64,000 nucleotides of DNA from Branchinecta lynchi (lineage: Eukaryota > Arthropoda > Branchiopoda > Anostraca > Branchinectidae). The notes beneath the pieces are model-generated. The model was not told where the DNA came from. It saw only the letters and a list, made by a program, of their open reading frames with translations, and did not search any database. Of the stretch, positions 1-64,000 are shown piece by piece (the first letter of the stretch is position 1; each line of letters starts with the position of its first letter). Location of the stretch: NCBI GenBank assembly GCA_023053575.1, contig JAKZAP010000007.1:12119508-12183507 (forward strand), written 5' to 3'. A program made the position numbers and the translations under genes.

Positions 1-160
1 AGGGAATGGCGAGAATAGAGGGAGTCACTCCACGCGGACCCCGCCTCGTAAAACAACCAGAACACGGGGAATGCTTCTAAAATTGGTTTTGTTCTTAAAA
101 AAAAATTTGCAGCTGAAAAACTAATCTGGATCCACTTATTTACCCCCCCCCAATAACTGG
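1..160. mobile_element. Element A fragment at the window edge
   Basis: Matches the end of element A in reverse (AATGGCGAGAATAGAGGGAG, then TGGATCCACTTA). Runs off the left edge. From about 145 it passes into poly-C/poly-G text of the E repeat family. Confidence 0.65.
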
Positions 161-612
161 GGGGGGGGCGAGCTGGATGGGGGGTGCAAGAAATCTCGTG
201 AAACGCTTAGAGTCGAGAGATCGGGATGGAACTTGAGGAAAGAACAAGCATAAGCCGTAGGGACAATACTGACAAAACAGGACCGGATCTTGTCACAGTT
301 GGGGGAGTTTGAGAAGGTTTTCCACAATTCTGGTTAACACGAGCTGGGGTACTTTCAAATCTGCTATGACCATGAAACTTCGCAGGCATGTTAGGGACTC
401 TGGCTTAAAAATAGTCCCTCCCCCGATCCGATCGTCCTTGTGGGAGAAACAGTTATCAGTGAGTGGAGTAACCATTTCAAATTTAGTAGATCAATTCGAT
501 TTTCTGATGAAATGAATATCGGGAGAGAGATGCAGCCTTGACAACTGCAAAGCGTATCTGACAAACATGCTAACTGTTCTTACAAGTGACATATGAGCTT
601 TCAGCTCTTGTT
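150..612. repeat. E-family repeat, copy E4 (partial)
   Basis: Poly-C/poly-G, CTTAGAGTCGAGAGATCGGG, ATGGAACTTGAGGAAAGAAC and a CATATGAGCTTTCAGCTCTTG end at 590-612 match the other E copies. Confidence 0.6.
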
Positions 613-619
613 ATTTGTG

Positions 620-900
620 CCAGGGACTCAATCCTCGTATTCTCGTGAGTCCTCGCGGACGGGGAATGCTGCGATTATCCTCAACATCATCAAAAAGGAC
701 TCCCTTTCAGATTCGGTAGGTAATGGTGCAATATAAAATTAGTTAAGACAATCAGAACACAGAAAGACTGATTTCGTCAACTGCGTTTATTCGCTTCGAA
801 CAAAATCCACTTTGGAAGCATTCCGCGTGTTCTCGTTATTTTTCGTACGGACTCCGCGTGGAGTGACTCCCTCTATCCTCGGGGACCGGCGAGAATAAGA
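620..900. mobile_element. Element A fragment, second at the window edge
   Basis: Forward-oriented: GTCCTCGCGGACGGGGAATG through CTCCGCGTGGAGTGACTCCC and ACCGGCGAGAATAAG. Together with 1-160 it looks like one element opened by an E-family insertion (about 150-610). Confidence 0.65.
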
Positions 901-1595
901 TTCAATCTTGTCCGGAAGTGTCTGTCGAACCGACAGGCAGCACGAACCCTATTTGGCACTGTGTTTACACGGTTTGGAGCCTAAATACAATTTTTGGTAG
1001 AAATTGTCATTCTTGCATTGCCGCCACAACCAAAGATTTTTCTGTTAGTGCACTTGCTGATGATCAAAAACCGAACAACAACCTTGATCCTAGGGAATAT
1101 TAATCTCACTGGAAACAGAATATGATACATATTTACCGGCGGGCTGCCGTGCCGAAAAGTTTTTGGAGGTGGCCCGCTGAGTTATTTTTGGCAGCGCGGG
1201 AATTCTCTAGTTTGCTTATCCATATAGACAATAGGGTCGTTTAGACTTCCGTTCTTCACCAGATCCCATAAACATGTTAGGCATTCCGAATTAGTTCCCT
1301 AAATCATTTCCATTTCGCAGATCTTTCCTATCTTTAATTTTAATCTCTTAAAATATTCTGATTCAGATTATGTCAAGAACGACCACCACAAATGACTGGA
1401 CAACAGACAATTTTAGAGCTGATCCATTTCCAGTTTTAAAAAGACTTCGGGAAAAACAGCCGAACCAAAGGCTTGTTAGGCGTGATTGGGGCTAATAGAT
1501 CGATGGTTCTGTCTTCTAACCTCTAAATTGAAATCCCGAACACCGGCTGGAAACACGACAGACCAAAAACATGGCCTATTAAATTTCCATTTTTT

Positions 1596-2645
1596 GGGAT
1601 CCCAAAACGTAAGTGGAGGGATACCTATGACGCAAAAGTTGTCTGTCCGTCTGTAAGCACGATAACTCTCGGGGAATGAGATATTTTGACGAAACTTGGT
1701 ACGAGGACTCTTTGGGTCAAGGGATCGGTCGAATCTGTAGATGGGGTCTATAGCTCAACATTTAGGGGTGGGGGAGGGGTTTCAAATTAAGGGGCGAACA
1801 GTTTTTTTTTAAACAGCTAATGAGATGGTCGGTTTAAGCGCAAGGAGAAATGATGAACACGAATATGGAAACCCTTTTCTTGCCGGACAAGTTGTTCGCC
1901 CGGAATCCGGCCAAAACCGGAAAGTTTGTTAAAAGCAAAAGTCTTATATAAAATTGATTAGATGTTCGATTTAGGGTTAAGAAGACATGGAGAGTATTTA
2001 TATGAAAATCATTTTCTTGTCGGAGAAGTAGTTCGCCCGGGATCCGTCCGAAACCGGAAAATTTGTTAAAAGTAAAAGTTTTATCCGAAGTTGATAAGAT
2101 GTTCGATTTAGGGGTAAGAAGACATGCTGAATCCGCTTTTGATAATAATTTTCTACCCAGACTTATAGTTCGCCTGGAATCCGGCTGAAACCGGAAATTT
2201 TTTTAAAATTTAAAGTTTTATCTGAAGTTGATTAGATATTCGATATAATAATGTATATAATAATGTAAAGGTGATACGCTGAATTCGTTTTAAGCTCTTT
2301 TTGGACGCCCTGGGCGCCTCTGGAGGCACAGGAGGGTCTAAGGTAAGGTAAGGTTTTGCCGGGCAAGTAGTTCACCCGGAATCCGGTTCAAACCAGAGAT
2401 TTGGCAGGAGTAAGGAAGGAAGATTTGATCAGTTTCGTCAAAGTAGATATGACATATAGCCTAGGGGTAAATACACACATGGTGAATCCATATCTGAACT
2501 TGGTTTTCTCAGATGATTAGTCCTTGACCTTTTTCTGTTTCTAAATCTTAATAGTACAAATGTTCAAGGAGTCTGGCGAACAAGACCGAATTTTCTTGAT
2601 CAAATATTAAATTTTTTGGCTCCCATTGAAACCTTTGGTCTTGTT
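1596..2645. mobile_element. B element copy B1
   Basis: Begins GGGATCCCAAAACGTAAG and ends TTGAAACCTTTGGTCTTGTT. Start region has GTCTGTCCGTC and CACGATAACTCTCG. The interior is an array of about 125-bp units, each with GAATCCGGC..AAACCGGAAA, TTAAAAGTAAAAGTTTTAT and TTGATTAGATGTTCGATT. About four units here. No ORF of note. Confidence 0.8.
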
Positions 2646-2989
2646 GTCCCAGTCTTAGTATCGACCAAGAATTTGGAGCAGTAAAACAAAGAAAATAGAT
2701 CGATCCAACACGTCAGCTTACCAAAATATCTACTCTTTAAACGCTTTTACTCGCTTTTACCAAGAAATTATAAGCACCACCAAAATCCCGCGTTCCGTAG
2801 GATTCTGGTCGAATATCTGTCCGACAAGAAACGGCTGATCATGAGTAGCCTAGTACTTGGATATACGGGTTTGCGAATGGCTTCATACCTAGATCAACTA
2901 AAGTCTGAACCATTCGATGTTTTTCTTCTCTCCGGTTCAAACCCTGAAATAATTGTAAGTGCAGAGTATAGTATTGTTAATGTTTATGT

Positions 2990-3100
2990 ATTAGAGAGAG
3001 AGAGAGATAGGTTTATTTAAAGCAACATCGTAGCTGACAGCTAATTTGCGTTGCTTCACTATACTAAATAAAAAACTAACACGAAAAAAAAAAGAAAAAA
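2990..3100 (+). repeat. Retroelement tail, second copy
   Basis: (GA)n then GATAGGTTTATTTAAAGCAA and CATCGTAGCTGACAGC, shared with 61340-61420 in reverse. Without the upstream hairpin. Confidence 0.6.
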
Positions 3101-4248
3101 GAAGACAATATCACTCGGCTTTGTTTAACAAATCCGTAAGAAAAGGTACAAACGAATTTGCGTGGCGGTTCGTTCGCGAAGCTACTGGAACCAGTTTAAT
3201 TTGGTGACGCGATATCGCGTTATTATATTATTATTATATAAAGTAAGAATAAAAAAACCTTGAACCTTGAACCTCGCGACGCTGGAGAGATGTTACTGAT
3301 TAGGAAGGTATTTTATTTCGTTTTAGGATTTGAATAAACTTGGAAAGAGCTAGACCACTTGGAACTACGCACTACAGTATCGCGTCTACGTGCTACAACA
3401 TACAAAAAGGTGAAAGACGTTAATTTATTCAAACAATGACAATTTCCACTTCCCAATGTTTCCATAAAACAACAAGATAGCTCTCATCCTAAAAGAAAAC
3501 TAACTCACAATACAAAGATATACAACAAGTAGGGTGTGTCTCCAAACTTCAACAAACAAGAAACAAGGAATAACATTTTTTTTCTTAATTATACCTTTTA
3601 CTTTACTGTATCTCTTATTTCCGTCAGTGACAATACCATTTCTGTGACTAAATTGCGAATCACGGATTTTCTTTGTCAACTGTTTCAAAAGTAACAAATA
3701 GCGTATATTTAAAAGTGGTTCACTAATCTCGACTGGCAAGACATTCTGGAATCGTCTGACCCCACGCCAGATACGAAGGACAGACAAATAAAATAACATA
3801 AAAATACCAACTCCGATTTGTCGCACTACGGTTTAAAGTACGGTATTCACGGCACACGGTACGGTATCTATAATTTTCGAAATGCATACTATAGTGGTGT
3901 CACCCTTGTCCATGGATTTCATGTAGGAACCAACCAACTGCTCATTGTCGTATCATTTCCGTCAGTTGAAAGCGAATTGGATCATTCCCATTTCGGAACT
4001 GAAATTATCCGCCAACAGAATAAACAATTTCAGATCCGGTAGTTGACTGCATTACATGAAGAAAAGCTGAGCTTAAAACAAACCATCACTACCGGCAGTG
4101 TCCTCTTCGGAGGGAGTTAGTTTAGAGCAGAGCAAAATAACACTAAGGAGTGGCGCCAAGGCCTATTGCTTTCCGTACTTTGCAAACGGGCCATATTCGT
4201 AGCGCCGCCCACTACGCTTGCGGCATTTAAAGCGAGACAAACTTGCGG

Positions 4249-4490
4249 GCTCAAAAATTTCTAGTAAAGCAAAAGTGCGGTCTGCAAACACCAAGGAAAC
4301 AATGGAGGCTGTATAATTTGTTTGCTATGTTTATACTATGAAGTTATCGGAGTCTCCAGCGCTGGCTGAATGAGTTTCCGCAGGGACGTTCTCTATCGCT
4401 AGTGGTGCTAGTATCGCTACTATTAGAGTGTGTGTCAACTTTGTCAAGTCTTGGGGCTACTCCCTAGTGTAATTTTGCTCTGGTTTAGAG
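4249..4490. repeat. Dispersed repeat F, copy 1
   Basis: Shares GTGCGGTCTGCA, ACACCAAGGAAACA, TTTCCGCAGGGACGTTCTCT and CTCCCTAGTGTAATTTTGCT with 32896-33127 in the same order. Function unknown, no TIR seen. Confidence 0.7.
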
Positions 4491-5336
4491 TGTACAAATT
4501 TGTTTTTGTTTAAATAAACTGACCTTAGGGCGGAGTTAATTTGCAGTGTCTAAATATGTTTATATGTATATAAACTGGACTGAACTATATCAATTAATGG
4601 CAGTTCTCTCGCCCGAAATCGCCCTACAGGCTTGTCCATTTTCTGATGGGTAGCCCGTATGAATGAAAGCAATCTCGCCTTATAGACAGTATTCGACTCA
4701 CAACTTTTAGCATTTCAGTAGACCAACAAACGAATCATACTTAAATTCACACAGGAAAGTTTTTAATTGGTATTTTGGTGTAGCTTCCAGAATCTATCTC
4801 TTTGCCCCAGTCTCCCTCCAGCCTTTTGTATTCTCTTCTTTGGCTCGTAATAAACTTCAATAACAAAGAGGAAAGCCTGAAAATATTAAAGGGGTAGGAA
4901 CGTAAGTAGTCGACTGAAACCCCAACCGAATTTGGCCTCATAGCCCGTTTTTCGGAGTGTCAATCCAGGACTATTTAACTCGGTCAAACAACAGTTCCGC
5001 CTACTTAGCTAGCGGGCAAATAAGCCACTTATTCAAGCTCCATGTTAACGTGGCTATGGGTATACACTCAATACGATACAGGACTGAACACTCTTGTCTC
5101 GGACCTCACTTCAAGGGCTAACGTGTCCGTAAAAGGAGCAGCAAACCAAAGTTCACTAACAGTCTTCGAGAACTGGTCTTTCAAGTTTCAAAAGATAAAG
5201 CCTTACACTGGAATGCACTGAAGGATTAAGTAGAAAACACACTGCGCACATCCTTGTACTACACTGTGCACTGACGACGAATAAATCTAACCGGGATACG
5301 TTTACGCATCGAGGCATATGTTTGCCTCTCCGACAT

Positions 5337-5489
5337 TCATGCGATATTATCACATAAAGTTGATTTAATCGGAGAGCATTCCGAGTCGGACTTGTACCCG
5401 TTAGGAAGGCTGACTGAGTCCATCTTCGTCCCCTCACTTTTGTCCTCGACGGCTGTGATTTCGTCAAAAAGATGGGAAACATATTTAGC
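5337..5489 (-). CDS. PLPP: PLPP exon 7 (C-terminal tail, stop)
   Basis: 153 nt from a TTTTTCAG acceptor to TGA (5339-5337). Reads AKYVSHLFDE and then a polar, Ser/Lys-rich cytosolic tail of about 40 residues ending DNIA. The Y-V-S-x-x-F pattern after TM6 is typical of LPPs; the tail is variable in the family. Phase 0 entry agrees with exon 6. A convincing AATAAA close downstream was not found, so the 3' UTR end is open. Confidence 0.88.
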   Translation of the reverse strand, partial: AKYVSHLFDEITAVEDKSEGTKMDSVSLPNGYKSDSECSPIKSTLCDNIA

Positions 5490-8400
5490 CTGAAAAACAA
5501 AAGAGTTTAGGGCACGTTCCTGGACGATCTAGAGTTATTTAGAATCAGCGTTGTCGTGTGAAGATTCATATGATTGTCGTACATCCGAAAATCAAAGAAA
5601 AAATCGTTTCGTAGCTTAAATAACGCAGCAGTGTGAAACACGTGATACAGGTAAAGCAACGAATGATTAGAATATGTCTGGCGAGAAGCTGCGCGCTCGT
5701 TTTTTACTCTTCCTATGACGCGGTACTAGCTCTGTACGTGTGCACTGAAGTTAGAAAGAAAAGTTATTCGGAGAAAATAGATAACTGTACGAAGTAAATC
5801 ACTTGACCGCCGTTCATGACTAAGAGTGTGATAATTCCTCGATTAGGTGTAATGGAGTAATGACGAATTTCTATTAAAGGCAGAGATTGCAATATGCGTT
5901 TTCTTTGGACACTCACCGTGAAACTAGTAGAATAACTAATTTATATTAATAAACTTAGAGATAACCGAGCGGCTTCGAAAGTTTCTAGTACGCCAGGCCT
6001 GAAAGTGAAATCTTAGCTTCGCCTCTGTATCCAACAAAAAGTACATCTGGTTCCGTGTTAAGCGAGACAGCAAAATCGTAAGACACCACATTTTTTTCTG
6101 TCGACAGAGAGATAAGAAAGACAATTAGATGAAAACACCCATAATTCACGCTGCATGACTTTATCAATTTTCGTCATGCTAAAAATACGACTTATTATCG
6201 CGGTCCACAAGAAATAAATGCGCAGAAAAACAAACAAAGCACAATATACGCTGAATGACATAATAAACAACGGGCACATCAGGTTATTAAAATATCTTTT
6301 TTACAATGTTTTTCTTTTTCTATCGACAATCCGAGGTTAGTAGTGCGAACACACGATCGTGATTTACCCGCCGGATTGTGTGCACTTCCTTGTGCATCAT
6401 CCAGTTTAAAAAACCTCAACTTTTCCATAGGGAACTGATGCTGGCGCCGAAAATCCTGGCCGGAATTCCGGTCCACGAGCACGCGACCCTAATCGTAGGG
6501 ATAAGAATAGCCGCGTTTTTTACAGGTCGAATGGCGATTGTCGAAAAACGGTCTAAAGCATGATGTTAACATATCACAACAAACTTCTCCCCTTCCATCC
6601 CCACAACTCTTCCCTCGGCAGTCTCCAAAACTGCTCCAGTAATGGCGCTTCCTGAGGTGAAAACTGTACGTTTTTGGGTCCAAATGTTTCCGTTTTCAAA
6701 ATTTGGCATCAAGTTTGACTGGACCTCCAAGAGAAAGGTCGGATCAAGAACAAATAAAGAGTAAGAACAATGGTCTCTCGTCCATCCACCGACTACAAAT
6801 GTTCCGACAAAAATGAGCGGAGGTGGAGCCATTTCTTGGTCGCTCGTGTGTACTCGTTGGTCCCCGCCGTTACACACTTGAGTCATTTACGAAGAAAACA
6901 ACGTAGCCACTAGCGAGGGGGATGTTCTGGCCTGTTCACACGGGAAAGAAACAGCGTTGATTTTGGCAGACGCTGGCGTCTGATTAGCAAATATTAGTGA
7001 TGCGAAAATAAAAGCGAACTTGACGATGGTCATTCATAATCGCTTTTGTTATACCATGACCATCAATATGAAGATTGAAATCCCTTGTGACATTCCTTTT
7101 TATGTCTCTGGGGAGAACCATACCTAGCAAACCGGGATCTGAAGCACACTCACTGAAGTGATGACCCATTGAGTTTCAACATCCGTAGTATTAACTTTGT
7201 CAGACGAGTGTAAACTAAGAGTAACGTAATTAAGGCTTTCGGGCATTAATGAAATTACCGAAATGGTAGAATAGCATGGAATATTCAAAATAATACCAGT
7301 AGGTGAGTGTATATTTTGTGTGTTTTCTTCTTTTTTCCGAAATGTATAATTGTATACATTTCGATTTAGTGAGTTAGATTTCGATTCAGTAGTTAACCGA
7401 AAGACGAAAGTTCACCTCAACCTGGTCTATCTCGTTTGTCTTTTAGTTCACTACTTACAAAAAATTCGATGTCAACGGTGTATTTTCCCATCAAATAAAG
7501 AAACCCACATAGAAGTCCTATTTTTTTTAAAATTTAATTAAAAATTGTTTCTGGTTAGTTTGCGTAATATTTGTTCATTTCCACTGAGCCTATTAAACCT
7601 GAAACACGGCCTTTTTTTTTTTTTAAAGAATCTGCCTGTTTTCATCTGATATTCTCAGATGAGAGCAAATACCTGGAATGAAACTTATCTCTTCTTGTTC
7701 TGGATATTGACACCACTTAATTGAATTGACCTTGAAAAGATACAATTTACGTTACCATATATCTTACGTTACCTGTATACGGCCTTTCGGTTTTTCAATG
7801 CAGATATATATACAGTTTTTCGTACTTTTAACTAAATTTGACGCATTTGTAAAATCTGCTTCGCATCAAATGGCAGTTTCTGTATATTTTGATATATTTT
7901 TAATTGCTTCGGAATTTTCTTGTCAACCCCCGAAAGCTTGTCTGAATCAATGAGCCGGCAACCGCTGTTTCAGCGACCGCCTAGCCCAGTGTGAACAGAC
8001 TTATCACTGCTGCCTCCATTCCATTTTTCTTTCTCAGTGGTTTACTGCGTTACACCTTCTCTGTAGAGGTAATGACTTGTGACGTCCCGGGTAAGATCCA
8101 CCTCCGCTCGTTTGCGTCGGGAGTCGACTCGACTCAGCTTGGTTGTGTGACAGAGATAGGGAGACAGCAGTTCTTGCTCTTATTTGTTTCTGATCGGATC
8201 GACTGTTGACTTTGTTCCCAGTCGATATCCAGTCAAGCGACAAAAAACGGATCGACTGGACCTCCAGTCGATCACAAAAAAGGCAACTTTCGTTACAAGC
8301 GATCGCAAAAAACGCGACTAATATCAGCTCAAGCCTATAAAGCCCCGTTCACAAGCATGGGTGCCTAGACACTCGCCTAGCATCACCGTTCACACTAGGC

Positions 8401-9221
8401 ATGGAGTTCTAGGATATAGAGCCCGGTGCCCGGCTAAGCTTGGAGACATACCTAGGCATCTGTGCTTGGCTAGGCTTGCTAGCCCGGACAGCTGTTATGG
8501 CACGTGGGGAGCCAAGCGTCAAAATGATAATTTCCATCTAATGCTCCAACTGTTTATTACAAATAAAACTAAATTAAACAACCAAGACCAGTGCGGTACC
8601 TCTGCAGACATACAAAAATTATCAATTAGGTCTTATAATTCTTTGCTAATCAACCCTGGAAAATCTCGTCATCTAGAAAAGAAGACTTTCGGCGTGGGTT
8701 TTTTCTCAAGCCGAAACAGCAACCCGGCAATCGCGTTCAATTCAAAATAAACCTGTGGCATGCGATTACTAAGAAAAAGACACTGCTTAAGACTATTAAA
8801 AGGCTAATAAGCCTATAAACATACTTTGAACAAAAATACTTACATTTTGTTCAGTTTTGTTGAACCTCGAGCCTCTAAGCCTAGTAAAAACCGATACTTC
8901 TAAGAAAATACTTGAATTTTTTTTCGTTTGGTTTGAGTGGACCCGGATCATTTGGTCTGGTGTTTTTTTGAGTTCTCTCTACCGTTCTTTTGTTTCTTCA
9001 TTTTTTTGTGTGATGTGTTAGTAAAGTAGTTCAATAGATTAAGAATCTTTACCACGGCCCTTTGGAGAGTTGGTGTTTATTCTATTTTGTTAATGAATAA
9101 TCTCTCTCTATCAGTTTCCCCCGGTTCTATACGATATTTGTTGACGGACCGATCGAAAGAGTTCCAACATGTGTGTGTGTGTGGGGGGGGGGGGTGTAAG
9201 GATGGATGAGCTAATACTTAC
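5490..9221 (-). other. PLPP: PLPP intron 6
   Basis: 3.7 kb with GT..AG ends. Only short non-coding open frames; a short AAATCAAAGAAAAAATCG block near 5585 recurs at 21661. Nothing further is recognised. Confidence 0.7.
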
Positions 9222-9398
9222 GTTAATGGATGCAACTGTTAGTCCCAGAACGGCTCCAGCCAGGACGTCGCTCCAATGGTGTTTGTAATCCGACACACGG
9301 GAGAGGGTAGTGAACCAAAAAAATGACAAAACCAAAGCCTGAAGACCCGGCCTGAGCAATTTGGAACCTCGCCAAGTCATGCGGGCTTGAAGGTATAT
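9222..9398 (-). CDS. PLPP: PLPP exon 6 (catalytic motif C3)
   Basis: 177 nt, phase 0 on both sides, between a CTTTGCAG acceptor and a GTAAGT donor. Encodes YLQARM, TM5 and SRVSDYKHHWSD (C3, SR-x5-H-x3-D; the histidine is the nucleophile in this family), then TM6. The strongest single family match of the gene. A poly-G/TG tract (9171-9196) lies just inside the following intron. Confidence 0.97.
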
Positions 9399-9614
9399 CT
9401 GCAAAGAGAGACTTCAGTTAGTCAAACTTCGTACGTCCTTTCCAGTGATGAAAATATTATAACTTCCGCTACGATTACGCCACGATTATACTAAACGATA
9501 ATTTGACACCAACTTTTTCGGGCTTGGTTGTCTAGTAATTTTAATTTTCATTTTGGTTAGGCTACTAGCCACGTATAACGGTTGGCCAAGTATGACAAGA
9601 ATATCCAAGCTTGA

Positions 9615-9720
9615 GTCAAAGAGCGTGTCCTTTCGTGCAATAGTAACTATTAGTTACTATTTTCGTTCCAACCTCGTGAAAAGTTACTACGCTGACCGTT
9701 CCAACCTTCTCAAAAGAGTA
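9615..9720. mobile_element. MITE copy 4 (fragment), in PLPP intron 5
   Basis: Contains TAGTAACTATTAGTTACTA, GTTCCAACCT twice and GTTACTACGCTGACCGTTCC, which match the inner part of copy 1 in reverse. TIRs are absent or decayed. Confidence 0.65.
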
Positions 9721-10919
9721 ACTAGGGGAGAAGGGGAATGATTGGCAGGGCCCAGGTTCGTCTAAGGCGAGTCATCTTTCGGAAAATTCTGTTAGTACGG
9801 CTCGGACGTTCTCTCAGTTGATGCGAAGGTTTTGATTGTCACTTTGATGCCTTCTCTCAAATTTCGAAATCTGTGTTAAGGTAATATCCTAAAGAAGGCA
9901 ATCTGTTCTTTTATCCGGCCACTAACTTCGCTTACAGTGCACTAACCAATAGAGATCTTTACCTCAATCTGGAGAAAAGCGTGGGCGTTTACAGCTAGTC
10001 GGAAAAATGGAGAGAGTTGGCCAGAGAGCTTGTTTAGTAAGTTTTTGACGTTTATCCTCAATGTATCCTCACAGTAAGTTGTTTCAAGCCGTTAAAATGA
10101 AAATTTTGGGATCCACCAGAAGTCAAAAGTCTGTTGGCAGAAAAAGAAAATGGTTATGGTGCTGGTTTCAGGTAAGCCTGATCTAGCGTGTTCCGTTGTT
10201 GAAATCAAAGGCATCTTTTATTTTCATCTGGAATCATTTTTTTCCAGAGATGGCGAGAATCCCAGGTTCGGCGCCAAATGCAGGCCCTCCTTCGGCATGC
10301 AATCCTCCCCTGCCGAACCTGGGCTCCACGTGCTGGGATACCATAACAGTAATGTCTATAGAGTATAGACTACACATTATTTTTCATGTTCTGGGTTTGC
10401 ATTCCAGCCTGAATCGGGAATAAAAATAAATAGCTTGTTTTGTCATTAAGAATCTAAATTATGTCAGCTCTATTTCTTAATTATGAATTTTTTTAAACTA
10501 TTCCAATACTTTTTTTCTTCTAAGATCAATCTTACTTATAATTCTCATTTTCATTTAATATTGATTTATCCTACAAAACTTGACATGTCCTCCAGTCCGC
10601 TACTTAACACAGGCGCTGTCTTTTGTGAATAATGTTCGTTAATACGTACCATGGTTTTCGTAATGTCTGACATGATTAAATTACTTTTCTCAAATACTAA
10701 CTTAAATTTTATAACCTGCATTACAAGAGCACCTGAAATATGGTTACCCGTTGGTCCTAGTACCAAGATAGTGACACGCTGAACGTGGACAGGGTTGGGC
10801 CAGTTTCGGCACTTTTCACCTACTTCAGAAAAAAACCCTTTGCTTACAGCAGGACAGGAGCTGGGAGGAAGATTTTTTTTCTAAGAGTGCCAAACGTGGT
10901 CCCTTCTCCCCGATTTGCA

Positions 10920-11094
10920 TATCACGCTCGTGAGCGTGGCGTGGTAACTACGATCTCTGTGATGTGATTGGCCCGATCAGCCCGCGGCACGATATTTCAC
11001 GAAATATAGAAGAATGTGTTCCAGCCTTAACGCGAAGAAGCCAGTATTCGTGACGTCACGCGTAGTAACTACGGTAAGTAGGGTGGAACACGCT
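10920..11094. mobile_element. MITE copy 3 (truncated), in PLPP intron 5
   Basis: Reverse-oriented relative to copy 1 and ends in GGGTGGAACACGCT. Keeps TGACGTCA at 11051-11058 and the CGCGTAGTAACTACGG text. The other end is rearranged around GCTCGTGAGC. Confidence 0.7.
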
Positions 11095-11464
11095 AAAAGT
11101 GACGCGAATGGAGTATAGCATACGACGTACAAAGCAGGCATTTTAGTAAACTGCGAAATATAGTGCATTTTCTGAGTTTGCCTGGATGCGATAGGACAGA
11201 AACGATCCTTGGCGTTTTAATATCAATGTTCATATTAAGATATCATGACTTCATATCAACACTACCACACTAGGATATCATAGTGATATGACACATACTA
11301 CGGCTTCATATCAATGTTTAATATGAAGTCCCATATTTGTGTTTGAATGTAAGATCCTGAAATTAGTCAGAATGCTACGATGGTTTCTAATATACCAATT
11401 TGTCTGTCTCTCTCTAAAATACACTTTTCGTACCCTTTCCAAACTATTTTTCTCAAATACTTAC

Positions 11465-11522
11465 GGCCAAGTAGAACATAGTATATGCGCTGAATGACGC
11501 ATGTCCAGAAGGGAAAGACAAC
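11465..11522 (-). CDS. PLPP: PLPP exon 5 (catalytic motif C2)
   Basis: 58 nt, read as the end of a split codon plus 19 residues, LSFPSGHASFSAYTMFYLA, before a GTAAGT donor. PSGH holds the C2 histidine thought to act as acid in phosphatase turnover. To my memory vertebrate LPP genes have an exon of the same size here, which would mean old intron positions. Confidence 0.96.
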
Positions 11523-12083
11523 CTAAAAAAAAAATACAGAATTAACAGAAAATAACAGTTGTTTTATTTCAGTTATATTTATTTTCACGCAGTAAATTCG
11601 GCACTAATCTTTGTTCACTCTATCGTAAACCGCGTAGGCTACTACGCCCTTTTTAGCTTTTTCTTTTTATGCCGCAGGGTCGGTGCTCTTTGTTTTTCTG
11701 TTTTTCACTTTACTAAAGGACCAGTCGTGTCTAACGCCAATGCAGCCTACTTCCGTAACTGTATTCATTAGTTCTTACGCCTGGAGACCAGAGATGTAGT
11801 CTTAGATTTCGGTTTTGGTCTTAAGACCAGTCTCAAGACCGATGCCGACAATCTTGGTCTTGGTCCTAAGACATCGGTTAAAGGACATCTGAACAATGAA
11901 ACCATACTTGAACACACCATGGATAATGCATTTACAGACATGGCCACGGAGAGCATTCTTCTCCTGAGCGTGAGTTTTCAAAATAGGGATGTTCGTTTCT
12001 GGAGGTTTGCACATGCAGACTCCATAACAAAAAGCGCAATTCATTCAAATCTTGTACAGCGCTGGCCGGATCGTATTGGAATT

Positions 12084-15000
12084 GTGTTGCGAGAGCAACA
12101 CTTTGGTTTTGTCCTCGTTTTTTTTTTCTTTTTTTTTTTTTCCTATGACTCCGATTTCATTTTATTCCTGGTAACTGAGAAGGGTCTAACCTGTGCGGTT
12201 TTTACGGAAAGTGTGGACCTTAGGCCGGATTGATGAATATGACATTCATTTTGGAAAGCTCCGTAGAACTCTTGCCTGGGGCCAATAAGGATGGTTTTTG
12301 CTTGTCCTCGAGCCAGAGCCTACGGTTTGCGAAGTGAAGTGGAGTTGTATAGCCTATGTCAGAGAGGACTATCTGAAGTTGTGTAGCGAACCTTTCGTTT
12401 CATCAAAAGATGTTTCTGCTTTCGAGTGGAAAGCTCCGTTCTAGCACGCAAGCAGGCAGGCACCAGTTTCAAATTGAAGATGGACTAAAATCTATAAGTG
12501 TTAAATGTATGCGGCAGTTACCCGGCCCCACAGCCAACATATCTTCTTTGAGTGATAAATAGAAAAATCTACAGTGACAAAAAAGTGGCTTTTTCCCACG
12601 GGTCCGAAAGTGCTGCCATCTATTGTTTCTGTCCATGTCTGCGACGATTTCAGCTGAGTTTATAATTTTTTTTTTTTGCACTTTGGTTTGTGGTAGAGTA
12701 ACGGTATCAGATGTGCCTCTTAAACTTTAAAAGTTCTCTCATTGCTAAAGAAACTAGAGCTTATCCTTTGCTCCTTTCTAAGTCGTGACGTTAGAAAGTT
12801 GGCCTACGGCAAAAAAGTCAACTTTTGAACTAAGACAGGTAGAATTTTTTTTTCGACGGCAATCGATAGCCATTGATGAGCTGATCAAAGTATATGTCAT
12901 CCATTTTTTGGTACAAAAATTCCTTCATGAGATACACCAGTTTGAAAATTTCAAAGGGGTTGACAACTTCATAGTAATTAATTAATTAAATTAATTTATT
13001 TATAACCCGCCGTTTTCAGAAAGCGGAGTAAATGAAGAAAGTAAATAAAACACATAAACATACACAAAAAGACACTTAATTTCAATCGTCGGCCAGGAAG
13101 CAGTGTAGAAGGTCGTGCGCTGTTTGGGTTCTGTTGTCAATGATTTTTGATAGCGAAGAAGAAACATCCAAAAGGGTAACACTTGCATCTTGAATTTTGA
13201 ACTTCTCCGTCAAAGTATGGTTATGGCATAATTTCGACAAGTGGAGCAGGTGCTTTGCATATTAAAAATAACATGATCTCATCTTTTTTATCTCCTTCTT
13301 TCGCAGAACATGAGTGACACCAGAACGAAATAGTATAGAAGGAGCGCAGAAGGTGCTGTACAACTTTCCCAAAGCTTTACGATTATAGCACCCCCGGATG
13401 GGGACGATGCGCCCATAGGCGGTACGGATTGATCTAGAAACTTCTTGAACAACCGAAGAGCAAAATTTTGACAATGAGGATTAAAGTAAGGTACATTGAA
13501 ACCAAAAATAGGCGATACCAGTTATGATACATATAGGGGACTTTTAAGCAACGGTCGACTGTTAGCCCATAATCATCTTCGGTAATGAGGGGTTTGCAGC
13601 TTTTGCTAGTTGGTATACCTGTTATTTGTTTCCGGTGTATTCGATGGTAAGAACAATTTGGTTCCCAATGGTAAGATATGCAAGGGACTTGTAAGTAATA
13701 ATCGGCTGTTATGCTACAATCATCTTCTGCGATGATGGGTTTGCAGCTTTTGCTAGCTGGTGTACCCATTATTTGTTTCCGGTTAACTTAATGTATATCA
13801 CGGGAGAGGGACTTGTAAGTAGGAATCGGTTCACGAGGGGCTAGGAATTTTTGCAAATGTGTGCACATTGTATTCGATTTCTATAAATCTGACGGTAAGA
13901 AAGTTTGTGTCGATGGTCTATCAATGTAACCGAGGATTAACTGTTTACACAACGGATACAAACGAAAATGTAAAGCAATGAGGTAGTTTCATAATAATTA
14001 ATAGTGTCATCTATGGTATTTTAATCCTGAAAAGTTACGGATAGCTTTCTATTACCAACTAGATTATATAAGATATTGTTCCAAGTTTTCATCCGTCACG
14101 ATGTCTACGACTGAAAAGGATAAAGTACAACTGACTGCAAAGTTAATTTAGTCCCTTCTTCCTATATTATTTTGTTGTTGTTTTTACAACGCTGAAGAAT
14201 ACCTTTTGATCATATGATTAATTTTTTTTAGAACATCCCGTTTAAAAAGCTTATGCTATAATCATCGTCAGCGATGAGGGGCTTGCAACTTTTAATAGCT
14301 GATATATCCATTATTTGTTTCCGGTGAATTTGATGTCAATCACGGGAGACGGACTTGTAAGTAAGAATCGGTTCACGAGGGGCTAGAAATTTTTGAAAAT
14401 TGGTGCACATTGTATTCGATTTCTGTAAATATGACAGTAAGAAAGTTTGTATCGATGGTCTATCGCTATAACCTAGGATTAACTGTTTACGCAACGGGTA
14501 CAAACGATACGGTAATGTAAAACAATAAGGTAACTTTGTAATAATTAATAGTGTCATCTATGGTATTTTAATCCTGAAAAGTTACGGATAGCTTTATAAT
14601 ATCAACTAGATTATATAAGAAATTGTTCCAAGTTTTCATCCGTCACGATATCTACGATTGAAAAGGATAAAGTTCAACTTCGACGGCAATCGATAGCCGC
14701 TGATGAGCTGATCAAAGTATATGACATCCATTTTTTGGTAAAAAAATTCCTTTATGAGATACACCAGTTTGAAAGTTTCAAGGGGTTGACAACTTCAGTA
14801 GTAAGGTACACACTGAAACCAAAAATAGGCGATACCAGTTGTGAGACATTTAGGGGACTTGGACGCGACAGGCGACTGTTAGCTCATAATCATCTTCGGC
14901 AATGAGGGGTTTGAAGCTCTCGCTAGTTGGCGTACCTGTCATTTGATGAACAATTTGGTTCCCAAATGTAAAACATGCAAGGGACTTGTAATTAATAATC

Positions 15001-16347
15001 GGCTGTTATGCTACACAAATCTTCAGCGATGAGGGGTTTCCAACTTTTGCTAGTCGGTGTACCCATTATTTTTATCCGGTGAACTTGATGTCTATCACGG
15101 GAAAGGGACTTGTCAGTAGAATCGGTGCACAAGGGGCTAGAAATTTGTGCAAATTGTTGCACATTGTATTCGATTTATATAAATCTGACGGTAAGAAAGT
15201 TTGTATCGTTGGTCTATCGCTATAACCTAGGATTTACTATTAACGCAACGGGTACAAACGATACTGTAATGTAAAACAAGGTAGTTTCGTAATAATTAAT
15301 AGTGTCATCTATGGTATTTTAATCCTAAAAAGTTACGGATAGCTTTATAATACCAATTAGATTATATAGGATATTATTCCAAGTTTTCATCCGTCACGAT
15401 GTCTACGATTGAAAAGGATAAAGTTCAACTGACTGCAAAGTCAATTTAGTCCCTTTTTCCGATACGCTTTTGTTGTGGTTAGGGCAATCGATAGCCCTTG
15501 AAGAGCTGATCAAAATATATGCCATCCATTTTTTTGAACAAAAATCCTTCATGAAATAAACCAGTTTGAAAGTTTCAAGGGGTTGACAACTTCAGGAGTA
15601 AGGTACACACTGAAACAAAAAATAGGCGATACCAGTTGTGAGACATGTAAGGGACTTGTAAGCAACAGTCGACTGTAAGCAACAGTCGACTGTTAGCTCA
15701 TAATCATCTTCGGCAACGAGGAGTTTCCAGCTTTTGCTAGTTGGCATATCTGTTATTTGTCTCAGGTGTATTCGATGGTAAGAACAATTTTGTTCCCAAT
15801 TGTAAGACATGCATGGGACTTGTAAGTAATAATCGGCTTTTATGCTATAATCATCTTCAGCGATGAGGGGTTTGCAACTTTTGATAGCTGGTGTATCCAT
15901 TATTTGTTTCCGGTGAATTTGATGTCAATCACGGGAGACGGACTTGTAAGTAAGATCGGTTCACGAGGGGCTAGAAATTTTTGAAAATTGGTGCACATTG
16001 TATTCGATTTCTGTAAATATGACAGTAAGAAAGTTTGTATCGATGGTCTTTCGCTATAACCTAGGATTAATTGTTTACGCAACGGGTACAAACGATACGG
16101 TAATGTAAAACAATAAGGTAGTTTTGTAATAATTAATAGTGTCATCTATGGTATTTTAATCCTGAAACGTTACGGATAGCCTTCTTCCGATATTGTTTTG
16201 TTGTTGGTTTTACAACGCTAAAGAACAGCTTTTGATTATGTGATTATTCTTTTTAGAACATACCGTTTTAAAAGCTTCGATAAGTTGACAATTTCAGCAT
16301 TTAACCAACAGCGAAGAAACAAAACCAAAGTGTTGCTCTCGCAACAC
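12084..16347. mobile_element. 4.26-kb TIR element D with internal higher-order tandem repeats
   Basis: Termini are a self-complementary 18-mer, GTGTTGCGAGAGCAACAC at 12084-12101 and its inverse at 16330-16347, extended by CTTTGGTTTTGT for about 30 bp of TIR. The interior has no transposase. From about 12850 to 16200 it repeats in order: a CGACGGCAATCGATAGCC block (12853, 14679, 15478), an ATAGGCGATACCAGTT block (13507, 14825, 15622), several GATGAGGGGTTTGCA blocks, and a block of about 350 bp starting CACGGGAGA.GGACTTGTAA (13799, 14340, 15096, 15929). It fills most of PLPP intron 4. Confidence 0.75.
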
Positions 16348-16777
16348 TTTAGCTGGCGAAGCCGGACAAAGGTTGCCGCATTTGTTCATTTCTAAAATAG
16401 TTCGGTACTGAAATAAGGACAGATGCAAAATGGAGCAAAATCGTAGCTTGGAAACACTATTTCGTATTTGGGTTGGGTTTTCTGCAGGCAATGTTAACGA
16501 AAGTCATGCAGATAGGGATGATACTTGGTACTCTTCATTCAGGTCTCCTTTAAGACCCGTGGCAAATTCTTGGTCTTGATCTTGTGGTTGCGCTTTCGGT
16601 CTTCAGGACCTAGCCTGGTCTTCAAGATCCTGACTGAATTCGGATTAATTTCGGAACTTTTCAAAACGTCGCAAAGCATGAAAAGGTTAATAACGGACTG
16701 CATCATCAGGACCAGATTTTGAAGGTTAAGAGGTTAGCCGATCATGCTTATTATTTGTAGCGGCTATTCATCGCGTT

Positions 16778-16870
16778 AAATGATAAGATAAGATAAGATT
16801 TTATTATATAAACAATGGCTTGACGTGAGTAAGTTACAAGATAATAGCTACCAAGGAACCTTCTGCAGTG
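16778..16870 (-). mobile_element. Solo LINE 3' tail, PLPP intron 4
   Basis: (AGATA)n on the plus strand followed by AGATTTTATTATATAAACAA; read in reverse this is the usual LINE 3' end with a short tandem tail. Confidence 0.45.
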
Positions 16871-17450
16871 AAGTATGCGTTTACAACTTCTAGCTTTGTG
16901 AAAAGACTCAGAAGTGGTCCGCTGTTTGTAAGTTCTGCAATGAAAAGAACACTGACGGTAAAGGGGTTTCTTCTACTTTTGTAAAGTAAGCATGCAGTAT
17001 GTAGGCTACACTTAAAAAATGCTACAAAAGCATGAAACCCCTTTACGAGAAGGTGTCCTGCGTAACCAGCGGAGCGAGTGTTCAGCCACAGTAGACTTTC
17101 TATGCGACCTCACAAATCAAGGATGTTCCTGTGGTACCTGATACCACGGTATAAAGCCTTTTGCAGTTACTGTGGTATCTGATATTCAGATACCACACCA
17201 TGGTATCTGCAAAACCACAAATATTGGCAGCGTTGGATTATCTAACATGCAGCAGGGATATTGGCATATAATTATGTAAATTTTAAGTGCGTATTTATTG
17301 ACAGAAATATAATCAGCTTACTTTTCATTAACGGCCCTTAGTTAGGCTAGAAACGTAAACTAAAATAGACTTTCTTGGTCTTAAGACCAGAGCTAAATTC
17401 TTTGTCTCAGTAGCAGGGCTAAAATCCCAGCGAAGATCAGTTTAGCTTAC

Positions 17451-17601
17451 CTAGCATCCTTCACCCGATATGGGTCAGTTCCCCGACATTCGAAGTTCTC
17501 TATGTATTTAGTAGATGGAACGTTGGGACCACAAAGTAGCTCCAAATCCGGATTACACACATCGATGAAATGCGGTCGAAGCCTTCCGATCGAAAACTTT
17601 C
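17451..17601 (-). CDS. PLPP: PLPP exon 4 (catalytic motif C1)
   Basis: 151 nt between a CTTTTACAG acceptor and a GTAAGC donor. Encodes KFSIGRLRPHFIDVCNPD (C1, K-x6-RP) and the outer loop through YIENFECRGTDPYRVKDA, very close to the family. Ends in phase 2 so that AG joins G of exon 5 to give Arg before LSFPSGH. No N-x-S/T sequon is seen in this loop, unlike many animal LPPs. The intron upstream of it (towards exon 3) is about 15.9 kb. Confidence 0.96.
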
Positions 17602-17859
17602 CTGTAAAAGTGGAATAAACAAAACCTTGCTGTCGTGTCGGAAATCTCCTTCTCCGGGACAGGTTGGGGACAATGGGCTCTTCCTTGGTATTGACGTATA
17701 CAGATTACAAAATGGTCACTATGTCAGTGCTGTTAATTACTTGTACCATGTGCTCGGGAATGTGTACCACCCATAGCTAAATTTCATTTCATTTGATATA
17801 CCTTATACAAATTTGGATATGGATACTTTTTTACGCAACGAACTTTCACAACACTGAGT

Positions 17860-19085
17860 ACACTGACTATCATTTTTTTCATTTTGTCCGACCAAACCAA
17901 TAGTCAACTTCCCGCTCCAACCACCATGGGGGGAGTGGAGGAAGGTGGAATCCGAAATCTTGAGGAATGTATAACTTTGGAACGGGTGATCGGATCTTAA
18001 CGAAACTTGATATTTCGAAAGACCTCGTGTCTCGGATGACCCACTCAAAGTCCGGACCTGATCCGATGAATGTGGGGGGGGGGGGAGGCACTGGAAGTCT
18101 TGTAGCACGCTTAGAGTGGAGCGATTGGGATGAAACTTGGTGGAAAGGACAAGCACAAGAACTAGATACGTTAGTGATAGAACCGGATCAGATTTGGGCA
18201 CTGGGGGGAGGGGGGAGTGCGAAATTCTGGTTATCGCAAGTTAAAGTATTTTCAGTGATAGGTCGATGAAACGACCGACGAAGAGACTTGACATGATTGG
18301 CTTAGAACTAGTCAGTTCCCCGACCAAACCATCGTGGGGGAGTGGATGGAGGGGGAATCTTGAATCTTGAGGTATGTATAACTTTTGAACGAGTGGTCGG
18401 ATCTTAACGAAACTTGATATTTGGAAAGACCTCGTGTCTCGGATGTCCCATTTTAAGTCCAGACTGGATCCGATGAATATGGGGGGGGGGGGCGGAATCT
18501 TGTGATACTCTTAGCATGGCGCTTTGGATGGAACTTGGTGGGAAGAACAAGGACAAGAATTAGATACATCAGTGACAAAACCAGACCGGGTTCGGGAACT
18601 GTAAGAGGAGTTGGTGGGGGAGGGGGGGGGGCGGAATTCCGGTGACCGCAAATTAAGGTACTTTAAGATGTGCTAGGGCGATGAAACTTGGCTTGAACAT
18701 TAAAAACTTGATAAGATTAAAGTGCGTTTCTTAACCAAAAAGTAAAAAAAAATACTTTAACGAAACGACATATATTCATGATTCCCAAGGGCCCATTCTC
18801 ATTTTTGCCTGAAGCGTTTTGCTTACAAGTGAATTTCTTAAAGGTACAAACAATAATTTTGAGCAAAATGTATATTTTCATGATTCCATCATCACGGCCA
18901 AATGCAGAAATAGATAGTTTTCACGAACAATACATTCTCCATGATCATTCATATCTCAACTTCTCCAGGGTTTTGCTTACAATTACAAATGATCACAACA
19001 AACCCACGAATTGACAAATTCCTTCCTTTATCCCCTGGCCCAGCCTTGCAAGTGCCATATGAGCTTCCAGCTCTTGTTAAAAAGA
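17860..19085. repeat. E-family interspersed repeat, copy E1
   Basis: Two to three degenerate units of about 320 bp with ACGAAACTTGATATTT, GACCTCGTGTCTCGGATG, long poly-G runs and GGATGGAACTTGGTGG, ending in CATATGAGCTTCCAGCTCTTG. The open frames here (for example 17803-18269 on both strands) are low-complexity and not genes. Within PLPP intron 3. Confidence 0.7.
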
Positions 19086-22000
19086 AGGAGGAAACACATT
19101 ATAGAAAACCGTGAAAGAACCAGAGCCTCGTTTTTGTTGCACCAGCGCTGCCGCATCGCTGCTGCAGCACTTCTTTGCTTTTGCATAATATGCGTTTTTG
19201 GATTCACTTTCTTCTTGGTTGAAGCGGCACCGCTGCAGCATCTTGCAGGGAAGCACGGACTTGGTCAGGGAGCAAGTCCGTGATTCTCGAGAAGCGCTGC
19301 CGTCTTTCTCGGAAGCGCTGGAGTGCAGAAACGGATGTAGAAAGAATCAGTCCGGAATCGGCCGAGAAGTGGACCTGGAGCATGCAACAAAAACGAGGGA
19401 TGATAGCAACGCAATTCCATTAAGGGCACTAACGCAACGACTTTAACAGTGTAACGAGCGACAAGATTCCCCGCGACACGATTCCCGTCAATACTCGTTA
19501 ATTAGTCTCGGAATAGCTCACCATCTGGTGACAATCTCTAATGGAAGACGCCATAACTAGATTTCTAGTAGATACCGAAACATTTTTGTTGGATCAAGTG
19601 GCGGCATCCTTACGACTTTAGCCACGACAAAAACATTTATCTCCAAGTCGTACAGCGAGATTTTTTTTTACTTTCTTTCGCGAAACCTGATCTCCAGATT
19701 TTCCAGACAAGAAACGAAAAATATAATCGTGCTGAAGGGTATGAAGTTGATCTTATGTCAACTACACGGCACGGAATTGTCTCAGACACTCCGACACGCA
19801 AGTTCTTGACAACAGAGACGTTCTGGACAAGAGCGGGTCCAAATGTCCAAAACCTGATGGAACTACCCTGAGAACAGCCACATAGAGAATCTCTGTGAGT
19901 TCCGTCGAGATCTTAAAACGCTTTGTCTCCACCCATATGAGCTTTAAAGTGTAGTTATTCTGATTTGAGTTGTTTTCAGGTCAGCCCAGAAATGTTTATT
20001 CATATATATATATTTTGGAGTGTATAGTTTTTTTTTTTTTTTTGGGTGTTGGAATCAAAACATATTTGATGTAAAGAAAAAAAAATCTAACCAACTGACG
20101 AGGCTTAACCCTTATTCTACTGGCACCACAGTAGACATGCTTCGAATGCTTAAAGCATCCCTCGCACTACCTACTGTTTATGTTCCAAGCTCTGCTTTTA
20201 ACAAATTATCCACGGCTTTGGCTGTTTTAAGCCTTTTCCCAGACCCATTGATTTCTAGCAAAGCTTGGCATGACAAAACCGGTTTTACGCATCAATAGCA
20301 TGATACGCGAACACTCATCGGGAGCATAATGCGCATGGAAACTAGTGAGTCATGGCAAGTGCAAAGATTAGTGAGGCGTCGTTAGCGGGTTCAGAATGTA
20401 ACATTAAATTTGGGTCGCCGGGTTTAAGAAGTAATGAATGTAGTTACGGAAGTACGTTGCATGGTAGGCTATTATAGGTACAACGGATCCTTTTATTTTG
20501 TGTGTTGCAGAGTAACAGCACAGTTTCTTTGAACGTAAGGTTACTCTGAACAGTGCAGTTTTGGGCTAAATGGTAAAACAAAAACCCAAAACACCAATTC
20601 CGGTGTCTTCGGAGCCCTTAATTAGCTACTTTGGCTGTCCGTTAGTCGACTTTGTCGCAGCAAATGGATGAAAACGGCACTGTTCGAAGTTAATCCACGT
20701 TCAAAGAAGTTGAATGAGCTAAACGAATACGCCAGCTGACGTCGAGGCTGATGTTACTCAAAGACATTCAAAGATGCATACGTCTGCTGTACTGTTTTTC
20801 ATGGGCTGCAACCTTTAAAGAATATATAACACCATGAGTAACGGCGTCAAAATCATAACTTTGATCAGTCAATCTTTTATCATAATAAACGTAGCCGATA
20901 GTTGGTTTCTCGTCTCTCTAGGAACAAAATCAGCTGAGACCTCACTTATTCCAGCGCCTTCCTTCTTCGACCTTCCTCTTCATGCTGTGACAACATTAAT
21001 ACAATCAAAATTGCAGACCAAGATTGCAAAGTCATGACTGAATTTTTGTTCTTCTAGCTACAGCCTGAAGATGACCCTTTCCAAGAACGGCCGACATTTC
21101 GATTAAACTTATTAGTTCATCGCAATCAACTTGTCATTAATATTTATTTAATAATAAGCCTCTGACAGAAAAACCCACCCCTGAAAAATACCTCAGGCTT
21201 GCAGTGCCTAACACATGGATCACACTGCTGCGATTTCACGCAAAATTCTGCGTCATGCGACATACGACACAAATCGTGCGACAAGCAACGCAAAACCTTG
21301 CGTTGTGTCGCAGTGTCGGATGCGTTGAAATATTTCAACTGAAGAAGAAGAAGAAGAAGAAAGAAAAGAAAAAACAATGACTAGTTAATTTTCAAGACTT
21401 ACTGTAATCCTAGGATGGCTGAATGCAAAATATCTTCTGAATAAACTTGTATTAACCGGTTTTGAACAAGATGACATATGGGGTTTGACTGAAAATTTCC
21501 TAATGATGGGTGGTATTCAGATTTGTAATCTCCCAGCATCTTCAGACTCTGTTTCCCCGAGGGTTTCTTTTGCAGAATAATCTCGCCAAAAAATTTCGTT
21601 TTCCATTTGCGTCTGCATGGTAGTGGGAACGTCCATGTGAGTCTGTCGCACGTCAGAACATCAAAGAAAAAATCGCGTCGCACACGAAGCAGCAGTGTGA
21701 ACCAAGGGTAACGGACGATGCCCGGGAAACCATTTACAAGATTGGAACACATGTTTTGTCAAAGATAATTTTTTCTTGGCTTTTTCTTCTGGTATTTCGC
21801 AGTTGAAACAAATGTTTTGACCTATTTATTAATTATTCTAATAAACAACATAAATCGTGTTCGCTTACAGGGAATCAACTGGTCTCGGTCTCTGAGGGAA
21901 AAGGAGTATTTTATCTCAGAGAGCCGAACGACCCTGTTTTCGCACTTGAGTGCTGACCCGCCATCTTTGAAGGTCAACTAGTCCATCAAAAATCACCATA

Positions 22001-24689
22001 CAGTACTCTAAGCTCGTAATCCTGCCGATATCTGCCTGAATCTTCAATCCCACCCTGTCAGGTGACACTTGCCAGACCCATCTTGTTGGTGTAAAGTCTC
22101 GTTGACGAGACGACATTAACTACTTGACACGGCGACCCTGTCCCAGGCGAGGGGCAAGGACTCCTTTTGTCATTTTCCAGACGATGCTGTCCCTGATTCC
22201 AAAAGACTGTATCAGCTTCTACAACAACGGTTCCTAACCATGCCGGATCGGAAGAACAACAATCTCACCCAGTGGCAACGAGCTATATCCGGGGTTTGTC
22301 GGCTCTGCCTCAGACTTCAATGGGTCTCCCCCTCACCTGATTAGAGGTGTTATACTGTTTTGTCCCAAATGCCTAATATCTCCCCGGCTACTGGCTGCAA
22401 GGTAGAAAAAGGTCTGAGATGGTTCAAGGGAACGAATAAGAAATACTTGACAGAACTGTCATTTATATGACAACGGAATCTTCACTGCATCTTCCTCAAA
22501 AGAACCGGCGGCATCTAACGGGGTTGTTTATATTCCCAAATTTCACATTGCTTTGGTGACCTTATTAAATGCAATACCCCACTCTCCATTCTTGACCGAT
22601 CCGGACCATTCCGTCCTATAGGCCTATTCGTCAGAATCATTAGTTCCACCGAAAGAATTCACGCATAAAGTCAAGCCGATTGCTGGCCAACTTTCAGATT
22701 AAAATATGGCATCCAATTATGCTACTTTTGTTCGATACTATCTCCATGATCGAGCCAACAGGGGTGGCCCAAAGCACTCAGACCAGGGGGGAGGGGGGGG
22801 GAGACCCCTTATTTCAACAAGACTTCTGGATCATAATATACGAGTCGAACGTACCCACAAAAAAGCTCGGCGCCCATTCCCCGCCAACAAATAACAGAAC
22901 CGGTGTAAAACTAACTGCAAATGCATCAGTTCAAATTATTCGGGTAATGAAAATTCGTATATATAAAATAACACCTTCAGCTTTTTATTTTAGCTTCAGC
23001 TAAAGAGCTAAACTTCCAACGCTGTACCCATTACAAATTAAAATAAGCGCCGCAGGCAAAATGTTTTTAATCTGCCTTTTCTGGCAGAATTTAACTACTT
23101 ACCGCATACAAATTCTATCTTTCAATGAGTTTCGAGCCCCCACAATTCGCAAAAATAAATGCCACACCGCTCTCTCAAATAGAGAATATTACAAAATGCG
23201 CCAAAAGTACACATTTGTGAGGAGCAAATCGTGCTTTGGTGGTCCATAAGAAAATTAACGAATACCAATGAAATAAAAATTTTGTCCGTCGAAGGAAGTA
23301 CTGGCCATCCAGAATAAAGTAGACACAAAGTAGATTTGCTCTGAATTTACGGAAAATTTTTTTTTTTTCGCGTTAAAAGACATACTTTTTCACAAACAAA
23401 ACAAGCAAAACAGGTTTGCCGTGAATGTGTTCGACGGTGCACTCAAAACAATACAAATCCAGGTTTACGGACGTAGTCTAAAAACTTCTGGTTTTCGCCA
23501 GGCAAGAGTTTACAGATTCTGACTAAATTTGTATGTGTATAAAAGATCCCGATTCGCCATTGAGACTTAAGTTTTGTGGTGTAGTTTCACTATAGTTATG
23601 ACGTACATTTGGTTTAGTTATGAAAGTAAAGTATGTGTACCGTTTCTTTTGTCCAATCGACATACAGCACTTTCATAACTAAAACAAAAGTACGTCAAAC
23701 TACAATGAAACTACAACCGAAAAAACCCAGCTTAAACTAGTTTGCAGAATTTGATTCCTTATCGGTAAGGACAGAACCCGATTCATCGACGAAACTCAAA
23801 CTTTCGGCTTTCCCCGACATAATCACTATATCTCTCCCCAATCCATGACAGTAAAGCACATCTGAAATCTTTCGATCTGCCTCAATCTTCATCTGCGACC
23901 TTGCCCCCAAACTTAGGTCCGAGACTCAACACGCGACGGACGACACAGCAAGTTAAGAACGATGAGTTCACTTTACGATAAAAAGATATCGTTTTCGAGT
24001 TGCAGGCATTTCCTGATATTTTCATCAGAGAGACAGTGGAATTTTAAGAAGGGTTTGCAGATGTGCTTTGGCACTAGCGTAGTAGCCAGAAATTTACCTC
24101 CCGACTAAAATGTGCTGTTCCAGCGTGTTCAGAACCACTCCTGCCCTGGGAAACGAATTCTGTGTGTAGCCTAAATCGAAATCTTGACCCTCAACCCATG
24201 CACTTAGCCTTGTCTCTCACTTTTGGTTTATTTATGTTATCCAGTCAGACATGAATTTAACAACTAACAATTGCGCAAGCGCTCAGAAGTGGAGTCTGAA
24301 AGTAAAATCTTTTTCACATCTCATAAACAAACAGCGTTAGAACCAAGACATTTAACATCCCCAATAACCAACAAATACTGAAATAACATTTTGAAATCCT
24401 TCCAGTTTAAGAGCTTTTTATGTAAACAAACCGCATTTAGAATCCAAAGAAGATCTTCAAGAACGGTTTCAGTTTCGATACTGAATGTCTTGCTAGCCAG
24501 TCCCACCCTTTAAATCTCTTTTATATTAGCAAGGTAATAACAAGTGCAATAAACCAGATCGTAGCAGCCTAATACCCAATAACCGTCCAATTTTCAACTG
24601 ATCATTAAGGACTGATGTACGCGGTACGCAAAATCCGCATATACACATACATATCCACAAGTACGCAAGCGTTGAACTCCAGACGTCTC

Positions 24690-25400
24690 ATAGATGAACG
24701 TAACTCATGGGAAATCTGGGCCCAGTTACCCACGAGAGGGATGATGGGGGGAGGGGGGTCTGGACCCATCAAATTGCATATATGGACTTAAATATCCTCG
24801 ACTATACCAGCTTAGAGTTTGATTCAAGTCACGGATCAAAAAACTTAACTCATGAACAAATTGGGCCCAATTCCCCATGCACGGGGAGGGTGGGTGTGAT
24901 TCAACATCAGATATATATCACAACCCGTATGATCCAAAAACACAAAGTAATGTCATCGCCTTTTATTCAGTTACTGTCAAATTAAAAACATTAAAAAATG
25001 TGCAATCTAGGCCCAATTGCCCCTGAACCAAGTGGGGGTGGGATTTGGGACCCGCAAAAAGGACAAAGAGACCCCAATGCTCACAAACCTATACCAAGCT
25101 TCAACTTGACGGGTAACTATCAAATGTCACGGGTAACGAACTTCACTCCTGGGCAATCTGGGCCCAGTTGCCCATGAACGGGGAGGGTTGGGAAGGTGCA
25201 TCTTTAAAAGCAGTTTCCCAGCGATAGGATCTACAAGTGCAAGAAATTTCATCTTCCTATGTCCAGGTTTGGTCAAATTATGAACATTATTCACTGGGCA
25301 ATCTAGGTCCATTTGCCCCTGAACCGGGGGGGGGGGGGAGGAATACGGTCAAAACCGAAAGCTGCTACAGCGCACGCAATATGGATTGTTCCAAGGAACC
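24690..25400. repeat. Tandem repeat, about 150-170-bp unit, with palindrome and G-run
   Basis: Four to five units, each with GGGCAATCTGGGCCCAGTT followed by GCCC and then a poly-G run (24747, 24882, 25032, 25181, 25326). Units are diverged. In PLPP intron 3. Confidence 0.75.
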
Positions 25401-28400
25401 CTCCACTAACAACTAACCTATACTAATTTTGACAGGCTAAATCTGAAAGACCTAAGTGAAGTGAGACAGATGCAAATCATATGCCTTTAAAGCAGGTTTT
25501 AAAACACGGGCGGGCGAGTTGCTGCCAGTCCAGACCCTTGGTTCGAGAAGTCGAGAGTAATGTCTCCGACCTAACGGGTAAGGAAACCGGGTTCAAACAA
25601 CTCGGCTTGCCTTTCACTGTGACGGATTTACGACTGAAGCTGGGTAGTGCCAAAATTATCAACTTTTTAAAATGACTCGGATTATCTTTGACTAAAATGA
25701 GCGCACCGGACCTTGGTGAGGCCAAAACACACGACTGATAAAACGAATACCATAAAACCATTTTTAGAATCAAATCATATTTAGACTATATATCTTTATT
25801 AATCCTCTCGACCCCTAAATTTTGTAATTAGCTCCAACTGTACCCTAACCATCATCGGAATTCTCTTTATTTATATTTTTCCTCTTCCTTTCTATCAATA
25901 ACAAGGACCATTATACTCTTAAAATATAGGCTGTAGTTGCGTTTTTTTTCTTCACGTGTAGTTTCTCTGTAGTTAGACGTACTTTGTTTTATTTAAGAAC
26001 TACTGTGTCCGGAAAACAAGAGTGAAAACCCACCGAAACTACATCAAATACAACGCAACTTCCAAATATGCTGAAATATGTAAAAATCGAAAATATTCTT
26101 GGTACAAATCGTCCTCTGAAATCACTGAAATTTAAGTGAAAAAACGTGTGCAGGCATTCCTACATGCCACGCACCCAATCCCTATCCCCTTGTTTTTGCA
26201 CTCTAAGCAAATTGAAACATTCCAAACTGTCTACTCTGATTCCGAAAGTTATTTATTTTTCTAATAAGGTTTCACAGGACCCGCCCGGAACAAGGAGTCA
26301 AAGGTTAGGGGAAATTTCGAGGATGGAGATAGTGATTTCTGTTAGAACAGCACCTCAGGAGTAATTAGACATCTTACCCAATTATTAGCACGTCAATAAA
26401 TCAAAGGAAAAGCATATAAAACTTTCAATTCAACAGACTTTCGAGAAACCTGTCATTCAACTAATCTACCTTCCACTGCTCTGGAGTCCTTAAAGCACAG
26501 CTCTTACTAGAAATGGTTTCTCCACACTAAAATGGCTTGGAAATATTGTTTTTCAAAAATACCCATACTTGCCCCGTTAAATTAAGGATTTTCCTACTAG
26601 AGCTTTCCGACGCTGGCCAGAATACGCGGCCCAAATCTCCGATGTTGTCCCCGGCCCCTGTACACCCTTTCCCGGCACCAGCAAAAAAAACGGTGCCGTC
26701 TATAAATTAGGCGATCCCGCTGCTAAAAATGCTGATTAAACGTTTTCACACATGACAACCGGCTCCAGCACCGGCCGAGATCCGCCGCACCGGGCCCTCG
26801 CTGTGCACTAAAATCGAGAGTTGGCAACTCCTCGATCCTTAATTCTTAAACATTCCCCAAAGAATTCGCAAGGAGTCGCAAGTTCAAATTATCACTTTTA
26901 TGCCACAGAACGACGACCAGGGTCGGACAGTCACAGACTCAAATTCCTGCCAGGATTTGATGATCAAAGCGCAGAACATCAGGCCGGGAAATCCTGATCG
27001 TGTGTTCACACTATTAGGAACGGCTTAGCAAAATTTGGGAACATGTCCCCACTGAGAACTCCAGCACTTAAATTAGCCTTTATATTCAAGTCGCCATTTA
27101 ACTAACTGTTCTGTCAAACCGCCTACGCATCTGGAATCACAAGAAAAATATAATCAAGCAAAAATATAGGCTTGAGTACACAAATTGCTTGACTAAGGGC
27201 TTCCCATGAATTGCAACTACGCAACGTCATTCGGGAAGTGTAGGTATACTGTTACGATGTTTTTGTTTTTTACGTATACAGAACGCCCATTTAAGTCCAA
27301 AGGAACGGCAGACATCAAACGAACCCGGGACAGCCTCGATTCATAAAGCACAAGGTTTTATATTCCGAGACGCCTGTTGCTTCTCGGATTACTCCCACTA
27401 AAGAACGAATGCATGGAGAGCAAAAACGACCTACGGGACTTGAGAACCCGGATTAAAAGAGCAGAAGGATGAAATTCAATCTTCTAGAGCTTAGAAGATA
27501 AGAAATCCACCCGAAAGAACCGCCAACAGGAACGTACCATATTCTCGCAGACAACTCAAGTGGCGAAGAGGCGTCCGCTCATCTGACGAATGACATGAAC
27601 CGGTGGAGTGCGACGACAAAAAAGTAAGCCCACCAGCTCAGCTAGGAAGGGAAACGGAAGAAGCTAATCTCAATATCGTCGGCCTACCCCAAGCCCCAAA
27701 TGCGTAATCTTTTCGGGGTGGCGCCGGGTCCCCTCCTCTAGTTCTGAACGACGATCAAAATGTATCCAGCCGGATTTTTTATGGTTTTCTATAGTTCGGA
27801 CAGGGGCAAAAAAAATCTATACTGAACTGATGACGCCAGAAACAGAAATTCCGGCCTCTGGCTTCAAGATACAGCGGCACTGTCCGCAAGTGAACTAAGT
27901 TCTGAGACGGACTGTTTCCGACAAGTGCCAAACTGATTATTCAGGGCAGAGACGTCATCGGAAAGCTATAGGTCGGCAACGGGGGTCCCATTGGCATTTT
28001 CAAAGCAAATCTTACACATGTACATATGGAAAACAAGCAATACAACAATACAACGTTATTGTACCAAGAAAGAGTATGTATTCAAAGGGCCACAGTTTCG
28101 GCTTCGCTTCTAATTTTGTCACATTCTTTTTCTTCTGTTGGGACACTTCGGACAGTCATGGAAGTAATGCAAGACTGTTCCAATACAGGACGCCGTAAAC
28201 TTGGCCTTCACAGGATGAGAAAGCAACTGAGCAAAAACAGCAAAAGATAAAAAAATAACAGTGTTAATTTGAATATTTGCGTTTAGTACTTTGCACGCAT
28301 ATTTGCCAGGTCTGAATTTCATCAAATTCTTCGACCCATTCAAAGACGACGTCCGAGTGACATACCTCTACTGTGCCTACCATTTCCTGATCATATCGCA

Positions 28401-29037
28401 AATCAGTCCTCTTATGAGCATGATATCTCTCGAACACAATATTTAATACAATACCAGATATTTTGACAGAAGGTAGCGTGGAGGATCCACTGAATAAAAA
28501 AAAACCCACCGAGTTCACAAATCGGCTCAGTAAACCTGCATCTGAAGGTGGGGGAGAGGGATACAAATTACGGCTCGTTCATTAGAACATTGAGTTTGAA
28601 AACATGATGTATAGGTCCAACCACTTCGTTTACCAGCCGGAACAACAGTTCGACCACAAGACGCGATCATGTTTTCTCTGCGGTGGATGTAGCTTACGGT
28701 GAAACAAAGATTCCCTTCAGATTGTGTGCCCACAATCATATCATACGCGGCTTAACGAGGCATTTAATTGTCTCATTACCACACGCTAAAAGGAAGTTAT
28801 GCGACAAAAAGGAAAGGTATCCGCCCAAATGACTATAACAGGAAGTCGGCCTACAAATAGGCTGCCATGATACAAATCTGACGCTAACCTACCCGACGAT
28901 AGTAAATATTCGAAATACCGCAGAATTGTCACTGAGAGAAACCATCTACAGACAAATGTAGCAACATAAACCAGAACAAGGCTATGCACAGGTTAGGATC
29001 CGAGCAGTCCGAATTCCTGACAGTATGGCAGATGTTT

Positions 29038-30560
29038 CAGTAACAAGAGCTAGAAGCTCATATGGCACTTGCAAGGCTTGGTGAAAGGATGAGCTGGAAG
29101 CTCATATGGCACTTGCAAGGCTTGGTGAAAGGATGAGCTGGAAGCTCATATGGCACTTGCAAGGCTTGGTAACGGATGAAATTAGGAATTTGCCAATTCG
29201 TGGGTTTGTTCTGATAACTTGTAAGCCAAAACCTTGAGATAAGAATGACAACGGACCATTGGAAATTACGAGAATGTATCGTTTGGTAAAAAGTTTTTTT
29301 TTTTGCACTTTGCTGTGATGATGCGCACTAATGGTGCTAGAAATTCATCTGTAATCAAAACCTTGAGGCAAAAATGATCCTGGGCCCTTTAGGACCATGA
29401 ATATAAATGGTCTGGTAAAAATGTTTTTTTTTTTACTCTTCGGCTAAGATGCGCACTCTAAGGGTGCTAGAAATTCATTTCTAAGCAAAACCCTTAAGGC
29501 AAAAATGATCACGGGCTCACGGGGATCATGAAAATGTAGATTTTGCTTAAAAGTATTTTTTGCGGTGAAGAGAATACTTTAACGGATGATCGGATCTGGA
29601 AAGCGACAATTTCTACGCCAATCTTGTCAAGTCTCTAATGTTCAAGCCAAGTTTCGTCGTCCTAGCACATCTGGGAGTACCTTAAATCACGATCACCGAA
29701 ATTCCGGACCAGAATGGTGGGAAACTCACACCAGAATGCCCGAATCCGGTCCGGTTCTGTTACTGGTGTGTATAAGGCTTACTTCTGTTCTTCCCACCAA
29801 GTGCCATCCCAATCGCTACAATCTAAGCTTGTCACAAAATCCCCCCCCCCCCACCACCAGACTCCCACACATTGATCTGATTCTGTCCGCACTTGAAATG
29901 GGACATCTGAGACGCGAGTCTTTCCGAATATCAAGTTTCATTAAAATCCGATCACATGTTCAAAACTTGTACATTTCTCAAGATTCCAGATTCCCCCTCA
30001 CTCCACTCCCCCCATGATGGTCAAATCGAAGAAACGACTGTTCTTAAGTTAAAATTCTCGAGTCCCTGAAATGCCTGCCAAGTTTCATCGTTCTAGCACA
30101 TGTGTAAGCATCTTAACTCGGGATCACGGGAATTCCGGAACCCTCCCTCGAACTCCCCCCCCCCCCACAGTGCTCGGATCCGATCCGGTCTTGCCAACTA
30201 TGTATCTGGGGCTTGTGCTTGTTCTTTCCACCAAGTTTCACCCCGATCCATTCTCTGAACATGTCACACGATTTCCGGTTTCTCTCCCCCAACTCCCCCC
30301 AAAGTCACCGGATCATTCCGGACTTGAACTGTGACATCTGGAGACGGTCTTTCCAAATATCAAGTTTCGTTAGGATCCGATTCCCCGTTAAAAAAGGTAA
30401 AAATACGTCAATATTCCGGATTCCTCCTCCCTCCACTCCCCCACGGTGGTCGAGTCGGAGAAGTGACTATTTCCAAGTTATTTTGCTAGGGTCCCTAATA
30501 TGCCTGCCAAGTTTCAATGAGTGGCCCGACAGACAGAAAAGTGATCGGTATATGGCACTT
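29038..30560. repeat. E-family repeat, copy E2, with a 3x tandem end
   Basis: Starts AACAAGAGCTAGAAGCTCAT and contains the E1 units in the opposite direction with poly-C runs, ending TATATGGCACTTGAGCGGAG. The first 51 bp are repeated three times almost without change (29050-29170). Confidence 0.7.
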
Positions 30561-30864
30561 GAGCGGAGCTACAGGTGCCATAAAAATCTCGAAGCAAATG
30601 ACGTCAAAAGAGATTTCTTGGAAAAAAAAAATATTTTGTTTATTTTGTTGGTTTCACGAAAAGTAAACAAATGCAAAATAATTCTAACCATTCGACTCGT
30701 CAATGTTTGAACACGCGCGTCAATGTTTGAACACGCGCGTCACTGACTGCCGGAATAAAATGTTTAGCCAGGAAAGGAAACGGTCATGTTTCAATCTGCT
30801 GCTGCCCACGCCACCGTAAGAAGTGTAGAGAATATCTACCTAGACCGAACATTTACACAAGAGC

Positions 30865-32880
30865 TAGAAACTAATATGGCACTTGTAAGGCTGATTCAGA
30901 GGATGGAAGTAGGGGTTTTCGAATTCGTGGGTTTGTTCTGGTCATTTCCAAGCAAGACGCTTGAGATAGGAATGACCAAAGGCACTTAGAAATAACGAGA
31001 ATGTGTCGTTCGGTAAGAATATTATATTTTTGCACTTGGATGTAATGATGCGCACTTCAAGGGGGCTAGAAATTGATCGTAAGTTAAGCCCCTGAGGCAA
31101 CGGTAATGAGCCCTTGGGGACTATTAATATATATCGTTTGGTCAAAAGTTTTTTTTTCTCTTTTCGGTTAAGATGCGCACTTTAAAGGTGCTAGAAATTC
31201 ATTTTAAAGCAATTCCTCGTGGCACATGTTCATGGGCCGAAATGTATCGTTTGATCAAAAGTACTTTTTGGGATCCCAAAACGTAAGTGGAGGGATATAT
31301 ATGACATCGCAAAAGTTGTCCGTCTGTCCGTCCGTCCTTCCGTCTGTGAGCACGATAACTCTCGAAGGGAATGAGATATATTGATGAAACTTGGTGTGAC
31401 GATTATTTGGGCCAAGAGTAAGGTCGAGTTCGTAGATGGGCCCTGTAGCTCTACATTTAGGGGTGGGGGTTCAAATTAAGGGACAAACAAAATATTTTTA
31501 AACAGCTAATACGATAGTCTAATTATGGGATAAGAAGGCATGCTGAGCACGATAGTGAAAACCATTTTCTCGCCGGACAAGTAGTTCGTCGGAATCCGGC
31601 AAAAACCGGAAAGTTGGTTAAAAGTAAAAGTTTCATTTGAAGTTGATTAAATGGTCGATTTAGGGGTAAGAAGACATGTTGAACACGATGCTGAAAACTA
31701 TTTTCTCGCCAAACAACTAGTTCCCCCGGAATCCGGCCAAAACCGGAAAATTTGTTAAAAGCAAAAGTTCGATTAGATGACAGATTAACGGGTAAGAAGA
31801 GAGGCTGAGTCTGTATTTGACAATCAGTTTTTACCCGGAACATATAATTAGTCGGGAATCCGGTTGTAACCGGATTTAACTTTTATTCAAAGTTGATTAG
31901 ATGTTCTTTATATAAGGAGATACGCTGGATTTGTTTCTGAATTTTCTGTTTTTGCTGGACTAGTACTTCGTTCGGAATTCGGGCGAAACCGGAAACTTGG
32001 CAGAAGTAAAGCAGGAAGTCTCGGTCAGTATCGTCAAAATAGATATGGCTTATAGAATTATTTCTAAACTTGGTTTTCTCTGATGATTAGCCTGGCGAAG
32101 ACTGGATCTGGCGAAGACGAGACCCGATTGCCCGAACCAAATATTAGATTTTTGGGACCCCATCGACACCTTTGGTCTTGTTTGATTTTGCGGTCAAGAT
32201 GCGGACTTTAGGGGAAATCATGAAAATGTATATTTTGCTTAAAAGATTTTTTTTTTATTTGCGATTAAGATTAGTAGCCTACTTTAAGGAATGGCTGGAT
32301 ATGGGAAGTGACGACTCCTAAGCCAATCTTGTCAAATCTCTAACATTCCAGCCAAGTTCTATCCGGTTCTGTAAATGATTAATCTCGAGCATTTGTTTCT
32401 TATTCCCACAAAGTTCCATCCCGATCTGTTCAGTCTAAGCGGGTCACGTATTTTCCGTTCCCTGCGAGTTTCATATCCGGTCCGGACAGGAAAAAGAACA
32501 TCAGAACATGTCCTCTGTTGCACTATCAAGTTTCACTTGAATCCCATCACCCGTTCCAAAGATACACACGACTCAATATTCCGGATTCCCCCTCCCTCCA
32601 CTCCCACACGAGGACCGGATCGAGAAAATAATTATATTATTAAGTCAGTTTCTTCCGTCCTGATATGCCTGCCAGGTTTCGTCGTGAAAATCCCCATAAC
32701 CGCCATCACCGGAATTCCGAGAAACCTCCCTCCACCCCCAAAGTGTCAGGCTCCAGTCCGATTGTGTAAACGATTTATCTAGAGCAGATGCGTGTTCTTC
32801 CCAGTAAGTTCCACTACGATCCCTCCAATCTAACCGTTTCACGAGATTTCCGGAGATTTCCGCCCCCCCCCCGTGCGATC
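30865..32880. repeat. E-family repeat, copy E3, split by B2
   Basis: Starts GAGCTAGAAACTAATATGGC and follows the E2 order until 31266, then resumes at 32183 (GCGGTCAAGATGCG) through CCCTCCCTCCACTCCC and poly-C. Ends near 32880. The 30703-30739 segment just before holds two copies of GTCAATGTTTGAACACGCGC. Confidence 0.65.
31267..32182. mobile_element. B element copy B2, nested in an E repeat
   Basis: Same ends as B1 (GGGATCCCAAAACGTAAG and TTTGGTCTTG) and four degenerate internal units. Both flanks are E-family sequence that is continuous when B2 is removed. Confidence 0.8.
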
Positions 32881-32895
32881 GGCGCGATTATGAAT

Positions 32896-33127
32896 TTCTC
32901 ATCAAGCTAAGATGCGGTCTGCGCACACCAAGGAAACAGGGGAGGTTGTATCTTTTTTTTTGCTGTGTCAGTACATGAAGCTATCGGAGCTCGGGGGTGG
33001 TGCAAGACTGAATGAGTTTCAGTAGGGACGTTCTCTATCGGTAGTGGTGCTAGTGTCGCTGCTATTCGAGTGTGCGTCCCTTTTTTTAAATTCTTGGCAC
33101 TGCTCCCTATTGTTATTTTGCTCTGAA
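32896..33127. repeat. Dispersed repeat F, copy 2
   Basis: Second copy of the 4249-4490 repeat, with GATGCGGTCTGCGCACACC, AGGGACGTTCTCTATCGG and TCCCTATTGTTATTTTGCTC. Confidence 0.7.
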
Positions 33128-33183
33128 AAAACGACACTTGGTTAACTGAGAAATGCCTTCTTCCATCAACTAACTGCAATCAT

Positions 33184-33478
33184 AGCTGCGTTCGTTGCAC
33201 TCCGGGCTGTCTCTGGTGTTTAGTCACCAGTGTCCGGTTCTTCCCTTAAAACGCGTTCTTTTGGTTCACCGGTGAGTTGATGAAAACCGGCTAACTCCTC
33301 GCTGAAGCCGGGCTCACGAGCAGGTTCTGGTTAGTCCGCACTGGTGAGATAAAACCGGACACTGGTTAGTTCAAAAACGGGTTATAAGACTGGTGAGAAG
33401 TCACCGGTGGATGCAGAAACGGCTTATAAGAAAAACCGGAGACCATCAGTGAGAACTCCCGTGACAAAGAACGCAGCT
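33184..33478. mobile_element. Small TIR element G next to PLPP exon 3
   Basis: 295 bp, TIRs AGCTGCGTTCGTTG and CAAAGAACGCAGCT, with CAT duplicated at 33181-33183 and 33479-33481. The interior is rich in ACCGG and CACCGGTG pieces. Confidence 0.65.
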
Positions 33479-33553
33479 CATGTGCAGAGTGCCTAAAGGG
33501 CGAGTATAAATCAGCAAAAAAAAAAAGATCTTATGGGTGCTTCAACTACTCAC

Positions 33554-33722
33554 CAATATCAGTGGCTAGCTGACTGCATCCTGCTCCGAACAGGAACACT
33601 CCTACTAGGTGAACCAACTCTAGTAGAATCGGGTGCAAGTTCAACTTTCCAACCCGGATTCCTCCAGAAAGATATTTCGAAGGCCTGGCTTTCGACCGCC
33701 TCACTAGTTCGACGACCACCAT
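33554..33722 (-). CDS. PLPP: PLPP exon 3 (cytosolic loop and TM3)
   Basis: 169 nt from a CGTTTTAG acceptor to a GTGAGT donor, phase 0 in and phase 1 out. Encodes a basic cytosolic loop (VRRSKARPSKY) and TM3 ending GVFLFGAGCSQLATDI, the segment before catalytic motif C1 in LPPs. The split codon reads G with exon 4. Its donor lies 76 bp from a small TIR element (33184-33478). Confidence 0.93.
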
Positions 33723-34027
33723 CTAAAACGATATAGATAATAGCTAGGAAGTCTAGTATCTATCAATCGACCAGTCATCAATCAAGAACCCACCGAGGGG
33801 TTGCCCACTCTCGATTTTAGAGTACAGCAAGTACCCAGTGCCGCGATTCTCAGCCGGTGACGACACCGGTTCCCATGTGATCGAACAGTAAAATCGGCCT
33901 GTTTAGAAGCAGAATCGACTAATTTATGGCAGGCACCGTGCTGGCATCGCTGGTTTCGGCCGGTGCCGGGCAAGGGTGTACAGCAGATGCATGGGAGTGG
34001 GCAACCCTTCGTAGCCCGTACTGGTTA

Positions 34028-34215
34028 CCAAAAGTTGGTTACCAAAAGTAACTTCGTACACCCTTGAAAGTAACCCAAAAGTATCTCAAAGTAACTCAAT
34101 TTAACCTAATGTAACCCAATGTAACCCAATGCAATTTAACCCAAAGTAACCCAATGTAACCAAAAGTAACCCAAAGCAACCCTGAGTAACCCAAAGTATC
34201 CTGAAGTAACTCGTA
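34028..34215. repeat. Minisatellite, about 11-bp unit (AAAGTAACCCA)n
   Basis: About fifteen degenerate units such as AATGTAACCC and AAAGTAACCC between GGTTACCAAAAG and a closing GGTGACC, in the intron between PLPP exons 2b and 3. The flanks are inversely related. Confidence 0.85.
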
Positions 34216-35596
34216 CACCCGGGTTCTTGGTGACCAACCCTGGGGATAACGCGGGAAAAATGGGAACAAAATTTCGCGGAAACAAAATTAATGCATAGTC
34301 ACTTCCTTGGGTGGTTGTTCCACTGCGGATCTTTTAATCACCACAATATTTTTTTAAGATTTGATTTAAAAAAACTTACTTATGCCTGATTAACTATGAA
34401 CAAAATCTCCTGGTTCTTACTGAAATTAAGAAGAGCTAAAATGCTGAAATAAAAGACGAAACTAATGATCACAGATACAGCTCTGATGACTTGGAGAAGT
34501 TCGAGTCCCATAAGATCTATTCTTCACGTGCGGGGGCCTTGAGGAGGTTTCTAAGGACGAGTGTAGATATACAGTAGCCTCCACCAAAGATTGACAAGAA
34601 AAGAATTAACAGGGGGGTACAGATCCTGCTTTGTTATCAGTAGACTAGATTTGAGCGTATAATAAGATACTAGTTTTACGGGCACCACTTAGACCTAAAC
34701 AAATCCAGAACCAAATAATTTACTGGTTATATAATTTAACGCCCTTTCCATGCACGAATTAAACGATCTAAGTTAGCAAAAATAAACAGCTGTTAGTTCT
34801 AACACGAGGCCCGCGCAGATTCCCAAGCAGTATAAAGGCGAACCTAACAGTTGGTTGTAGCAAGAATAGTCAATCAGCATTTTCAGTAGCTCAGCAGCGA
34901 TCGACCGTCACCAGCGTATCGATGGAAGATTTTCTTTTTGCAGGGGATTTTGCAACAGTCAGCCAGATGTGTTTCTTTGATAAGTCGCGGAAACTGACGA
35001 ACACATGTCATTACGGCAAACTGTTGAATGCTTTACCGGAAATCAATCTTCTTGTTAATAATCATTTCAACTTTTAAACCACCACAAATCTCCACTGAAA
35101 AGTGATACTCTTGGAAACTATACTGTTTAATAATATTTCTCACGGAAAGTAATCTAGTTGCATACTCTTGATGACTAATTCTTCGTGCCGACGAAGAACC
35201 ATCGTGTGCCTAGCGAAGAGCCAGAAACGTCACCACAACAAACGTTGTTGATTGGGTTACATGGGGTTTGAGTCAATTTCGAGGATTTGTTTGGGTGACG
35301 TTTCTTGTTCTTCCCTAGAATCACCGGCGTGTTTCGTAGAGTAGAGTATTGATCTCAACCTCCCCCGCACATACCCGCCATAGATTTAAATTGTGAACGC
35401 TCCCGTAGGGTCTGGAAAACTGTCAGCAGCACCACCTAAGTGAGCTTTTCGAGTATTTTTTTACCGACTGGACGAAAACATTGGGAGGGACTCCCCTTCG
35501 CATATGCAAATACCCACCAAGGCAGCCTTATCACCAGAAGGGCTATGGGTTTGTCTCAATGCAGAGCGCCTAGCAAGGTTGACCATGCAAACTTAC

Positions 35597-35748
35597 CGAA
35601 GAGATTGGCAGGATGATCCCAACACAATTCAGGACTATCGACGGTACGGTCGAGTCACGATAGGGATATCGCAAACTTTCGTCATTGCAATAAAATCCGC
35701 GCCGATAAGGTTGCCCAGCAAGATGGAACACGAGAACAGGAAGCCACA
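35597..35748 (-). CDS. PLPP: PLPP exon 2b (alternative, proximal to exon 3)
   Basis: 152 nt between an AAATCTTTAG acceptor and a GTAAGT donor, phases 1 and 0. Encodes TM1, loop 1 with YRRGFYCNDESLRYPYRDST, and TM2 ending in LPISS. Homologous to exon 2a 2.4 kb upstream in the gene, with the same boundaries. The reading frame is intact and the splice sites are strong, so it is not an obvious dead duplicate. Confidence 0.93.
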
Positions 35749-36039
35749 CTAAAGATTTAAAAACATGCGGTTCATCAGGTAGGCACACCAGGTTAGAGCG
35801 GTAAAAATAGTACTGGTTTAGCGACAACAGAAGATCGAACGCCCTCCAAAAGACGATTTCTTTCCTGTTACAGATCATGTGTTGGCAACGTTCGTTAAGC
35901 TATGTCAAATGCTTGGGCACCCTACCCAGGGCATCACGATGGGGGTAGGGGGGGGGGGGACTCTCCCCCCCTCGAAGGTCTTGGAAAAGTACTTTCGTTG
36001 GGCGAAGCCCTGTTCACTAGTATGTCGGTCGGGAAATTA

Positions 36040-36545
36040 AATTTGTTAGCTTTTGTCGGGCCTCGATCGACTCACGGCATATCGGGTTCTTTTTACGCAT
36101 AAGAAATCAAGTTCTGTACAGTGTTGTCGGGCAAAACACGCAGGAAAAATCAAATGCTGTATGGTTTCATCGGGGGTTGGTATTCCCGTCGGCACATCGG
36201 GTTCTTTTTACACGTAAGAAATAAAGTTCTTTACTGTTTTGTCGGGTAATATCATAGAAGAAATGGAATTCTGAATGCTTTTGTCGGACGTCTTTATTTT
36301 GGTAGGCACACCATCGGGTTATTTTTGTACGTAAGACACTAAATTCTGCAAACATTTGTCGGGCAAACGGAAAGCTTAAGTCTCGTCGACAGGTCGGGAT
36401 CTTATTAAACGCATAAATCGAATTCCGTAAAGTTTTCACAGACCAATCCCGAAAGTTTATATCTCGTTGGCGAATCGAGACTTTTCTACACACAAGAAAT
36501 CAAATGACATCAATCAAAAATCAAAAAACCGAAAACTGAAGTTTC
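36040..36545. repeat. Tandem repeat, about 110-bp unit, between exons 2a and 2b
   Basis: About five units with CATCGGGTTCTTTTTAC, GTAAGAAATCAAGTTCTG and TTTTGTCGGGC. Open frames over it (for example 36167-36493, minus) follow from the repeat and are not considered genes. Confidence 0.75.
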
Positions 36546-36689
36546 GTCGGTTCATTGAGCTCTTCCGCAACTACTTCTTTTGCAAGTAAATTCAGAACAA
36601 ATATAGCCTACTGTGTGCAAACTTCGCTGTGTATGGAAACTACTTTTTTTTTGCTGAATTTCTGTTCTTTCCCTGCTCATCAGCGTTTC

Positions 36690-36990
36690 CAAAAGTTTCG
36701 CCTGCGGCGCATTTCGTAGAATTCTCTATTTGGAAGAACGTTTCATTTCGTTGTCATTTTAGTCTTGAAATTCGTGGGGGGCCGAGCATGTCAATTTAAA
36801 TATACAACAATCTCAACTGATGCATTACAGTTATTTTTAAAACAAATTTCGCCTGCGGCGCATTTCGTCGTATTCTCTATTTGGGAGAACGATCTTTGAT
36901 TTAATTGACGTGTTAGGATTGAAATTCTTGGGGGCTGAAACACATTAAAAGTTAGAACTTGTTTATTAGATATAGTAAATTTTCTGGAAG
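36690..36990. repeat. Two tandem copies of a 150-bp repeat
   Basis: TTTCGCCTGCGGCGCATTTC and ATTCTCTATTTGG occur at 36700 and 36846, each followed by TTGAAATTC.TGGGGG. A third fragment in reverse lies near 23130-23190. Confidence 0.65.
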
Positions 36991-37377
36991 AAAGGCCGAT
37001 TAAAAAAATTTCCCTTGCGGTACAGTCGAAACAGCGAAAAATGAAATGAAAAGCTGAATACGTGAATTTAAATATAAAAATTTACATTAGCCTAAAGGAA
37101 TAATATGAACAGATGCATTACAGTTAGTTTTACACCGGTTCTATTCTGTGCTGGCAGGAATTGTACGAAATGTGTGATTTTTGTCGGCAAATTATTAAGC
37201 TGTCGGCACAAATTGGACATCCTCCCCCCCCCCCCCGAAAGGTGAAAGGGTAATGACGACCCTGACCCTACCCAAATAAGAAAACTGACGGTTTGAGTGA
37301 GATTTGTAAGTAAATGGGATAGATACTCCCTGAGTCCAAGCTGACCTGAAAACGTATATTCAAACAATACACAAAAC

Positions 37378-37462
37378 GGATATGTCAGCTACGATGCTTT
37401 GGCAGCCAAAACATCTGTCAAGCCAAAGAGCTGCCAAAGCATCGTAGCTGACTTATCCGGTT
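37378..37462. repeat. Near-perfect hairpin element, PLPP exon 2a-2b interval
   Basis: GTCAGCTACGATGCTTTGGC at 37385 is matched in reverse by GCCAAAGCATCGTAGCTGAC ending about 37452, extended by GGATA/TATCC outside. The core GTAGCTGAC also occurs at 3031 and 61336-61380. Confidence 0.75.
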
Positions 37463-38183
37463 GTTTTCATAGTCTCAATATAAGTGGGATAGGGTGCCTC
37501 AGCCTTTGGGATAGCCTAGCTAGCGTTTGGTATAAGCCATACCAAACTGTGGGTATACCCAAAGTTTGACAAAGCCTATACAAAAATCAGGAATTCCTGG
37601 TAGACTGGTATAACCTACCCCACTTTATTCAATACAAATGAAGCACCACTACAGTCTAGCAGAAACAGGGTTTAGGTTCAAATGTTGACTAACAAACTCA
37701 AGCTACTCAAATTCATAGGAAAGAGGTAACAGAGGCGATATTAAGGTAAATGATTAAGATAATAAGTTGACTCAATTGTTATGATTACCGAAAAGTGTTG
37801 GGCTGTCATGTGTGAAAGCTTGGGTGCGAATCAATCGATTACAAATATAGACGGCCTCTTTGTATGAACTCTTTTCGTTTTACCCAAAGCAACAATCAGT
37901 CAATTATATTTATACAGCAGAATAACAGCAAGAATTACAAAAGAGAATTAAGGTTTAAACCAAACCATGCGGGCAGTGAAAGAAGGTGGGGGAAGCTGGT
38001 GGGAGGATCTGATTGGTTAGATCTTATGGCAGCTCATGCAGCAGCATTTCGAGTACAGGCAAAACAAATGACAAACAAATGTATCAGCGGAGTAGCATCC
38101 CAGAAACTGTAGGCATGCATCACAAACTCAAAAGGATAAGTGCATTCCCATTAGAAAGGAAACTTAATCTCACTCAAACTTAC

Positions 38184-38335
38184 CACAGTCATAGGCAAAA
38201 ATAAACAAACGGCACCAACAGCAAGTGATGGAAGTGTGCTATTTCTATATGGGTAATGGATCGAAACATCTCCACAAAAGAATCCCCTCTGTGCTGGGAA
38301 TGCCAACTTTGCACTTATCAAGACACAGAGACCAA
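38184..38335 (-). CDS. PLPP: PLPP exon 2a (alternative, proximal to exon 1)
   Basis: 152 nt between a GTTGTTAG acceptor and a GTAAGT donor, phases 1 and 0. Encodes the rest of TM1, the first outer loop with the family signature QRGFFCGDVSIHYPYRNST, and the start of TM2. It contains an NST sequon (residue 53) that exon 2b lacks. Homologous to 35597-35748 with the same length and phases. Using both copies would add 304 nt and break the frame, so only one can be used per mRNA. Confidence 0.93.
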
Positions 38336-40624
38336 CTAACAACAAAAGTAAAATATTAGGCTATATAAAGCATAAAATAAATTATAAAGCAAAGAAAAAC
38401 TAAAGAGGTTGCAAGTTTGAAACTCGTTGGATATTCCAAATTTTGAGGGACTGGACTACGGAAAGGTATGGTAAAGCAACAAATGTCAACTCTGAATGCA
38501 TGCGCATGTTACTGATTTACGGGGACTCGACCATTCAACAGATTTTTCGCCCACAGTGCTAAGTCTGGGCTGCCGAAGTTGCACCAACAGTTTACAAGAC
38601 TTTGGAAACAAAAAATAATCACTGAGTAAGCATATCTTGTCAAAAAGGTAAATCCGAAATCCATTCAAACTATATGTTACCACAAAATGTCAAAAAGAAT
38701 CACAGATCCCTCTCTAGTAATAATATATATAAAAATGTTTCTCCTTGTCATCTCACTGGTTTACCTCTGTACCAAAAGAAAACACAGGTCTATCATTGCT
38801 GGTGTGTTCTAGGGGTTTCCAATAGTTACTGAAAGCTGACATAATAATTCAGAACTGTATATCCGATGGTAGCTTTGTTAAAACCAGAATCTATTGCACC
38901 ACCCTACAAGAAGGCATAAGTGACAAACTGAGGACTAGGACAATCTTATTGACCACAAGGGCTAAATTATGAATTCTGTTTGTGTCTCATACCAATGAGG
39001 TCATCGCCTTGGTATTTGTCCTACTGGTCTAGCATGGGAATTATTCTTGTATTTCCCTTGCCACAGATAATATGCACCGAGCTTTTCAGAATCTTGGCTC
39101 TGAGTATTCCTGAGAATGTTGCAAGAACTTGGATCAAGTTGTTTTTGCTTTCCATTAAATTAGCAGTCCTTGGCTAATTCTACCAGCAGTTGACACAGGG
39201 TATACAAAAATCAGGGATTTGTGGTCAGTTTGTGGTAGACTGGGCAACCACTCCTGTACACTAATCCCTGTCTAAGCCTCAGTCATCATGCTCAAACGCT
39301 GGGGCACTCTGGCAGGGGTGAGCATGGTGACTCATACAATGATCCACGATGATACGGGGCTGGAGCCAGGGTTGAGCAAGGCCACAGTATGCTACCCCCA
39401 TACAAATATGTTGAACTGGAAATTACGTTGTGACATGCCCATTCGCTGGGGCACCATGCCCAAAAACTGAGGATTTGAGTATGACTGGTTAGGATTGCTC
39501 AGAAAATTCCTTCTAACCTTTAAGAGGCTAATTTCGAGATTACAAAGTTGGCAACCTCTCTTTTTCTATGTCTACTAGAGTCTAGTATAGATCTGGAGTA
39601 TGTTACTGTGGCATACTGTGGCTGGCTCACAACAGATCAGCAACAAAATATCAACAAAATCTAAACAGAACTACAGGAGGGGTATCCAACCTCGAATTTA
39701 CACAACCTCCAACCAAGCCTTAAAAGGTTGGAAGGAAATTTCAGTCCAAATCTAAAAAGGTACAGGAGGGGTACCTGACCTCCTTTTTACAATACCTAGA
39801 ATGTTGCCGCAAAAATGTTGAAATGAAATGTACATGCTGTCCTGAAAGTCAAGAGGCAAAATATGACCTTTTTCAACAGTCATGGAAGGTCATGGGTCCA
39901 AAAATATTCAAATTCTGTACCTTTTCATTGTTTTGAAGCTGCTCTGAAAAATAATTTTCTGACTACTAACTACCAGATTGAAGTTTTCGACAACCGGCCA
40001 GCCACCCAAAAAGAGACAGTGCATCCAGGAATATTTTTCAGCGAGCTTTTTGCATTGAAACTTGCATTGTGTCAACCCAGCTTAAGGATGATTCTAATGT
40101 GCAGGGGCGATGATTTTATGGGCATTTCTCCATTTTTCTCTTGGGTCAAGCACTTGGCTGTAACGCCCAATGACCCATTTGTTCGAATTGGGCCTTTTTG
40201 AGCAGCTGGTTGCTGGGCAAAAACTTCAAGCTGATTATTGACTTTGGTAACTCCGCCTTTCTGTTTTCATCCTTCTGGAAGTCACTGGGAGGAATCCGAG
40301 CTGAGGTTAGAATGAGGTGGTCTTGTTTGAAAAGAAAATATGTTTAACTAGAAATCTTTATGCAACATTTATTCATCCACTATGCAAACCATTCAATTAG
40401 CTTAAATCTAGTAGGCTATGTTTGTCATATTTGTTGTTTCCTTTTTACAGCCTTTTTAAGCCAGATAGATTATTCTGAAGGAAAGACTTCTCTGGAAATT
40501 TGAAATCTTGTCTGAGGTTGGATATCCTTCCTGTACTGTAATTTCTGTCGAGAAGGAACCCTGAGTGACCTATTACCTGTTTTCCCGTTTTGGACTGCAC
40601 AGAAAGTTTATAAGAATTAATTAC
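38336..40624 (-). other. PLPP: PLPP intron 1
   Basis: 2.3 kb between exon 1 and exon 2a, relatively free of recognisable transposons. No other gene, and no third exon-2 copy was found here. Confidence 0.7.
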
Positions 40625-40688
40625 CTGCAAGCAGGACCAAGAAGTCGGCCACTACTTGACGAATCACATGGATATTACTTAAGGCCAT
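40625..40688 (-). CDS. PLPP: PLPP exon 1 (start codon)
   Basis: Starts at ATG (40688-40686) and reads MALSNIHVIRQVVADFLVLLA, then one base of a split codon before the GTAATT donor. The 64 nt end in phase 1, matching the acceptor phase of both exon-2 copies. The short cytosolic N-terminus running into TM1 is typical of LPPs. An untranslated first exon upstream cannot be excluded. Confidence 0.85.
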
Positions 40689-41013
40689 TATTGCTAGCAC
40701 ATAAAAAGACTGATCTCAAAAGTCAAAGTCACTGAATCAGTCAAACTGGTACACTGTTTCTGTTTCTACAACTAGATTATCACACAAGTCGTCGTAGTTC
40801 CAGCTAAACTACTGTTCTGTTCGGTGTTTGCCGACTGAGTGAGCCTGTAGTCAGCTACTCAGCTTAATGTAAACATAGGCTAAATTAACTCAGGTTCTGC
40901 ACTATAGTTCATTCAATGACAAGCTACAGCGAGCAACTACTTTTGAATACTACGCGCAGCCCTTTGATGGTTGATAAAGAGATTGCACCATACCCAATGA
41001 AAACGGACGGGAT

Positions 41014-41460
41014 CGTAACGTAACGAAAAAAATTAACATAGTCTTTCAACTTTGAAATTAAATTTTCGGCGTTTTATGACCATTTTGAGCCAGGAAATTG
41101 CTGGAAATGTTAATTGGGTTATTCTTTAACCGTATAATCCTATTTTTGCAAAAGAGTTTCCATAGAAGTAAGAGTTTGAAGCCGTCAAAGATTGTAAGCA
41201 AAGACAGAGTCTCGTCCTATTGGTCGCCTATGACACATTTTTTCAAATCCGCGTCATCGCTGACCAATAAGGTTCGTGACTCCATTTTTGTGTTAAAACT
41301 TTAAAGCCTTCAAGCTCTTGTTTCCATGGAAACTCTTTTGCAAAAATAGAATTATACTATTAAGGAATAGCCCTAGCTCAGAATGATGATAAAACGCCGA
41401 TAATTTAATTTCAAAGTTGAAAGTCCTATACCTCCCAATGTTAATTTTTTTTGTTATTAT
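41014..41460. mobile_element. Foldback element C, upstream of both genes
   Basis: Two long inverted arms, about 41014-41170 and 41315-41460. Outer blocks AACTTTGAAATTAAATTTT and GCGTTTTAT recur in reverse complement, as do the inner blocks TTTTTGCAAAAGAGTTTCCA and TGGAAACTCTTTTGC. Between the arms lie CTATTGGTCG and GACCAATAAG, a facing pair of CCAAT boxes. No coding capacity, so non-autonomous. Confidence 0.8.
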
Positions 41461-41528
41461 CCCGGTGATGATGATGTAGCAATATCCGTTTTCCTCCGTT
41501 AGGGTGCAATCTCTCTGTTTGCAAACAA

Positions 41529-41942
41529 AGGCGTATTCTCGCCGTTCCCCGAGGACTCCACTTGAGGAGTCCCCGCGTTTTAGTTTGTCCTGGGGACTCG
41601 CTCCCTGTATTCAAGCGAGTCCCCACGGACGGGAAATGCTCCGATTATCATCCCCGTTATCATAAAGGACTCCCTTTCAGATTCGGAGATGAATCATTTT
41701 TTGCTGGTATTGGTGCAATGTAAAATTAATTAAAAATAATCAGAATAAACAAAACCAAAAAGAAAGTGGATCCAGACTAATTTCGTCAACTGCATATTTC
41801 TTATTCGAACAAAATCGATTTGGAAGCATTCCCCGTGTTCTCGCTGTTTCTGTACGCGGAGTCCGCGTGGAGTGACTCCCTCTATTCTCGCCGTTCCCTT
41901 CGATTCCCGGAGGAGTCCTCGGGGAACGGCGAGAATACGCCT
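41529..41942. mobile_element. TIR element A, complete copy (A2)
   Basis: 414 bp with terminal inverted repeats that start AGGCGTATTCTCGCCGTTCC and run for about 30 bp. CAA flanks both ends (41526-41528 and 41943-41945), a 3-bp target duplication suggestive of PIF/Harbinger-like transposition. Interior has CGCGGAGTCCGCGTGGAG and no ORF. Other copies: 1-160, 620-900 and 57261-58558. Confidence 0.85.
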
Positions 41943-42842
41943 CAAGTCGCGGCACTGTCTAGGGAACCGGGAGCCGTACTTTATGTCCTACGGGCTACAG
42001 AACCGGTAGTTCTCACGGAAACCAAACCAATGAGCTGCGATTCCGGGATCTAACGTGATTAACTAACGGAAACTTGTATGTGCTGGCTCCCGTTCCGGTA
42101 GTAAGTGGAAATAGCTCACGGAAAGTTCCCCGCACCAGCTTCTCGTCCGGTAGCCTCACTGAATTGTGTACTCAGAAGCTAGGGAGCCGTTAGTTCATAC
42201 CGGAAACTGTATAATTGGAGCTTCTGTTCCGGTAGTGTCTTAGTGGAATATAGAACTCACGAAATAGTTTGGACGAGAGCTAGGATGCCGGGATTTTCAC
42301 TGACTTAGAGAAAATAACATGGGAAAAACCCACTACCGGAACCCATATATTGAGAGCTAAGGTACCGTGAGCAACTACTATATGGTTGAAAATGACCAGC
42401 TCACGGACACAGATGGCTATGGGCTAGGGTTCCGGTAGTGCAAAAAAAAAAAAAATGAACTTACGGACGCATGTCAGTTCAGATTAGAAAAGCGGAAGTG
42501 AATATTTTTAACTCACGGAACCCAACTCCTGCGGGCTGGGGTTCCGGTAGTGCTAAAAAATAAAATTACAAACTCACGGACACGTGTCAATATGGACTTT
42601 GAGTCCGGTACAGCTCACGGAATCCAGTTCAAAAATCTTAATTTTTTGGCCCTACCGGAACCCCAGCAATCAGAAGTTGGGTTGAATTTATTACATTATT
42701 TAGCCTTACGGCATTTCACAAGTAGAAGTTGGGTTCCGTGAATTACAAATATTCACTTCCTGTTTCCTAGTCTGCACTGACATGCGTCCGTGAGTTAATT
42801 TTATTTTTATTTTTGGCACTACCGGAACCCTAGCCCATAGCC

Positions 42843-43921
42843 GGAAATATTAAGTACGGAAATATTTTTTCTGACCCACTTCCAACTTACTGTGGTGTGC
42901 CCGAAGGCACTCTGCTCGGGCCACTACTTTTCCTGGTCATGATCAATGACCTCGCAGGCTCTTGTGACGACCGCTGGAAATTCGTCGATGATCTCTCGAT
43001 CTTAGAGCTCTGTCAAGAATATCCGCTGCAGTGCAGCCACCATAATGAATGACATCAGTGAAGAAGCTTCCGTTAACAGAATGACTGTCAACTAAGACAA
43101 AACAGCCGTTCTAACTGTATGTTTTCTCAAGTCGAATCCAACTTTCCAACCTGACCTACCTGATCACAGCAGAGTGGAGGAGCTCAAACTTTTAGGTATT
43201 CACTTAACTTCAGATCTCAAGTGGGATAAGCAAGTTCAGTCTATGCTAAAAAGAGCCAATATGGGCATAAGTTCCCTGAAAATGCTCTCCCGCCATGGCA
43301 CCCCTAAACACCACCTCCTTCGCATTTACCTTGTGTTCATTCGCCCTTCCCTCGAATACTGTTGTCCGGTATGGCACTTCGGTTTAACACGGGAGCAGTC
43401 GGAACGACTCGAGAGGATCCAGTACCGTTCTTTACTAGTAATATCAGAATTCCCAAAAATCCCATACATTTCCCTACTTAACGAGTTTGGCCTCACATCT
43501 TTGTCAAACCGCAGACACCAACTTTCTACTAAGTTTGGTGACCAGCTACTGGAAAACCCCACCCATCGTCACATACTTCCCCCTCCCCACATTCCTGACC
43601 GTATCAGGCCACATAGAATGGCAGCACTACCAGTTCCTAAGATCCTACCCATACGGGCAACTCATGTGCGGTGTGAAAGAAGTTTTGTCTTCTCCTTTGT
43701 GAGTTTTTTCAATACAAAATTTTAAGTAAAACCTTTTTCCTTTTGGTGTTGATGTTTGGATTTTAGCGTTTTTAATTTGTTGTAACTTGTTGTTGTGTAA
43801 TTTATAAAAATTTGACTATGTTAAAGCACAAATTGTATATAATCATGTTTGACGAGAGAACAATTCGGTTTTTTGTTAATACCGTAAGGAAAGTTTTTGA
43901 AGAATGAAGATTGATTGATTG
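42843..43921 (+). pseudogene. 5'-truncated LINE reverse transcriptase nested in FB
   Basis: Starts inside the RT palm: VPEGTLLGPLLFLVMINDL then FVDD at about 42985, with a frame break before 43170. From 43174 an open 183-aa tail reads the post-RT domain (KLLGIHLTSDLKWDKQV, RPSLEYCCPVWHFGLTREQ). Ends in (GATT)n. ATAGCC is duplicated on both sides (42837-42842 and 43922-43927). PQG has become PEG and FADD has become FVDD. It belongs to the jockey/CR1 group and is clearly different from the intron-2 LINE. Confidence 0.88.
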
Positions 43922-44316
43922 ATAGCCATCTGTGTACGTGAGCTGGTCATTTTCAACCAAATAATAGTTGCTCCCGGTACCTTAGCTCTCAATATATGGG
44001 TTCCGGTAGTGGATTTATCCCATGTTATTTTCTCTAAGTCAGTGAAAATCCCGGCATCCTAGCTCTCGTCCAAACTATTTCGTGAATTCTATATTCCACG
44101 TAAGACACTACCGGAACAGAAGCTCCAATTATACAGTTTCCGTTATGAACTAACGGCTCCCTAGCTTCTGAGTACACAATTCCGTGAGGCTACCGGACGA
44201 CAAGCTGGTGCGATGAAATTTCCGTGAGCTATTTCAACTTACTACCGGAACGGGAGCCAGCACATACAAGTTTCCGTTAGTTAATGACGTCAGATCCCGG
44301 AACCGCAGCTCATATG

Positions 44317-44621
44317 GAGCGTGTTCCATCCTACTTACCGTAGTTACTACGCATGACGTCACGAATTCTGGCTTTTTGCCGTCAAGGCTGGAACGATTCT
44401 TCTATTTTCCAGCAGGATCTCACGCCAGGGGCGAATCTGACCAATCACGTTACAGAGATGCGTAGTTACTACGCTTACTACGCTCGCGAGCATGGTAAGC
44501 AAATAGTAACTATTAGTTACTATTCCCACAAGGTTGGAACGGTCAGCGTAGTAACTTTTCGCGAGGATGGAACGGAAATAGTAACTAATAGTAACTATTG
44601 TTACAAGGGTGGAACACGCTC
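44317..44621. mobile_element. MITE copy 1, inside the right arm of FB
   Basis: 305 bp with TIRs GAGCGTGTTCCATCC and GGGTGGAACACGCTC, flanked by ATG duplicated (44314-44316 and 44622-44624). Internal repeats of TAGTTACTA and a TGACGTCA palindrome at 44354-44361. Ends about 145 bp upstream of the SLC35C1 ATG. Related copies: 44942-45224, 10920-11094 and 9615-9720. Confidence 0.85.
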
Positions 44622-44766
44622 ATGGTTTGCTTTCCGTGAGAACTACCGGTTCCGTAGCCCGTAGCACACAAAGTACGGCTCCCGGTTCCCTACACAGTGC
44701 CAACAAGTCGCCAGTCCTAGCCCTAGCGCCAAGTTCAAAACTCATCCCGCTGCCAGTTTGCCAGGT

Positions 44767-44897
44767 ATGAAAAAAGTGGAAGAAAAGGAGAATCTCTTGG
44801 CTGAAAACGAGGATCGTTCGCCTGAAGAGGAGGTGAATAAAGGATTAATGATGAGAAAAGAATATTTGCAGATTTTTGCTGTTGTCTCATGCTATTG
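44767..44897 (+). CDS. SLC35C1: SLC35C1 exon 1 (start codon)
   Basis: Acidic cytosolic N-terminus then the first hydrophobic residues KEYLQIFAVVSCY; the codon TG|G (Trp44) is split across a strong GTAAGT donor. The ATG at 44767 is chosen as the only methionine that gives a usual N-terminal length; the frame stays open further 5' but without an ATG. The bases CCAG|GT just before the ATG could also be a splice site of a 5' UTR intron. A MITE starts 44 bp after the donor. A decayed copy of this exon lies at 45848-45980. Confidence 0.82.
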
Positions 44898-44941
44898 GTA
44901 AGTTCATGTTGTTTGGTTTTTGTAGGTATTGTGTTTACTCT

Positions 44942-45224
44942 GAGCATGTTCCATCCTACTGACCATAGTTACTACGCATGACATCACAAATTCTGGCTTT
45001 TTGCCATCAAGGCTGGAAGGATTTTTCTATTTTCCAGCAGAATAGCAAGCCATGGGGGATCTGACCAATCACGTTACAGAGATCTGTAGTTACTACGCTC
45101 CCGAGAGTGTAAGCAAATAGTTACTAATTCGAAAAGGTTGGAACGGTCAGCGTGTAGCTTTTGGCGAGATTGGAATGGAAATAGTAACTAATAGTTACTA
45201 TTTGTAGAAGGGTGAAATATGCTC
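44942..45224. mobile_element. MITE copy 2, in SLC35C1 intron 1
   Basis: 283 bp, the same family as 44317-44621 but more diverged: TIRs GAGCATGTTCCATCC and GGGTGAAATATGCTC, and TGACATCA where copy 1 has TGACGTCA. No clear duplication remains. It starts 44 bp after the exon 1 donor. Confidence 0.8.
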
Positions 45225-45639
45225 TGTTTCAGGTAATACAATTGTAGTTGCAATATTACAATACAATAGCAGTTGCATTTTTGATCAAAGTTTGAAGTTA
45301 CCTTCAACCTCAAAGGTCTTTGTTTGAATACCGTTTTGGTAGCTGGTGACTTTTCCTTTGTCCTCAAACTCTGGATTATGACTGTCGAACTTTATGAGCT
45401 AGCAAGTTCAGAGTTGACTTGAATCGTTGAAGAAACACCAACTTTTAGTCCTAAAAACACTAATTAAGCAAACCGTGAACTTGGACAGCATTTGAAAACA
45501 GAAATTAAGCAGCCCTGAAGCAGCCGCCCACACTAAGGGTGAACAAAACCTCTATTAAAAATGCAACTAGTGATTAACTAAAGAAAGGACGAATTTACCT
45601 ACAGCACTCCATTTTTACAAAGCAGATAAATAAAAGAGA

Positions 45640-45842
45640 AGCTGTTTTTCCTCCTGGGTTTGACCTCAGTCAAGGTGTCATTATCAACCCACCAACCACA
45701 TAAATAGGATAATTCCTCCTGGGCTCTGATAGGGCTCTGGTCTCAGCATCATCAGCCTCACTATCCACAAGAAGAGTAATTCTCCTGGGCTATGATCCCA
45801 GTTGAGGTGCCATTATCCACTCCACAAACTCAAGAAGAATTC
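45640..45842. repeat. Minisatellite, about 60-70-bp unit, SLC35C1 intron 1
   Basis: Three degenerate units with TTCCTCCTGGGCTCTGAT, CTCAG and GGTGCCATTATCCACTCCAC. Lies directly before the duplicated exon 1. Confidence 0.7.
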
Positions 45843-45847
45843 TAGGT

Positions 45848-45980
45848 AATGGAAAAAGGGGAAAAAACGAGTTATCTTTTGACTAATAATGAGAATCCTT
45901 TAGCTGAAGATGAGAGATATAAAAGATTAATGATTAGAAAAGAATATTTGCTTCTTTTTGCTGTTATCTAGTGGCATTAG
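45848..45980 (+). pseudogene. Decayed duplicate of SLC35C1 exon 1
   Basis: Begins with an ATG and aligns along its whole length with exon 1 at 44767-44897, ending in RLMIRKEYLLLFAVI where the gene has GLMMRKEYLQIFAVV. A stop (TAG) replaces the next codons and the donor reads GTAACT instead of GTAAGT. It lies about 1.08 kb downstream, inside intron 1. Flanking text around 45619 and 46022 (AGCAGATAAATAAAAGAG) is also duplicated, so this is a small local tandem duplication rather than retroposition. Use as a non-coding alternative first exon is possible but unsupported. Confidence 0.8.
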
Positions 45981-46210
45981 TAACTGTAGGACAAATTAGC
46001 ATACATCACTCGAGTTATTTTCAAGCAGATAAATAAAAGAGAAGCTGGTTTTTCCAAAGCAGATCCATGAAAAGGAAGGCGGTGTCTGGTTCTTTCAGTA
46101 TTCTTGATCCAAGCCTTAGGTAGCCTTGAACCCAGGCCAGATGCAGGGTGCTTTGATTAGTTTAACTTAAACTTCTAAACCATAGGATTTGTCATTGCCA
46201 TGTGATTTGT

Positions 46211-47275
46211 GGGATCCCAAAACGTAAGTGGAGGGATACCTATGACATCGCAAAAGTTGTCCGTCTGTCCACACAATAACTCTCGAAGGGATTGAGATAT
46301 TTTGATGAAACTTTGTGAGAGGATCCTTTGGGCCAAGTACAGGTCAAGTTCGAAAATGGGATCTGAAGCCCTATATTTGAGGGTTGTGGAGGGGTTTCAA
46401 ATTAAGGGGGCAACACGAATATTTTTTTAAAGCTATTGAGGTAGTTGATTTAGAAGTAAAGAGACATGCTGAATTCGAATATGAAATTTATTTCCTCGCC
46501 GGACAAATAGTTCACCGGGAATCCGGCGAAAACCAGAAAATTTCTGAAAAGTAAAAGTTTAGTATGTGAGTTAATTAAAGGGTCGATTTAGGGGCAAGGA
46601 AACGTGCTGAGTCCGAATATGAAATTTATTTTCTCACCGGACAATTAGTTCGGCCGGAATCCGGCCAAAACCGGAGAATTTGTTAAAAGTAAAAGTTTTA
46701 TTTAAATTTGATCAGATGGTCGATTTGCAGGTAAGAAAATCATGCTGAATTCGAATATGACAGTCATTTTCTCAACGGATGTATAAATTGCTCGGAATCC
46801 GGCTAAAACCGGAAATTTCTTAAAAGTAAAAGTTTAATCTGAAGTTGATTAGAGGTTGGATGTAGGGGTAAGGAGACATATCTGAGCTTTAGTTTTTTGC
46901 CAGACAAGTAGTTTGTCTGGAATCCGGCCGAAACCGGAAGTTGATCAGAAGTAAGGAAGGAAGGAGATATGACGAAGGCTATAGGGTAAACCATATGCTG
47001 AATCCATATTTAAATATTTGACAGCGCAAAACGGATATCTGAATATATCTGAACTTGTTGAAATTCAGCTGGCTTATCCGGCTTGCACTGTCAAATACGA
47101 ACTTGGTCGTCTCCGATTATTACCATTGGCCTGTTTGTAATCGGCCTGTTGTAACCTGTTCGTAAACGTTAAAAGTAAAAATGCATAAGAAGTCTGTTGA
47201 AGACCGAATATCTACAAGACCAAATTGTCAGGAGCAAATATTAAAATTTTGGGATCCCATCGAAACCTGTCTTGT
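46211..47275. mobile_element. B element copy B3, SLC35C1 intron 1
   Basis: Complete ends and about four internal units with AATCCGGCCAAAACCGGA. Near its right end a small inverted repeat (47012-47097, GACAG..ACGGATA / TTATCCG..CTGTC) is inserted. Confidence 0.8.
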
Positions 47276-47949
47276 TTTTCACTGTTAGGATACTTGCTAT
47301 AGGATATAGGATACCTGCTGCCGTCACCCCCTGTACACTTACCAAATGTGTGAAATTAAGCCTTGATCAAAAGCTGTAATTATTTTCTTCAAAGTAATAT
47401 TTTTCTCTCTTTTGTTGAATCAAGTTTCAGCATAGCCAAATGCCTTTCTTCTAAACATCGCTGACCATTGCCAAATTGTAGTTGCACCAGCTTCCCTTTC
47501 GAACTTTCTTTTGCGGATGTCTTTGTGCTACCAGGTTAACCCAAGTATGATTATTTGCACCAGCGTTTTACCTTCGCGTGTATTTGCACCTTTTTTACTT
47601 GGCTTTGCACCAGGCAATTCTTCAAAGAAGAAATAGAAGTTAGTGGATGACATTTGGTACCAATTAATTTAGTTACGATGGATGTTTTCTAATGTTCCAC
47701 AGGCGATCGTTGTTATTTAGTCTTTGTTTATAAAAGTTAACTAGGGGTGATGCAAATATATGGGTGGTGTAAATAGCAAGGTATCCTGTAGTTGTTTGAT
47801 CAATTACCCAATGCTTTAGAGTCGGAAGTAAAATAGCCAACTGTCTGAAGTACCAAAATTAGTTCTGCCTTCAGACACAGTTTGTTGAATGTTATTACAA
47901 ACTGAGATTTTCTGCCTGTTGATGGGCAACTCATCTTTTGTTTTTCCAG

Positions 47950-48151
47950 GCTCATATCAATTTCGTTGGTCTTTGTCAACAAAAGTTTGCTTCCTACAGA
48001 CAAGTCGTCTCTTGATGCACCATTTTTTGTCACCTGGTTTCAGTGTGTTGTAACTGTTGCCATTTGCTATGTTCTTTCATTTATGGCAAAAATCAGTCCA
48101 AGACTTGTCAGCTTTCCTGATCTTTCAATCAGCAAGGATGTCCTCATTAAT
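47950..48151 (+). CDS. SLC35C1: SLC35C1 exon 2
   Basis: 202 nt between a GTTTTTCCAG acceptor and a GTAAGT donor. Encodes TM1 (LISISLVFVNKSLL), the loop SSLDAPFFVTWFQC and TM2, then SFPDLSISKDVLIN. Completes Trp44 and leaves in phase 0, which exon 3 at 54499 requires. The intervening 6.3-kb intron contains the antisense LINE. Confidence 0.95.
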
Positions 48152-49635
48152 GTAAGTATGTTGTAAAAAGTTTCTTCGAATAAGGATGCAGTATTTGCTA
48201 CTGGGATTAATCTTATCTCTACTGGGATAAGATTAATCCGAATTAGGGATAATCTTATCTCAATAAAGACAAAATTAACCCCAGACTGCAAGTTTTTTTT
48301 TACAGTGTATGCTGTTAGATCCAGTTTGGAAAACAATGTAACAAAATACAGAAATTAATTTTTCTCTGAATGAGCAATCCATCCTGTTATTAATGGCCTT
48401 GCTCTGGCATAGGCTACTCATTCACTTCTTTTCTTAAAGCACCCATGACACAATTTTTTTTTTTGCTGATTTAGTAGCAGTAAAATGTAGAATAGTCTTT
48501 TATTAATACCCAAATCGTAGACATGGGCCGACATGGCAAATACTGGATACTCGTCAAAACTACAGTAACGTGCAGCGACAACTATACTCTCCCTTTAGGC
48601 AGTCAGTACATGAAGGCGTATACTTAAATTAAAAATGGATTTATCAGTTAACCAAGTAGAGGGCCAACGGTCGCGCTGAAAACTGTGGCGGATTTTTCAA
48701 AAAATTTTGATCGAAGATTCTTGACACTTACTATGTACGACTAGCAGCTAATAGAAACATGGTCGTTTCCATTCCCTGGCTAAAAATGTTTGTCAAGGAG
48801 TCAGTGACGACGCAGTTAATTGGCGACTTGAATAGGCTAATCAGAATTATTTTGCACTTGTTTGCTTTTCCTTTTTCGTGTTCGTAATCACATAGCCTAA
48901 AATGAAACTGACAAGTGAAGAAATTTTCTTTTCAGAGAATCCGTAAATCTTTAGAAGTGATTTGCTTCCAAATTCTCATGTTTATCCACATGCATGGGGA
49001 TAAAAAAAATACCCGATTGCGATTCCGGGTTGAGCAGAAATTCTTTGAAATGTGACTGAAAATTAATAACTGAAATAGAGACGAATAGCGAAAGGGCGTA
49101 GTTACTGGCACGGATGCTTTAAAGCTAGTTCTTGATGCCCGTTATCGCTTTTCCCAGCAGATTCCAATCCGTCCAGAAATAAATAGGTCGGATCAAGTCA
49201 TTCCCATTAAAATTGATGTAAGAACCAAAGAACAGGAGTTACTGTTATATTTCTTTTTCTATACGAAAGGGTGTTCCTTAGTGAAACCATACCACATTTT
49301 TTTTCTTTTTTAGACAGAAAGAATAAGACTTTTTGATTCCAATGTGGTGAGAATCTGGCCTAGTACAACGGATTTTCGAAAAGTCTGGGTGTTGCCAGCA
49401 AGACTTACCTTTAGCATGTAGGTTCAAAGAAAAAGTCTAGCCCCAGTTAAGTTCTGACTATAATTGGTATTCTCGTTAGCTCTTGTTGTTGTTTTAGGTA
49501 TCCCTGGTATTATTACAAGGAGCCGAGCTGGGGCAGTTTTTTGCGAATTCAAGAGTTGAAGTATCAACGATTGGACTCATCATTCAAGCCCCGCTTTCCC
49601 ACCGCCGGGTTTGCACATCTTCTATCAATTCTCTC

Positions 49636-49982
49636 AATTCAATTCAATTCAATTCAATTCATTTTATTCATAAAAATAGAGAACACCATTAACTGTTTAT
49701 GGCCCCACCATAAGGCCTAACATAAGGCCTGGCAATGGGCGGGGCTTATTCATCATTCATATAATCTTAAGGGAAACAAACCAAAGAAATCAAAAAAAGA
49801 AAGAAAAGAAGGAGAGAAAACAGAAGAAGAAGAAAAGAAGAATGAGGGCATAACAAACTGGCAAGAGAAATTCACTAACGAACGATCTTCCATCAACAAA
49901 ACGCCCTTGCTCCCCCCTCACAAAAAAAACAAAAAAAAAACAAGGAAGGAAAAAAGAAAAAATTCAATTACGTTTTCAAACT
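49636..49982 (-). repeat. 3' UTR and (GAATT)n tail of the LINE
   Basis: Contains two GGCCTTATG-type direct copies and a GGGGCC block that can pair with the first GGCCCC, then TTTTTATGAATAAAATGAAT and the pentanucleotide tail. A similar 3'-end fragment without coding sequence lies at 60711-60840. Confidence 0.7.
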
Positions 49983-52900
49983 TTATGTTCTCGTTAAGAA
50001 AAAAGACTTGGCCTGTGACTTGAACGCTGAAAGGGTAGACGCAACCCTTACCTCCTCAGGTATTGAGTTCCACACCCCCGGAGCGAAGTGTTTTATTATG
50101 AAAGAAGCTCTTGTTGTTTTACGGGGGGCACTCGCCAACTGTCCGGCATTCCGAGTAGAATACTCGTGGAAATCCTGATTCTGTGAAAACAAATTCTGAA
50201 AAGATGAATTTAAATGATCATTAAAATACTTATAAGTGAAAACTGCAACTTGGTAATCTCTAATTGTGGCGACATCCATTATTTTATTAGATCTAAAACG
50301 TTCACTGCGATTCTTATTGGGGTCATGCGACGTGATTGCCCGGATAGCACTGTTCTGTAGATTTTGAACTTTCTTGTAACAAGATACAAAATTGCTAGCC
50401 CACACGGAGCATCCATAAATTAAGTAAGGATGAAAAATAGCATAATATATCATTCGTAGAATTTTAGATGATGCAATGTTTTTAACTCCCCTTATCACTC
50501 CAAGAGACCGAGAAAGTTTAGACGACAGAATATCGGCGTGTTCTTTCCATGACAAATTCTCATCAAGTAGAAAACCAAGGTATTTGACGGATTGCACTCT
50601 TTTGATGACTGAAGTACCCACCATAACTTGACCAGGGCTTGTTAGGGATGAGGTTCTCGAGAATACCATATAGTTTGTTTTAAAAAAATTCAGGGTTAGT
50701 AGGTGAGAATCAGTGAAATTGGTAAATTCAGCTAGTGCTTTTTTTAGCTTTTCGTATAAATCAGGTACAGAAGGGGCAGACAAAAAAAGAAGAGTGTCAT
50801 CAGCAAATAAAAGAATACCAGCTTCGGATAGGAAATATTTAACCGTGTCAATAAAAATAATAAAAAGTAATGGACCCAAAATCGAACCCTGTGGCACTCC
50901 GCAATGGATTGCACACTGTTCCGATGTAATACTACCGTTCATGACTACTTGTTTCCTTCCAAATAAATATGACCGAAGCCAGTCTAGTGCTTTACCCCCT
51001 ATTCCAATAGACTGTAAAGAATTTAGTAGTTCATGGTGGTCAACAGTATCAAATGCTTTTTTTAAGTCCAAAAATATTGCAGCTGGAATCAAACCATTTT
51101 CAAAAGCTTCGTTAATCCAATCTACTAGTTTAATGATAGCTAAGTCCGTTGACAGACCTTTGCGGAACCCAAATTGAGTATCGAGCAGAATTTTATTATC
51201 TTCAACGTGTCTGGAAAGTTGACCGTGCACTATTTTTTCGTAAACTTTAGAAAAAAAAGGAAGGATTGATATTGGTCTTTTGTTACTTGCTTCATCTTTT
51301 TTCCCGGATTTATGTAAAGGAATTACCCGCGCCAGCTTCAAAGCTTCAGGGAAGATTCCTGTTTTAATAGATAAATTTATTAAATGGACAAGTATAGGAA
51401 TTAGGGATTGTTTAGCTGCCCTTACAATTTTTAAACTTATCCCATCAACACCACAAGAATTCGATTTCATATTATTAATGATTTTATTAATTTCCTCAGA
51501 TGAACATGCAGTAAAATGCAGTTCTGAAAAAAGTGGTCTGTTTATCGCTAGCGGGACTGGGTTTGCTTTACGACGCGCTTCCTCACACAGTCGTCTGCCT
51601 TCGGAAGAAAAATAATTACAAAGGTAATCAGCAATTAGCTTGGGATCTTCGAGCCTTCCGTGAGCAGAATTTAATATTTTAATCTCATCACAAGATGGCC
51701 GTTTACCAAGTAAATCATTTATACTCTTCCATACTTTCTTCATATTCCCATTACAAGAAGCAAACTGATCTTCATAATATTTAATCCGAGCTCTTCTTCG
51801 TATAGAATTTAACTGATTGCGATACGCTTTATAACGCGCATGGTTCTCAATAGAAGGATCATTTATATACACACGAAAAAGTTTATTTTTATTTTTTACT
51901 GAGATTACAAGTCCAGGCGTCATCCAGGGTTTTCTTGGAAAATTCCTTTTCCCTTTCTTACAATCCTGAAGGGGGCAAGCCAAATCCATTGCTTTTGTTA
52001 TAGTTTCTGAAAAAAGATCATATGCTTTACTTGGGCAATCTTCATTTATTACTGGAGAAAAATCTTGCTCGTCCAAAATCTTACTAAACTTGTGTAAATT
52101 TGTTTCATTCATTAACCGATAAGACTGCCTTGTGTTAATCTTAAACCGCTCCTTACTGTTTAGTCTTATTTTGGATAACAGGAAAAAATGATCAGATCCA
52201 TCTGTAACAACCACATCAGCGAAAGACCTCTCAAAAAATGCACTGTCACAGAAAATGTTGTCAATTAGCGTCGCCGACTTGTTTGTTATTCGAGTTGGAA
52301 CAGTGACTAACGGATAGTTATCCGAAGAAATCATTAAGTTTACAAAATCGTAACTATCGTTCTTATTTAAAAGATTTATGTTGAAATCCCCCATTATTAT
52401 TCGACTTTTGTTTTCATCGTTTACCCGTTCAAGTACATTTCCCAATTGCTGAAGAAATTCCTTATTATTGTAAGAAGGGACTTTATACACTAAACCAAGG
52501 ATCAAGTTTTTTCCACGAGTATTCTTAATTTCAATAAACATTGTTTCAAGTCTACCTTCAAGCCACAGGGAAAGATCCTCTCTCACCCAATACGAAATAT
52601 CATCTTTTATTAGCAAAGCAAGGCCGCCTTTTTCCATGGAGGATCGTTCGCGACGTTCACATTTGTAACCGGGAAAAGGAAAATCCCAAGGAAGCGATTT
52701 CTTAGACACGAAAGTCTCACACAAACCAATTATCGACGGTACGCAAATTAGTGACGATAAAGTGTCACATAAAGATGAATAAGCAGTTCGCAAACCTTGG
52801 CAATTCCACAACCCAAAAATCATACTATTATCTGAGGTATTCGCCCATTCACTTGAATTTGAACAACCAAGAGAAATGTATTTGCTTGGGCGAGGATGAT

Positions 52901-53048
52901 CAGTTACAAGATTTCTAGTACAATCATCGTCACCCGCAATAGGCATTCCAAGAACACTATCAGGTGAAAACGGGTTGTTTTCAAATTCCTTCAAAAGCAC
53001 GTCATCTGATTGATTTGAATATGCAGGGAAATTAGAAGCACTACACAT
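49983..53048 (-). CDS. LINE ORF2 protein: APE endonuclease and reverse transcriptase
   Basis: 1021 aa, uninterrupted. Residues 78-295 form an apurinic-like endonuclease: N82 (WNCQG), E111 (CETF), GGLALL 141-146, GDFN 220-223, ID 262-263, SDH 285-287, with all catalytic positions present. Residues about 570-850 form the reverse transcriptase: ARVIPLHKSG, RPISILPFFSKVYEKI, FLDLKKAFDTVDH, GVPQGSILGPLLF and the active-site FADD 748-751. The C-terminus (IYGCSVWASN, VWNSIPEEV) is typical of CR1/L2/jockey-group elements; no RNase H is seen. It nicks target DNA and primes cDNA synthesis there. The first about 75 residues are not recognised. Confidence 0.97.
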   Translation of the reverse strand: MCSASNFPAYSNQSDDVLLKEFENNPFSPDSVLGMPIAGDDDCTRNLVTDHPRPSKYISLGCSNSSEWANTSDNSMIFGLWNCQGLRTAYSSLCDTLSSLICVPSIIGLCETFVSKKSLPWDFPFPGYKCERRERSSMEKGGLALLIKDDISYWVREDLSLWLEGRLETMFIEIKNTRGKNLILGLVYKVPSYNNKEFLQQLGNVLERVNDENKSRIIMGDFNINLLNKNDSYDFVNLMISSDNYPLVTVPTRITNKSATLIDNIFCDSAFFERSFADVVVTDGSDHFFLLSKIRLNSKERFKINTRQSYRLMNETNLHKFSKILDEQDFSPVINEDCPSKAYDLFSETITKAMDLACPLQDCKKGKRNFPRKPWMTPGLVISVKNKNKLFRVYINDPSIENHARYKAYRNQLNSIRRRARIKYYEDQFASCNGNMKKVWKSINDLLGKRPSCDEIKILNSAHGRLEDPKLIADYLCNYFSSEGRRLCEEARRKANPVPLAINRPLFSELHFTACSSEEINKIINNMKSNSCGVDGISLKIVRAAKQSLIPILVHLINLSIKTGIFPEALKLARVIPLHKSGKKDEASNKRPISILPFFSKVYEKIVHGQLSRHVEDNKILLDTQFGFRKGLSTDLAIIKLVDWINEAFENGLIPAAIFLDLKKAFDTVDHHELLNSLQSIGIGGKALDWLRSYLFGRKQVVMNGSITSEQCAIHCGVPQGSILGPLLFIIFIDTVKYFLSEAGILLFADDTLLFLSAPSVPDLYEKLKKALAEFTNFTDSHLLTLNFFKTNYMVFSRTSSLTSPGQVMVGTSVIKRVQSVKYLGFLLDENLSWKEHADILSSKLSRSLGVIRGVKNIASSKILRMIYYAIFHPYLIYGCSVWASNFVSCYKKVQNLQNSAIRAITSHDPNKNRSERFRSNKIMDVATIRDYQVAVFTYKYFNDHLNSSFQNLFSQNQDFHEYSTRNAGQLASAPRKTTRASFIIKHFAPGVWNSIPEEVRVASTLSAFKSQAKSFFLTRT

Positions 53049-53093
53049 ATGTTAACAAATATAAAAATACGTTAAAGCACGAGGTTATTACTA

Positions 53094-54113
53094 CTAACAG
53101 ATATCGTCAAGGGACCAAAGCCTGCGCGTCGTATCATTTCCTGGGAGCCGAACGTACACACGACCGCGGCTGGACCACACGTTCTTATTACCGTACTGGT
53201 CTCGACCAGCCTGCAGAATGTCACGCCTTCGGTTCGTGAGATTCTCCGATAGAAAGAGTCCTGTTTTCGCAAGTTTTCCTTTTGCTTTGAACACTTTTTC
53301 CGCCAGTTCTTTGCTTGCGAATCTCACGAGTACAGGGGCTATCTTATCAGGACGACTAGGGTCAGCAACCAATGGAAAACGCGAAACTGCAATGACGTCA
53401 CTACTCGCTAGTCCAGTTAGGCCTAACTGATTCTGGATAACACCAGTAACTACAGCTTTCAATTCTGCTCCTTGATCTTGTTTAACTCCGAGAAATAACA
53501 GAGAGTCAAGGCGTGACTCTTGTTCATGATCATCTAGCTTTGTTTCTATTTTTACGATCCTTGCTTCCAAGAGATGAACTTGTTGTTTTAGCGATTTGAG
53601 ATGCTTTTCAACGGCTTCAAATTTTGGTGAGAACTCAAGAGTTATGGCGTTGTATATATCGTTTATAACAGTGTCTGTAGAAATGGGTGTGACAGTCGAG
53701 GCAAGGGCTTTCTGAACCTTCTCATTTATAGCCGCTTTCAAACTTTCTTTAGTTATGGTAACTTCCTGCTCCGCCGTGTCAATCCGCTTCAGTAGATCTG
53801 AAGTCGCAGCAGACGCATCACCCGGGTCAGTACCGGAAGTTTCAGCTTCAAGATATACATTAGGCTGTAATGCCAGTTCCTCAAATGCCGCTTTCACTCC
53901 CTTAGCGCTTTTTTTCATTGCATCTGTTTTATTAGATTCAAAATCTCGAAGTTGGGATTCTGTGACTCTGCATCTATCATGGCTGCCGTAGCAGAAAACG
54001 CTATACTGGAACTTTCCTGACGTAGTTTTGTTCGCACGTAGGATACGGACTGGCCATAACGGATAACCGGCAAAACTGGCCAATGCCAAATCACCCAGAT
54101 GGAACTGAACCAT
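53094..54113 (-). CDS. LINE ORF1 protein with N-terminal PWWP-like domain
   Basis: 339 aa. Residues 5-62 read as a PWWP domain: GDLALASFAGYPLWPVRIL matches the family's GDLVWAK..GYP.WPA start, with YPLWP at 17-21 in place of PWWP, then KFQYSVFCYGSHDRCRV like the second half (…V.FFG…). PWWP domains bind methylated histone lysine (mostly H3K36me) together with DNA. Residues about 160-200 form a heptad-like coiled coil, and 200-322 look like the RRM/C-terminal domain of LINE ORF1 proteins (VLVRFASKELAEKVFKAKGK, LFLSENLTNRRRDI, NVWSSRGRVYVRL). Expected role: an RNA-binding trimer in the retrotransposition particle, here with a chromatin-reading module. The ATG at 54113 is the first in frame; see the finding on a possible 55-nt intron that would extend the N-terminus. 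Confidence 0.88.
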   Translation of the reverse strand: MVQFHLGDLALASFAGYPLWPVRILRANKTTSGKFQYSVFCYGSHDRCRVTESQLRDFESNKTDAMKKSAKGVKAAFEELALQPNVYLEAETSGTDPGDASAATSDLLKRIDTAEQEVTITKESLKAAINEKVQKALASTVTPISTDTVINDIYNAITLEFSPKFEAVEKHLKSLKQQVHLLEARIVKIETKLDDHEQESRLDSLLFLGVKQDQGAELKAVVTGVIQNQLGLTGLASSDVIAVSRFPLVADPSRPDKIAPVLVRFASKELAEKVFKAKGKLAKTGLFLSENLTNRRRDILQAGRDQYGNKNVWSSRGRVYVRLPGNDTTRRLWSLDDIC

Positions 54114-54498
54114 TTGGGTTTGCGGATTATTAATATGTAGATAGTACTAGTTGACTTACTTCCCCGGGGCCTTCTTGTCCCCGTCGACGAAATGACGCTT
54201 CTAAAATATCCAATCTGTTTGCAAATAACGCAGCAAACTTTGCTTCCTCCGGCACGATAATTTGTCAGCAAAAAAGTCTATACACTTGTACTTGGCTCAA
54301 GCATTGCGATACTGAGCATAGAGTGTGCACTGTCTGACTGTCTTGTCTCAAACAAATTTTCTGCCGGATAGTTTTTGTATAGTTATCTCTCACTCTGTTG
54401 GACGAGTATACCTCTGTGCGCACTGGAATGAATAGTTGTGTCTGCTCTAGGGCGCGACTGAATGACTCAAATCCTTGTTTAACAGTAGTCTGTTGCAG

Positions 54499-54637
54499 GT
54501 TCTTCCCTTGTCAATAGTCTTCGTTACGATGATATCACTGAACAACTTGTGTTTGAAGCATGTTGGCGTATCCTTCTATTACGTCGGCCGCTCTTTAACA
54601 ACAGTCTTCAATGTTTTAATGACTTTTGTCATACTGA
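54499..54637 (+). CDS. SLC35C1: SLC35C1 exon 3
   Basis: 139 nt between a CTGTTGCAG acceptor and a GTAAGT donor, phase 0 in and 1 out. Reads [35 protein letters not shown] and [11 protein letters not shown], the most conserved core of GDP-fucose transporters. Too short and lacking an ATG-led frame of its own, it is easily missed by ORF calling. The end of the LINE lies only about 230 bp upstream, so the acceptor region of this exon was narrowly spared. Confidence 0.96.
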
Positions 54638-55611
54638 GTAAGTAGTTGTTGCATGTAGGTCTACCCTGCTGACGTGACATATTAGAGTTCAGTTGGGGGA
54701 GGGGGGAGTCGACCTTTCAAATTGTAAAGACGCGGTTAGAATAGCCTATGAAATTAAATTGTTAAAGACAACAAATTAGGCCACTAAATCTAACAATTTA
54801 GATACTATGGACTGTTTTTCGTGGTTCACAGAAGACGCTCATGTTAGCGGATCCATTTGTGCAAAGTAAATCTGTAAAAAAAGAAAAATTCTATTGCTTA
54901 TTAAATTCCGTCTTGATTTTGTTACTTTATTTTCTAGAATATCTTATATTAGTCAAAAATGAAAACCAATTTCTTTTTCCTCGAAACTGGCTTTAAATAA
55001 AGATAATCCTAGAAAATAAAGCAAAAAAATTAAGACGGAGTTTATTAAGTAATAAATAAAAAAAAGGCTCAGGCACCATCCCTAGGTAGTCTAGGACGTC
55101 CCTACCCCTCATTTGTTGATTGCTTCTGAAAGTGGAAAATGCCGGCCGGTTTTCAGAAGATTAGAACGCTATTCGCAAGGTCTCAGCGACCCCTGTTCAA
55201 GAGCTAGCCTAATCTCCACTCTCGAAACCATATCATTAATTCCTTGTGCTTGCATTTTTCTTTGTTTCTTCAGACTTAGGAGCTAGTGCATAACTCCCTA
55301 CCGCAAATAAATTGAATCACCCGCTATCATAGCTGTCTTGGCTTAGACACTGTTAGGTGGGATAGACCGTTGTAGCATAAGAGGAATCAAATCGGTTAGT
55401 CTACCCCAGGAGGTGAGAAATCTGCATCTCATTGTGCTTCTGCCGATGTAGCAGAGGGCAGAAAACTCCAACTTTCTGTAACTTTTGTCAGTGCATTAGT
55501 GTCATAGGCTGCCGGCCAAATGTCCCGTGAAGAACCAGTATAACCATCCTGGCAGATGGGAGATAGTAACCGCGATTGTTTTGTGTATATGCTATCGTCC
55601 TAACCTGCCGG

Positions 55612-55745
55612 ATTCTGTTAAAGTTTAACTGAAAAGGGCAGAGAAGGGACAGCCTTGTTACCCCTCACTTATTCACTTAGAGAGGCTTGAAGACCCGATG
55701 AAAATGCGTTACTTTGTTGCTCCACTATTCACGAATAACCAATTT
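55612..55745. repeat. Dispersed repeat J, copy 1
   Basis: Shares TTAAAGTTTAACTGAA, GGGCAGA, ACAGCCTTGTTACCCCTCAC, AAGACCCGAT and TTGCTCCACT order with 60548-60665. Confidence 0.6.
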
Positions 55746-56793
55746 TCAAATAGTGGAATTTCCCTGTCAGATGTGTGTTACTACCTGTGTCGCATGCTTG
55801 ACGAAAAAGATTTATGAACATTTTTTTGTTCAGGCACTAAGCAGTCTTCGCCAAGCTTATCACCGCCCACTAAAAAGCCGCGTCTGTGTGCCGATTCAAA
55901 TATTCCGCGTCATAGTAGAATTTACGCTGTCGGGACAGCCGTAGACACTCTGAACCTCACTACGAGAGCAGATAGTGGAAAATCAAAAAATCTCTTAGCA
56001 GAATCCAAATAACTCAGTGTATTCAACTAAATGACACAAAAATAAGTTGGCTTTTCAGTTAAACTTTAAATGAACACATATAATAGTTGCGTTTTTGTTT
56101 GACTTTTTACTCGCCTTTTCGACGGCTTTTTACTGTTTTTGCGTTTTAGTAAAATGGTCCTAAGCACTGTTTGACAATTTCCCGTTTTTGTCAAAAAGGC
56201 AAACGCCGACTTTCGCCTTTTCCCTCGGCTTTTTGCAAAAAGGCAAACTTGCTAGGTTACCAAGTCACGCTCTCCTTTTGGCTTTTGCTTCGCGATTTTT
56301 ATCAGTTTACCCCAAAATCCAACAAAAGATCAAAATCATCAGCAGTATTTGAAGACTATCCCGGATATTTAAGATGGACAAGTTTATAGTACAAATAAAA
56401 TACAAGTAAAATGGCATTTGTCAAAATTGCGTTTTCATCCAAGAAAAGAGAGAAGTCCTTAGTAGAAACGTCGACTTGCAAAAACGCGAAAATGTTCAAA
56501 AGGCCTGAAAAATGCTAAAAGCTAAAGACGAAAAGGGAAAGGCAAAAGTCGAACAAAAACGTAACTAGTGCTCCCGACCCTCAGAACAAAAACAGTAGGC
56601 GCTACGGAACGGGTATCACAAGATGGCGAATGCTAATCCGCTAAGGTTGTGGCTCCCCCGAACGTATGTAGTAGCATCAAGTTCAGCGGAACGCAACCTA
56701 GTTCTACTTACGAATAAAAAGAAACTGATAGCAACAAAACTAGCTGTGAACTAGAATGAACATTCTGAATAAGTTTTTTTTTTATAATTTAAG

Positions 56794-56880
56794 GAATGAG
56801 TACCTCAAGGAATGCCATCATTTGCTGTGGAATAATCATCGGTGGATTCTGGTTGGGTGTAGACCAAGAGGGGAGCTCAG
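56794..56880 (+). CDS. SLC35C1: SLC35C1 exon 4
   Basis: 87 nt between a T-rich tract ending TTTAAG and a GTAAAT donor. A|GA gives Arg, then [19 protein letters not shown] and LGVDQEGSS, a family signature. Leaves in phase 1 to make Gly with exon 5. The acceptor is weak at -3 (AAG) but the pyrimidine tract is long. Confidence 0.95.
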
Positions 56881-57260
56881 GTAAATCTTAAGTTGTCTAC
56901 CCTACTTTGATAGCCGGCTCTGTTTGAGCTTCTGTGTATACTTTTCCCGCTTAAATGAGACTTCCGTTGCTAGCTATTTCTCAGAAAGCTATTATCTAAA
57001 CGAGCTCTGTCGTCAGCTTCTGCAGGCAACAGTATTTAATGCCATATACCAGCAAACCAAGTAATCAACAGACAATGAAGTGCTGCAAACAGGAAACAAA
57101 AGTATCAGAAAGGATTACCAGTAGTTGGTCCTTGTGGTAATTGTTGCCAAGCTCCTGTCATCTGGGTGCACAGATAAAACTTCAGTCCATTTTACAATAT
57201 TAAAGGACATTTGAACTCGTAACGTGTCTATATAATATGGAAATCTTTCGAAAACACTAA

Positions 57261-58558
57261 AAGCGTATTCTCGCCGTTCCTCGGGGTATCAGAGGCAACG
57301 GCTAGAATAGAGGGAGTCACTCCACGCGGACTCCGCGTCCGGAAAACAACGAGAACACGGGAAATGCTTCCAAAATGAATTTTCTTCCAAAAATAAAAAT
57401 GCAGTTGACGAAATTAGTCTGGATCCACTTTATTTCTGGTTTTGTTTATTCTGATTCTTTTTAATTAATTTTACATTGCACCAACACCAGCAAAAATGCG
57501 TTCCCCTCTGTATCTGAAAGGGGGATCCCAAAACGTAAGTGGAGGGATACCTATGACAATGCAAAAGTTGTCCGACTGTCCGTCCGTTCGTCCGTCTGTC
57601 TGTCAGCACGATAACTCTCGAAGGGAATGAGATATTTTGATGAAACTTGGTGTCAGGACTCTTCGAGTCAAGGGAAAGGTCGAGTTGTCGATAGGTCGAT
57701 AGCTGCATATTTAGGGGAGGGGGAGGGGTTTCAAATAAGGGGCGAAACAAATATTTTTTGAAAAGCTAATGAGATAGTTGATTACGGAGTAAGACGACAT
57801 GCTGAACACGAATATGAAAACCTCGGAATCCGGCTAAAACCGGAAAGTTTGTCAAAAATAAAAGATTAATCTGAAGTTGATTAGAGGTTCGATTTAAGGA
57901 TAGTGAAACATGCTGAATACGAATATGAAAATTATTCTGTCGCCGGACAAGTAGATTGCGCGGAATCCGGCCATAACCGGGAAATCTGTTAAAAGTAAAA
58001 GTTTTATATCAATTTCATTAGGTGTTCGATAAACGGGTAAGAAGGCATGCTGAATTCGTGTTTGACAATCATTTTATACCTGGACACATTTCACCACGAA
58101 TCCTGCTGAATTCGGAAAGTTTGTTCAAAGTTGGAAGTTTTATGTGAAGTTGATTATGGAGATATGGATGTTATGGAGATACGCTGAATCAGTTTTGAAC
58201 TTCAGTTTTTTGCAAGACAAGTAGTTCGACCGGAATCCGGCTGAAACCGGAAATTTGGCAGGAACTTTCGTCAAAGTAGACATGACGCAGGCTATAGGGG
58301 TAAACTCACAAGCTGAATCCATATTTGAACTTCGTCTTCTCCGATGATTACCACTGGACCGCTACAAGACCCGATTGTCTGTAAATATTAAATTTTTGGG
58401 ATCCCATCGAAACCTTTGGTCTTGTTAATGATGGTGAGGATAATCGGAGCATTTTCCGTCCGTGAGAACTTGCGAGAATACGGGACTGAGTCCCCGGGAC
58501 AAACAAAAACGCGGGGACTCCTCAAGTGGAGTCCTCGGGGAACGGCGAGAGTACGCCT
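57261..58558. mobile_element. TIR element A copy A3, interrupted by a B element (SLC35C1 intron 4)
   Basis: Outer parts 57261-57521 and 58427-58558 match the complete copy at 41529-41942 in reverse, with TIRs AGCGTATTCTCGCCGTTCC and GGAACGGCGAGAGTACGCC. Between them sits an inserted B element (57522-58426), which splits A at its CTGAAAGGGAGTCC site. B moved after A. Confidence 0.82.
57522..58426. mobile_element. B element copy B4, nested in element A
   Basis: GGGATCCCAAAACGTAAG start, GTCCGTCCGTTCG tract, four units, end AAACCTTTGGTCTTGTT. Interrupts A3 in SLC35C1 intron 4. Confidence 0.82.
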
Positions 58559-58716
58559 TTAAAGGAACAGAAAACTTGACTCGGGGAGCTAGCTGACATA
58601 TCAAGAATGTACCCTGAGTTGATATTGAGAGTAAGAAAAATTCTCGTCACGACCATTGCAGTTTCCGAGAATTCGACTTTTGAGTTAGTAGAAAAAAAGC
58701 GCTAAAAGGTTTGTGT

Positions 58717-58763
58717 ATCGGGAGTAGGATTCGAACCCACAAACTCTTGACTACTACCCCGAT
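58717..58763 (-). ncRNA. tRNA-like minihelix (acceptor plus T arm), Pol III B box
   Basis: On the minus strand: acceptor half ATCGGGG pairs with TCCCGAT, and GTGGG-TTCGAAT-CCTAC forms a proper T arm holding a full B-box match, GGTTCGAATCC. Only 16 nt lie between, so D and anticodon arms are missing. It is either a deleted tRNA or the head of a tRNA-derived SINE. SLC35C1 intron 4. Confidence 0.5.
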
Positions 58764-59070
58764 ACTATGGCCGAAACACAGCCAAAGGCGAACTTTTACA
58801 GTGCATAAGGGGCAGGGGCCTGCCAGCTAGCTTTGGGTACACTAAGGAGGGGGTTCGAGATAACAAAGAAGGGGGGTCCTGTCGACAATAAGTCCCTGTA
58901 TCTTTATTTAAGCCCCCCAGGTCGGTTTGATGGCCGAAAGTTGCGTAGTCAAGTTTTCTGTGCCTTTAATAGACTTTCGTGTTAAATTTTGCCAGACTTC
59001 TTGCAGTGCAACCTCGTGACTCGGAGTTTTGTTATTATTCCGTTTACCTTACATGTGTCTTGTTCTTCAG

Positions 59071-59363
59071 GTACCCTTTCAGTATTGGGCACAGTCTACG
59101 GTGTCTTGGCTTCCCTGTTCGTGTCTCTTAACGCCATCTACACAAAGAAAGTCATGCCGCATGTCAACGATAACATTTGGCTGCTAACGTTTTATAATAA
59201 CGTTAACGCCTGTCTTCTTTTCCTGCCTTTGATGGTGGTGGCGGGAGAGGTAGATGCTGTTGCTTCTTTTGATGGATTTTCGGACACGGTTTACTGGACG
59301 AAGATGATACTTGGCGGTGTCTTTGGATTTGCCATTGGATACGTTACTGGACTTCAGATTAAG
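59071..59363 (+). CDS. SLC35C1: SLC35C1 exon 5
   Basis: 293 nt between a TTCTTCAG acceptor and a GTGAGT donor. Covers TM6 to TM8: [57 protein letters not shown] and [17 protein letters not shown]. Phase 1 in, 0 out. It has the highest density of residues shared with the vertebrate transporter. Confidence 0.97.
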
Positions 59364-59463
59364 GTGAGTTTGTTTTGCAGTTGCGGGTTGTGGAGAGAGA
59401 GATCTGTGAGTTAAGAGTGTATGTCTCCACAACCTGGATAAGAGATTGAGAATTACAGGTTAG

Positions 59464-60125
59464 GTTAGTAGCATCCGGTCTTGCTATAATAGCATCCAGG
59501 CTTGCTAATAGTAGCATGCAGTAGAATGCAGTAACACGGCAGCCTTGACGTACAAGCATGTAATAGCGTCAGCTCGTAGTGCATGCTACTGTTTTCATAC
59601 AACTTCATACTACTATTTTGAGATAAATTTTTCATCTGGATGGAAAATTGAGATGGCAGTTTTCCGATGAAACTGGTGCCAGGTTCTTGGAATCCGCCTG
59701 CAATTTGCGATTCCGCTTACAAAATATGAGCTCCGCGGGGGGCAAAGCAAGTGGACTAACCATTCGGTAGAAAAGTAGACTTTCGGCATACCGGCGGTAG
59801 AAAGTTTTCATCAGTGCATATTGCACGTGAATATCTCTGGTAGCTTAAAGTGAGACAGCTTAAAAGAGAGCTTGTATTCTAAACTATCTGTTTTTGTTAT
59901 TTCTCAGAATCCTGGGATACCCGCGGGATCAATCCCGCGGGGGGCATTACTGCCCTTGCTAATTTATCTCAAAATAGTACTAAGAAGTAGTACGACAAAA
60001 TTGCATGCAGTACTAACGATGCTACTACATGCTTCTACTTCAAGGCTACCGTGTTACTGCATACTACTATATGCTACTATTAACAAGACTGGATGCTACT
60101 ATGGCAAGACAGGATGATACTGGAC
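59464..60125. mobile_element. Foldback element I in SLC35C1 intron 5
   Basis: Arms about 59464-59640 and 59955-60125: ACTATTTTGAGATAAATTT pairs with TTTATCTCAAAATAGT, and repeated TAGCATG / GATGCTACTA text pairs along the arms. Inner AGCTTAAA..GTGAGACAGC also folds. No coding capacity. Confidence 0.65.
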
Positions 60126-60547
60126 ACTACTACGTACGATTGGACCAGTCTGAGGCACATTAGATGATAGTATTCTTTGCTCTTACATAGTATTACGTGC
60201 AACGTTTTCGTACTACTACCATACTACTACGCAGGCTACAAATTTGTCATCGGGACTTCAGCCCTGTCTTTCAGAATACAAGATGGGTTAAGAGAATTAT
60301 CATACAAGTACTTCCTTTTGTAGCTGCTTGACAAATATTTATCTGAAATAACAACTCTCCCTAGATTTAGACCAATAGATGCTTTAATGAATTTGACGTT
60401 AGACCGTGGTGAACGTGAACCGGGTGTTCATGGGCCATATTTGGAGAATCTTAGCGTGGCTCATGCTTGTTTCTCATCGGAAAACGTTGGTTAGTGGTGA
60501 TATTCTTCCTAGATACCCCATAAAATATACATTCCAGGACTTTCAGA

Positions 60548-60665
60548 ATTATTAAAGTTTAACTGAATAGGGCTTAGACCCGACAGTCTGGTTACACATC
60601 ACTTGTTTACTTAAATAGGCCTGAAAACCCGATAAGACTGCATTACTCCGTTTGTCCACTGTCCG
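60548..60665. repeat. Dispersed repeat J, copy 2
   Basis: TTAAAGTTTAACTGAATAGG through GTTACACATCACTTG and AAAACCCGATAAGACTGC; same order as 55612-55745. Confidence 0.6.
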
Positions 60666-60710
60666 ATAATCGCTCAGCGAGTGAACTTAATCTTCCAGAT
60701 TTGCGGTATT

Positions 60711-60840
60711 TGTATGAATAAATGAATGAATTTATTGCCAATAAAGCCCAAGGGCCATGGCGGGAAACATAACACAATAACAAAAACAAAATATCATACA
60801 CTCCAACAACAAACCAAAAAATCAACTTCTATAAAAATAG
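60711..60840 (-). mobile_element. Solo LINE 3' end
   Basis: On the minus strand: CATGGCCCTTGGGCTTTATT, GGCAATAAATTCATTCATTT. The hairpin-plus-short-repeat end resembles the 3' end of the intron-2 LINE but is not identical. No ORF. Confidence 0.5.
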
Positions 60841-61169
60841 TTCACGGTGGGCCATAGCTAGCTGTCCCTCTATGCTTGAAACATAGCAACAATAAAGGTA
60901 AGCCATTTCTGAAAAATAAACTAAAAATGAGAGATTCTTTGCAAGACATATTTTAGCATCATTTTCTTACTTTCTTCAGCCGTAACTTTTCCGGGCGTCT
61001 TTGGTCATGGAAATGCAGGTTTTTATTAAAATTCAAATTCTACGCATCTCGATGAATTTTGAGTTGTCGGGCAGAGAGCCATTCTGACCGTTATTACTAG
61101 AGCCTCAGGTGAAAAAAAATAATCCCTTCGATGAGTCAAAATGATTCGGTGTATTCGAATATCAGATGT

Positions 61170-61796
61170 AACAAGACCAAAGGTTTCGTTGGGATCCCAA
61201 AAATCTAACAGTTGATTCAAACAATTGGGTCATGTCTTCGCCATTCAGTCTTCGTCAGATTCCTCTTAATTTGAAACCCCCTCCCACATCCCGAAATATA
61301 TTTATTCAAACAATGTTTGCAACGGATACGTCAGCTACGATACTTCATAGTGAAGTAACGCAAATTAGCTGTCAGCTACGATGTTGTTTAAATAAACCTA
61401 TCTCTCTCTCTCTATCTCTGTATCAGCGATATTTCGGCCCTTCTTGGCAAGGGTCCTCGTCAGGCTGTCAATCCTCTGGTTCAACGTCGGGGAAGGAATC
61501 AAACCTGTAATAAATAACTGAAGCTTCTACCGACCATAAATATCTTATTAAAGTAAATTACCTTCAAATACCGCTGTAATGAAAAAACTAGTCCTGAGAT
61601 TTAATTTTTTACACGGACGCTATTCGAAATATTAGGCTACAAAACCCATCTATGAACTAGACCTTACTCTTGACCCAAATAATTCTCACACCAAGTTTCA
61701 TCAAAATATCTCATTCTCTTCGAGAGTTATGGTGCTGACAGACGGACAACTTTTGCGATGTCATAGGTATCCCTCCACTTACGATTTGGGATCCCA
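61170..61796. mobile_element. B element copy B5 (reverse, interrupted), SLC35C1 intron 5
   Basis: Reads AACAAGACCAAAGGTTTCGT at the left and TACGATTTGGGATCCC at the right. The internal unit array is lost and replaced by a retroelement 3' end (about 61310-61500). Confidence 0.75.
61310..61500 (-). mobile_element. Retroelement 3' end with a ribozyme-like hairpin
   Basis: On the minus strand: CTGACGAGGACCC, a hairpin with AAGGGCC, GAAATATCGCTGATA, a (GA)n tract, then GGTTTATTTAAA and CATCGTAGCTGACAGC. The (GA)n and following text recur at 2996-3065. The CTGANGA..GAAA layout is that of hammerhead motifs reported in Penelope-like elements. No RT remains. Confidence 0.5.
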
Positions 61797-61991
61797 ACAA
61801 TAAGCTGCCTTTTCAGTTAAACTTTGAAAATTGTGTTTCCAAAAAAGTTTCGAATGTGGCCAGTCTCCCTTACACGAAGATTCTGCGGCACTGAATTCCC
61901 CAGTAGACTTTTTACGTTGGACTTTATTTTCTTCTGAGGAGACGTATGTGATAGGTGTGACACGAAATCCCTAACCACCACTTTCCTCCAG

Positions 61992-62201
61992 GTGACGTCC
62001 CCGCTGACTCACAATATCTCCGGCACAGCCAAAGCATGTGCTCAGACTGTGCTAGCGACATCCTGGTACTCGGAGCACAAGCCTCCTCTCTGGTGGCTCT
62101 CAAACTTGGTCGTACTAGGTGGCAGTGCCGCTTATACAGTAGTAAGACAGCAAGAAATGCAGGAAAAGAATAAACCGAAAAAATCATTGGTTGGTGTCTA
62201 G
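61992..62201 (+). CDS. SLC35C1: SLC35C1 exon 6 (stop)
   Basis: 210 nt after a TTTCCTCCAG acceptor, phase 0, ending at TAG (62199-62201). Reads [20 protein letters not shown], then the last TM ([19 protein letters not shown]) and a lysine-rich cytosolic tail ending LVGV. THN-SGTAKA is the triose-phosphate-translocator-like signature of the family; the Thr of the SPLTHN region is another human disease position. Confidence 0.97.
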
Positions 62202-64000
62202 TAGTTTCATTTCTAAGGACTGCTAAAATGAGGTGGTGGGCTGTGATATAAACTGAGGTTAAGGTTTAAGGAAAGTGCGCACGTAGGCATGTCTCGAGTG
62301 GAGAATTGTTAAGGTAAGGTAGTACATTTGTGAACTACTTCGGATTGAAATGCCATTACGGTTTTCAACGGAAATGGATAAGACGTTGGTCGGTTGGTTC
62401 GTTGGTCGGTCCCACTTGTTATTTTGCAAACATCATGACCGAGGGAATTTGTTGTCGGTGAGCTCTTTTATACGATTTGTTTTCTTCCGGAGTATGGGAA
62501 GTGATGTTTGACTAATAATTTAGGTTTTAGATCGTTTTGATGTTTGAAACTGTTGGTTTCGTTTTGTTACTCGCGTGCCGGTTACGGATCTAACCCAGTG
62601 CCAGTATAGTGCGTGTCCGCCTTTGGGACTCGGGGATTCTCAAAGTTATCCGGGGATCCGGGAACATACCGTCCAGATAACTCCCAGTACTCCTTTGATT
62701 GTCAACTGCTTCTGCGAGTTTGTGAGACTCGGAAGAAATTCGATTGACTATTAGGATTTTTCGGGTTCTGTGGATGAATGTGCCAAATTTCTGTGAGAGC
62801 TCAGATTCTTTCATCGACCTTTTCGTAGAAAATTTTCTGAGAACACTGAGCCATCGAAAACCCCAGAAGTCCAGTGGAGAGGGTTCTTGCTTATTTTTTT
62901 AGACGAGTGTAGTTTTTTTTTTCAATTGCCCATTTAAGATTAAAGGAGTTATATCATAAGCATTCTAGCACTTGCAACGTCCAGAACCCGCCCCACCCAA
63001 GACCCAAGATGAAGCCACGGCTCGATCCGACCGCTGGGTCATCTAGCGGCGCTGGTCGGAAGCGCACCACATGGGGAGTATGGAATCATAGTTTGACTTT
63101 GGATCTAACAAAACGTAACAAATGTGTAGAAAAAGTAGACTAATTATTTGTATGATCGATTTCTTTGAGTATTTTGTTTTCTGTTTTTTCTTGTTAATTC
63201 CCGTAAGTCCAAAGAATTAAGGATGTAAACTAGATCACAAGAAAGTGTGATCTAGTGATTTCTTGAAGATTCTGAGACTGAGCTAAATAATATTCAGCTT
63301 CCGAGACTAAAAAATGTCAAACTGACCTGATTTCTTCTTCCGACATATCTAAACGTCCGCATGGTGATATACTTAGTTGTTTTAAGCCTCTTACATGCCA
63401 CTCGATCTTCTCGAAGGGTCTAGTAATCTTTTGAGAAGCGTCAGGAGATCAATGAATAGTTAATTAGCAATGGCGGATTGGCGTTCAGGAGCTAATTGTG
63501 TTCCAAGTAATTTCTGGATAACGTTGGCTACCGTGAGGATTCTGGGCAAAACAAAGGTAATAGTGTGTTCCTAAAATCAGACCCATAGAAAAATGATCGT
63601 GTCTCCCACCTTCTCGGCCCACATGAATCAAAGACTTTAATTCCGGTCTTTAACGTTCTTGAAAGAGTTTAATAAGAAAGAGTCTAATAAAGCTATGCTG
63701 GAAGGAACATGTTGCATAAACCCACATCCGACATCTGCGACAAAAAGAAAGACAGTCGGCTACGTGACCAGTATATACTGTTGTATAGACTGTTATACCA
63801 TTGTATAACTGGTACTGTAATATACTGTCATCGGGGTTTTCCTTAGCGCTTATGCTTAGAGGGACACAATAGGCTACAGCAAATTTAACATTTGTGAGAT
63901 ATAAGACTTTCAACTTCGAGACTAAATTGTTGTGTTGACATTAGGCTAAATAAGCTTGTAAGTACTTGAATTCGTTTCCTCGATTCTTTATTGATTAATT
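62202..64000 (+). other. 3' UTR and flank of SLC35C1; no recognised gene
   Basis: No coding exon is recognised. An AATAAA at 63686-63691 is the clearest plus-strand poly(A) signal but is 1.5 kb after the stop, so the true 3' end is uncertain. Inverted short blocks CTAGATCACAAG / AAGTGTGATCTAG occur near 63230-63256. Confidence 0.45.

Follow-up and report, generated by a model that had tools for sequence, protein, structure and literature searches.

A LINE family of Branchinecta lynchi with a PWWP domain at the head of ORF1 and different histories of ORF1 and ORF2

Chromodomain-containing LTR retrotransposons use, or have been proposed to use, a reader of histone marks for placing new copies. 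Among described LINEs, the closest are those with a PHD-headed type II ORF1 (type IIC), which occur in L2 subgroup 6 and CR1 subgroup 5 (Metcalfe and Casane 2014, PMC4120745). The domains listed in that survey of 448 elements are RRM, CCHC, PHD, CTD, esterase and zinc finger/leucine zipper; PWWP does not occur in its main text, which also reports signs of ORF1 exchange between lineages and states that, as of 2014, the authors knew of no study addressing the function of the PHD in LINEs (PMC4120745). The LINE described here shares with type IIC LINEs an APE-RT ORF2 and an ORF1 composed of a histone-reader-type head, a coiled coil, an RRM and a CTD, but its reader is a PWWP domain instead of a PHD finger, and this head bears on the question of what role ORF1 heads play in L2/CR1 LINEs. 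Human L1 ORF1p, also of type II (PDB 2yko/2ykq), carries a basic patch in its N terminus (PMC12047440), in contrast to the folded PWWP found here. No description of a LINE with a PWWP was found by title and abstract start among the matches listed, in a search that reached subscription journals only in small part, and the portions seen of PMC13345969 and PMC6877644 likewise describe none; this agrees with the earlier note on this DNA, which had pointed to no such family.

The window, that is, the whole analysed stretch of 64,000 nucleotides, contains a near full-length LINE copy of ~4.83 kb on its minus strand (49637..54464), the strand of all element features given below. The 5' boundary at 54464 is common to two other genomic copies, L003 and L007; since these two agree with each other for a few bases further upstream, the window copy may be slightly shorter at its 5' end. 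A 5' UTR of 351 bp (54114..54464) is followed by ORF1 (53094..54113, 339 aa), a 45-nt spacer from the ORF1 stop to the ORF2 ATG (53049..53093) and an intact ORF2 of 1021 aa (49983..53048). ORF1 consists of a PWWP domain (residues 1-90, 53844..54113) with the cage positions F14, Y17, W20 and C41, a coiled coil (residues 97-201, 53511..53825) modelled as two long helices (97-138 and 146-201), the second of which lies within the match to the L1 ORF1p trimer, and an L1-type RRM (~202-292) and CTD (~293-339; together 53097..53510). The presence of coiled coil, RRM and CTD identifies this protein as a type II (L1-like) ORF1; a PHD finger gave no Pfam match at E <= 5, which places it outside type IIC, and Transposase_22 was also absent among the matches at this threshold. 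Three of 15 ORF1s matched the baculovirus FP protein domain 2 (PF25298; best E 3.3e-5).

ORF2 contains an APE endonuclease domain (residues 81-287, 52188..52808; PF03372, E 9e-12) and a reverse transcriptase domain (residues 583-826, 50571..51302; PF00078, E 6.9e-36), and RNase H gave no Pfam match at E <= 5, a composition that agrees with an APE-type LINE of the L2/CR1 kind. From these general features, we take the clade of the window LINE to be of this kind. The copy ends in a (TGAAT)n tail (49637..49661) after an AATAAA-like stretch. In 7 of the 18 elements examined (the window copy, L034, L039, L040, L043, L046 and L048), a short repeat directly follows a stretch that is AATAAA-like or A-rich, at 4.4-4.7 kb from where ORF1 starts; the repeat lies elsewhere or is unclear in six, and none was found in five. 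By eye, a 5-bp TTGAG is a possible target-site duplication, though an unconvincing one.

On the window ORF1, PF00855 (PWWP) scores 32.8 bits against a curated cut-off of 25.6 and is the sole Pfam family at E <= 0.01; it was matched at E <= 1e-3 in 14 of 15 ORF1s. The predicted structure has the PWWP fold, with a five-strand barrel and C-terminal helices, and the PWWP entries among the structure matches listed are mostly HDGF-family chromatin proteins, with one (6kco) representing a complex with ssDNA. The fold match was repeated using a model headed by the environmental ORF1 P0009. The earlier note had proposed that a PWWP head is joined to a coiled coil, a LINE ORF1 RNA-binding-like part and an intact ORF2 in a single element, and it had called for a comparison of the head with PWWP structures; profile, fold and frame evidence bear out the combination, and the barrel matched HDGF-family PWWPs. 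An artefactual or chance PWWP is ruled out by sequence, profile and fold, together with the other copies.

The PSIP1 cage is formed by M15, Y18, W21 and F44 (PMC3663649), and F14, Y17, W20 and C41 of ORF1 occupy these places in a profile alignment to HDGF and PSIP1. The PWWPs of HDGF and PSIP1 (LEDGF) resemble the ORF1 head in the barrel plus helices, the PxWP motif and the cage places F14 (M in PSIP1), Y17 and W20. However, they have FFFG where ORF1 has FCYG, hence the Cys at the PSIP1 F44 place, and the ORF1 domain forms part of a retrotransposon RNA-binding protein. Across 23 clusters cut at 85% identity (13 from the window genome and 10 of environmental proteins), F14, W20 and C41 are identical in all, Y17 is kept in 21 (F in one and C in one), the FCYG strand is invariant in all 23, and a His at the PSIP1 H48 place is found in 22. 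As aligned, the family has aromatics at three predicted cage positions and a cysteine fixed at the fourth. Of the residues previously read as the cage (F14, W20 and F40), F14 and W20 stood, whereas F40 was replaced, since it aligns to PSIP1 F43, the neighbour of the F44 place, where the invariant Cys stands; the cage is thus better read as F14/Y17/W20/C41. Human PWWPs have a three-aromatic cage with two named exceptions, and incomplete cages are known from MBD5 and the N-terminal PWWP of NSD1 (PMC3119473). In PSIP1, F44A abolished binding, perhaps via misfolding (PMC3663649). Judged from the alignment, this non-canonical cage weighs against a methyl-reading tether.

A search of the same genome (576 Mb, 216 contigs) with ORF1 yielded at least 137 match rows, including that of the window copy itself; because 119 of 552 candidates were scored, this is a lower bound on the number of places, and one copy can yield two rows. 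By hand count, 62 of the 137 rows run uninterrupted from query residue 6 or earlier to residue 323 or later. One further row (C157:40937) has a 379-aa open frame with no N-terminal match among the matches listed. Another genomic copy is 99.87% identical to the window copy over 2342 bp, indicating that the copies are young and that the LINE was recently active. Among environmental proteins, 13 matched the ORF1 profile at E <= 0.1, including the seven that matched the single ORF1 sequence at E <= 1, and seven of the 13 carry PF00855. Three of the 13 (P0004, P0005 and P0007) are 79-83% identical to families of the window genome, suggesting that other, probably related species carry these families. 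The PWWP and the following ORF1 parts lie in one uninterrupted frame at many genomic loci and in environmental contigs. Absence of the domain from other copies had been named beforehand as evidence against the PWWP reading; the domain is present in other copies and families, with the sampling bias that the query used to find the genomic families was an ORF1 containing the PWWP. Viral contigs gave 21 pattern matches, none of which is a relative.

The 23 clusters were drawn from 53 rows that do not represent 53 independent copies, since L001 is the window copy and L031-L040 duplicate earlier loci. Loci were extracted when a frame of at least 200 aa contained a PxWP...FxYG-like motif, and the cluster count is without nine loci (L004, L005, L006, L028, L007, L008, L047, L049 and L050). 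The first four lack such a motif in a long frame, and L007 and L008, which are one locus, were omitted for a frame of 179 aa although PWWP-bearing. L047 has F14, Y17, W20 and C41, with PPWP instead of PLWP; the N-termini of L049 and L050 are damaged.

Among 20 representatives (190 pairs), mean pairwise amino acid identity is 47.6% for the PWWP (minimum 35%), 46.4% for the CTD, 44.7% for the RRM and 37.1% for the coiled coil, and invariant positions number 13 of 85, 4 of 44, 7 of 92 and 3 of 112, respectively. The PWWP head is therefore conserved no less strongly than the RNA-binding core. In a dN/dS comparison by domain, silent sites were saturated between families and just four pairs were in range, all of which include L003, whose C-terminal part does not align. 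The retention of the PWWP over many subfamilies suggests that it may serve the element in locating or holding on to landing sites.

The ORF1 and ORF2 of the window family have different histories. Identities of ORF1 and ORF2 are correlated across 14 elements (Mantel r 0.84; 0 of 5000 permutations as high), and the window element departs from this relation. Its ORF1 groups with L032, L034, L036, L043 and L044 (support 99/98), whereas for ORF2 its closest grouping is with L046 (100/100), joined at the next level by L045, L047 and L048 (100/100). AU tests rejected the grouping of the window element with L046 in ORF1 (p 1.6e-4) and with L043 in ORF2 (p 4.9e-8); these groups, like those of all AU tests on the chimera, were picked after the identity tables had been inspected, so the p-values are somewhat generous. 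The ORF2s of the window element and L046 share 84% of amino acids over 543 columns, whereas the PWWP-ORF1s differ. In 200-base bins, identity to L046 rises from 41-57% on the upstream side of the ORF1/ORF2 junction, near 53010, to 66-89% on its downstream side, and the blastn match between the two (80.8% over 3380 columns) starts at 53009. We place the recombination point of the chimera at ~53010 (53005..53050), where the identity shifts. The L046 grouping was rejected for the PWWP part (p 0.034) as well as for the rest of ORF1 (p 0.020), modest values that fit a transfer of ORF1 as a unit. Six copies (L003, L004, L005, L006, L007 and L031) cross the chimeric junction, which indicates that the recombinant is a transposing family; the same observation rules out that the chimera arose by local nesting.

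The L046 locus (C4:19736000-19744300) thus has a closely related ORF2 and a different PWWP-ORF1. ORF1s of the L046 type account for 18 rows of the own-genome search (query 1-323, 41%), and their similar scores suggest a recent burst. With close ORF2s and different PWWP-ORF1s, the window family and its L046 relative offer a ready-made comparison of insertion patterns.

For an ORF2 tree, we used 52 ORF2s, of which 13 have a known PWWP-ORF1 and the remaining 39, environmental or database proteins, were chosen by hand from the best 120 of 6764 matches. All 13 PWWP-LINE ORF2s belong to a clade of 22 rows (SH-aLRT 100) that also contains the nine proteins P0014-P0022; the other 30 ORF2s lie outside, with P0050 and P0066 as sisters. 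An exclusive clade of the 13 was rejected (p 4e-4), as is expected from the nesting of P0014-P0022 among them. This topology would fit a single PWWP acquisition in the ancestor of the clade, in a test biased by the selection of the genomic members via ORF1. P0064, an environmental protein resembling a LINE ORF2, combines APE and RT with a PHD domain (PF00628) in a single chain.

How the ORF1 head might act can be considered by analogy with LEDGF. The PWWP is the key determinant of the chromatin sites of LEDGF, and when its PWWP and AT hooks were swapped for a PHD finger, HIV-1 integration moved to TSSs (PMC4176367). Binding of the PSIP1 PWWP to an H3K36me3 peptide is weak (KD 17 mM) and nucleosomal DNA is needed; methyl specificity is strongly reduced by M15A or Y18A, and the M15A protein is not enriched at genes marked by H3K36me3 (PMC3663649). 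In Drosophila JASPer, Y23A and W26A, which affect two cage residues, abolished specific H3K36me3 binding (PMC6877644). In L1, many ORF1p molecules assemble on the element's RNA, and RNP condensates critically require the ORF1p N terminus in order to bind DNA (PMC12047440). We consider it slightly more probable than the alternatives combined that the window element represents a recently active APE-type LINE whose HDGF/PSIP1-type PWWP-ORF1p tethers the RNP to methyl-marked chromatin during integration. ORF1p would trimerise via its coiled coil, as L1 ORF1p does, and many PWWP heads would thus be present per particle. Each head would bind nucleosomal DNA together with a methylated lysine, for which H3K36me2/3, the mark read by HDGF-family PWWPs, is the most likely candidate; the many weak contacts would sum and hold the RNP on marked chromatin, where ORF2p would nick the DNA and copy the RNA. 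Avidity from a trimer makes sense given the weak, DNA-dependent peptide binding of PSIP1. As in LEDGF-tethered lentiviral integration, a histone-mark reader is proposed to place new copies. LEDGF, however, is a host protein acting on integrase, whereas the reader here is encoded by the element in ORF1 and would serve target-primed reverse transcription, so that the element may be a self-contained counterpart of the lentiviral tether. The step from ORF1 architecture to targeting is an inference by analogy. The wider proposal, that a whole LINE clade has its own PWWP reader, multiplied on the ORF1 trimer, swapped between lineages and placing copies in chosen chromatin as an internal LEDGF, is plausible but has somewhat less than an even chance in our judgement.

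Among the alternatives, the one that deserves most weight, although we regard it as rather unlikely, is that the PWWP serves for general anchoring to DNA or nucleosomes without methyl reading, acting in nuclear entry, retention on mitotic chromosomes or nucleic-acid chaperoning. PWWPs bind DNA (PMC3119473), the N terminus of human L1 ORF1p, including its basic patch, does a comparable job (PMC12047440), and the place of PSIP1 F44 has no aromatic; the match to 6kco, in which a PWWP binds ssDNA, implies that such a domain may serve nucleic-acid binding alone. However, plain DNA binding would not need the three aromatic cage positions, which are nearly unchanged, and the net charge of the PWWP stretch ranges from +4 to -2 among 12 families and is negative in two of them, so that a DNA-binding face may not be shared by all families. 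The unusual, invariant FCYG strand could also mean a changed ligand, such as a host protein or a methylated non-histone protein bound in place of nucleosomes for reaching transcribed loci or evading silencing; given that the matches of the domain are mostly HDGF-family chromatin proteins and that no partner is known, this seems improbable.

The domain might also be a passenger that was captured a single time and has been inherited since then without contributing to transposition. Decay or loss would then be expected, whereas the PWWP is the best-conserved segment of ORF1, and we give this reading very little credence. Even less credible is a fusion artefact, in which neighbouring elements or an assembly error joined a host PWWP exon to a LINE ORF1. 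The window element is indeed chimeric, but at the ORF1/ORF2 junction, which other copies share, and the single frame at many loci and in environmental contigs speaks against it; this explanation is already refuted by the copies. Tethering to methyl-marked chromatin, the reading that we prefer, can be examined sharply through the PWWP head, because the ligand, the cage residues and loss-of-specificity mutants have been worked out for PSIP1.

The window copy likely lies antisense within an intron of a plus-strand transporter gene, as judged from open frames and a single profile match. A host exon of the EamA/nucleotide-sugar-transporter type (58986..59411, +) matches PF00892 at E 3.5e-4, below the curated cut-off. 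Other probable exons on the plus strand are an upstream open frame (47906..48166) with no Pfam or PDB match, an open frame with a 21-letter peptide stretch then GT (56800..56880), whose identity is presumed, and a further one at ~61938, found by eye; the exon at 58986..59411 has no PDB match either. We presume that the host gene is SLC35C1-like, with the exons near 47906, 56800 and 61938 assigned by eye. The earlier note's placement of the copy in a gene intron is thus supported in part: the copy lies antisense between probable transporter exons, one with a weak EamA match, whereas the identity of the gene and of the other exons is presumptive.

The same note had suggested that the element may steer itself to gene bodies; neither this nor steering to H3K36me3 gained support. 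CpG depletion of flanks, considered as a sign of gene bodies, was rejected, since CpG o/e did not differ between 31 5' flanks (mean 0.90) and 72 window pieces (0.90; p 0.74). This proxy is weak: it presupposes methylation in the species, has one window as control, and uses flanks that were cut 500 bases upstream of ORF1 regardless of the 5' UTR and include that of the window copy itself (L001). Host context was read for the window copy, and from a single intronic copy no preference can be inferred.

Several other features of the window were observed. A 2-kb block (38001-40000) has a CpG o/e of 0.31 against 0.90 for the window. A remnant of another LINE-like RT lies at 42834-43725 (+), with RVT_1 matched at E 0.0019, below cut-off, in 42834-43049 and no match in its second part. 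Two tandem repeats, whose units of 138 and 137 bp look similar on visual inspection, flank the LINE (46447-46874 and 57824-58086). In addition, an exon-like ORF at 9114-9413 (-) matches the PAP2 phosphatase family (PF01569, E 3.6e-8).
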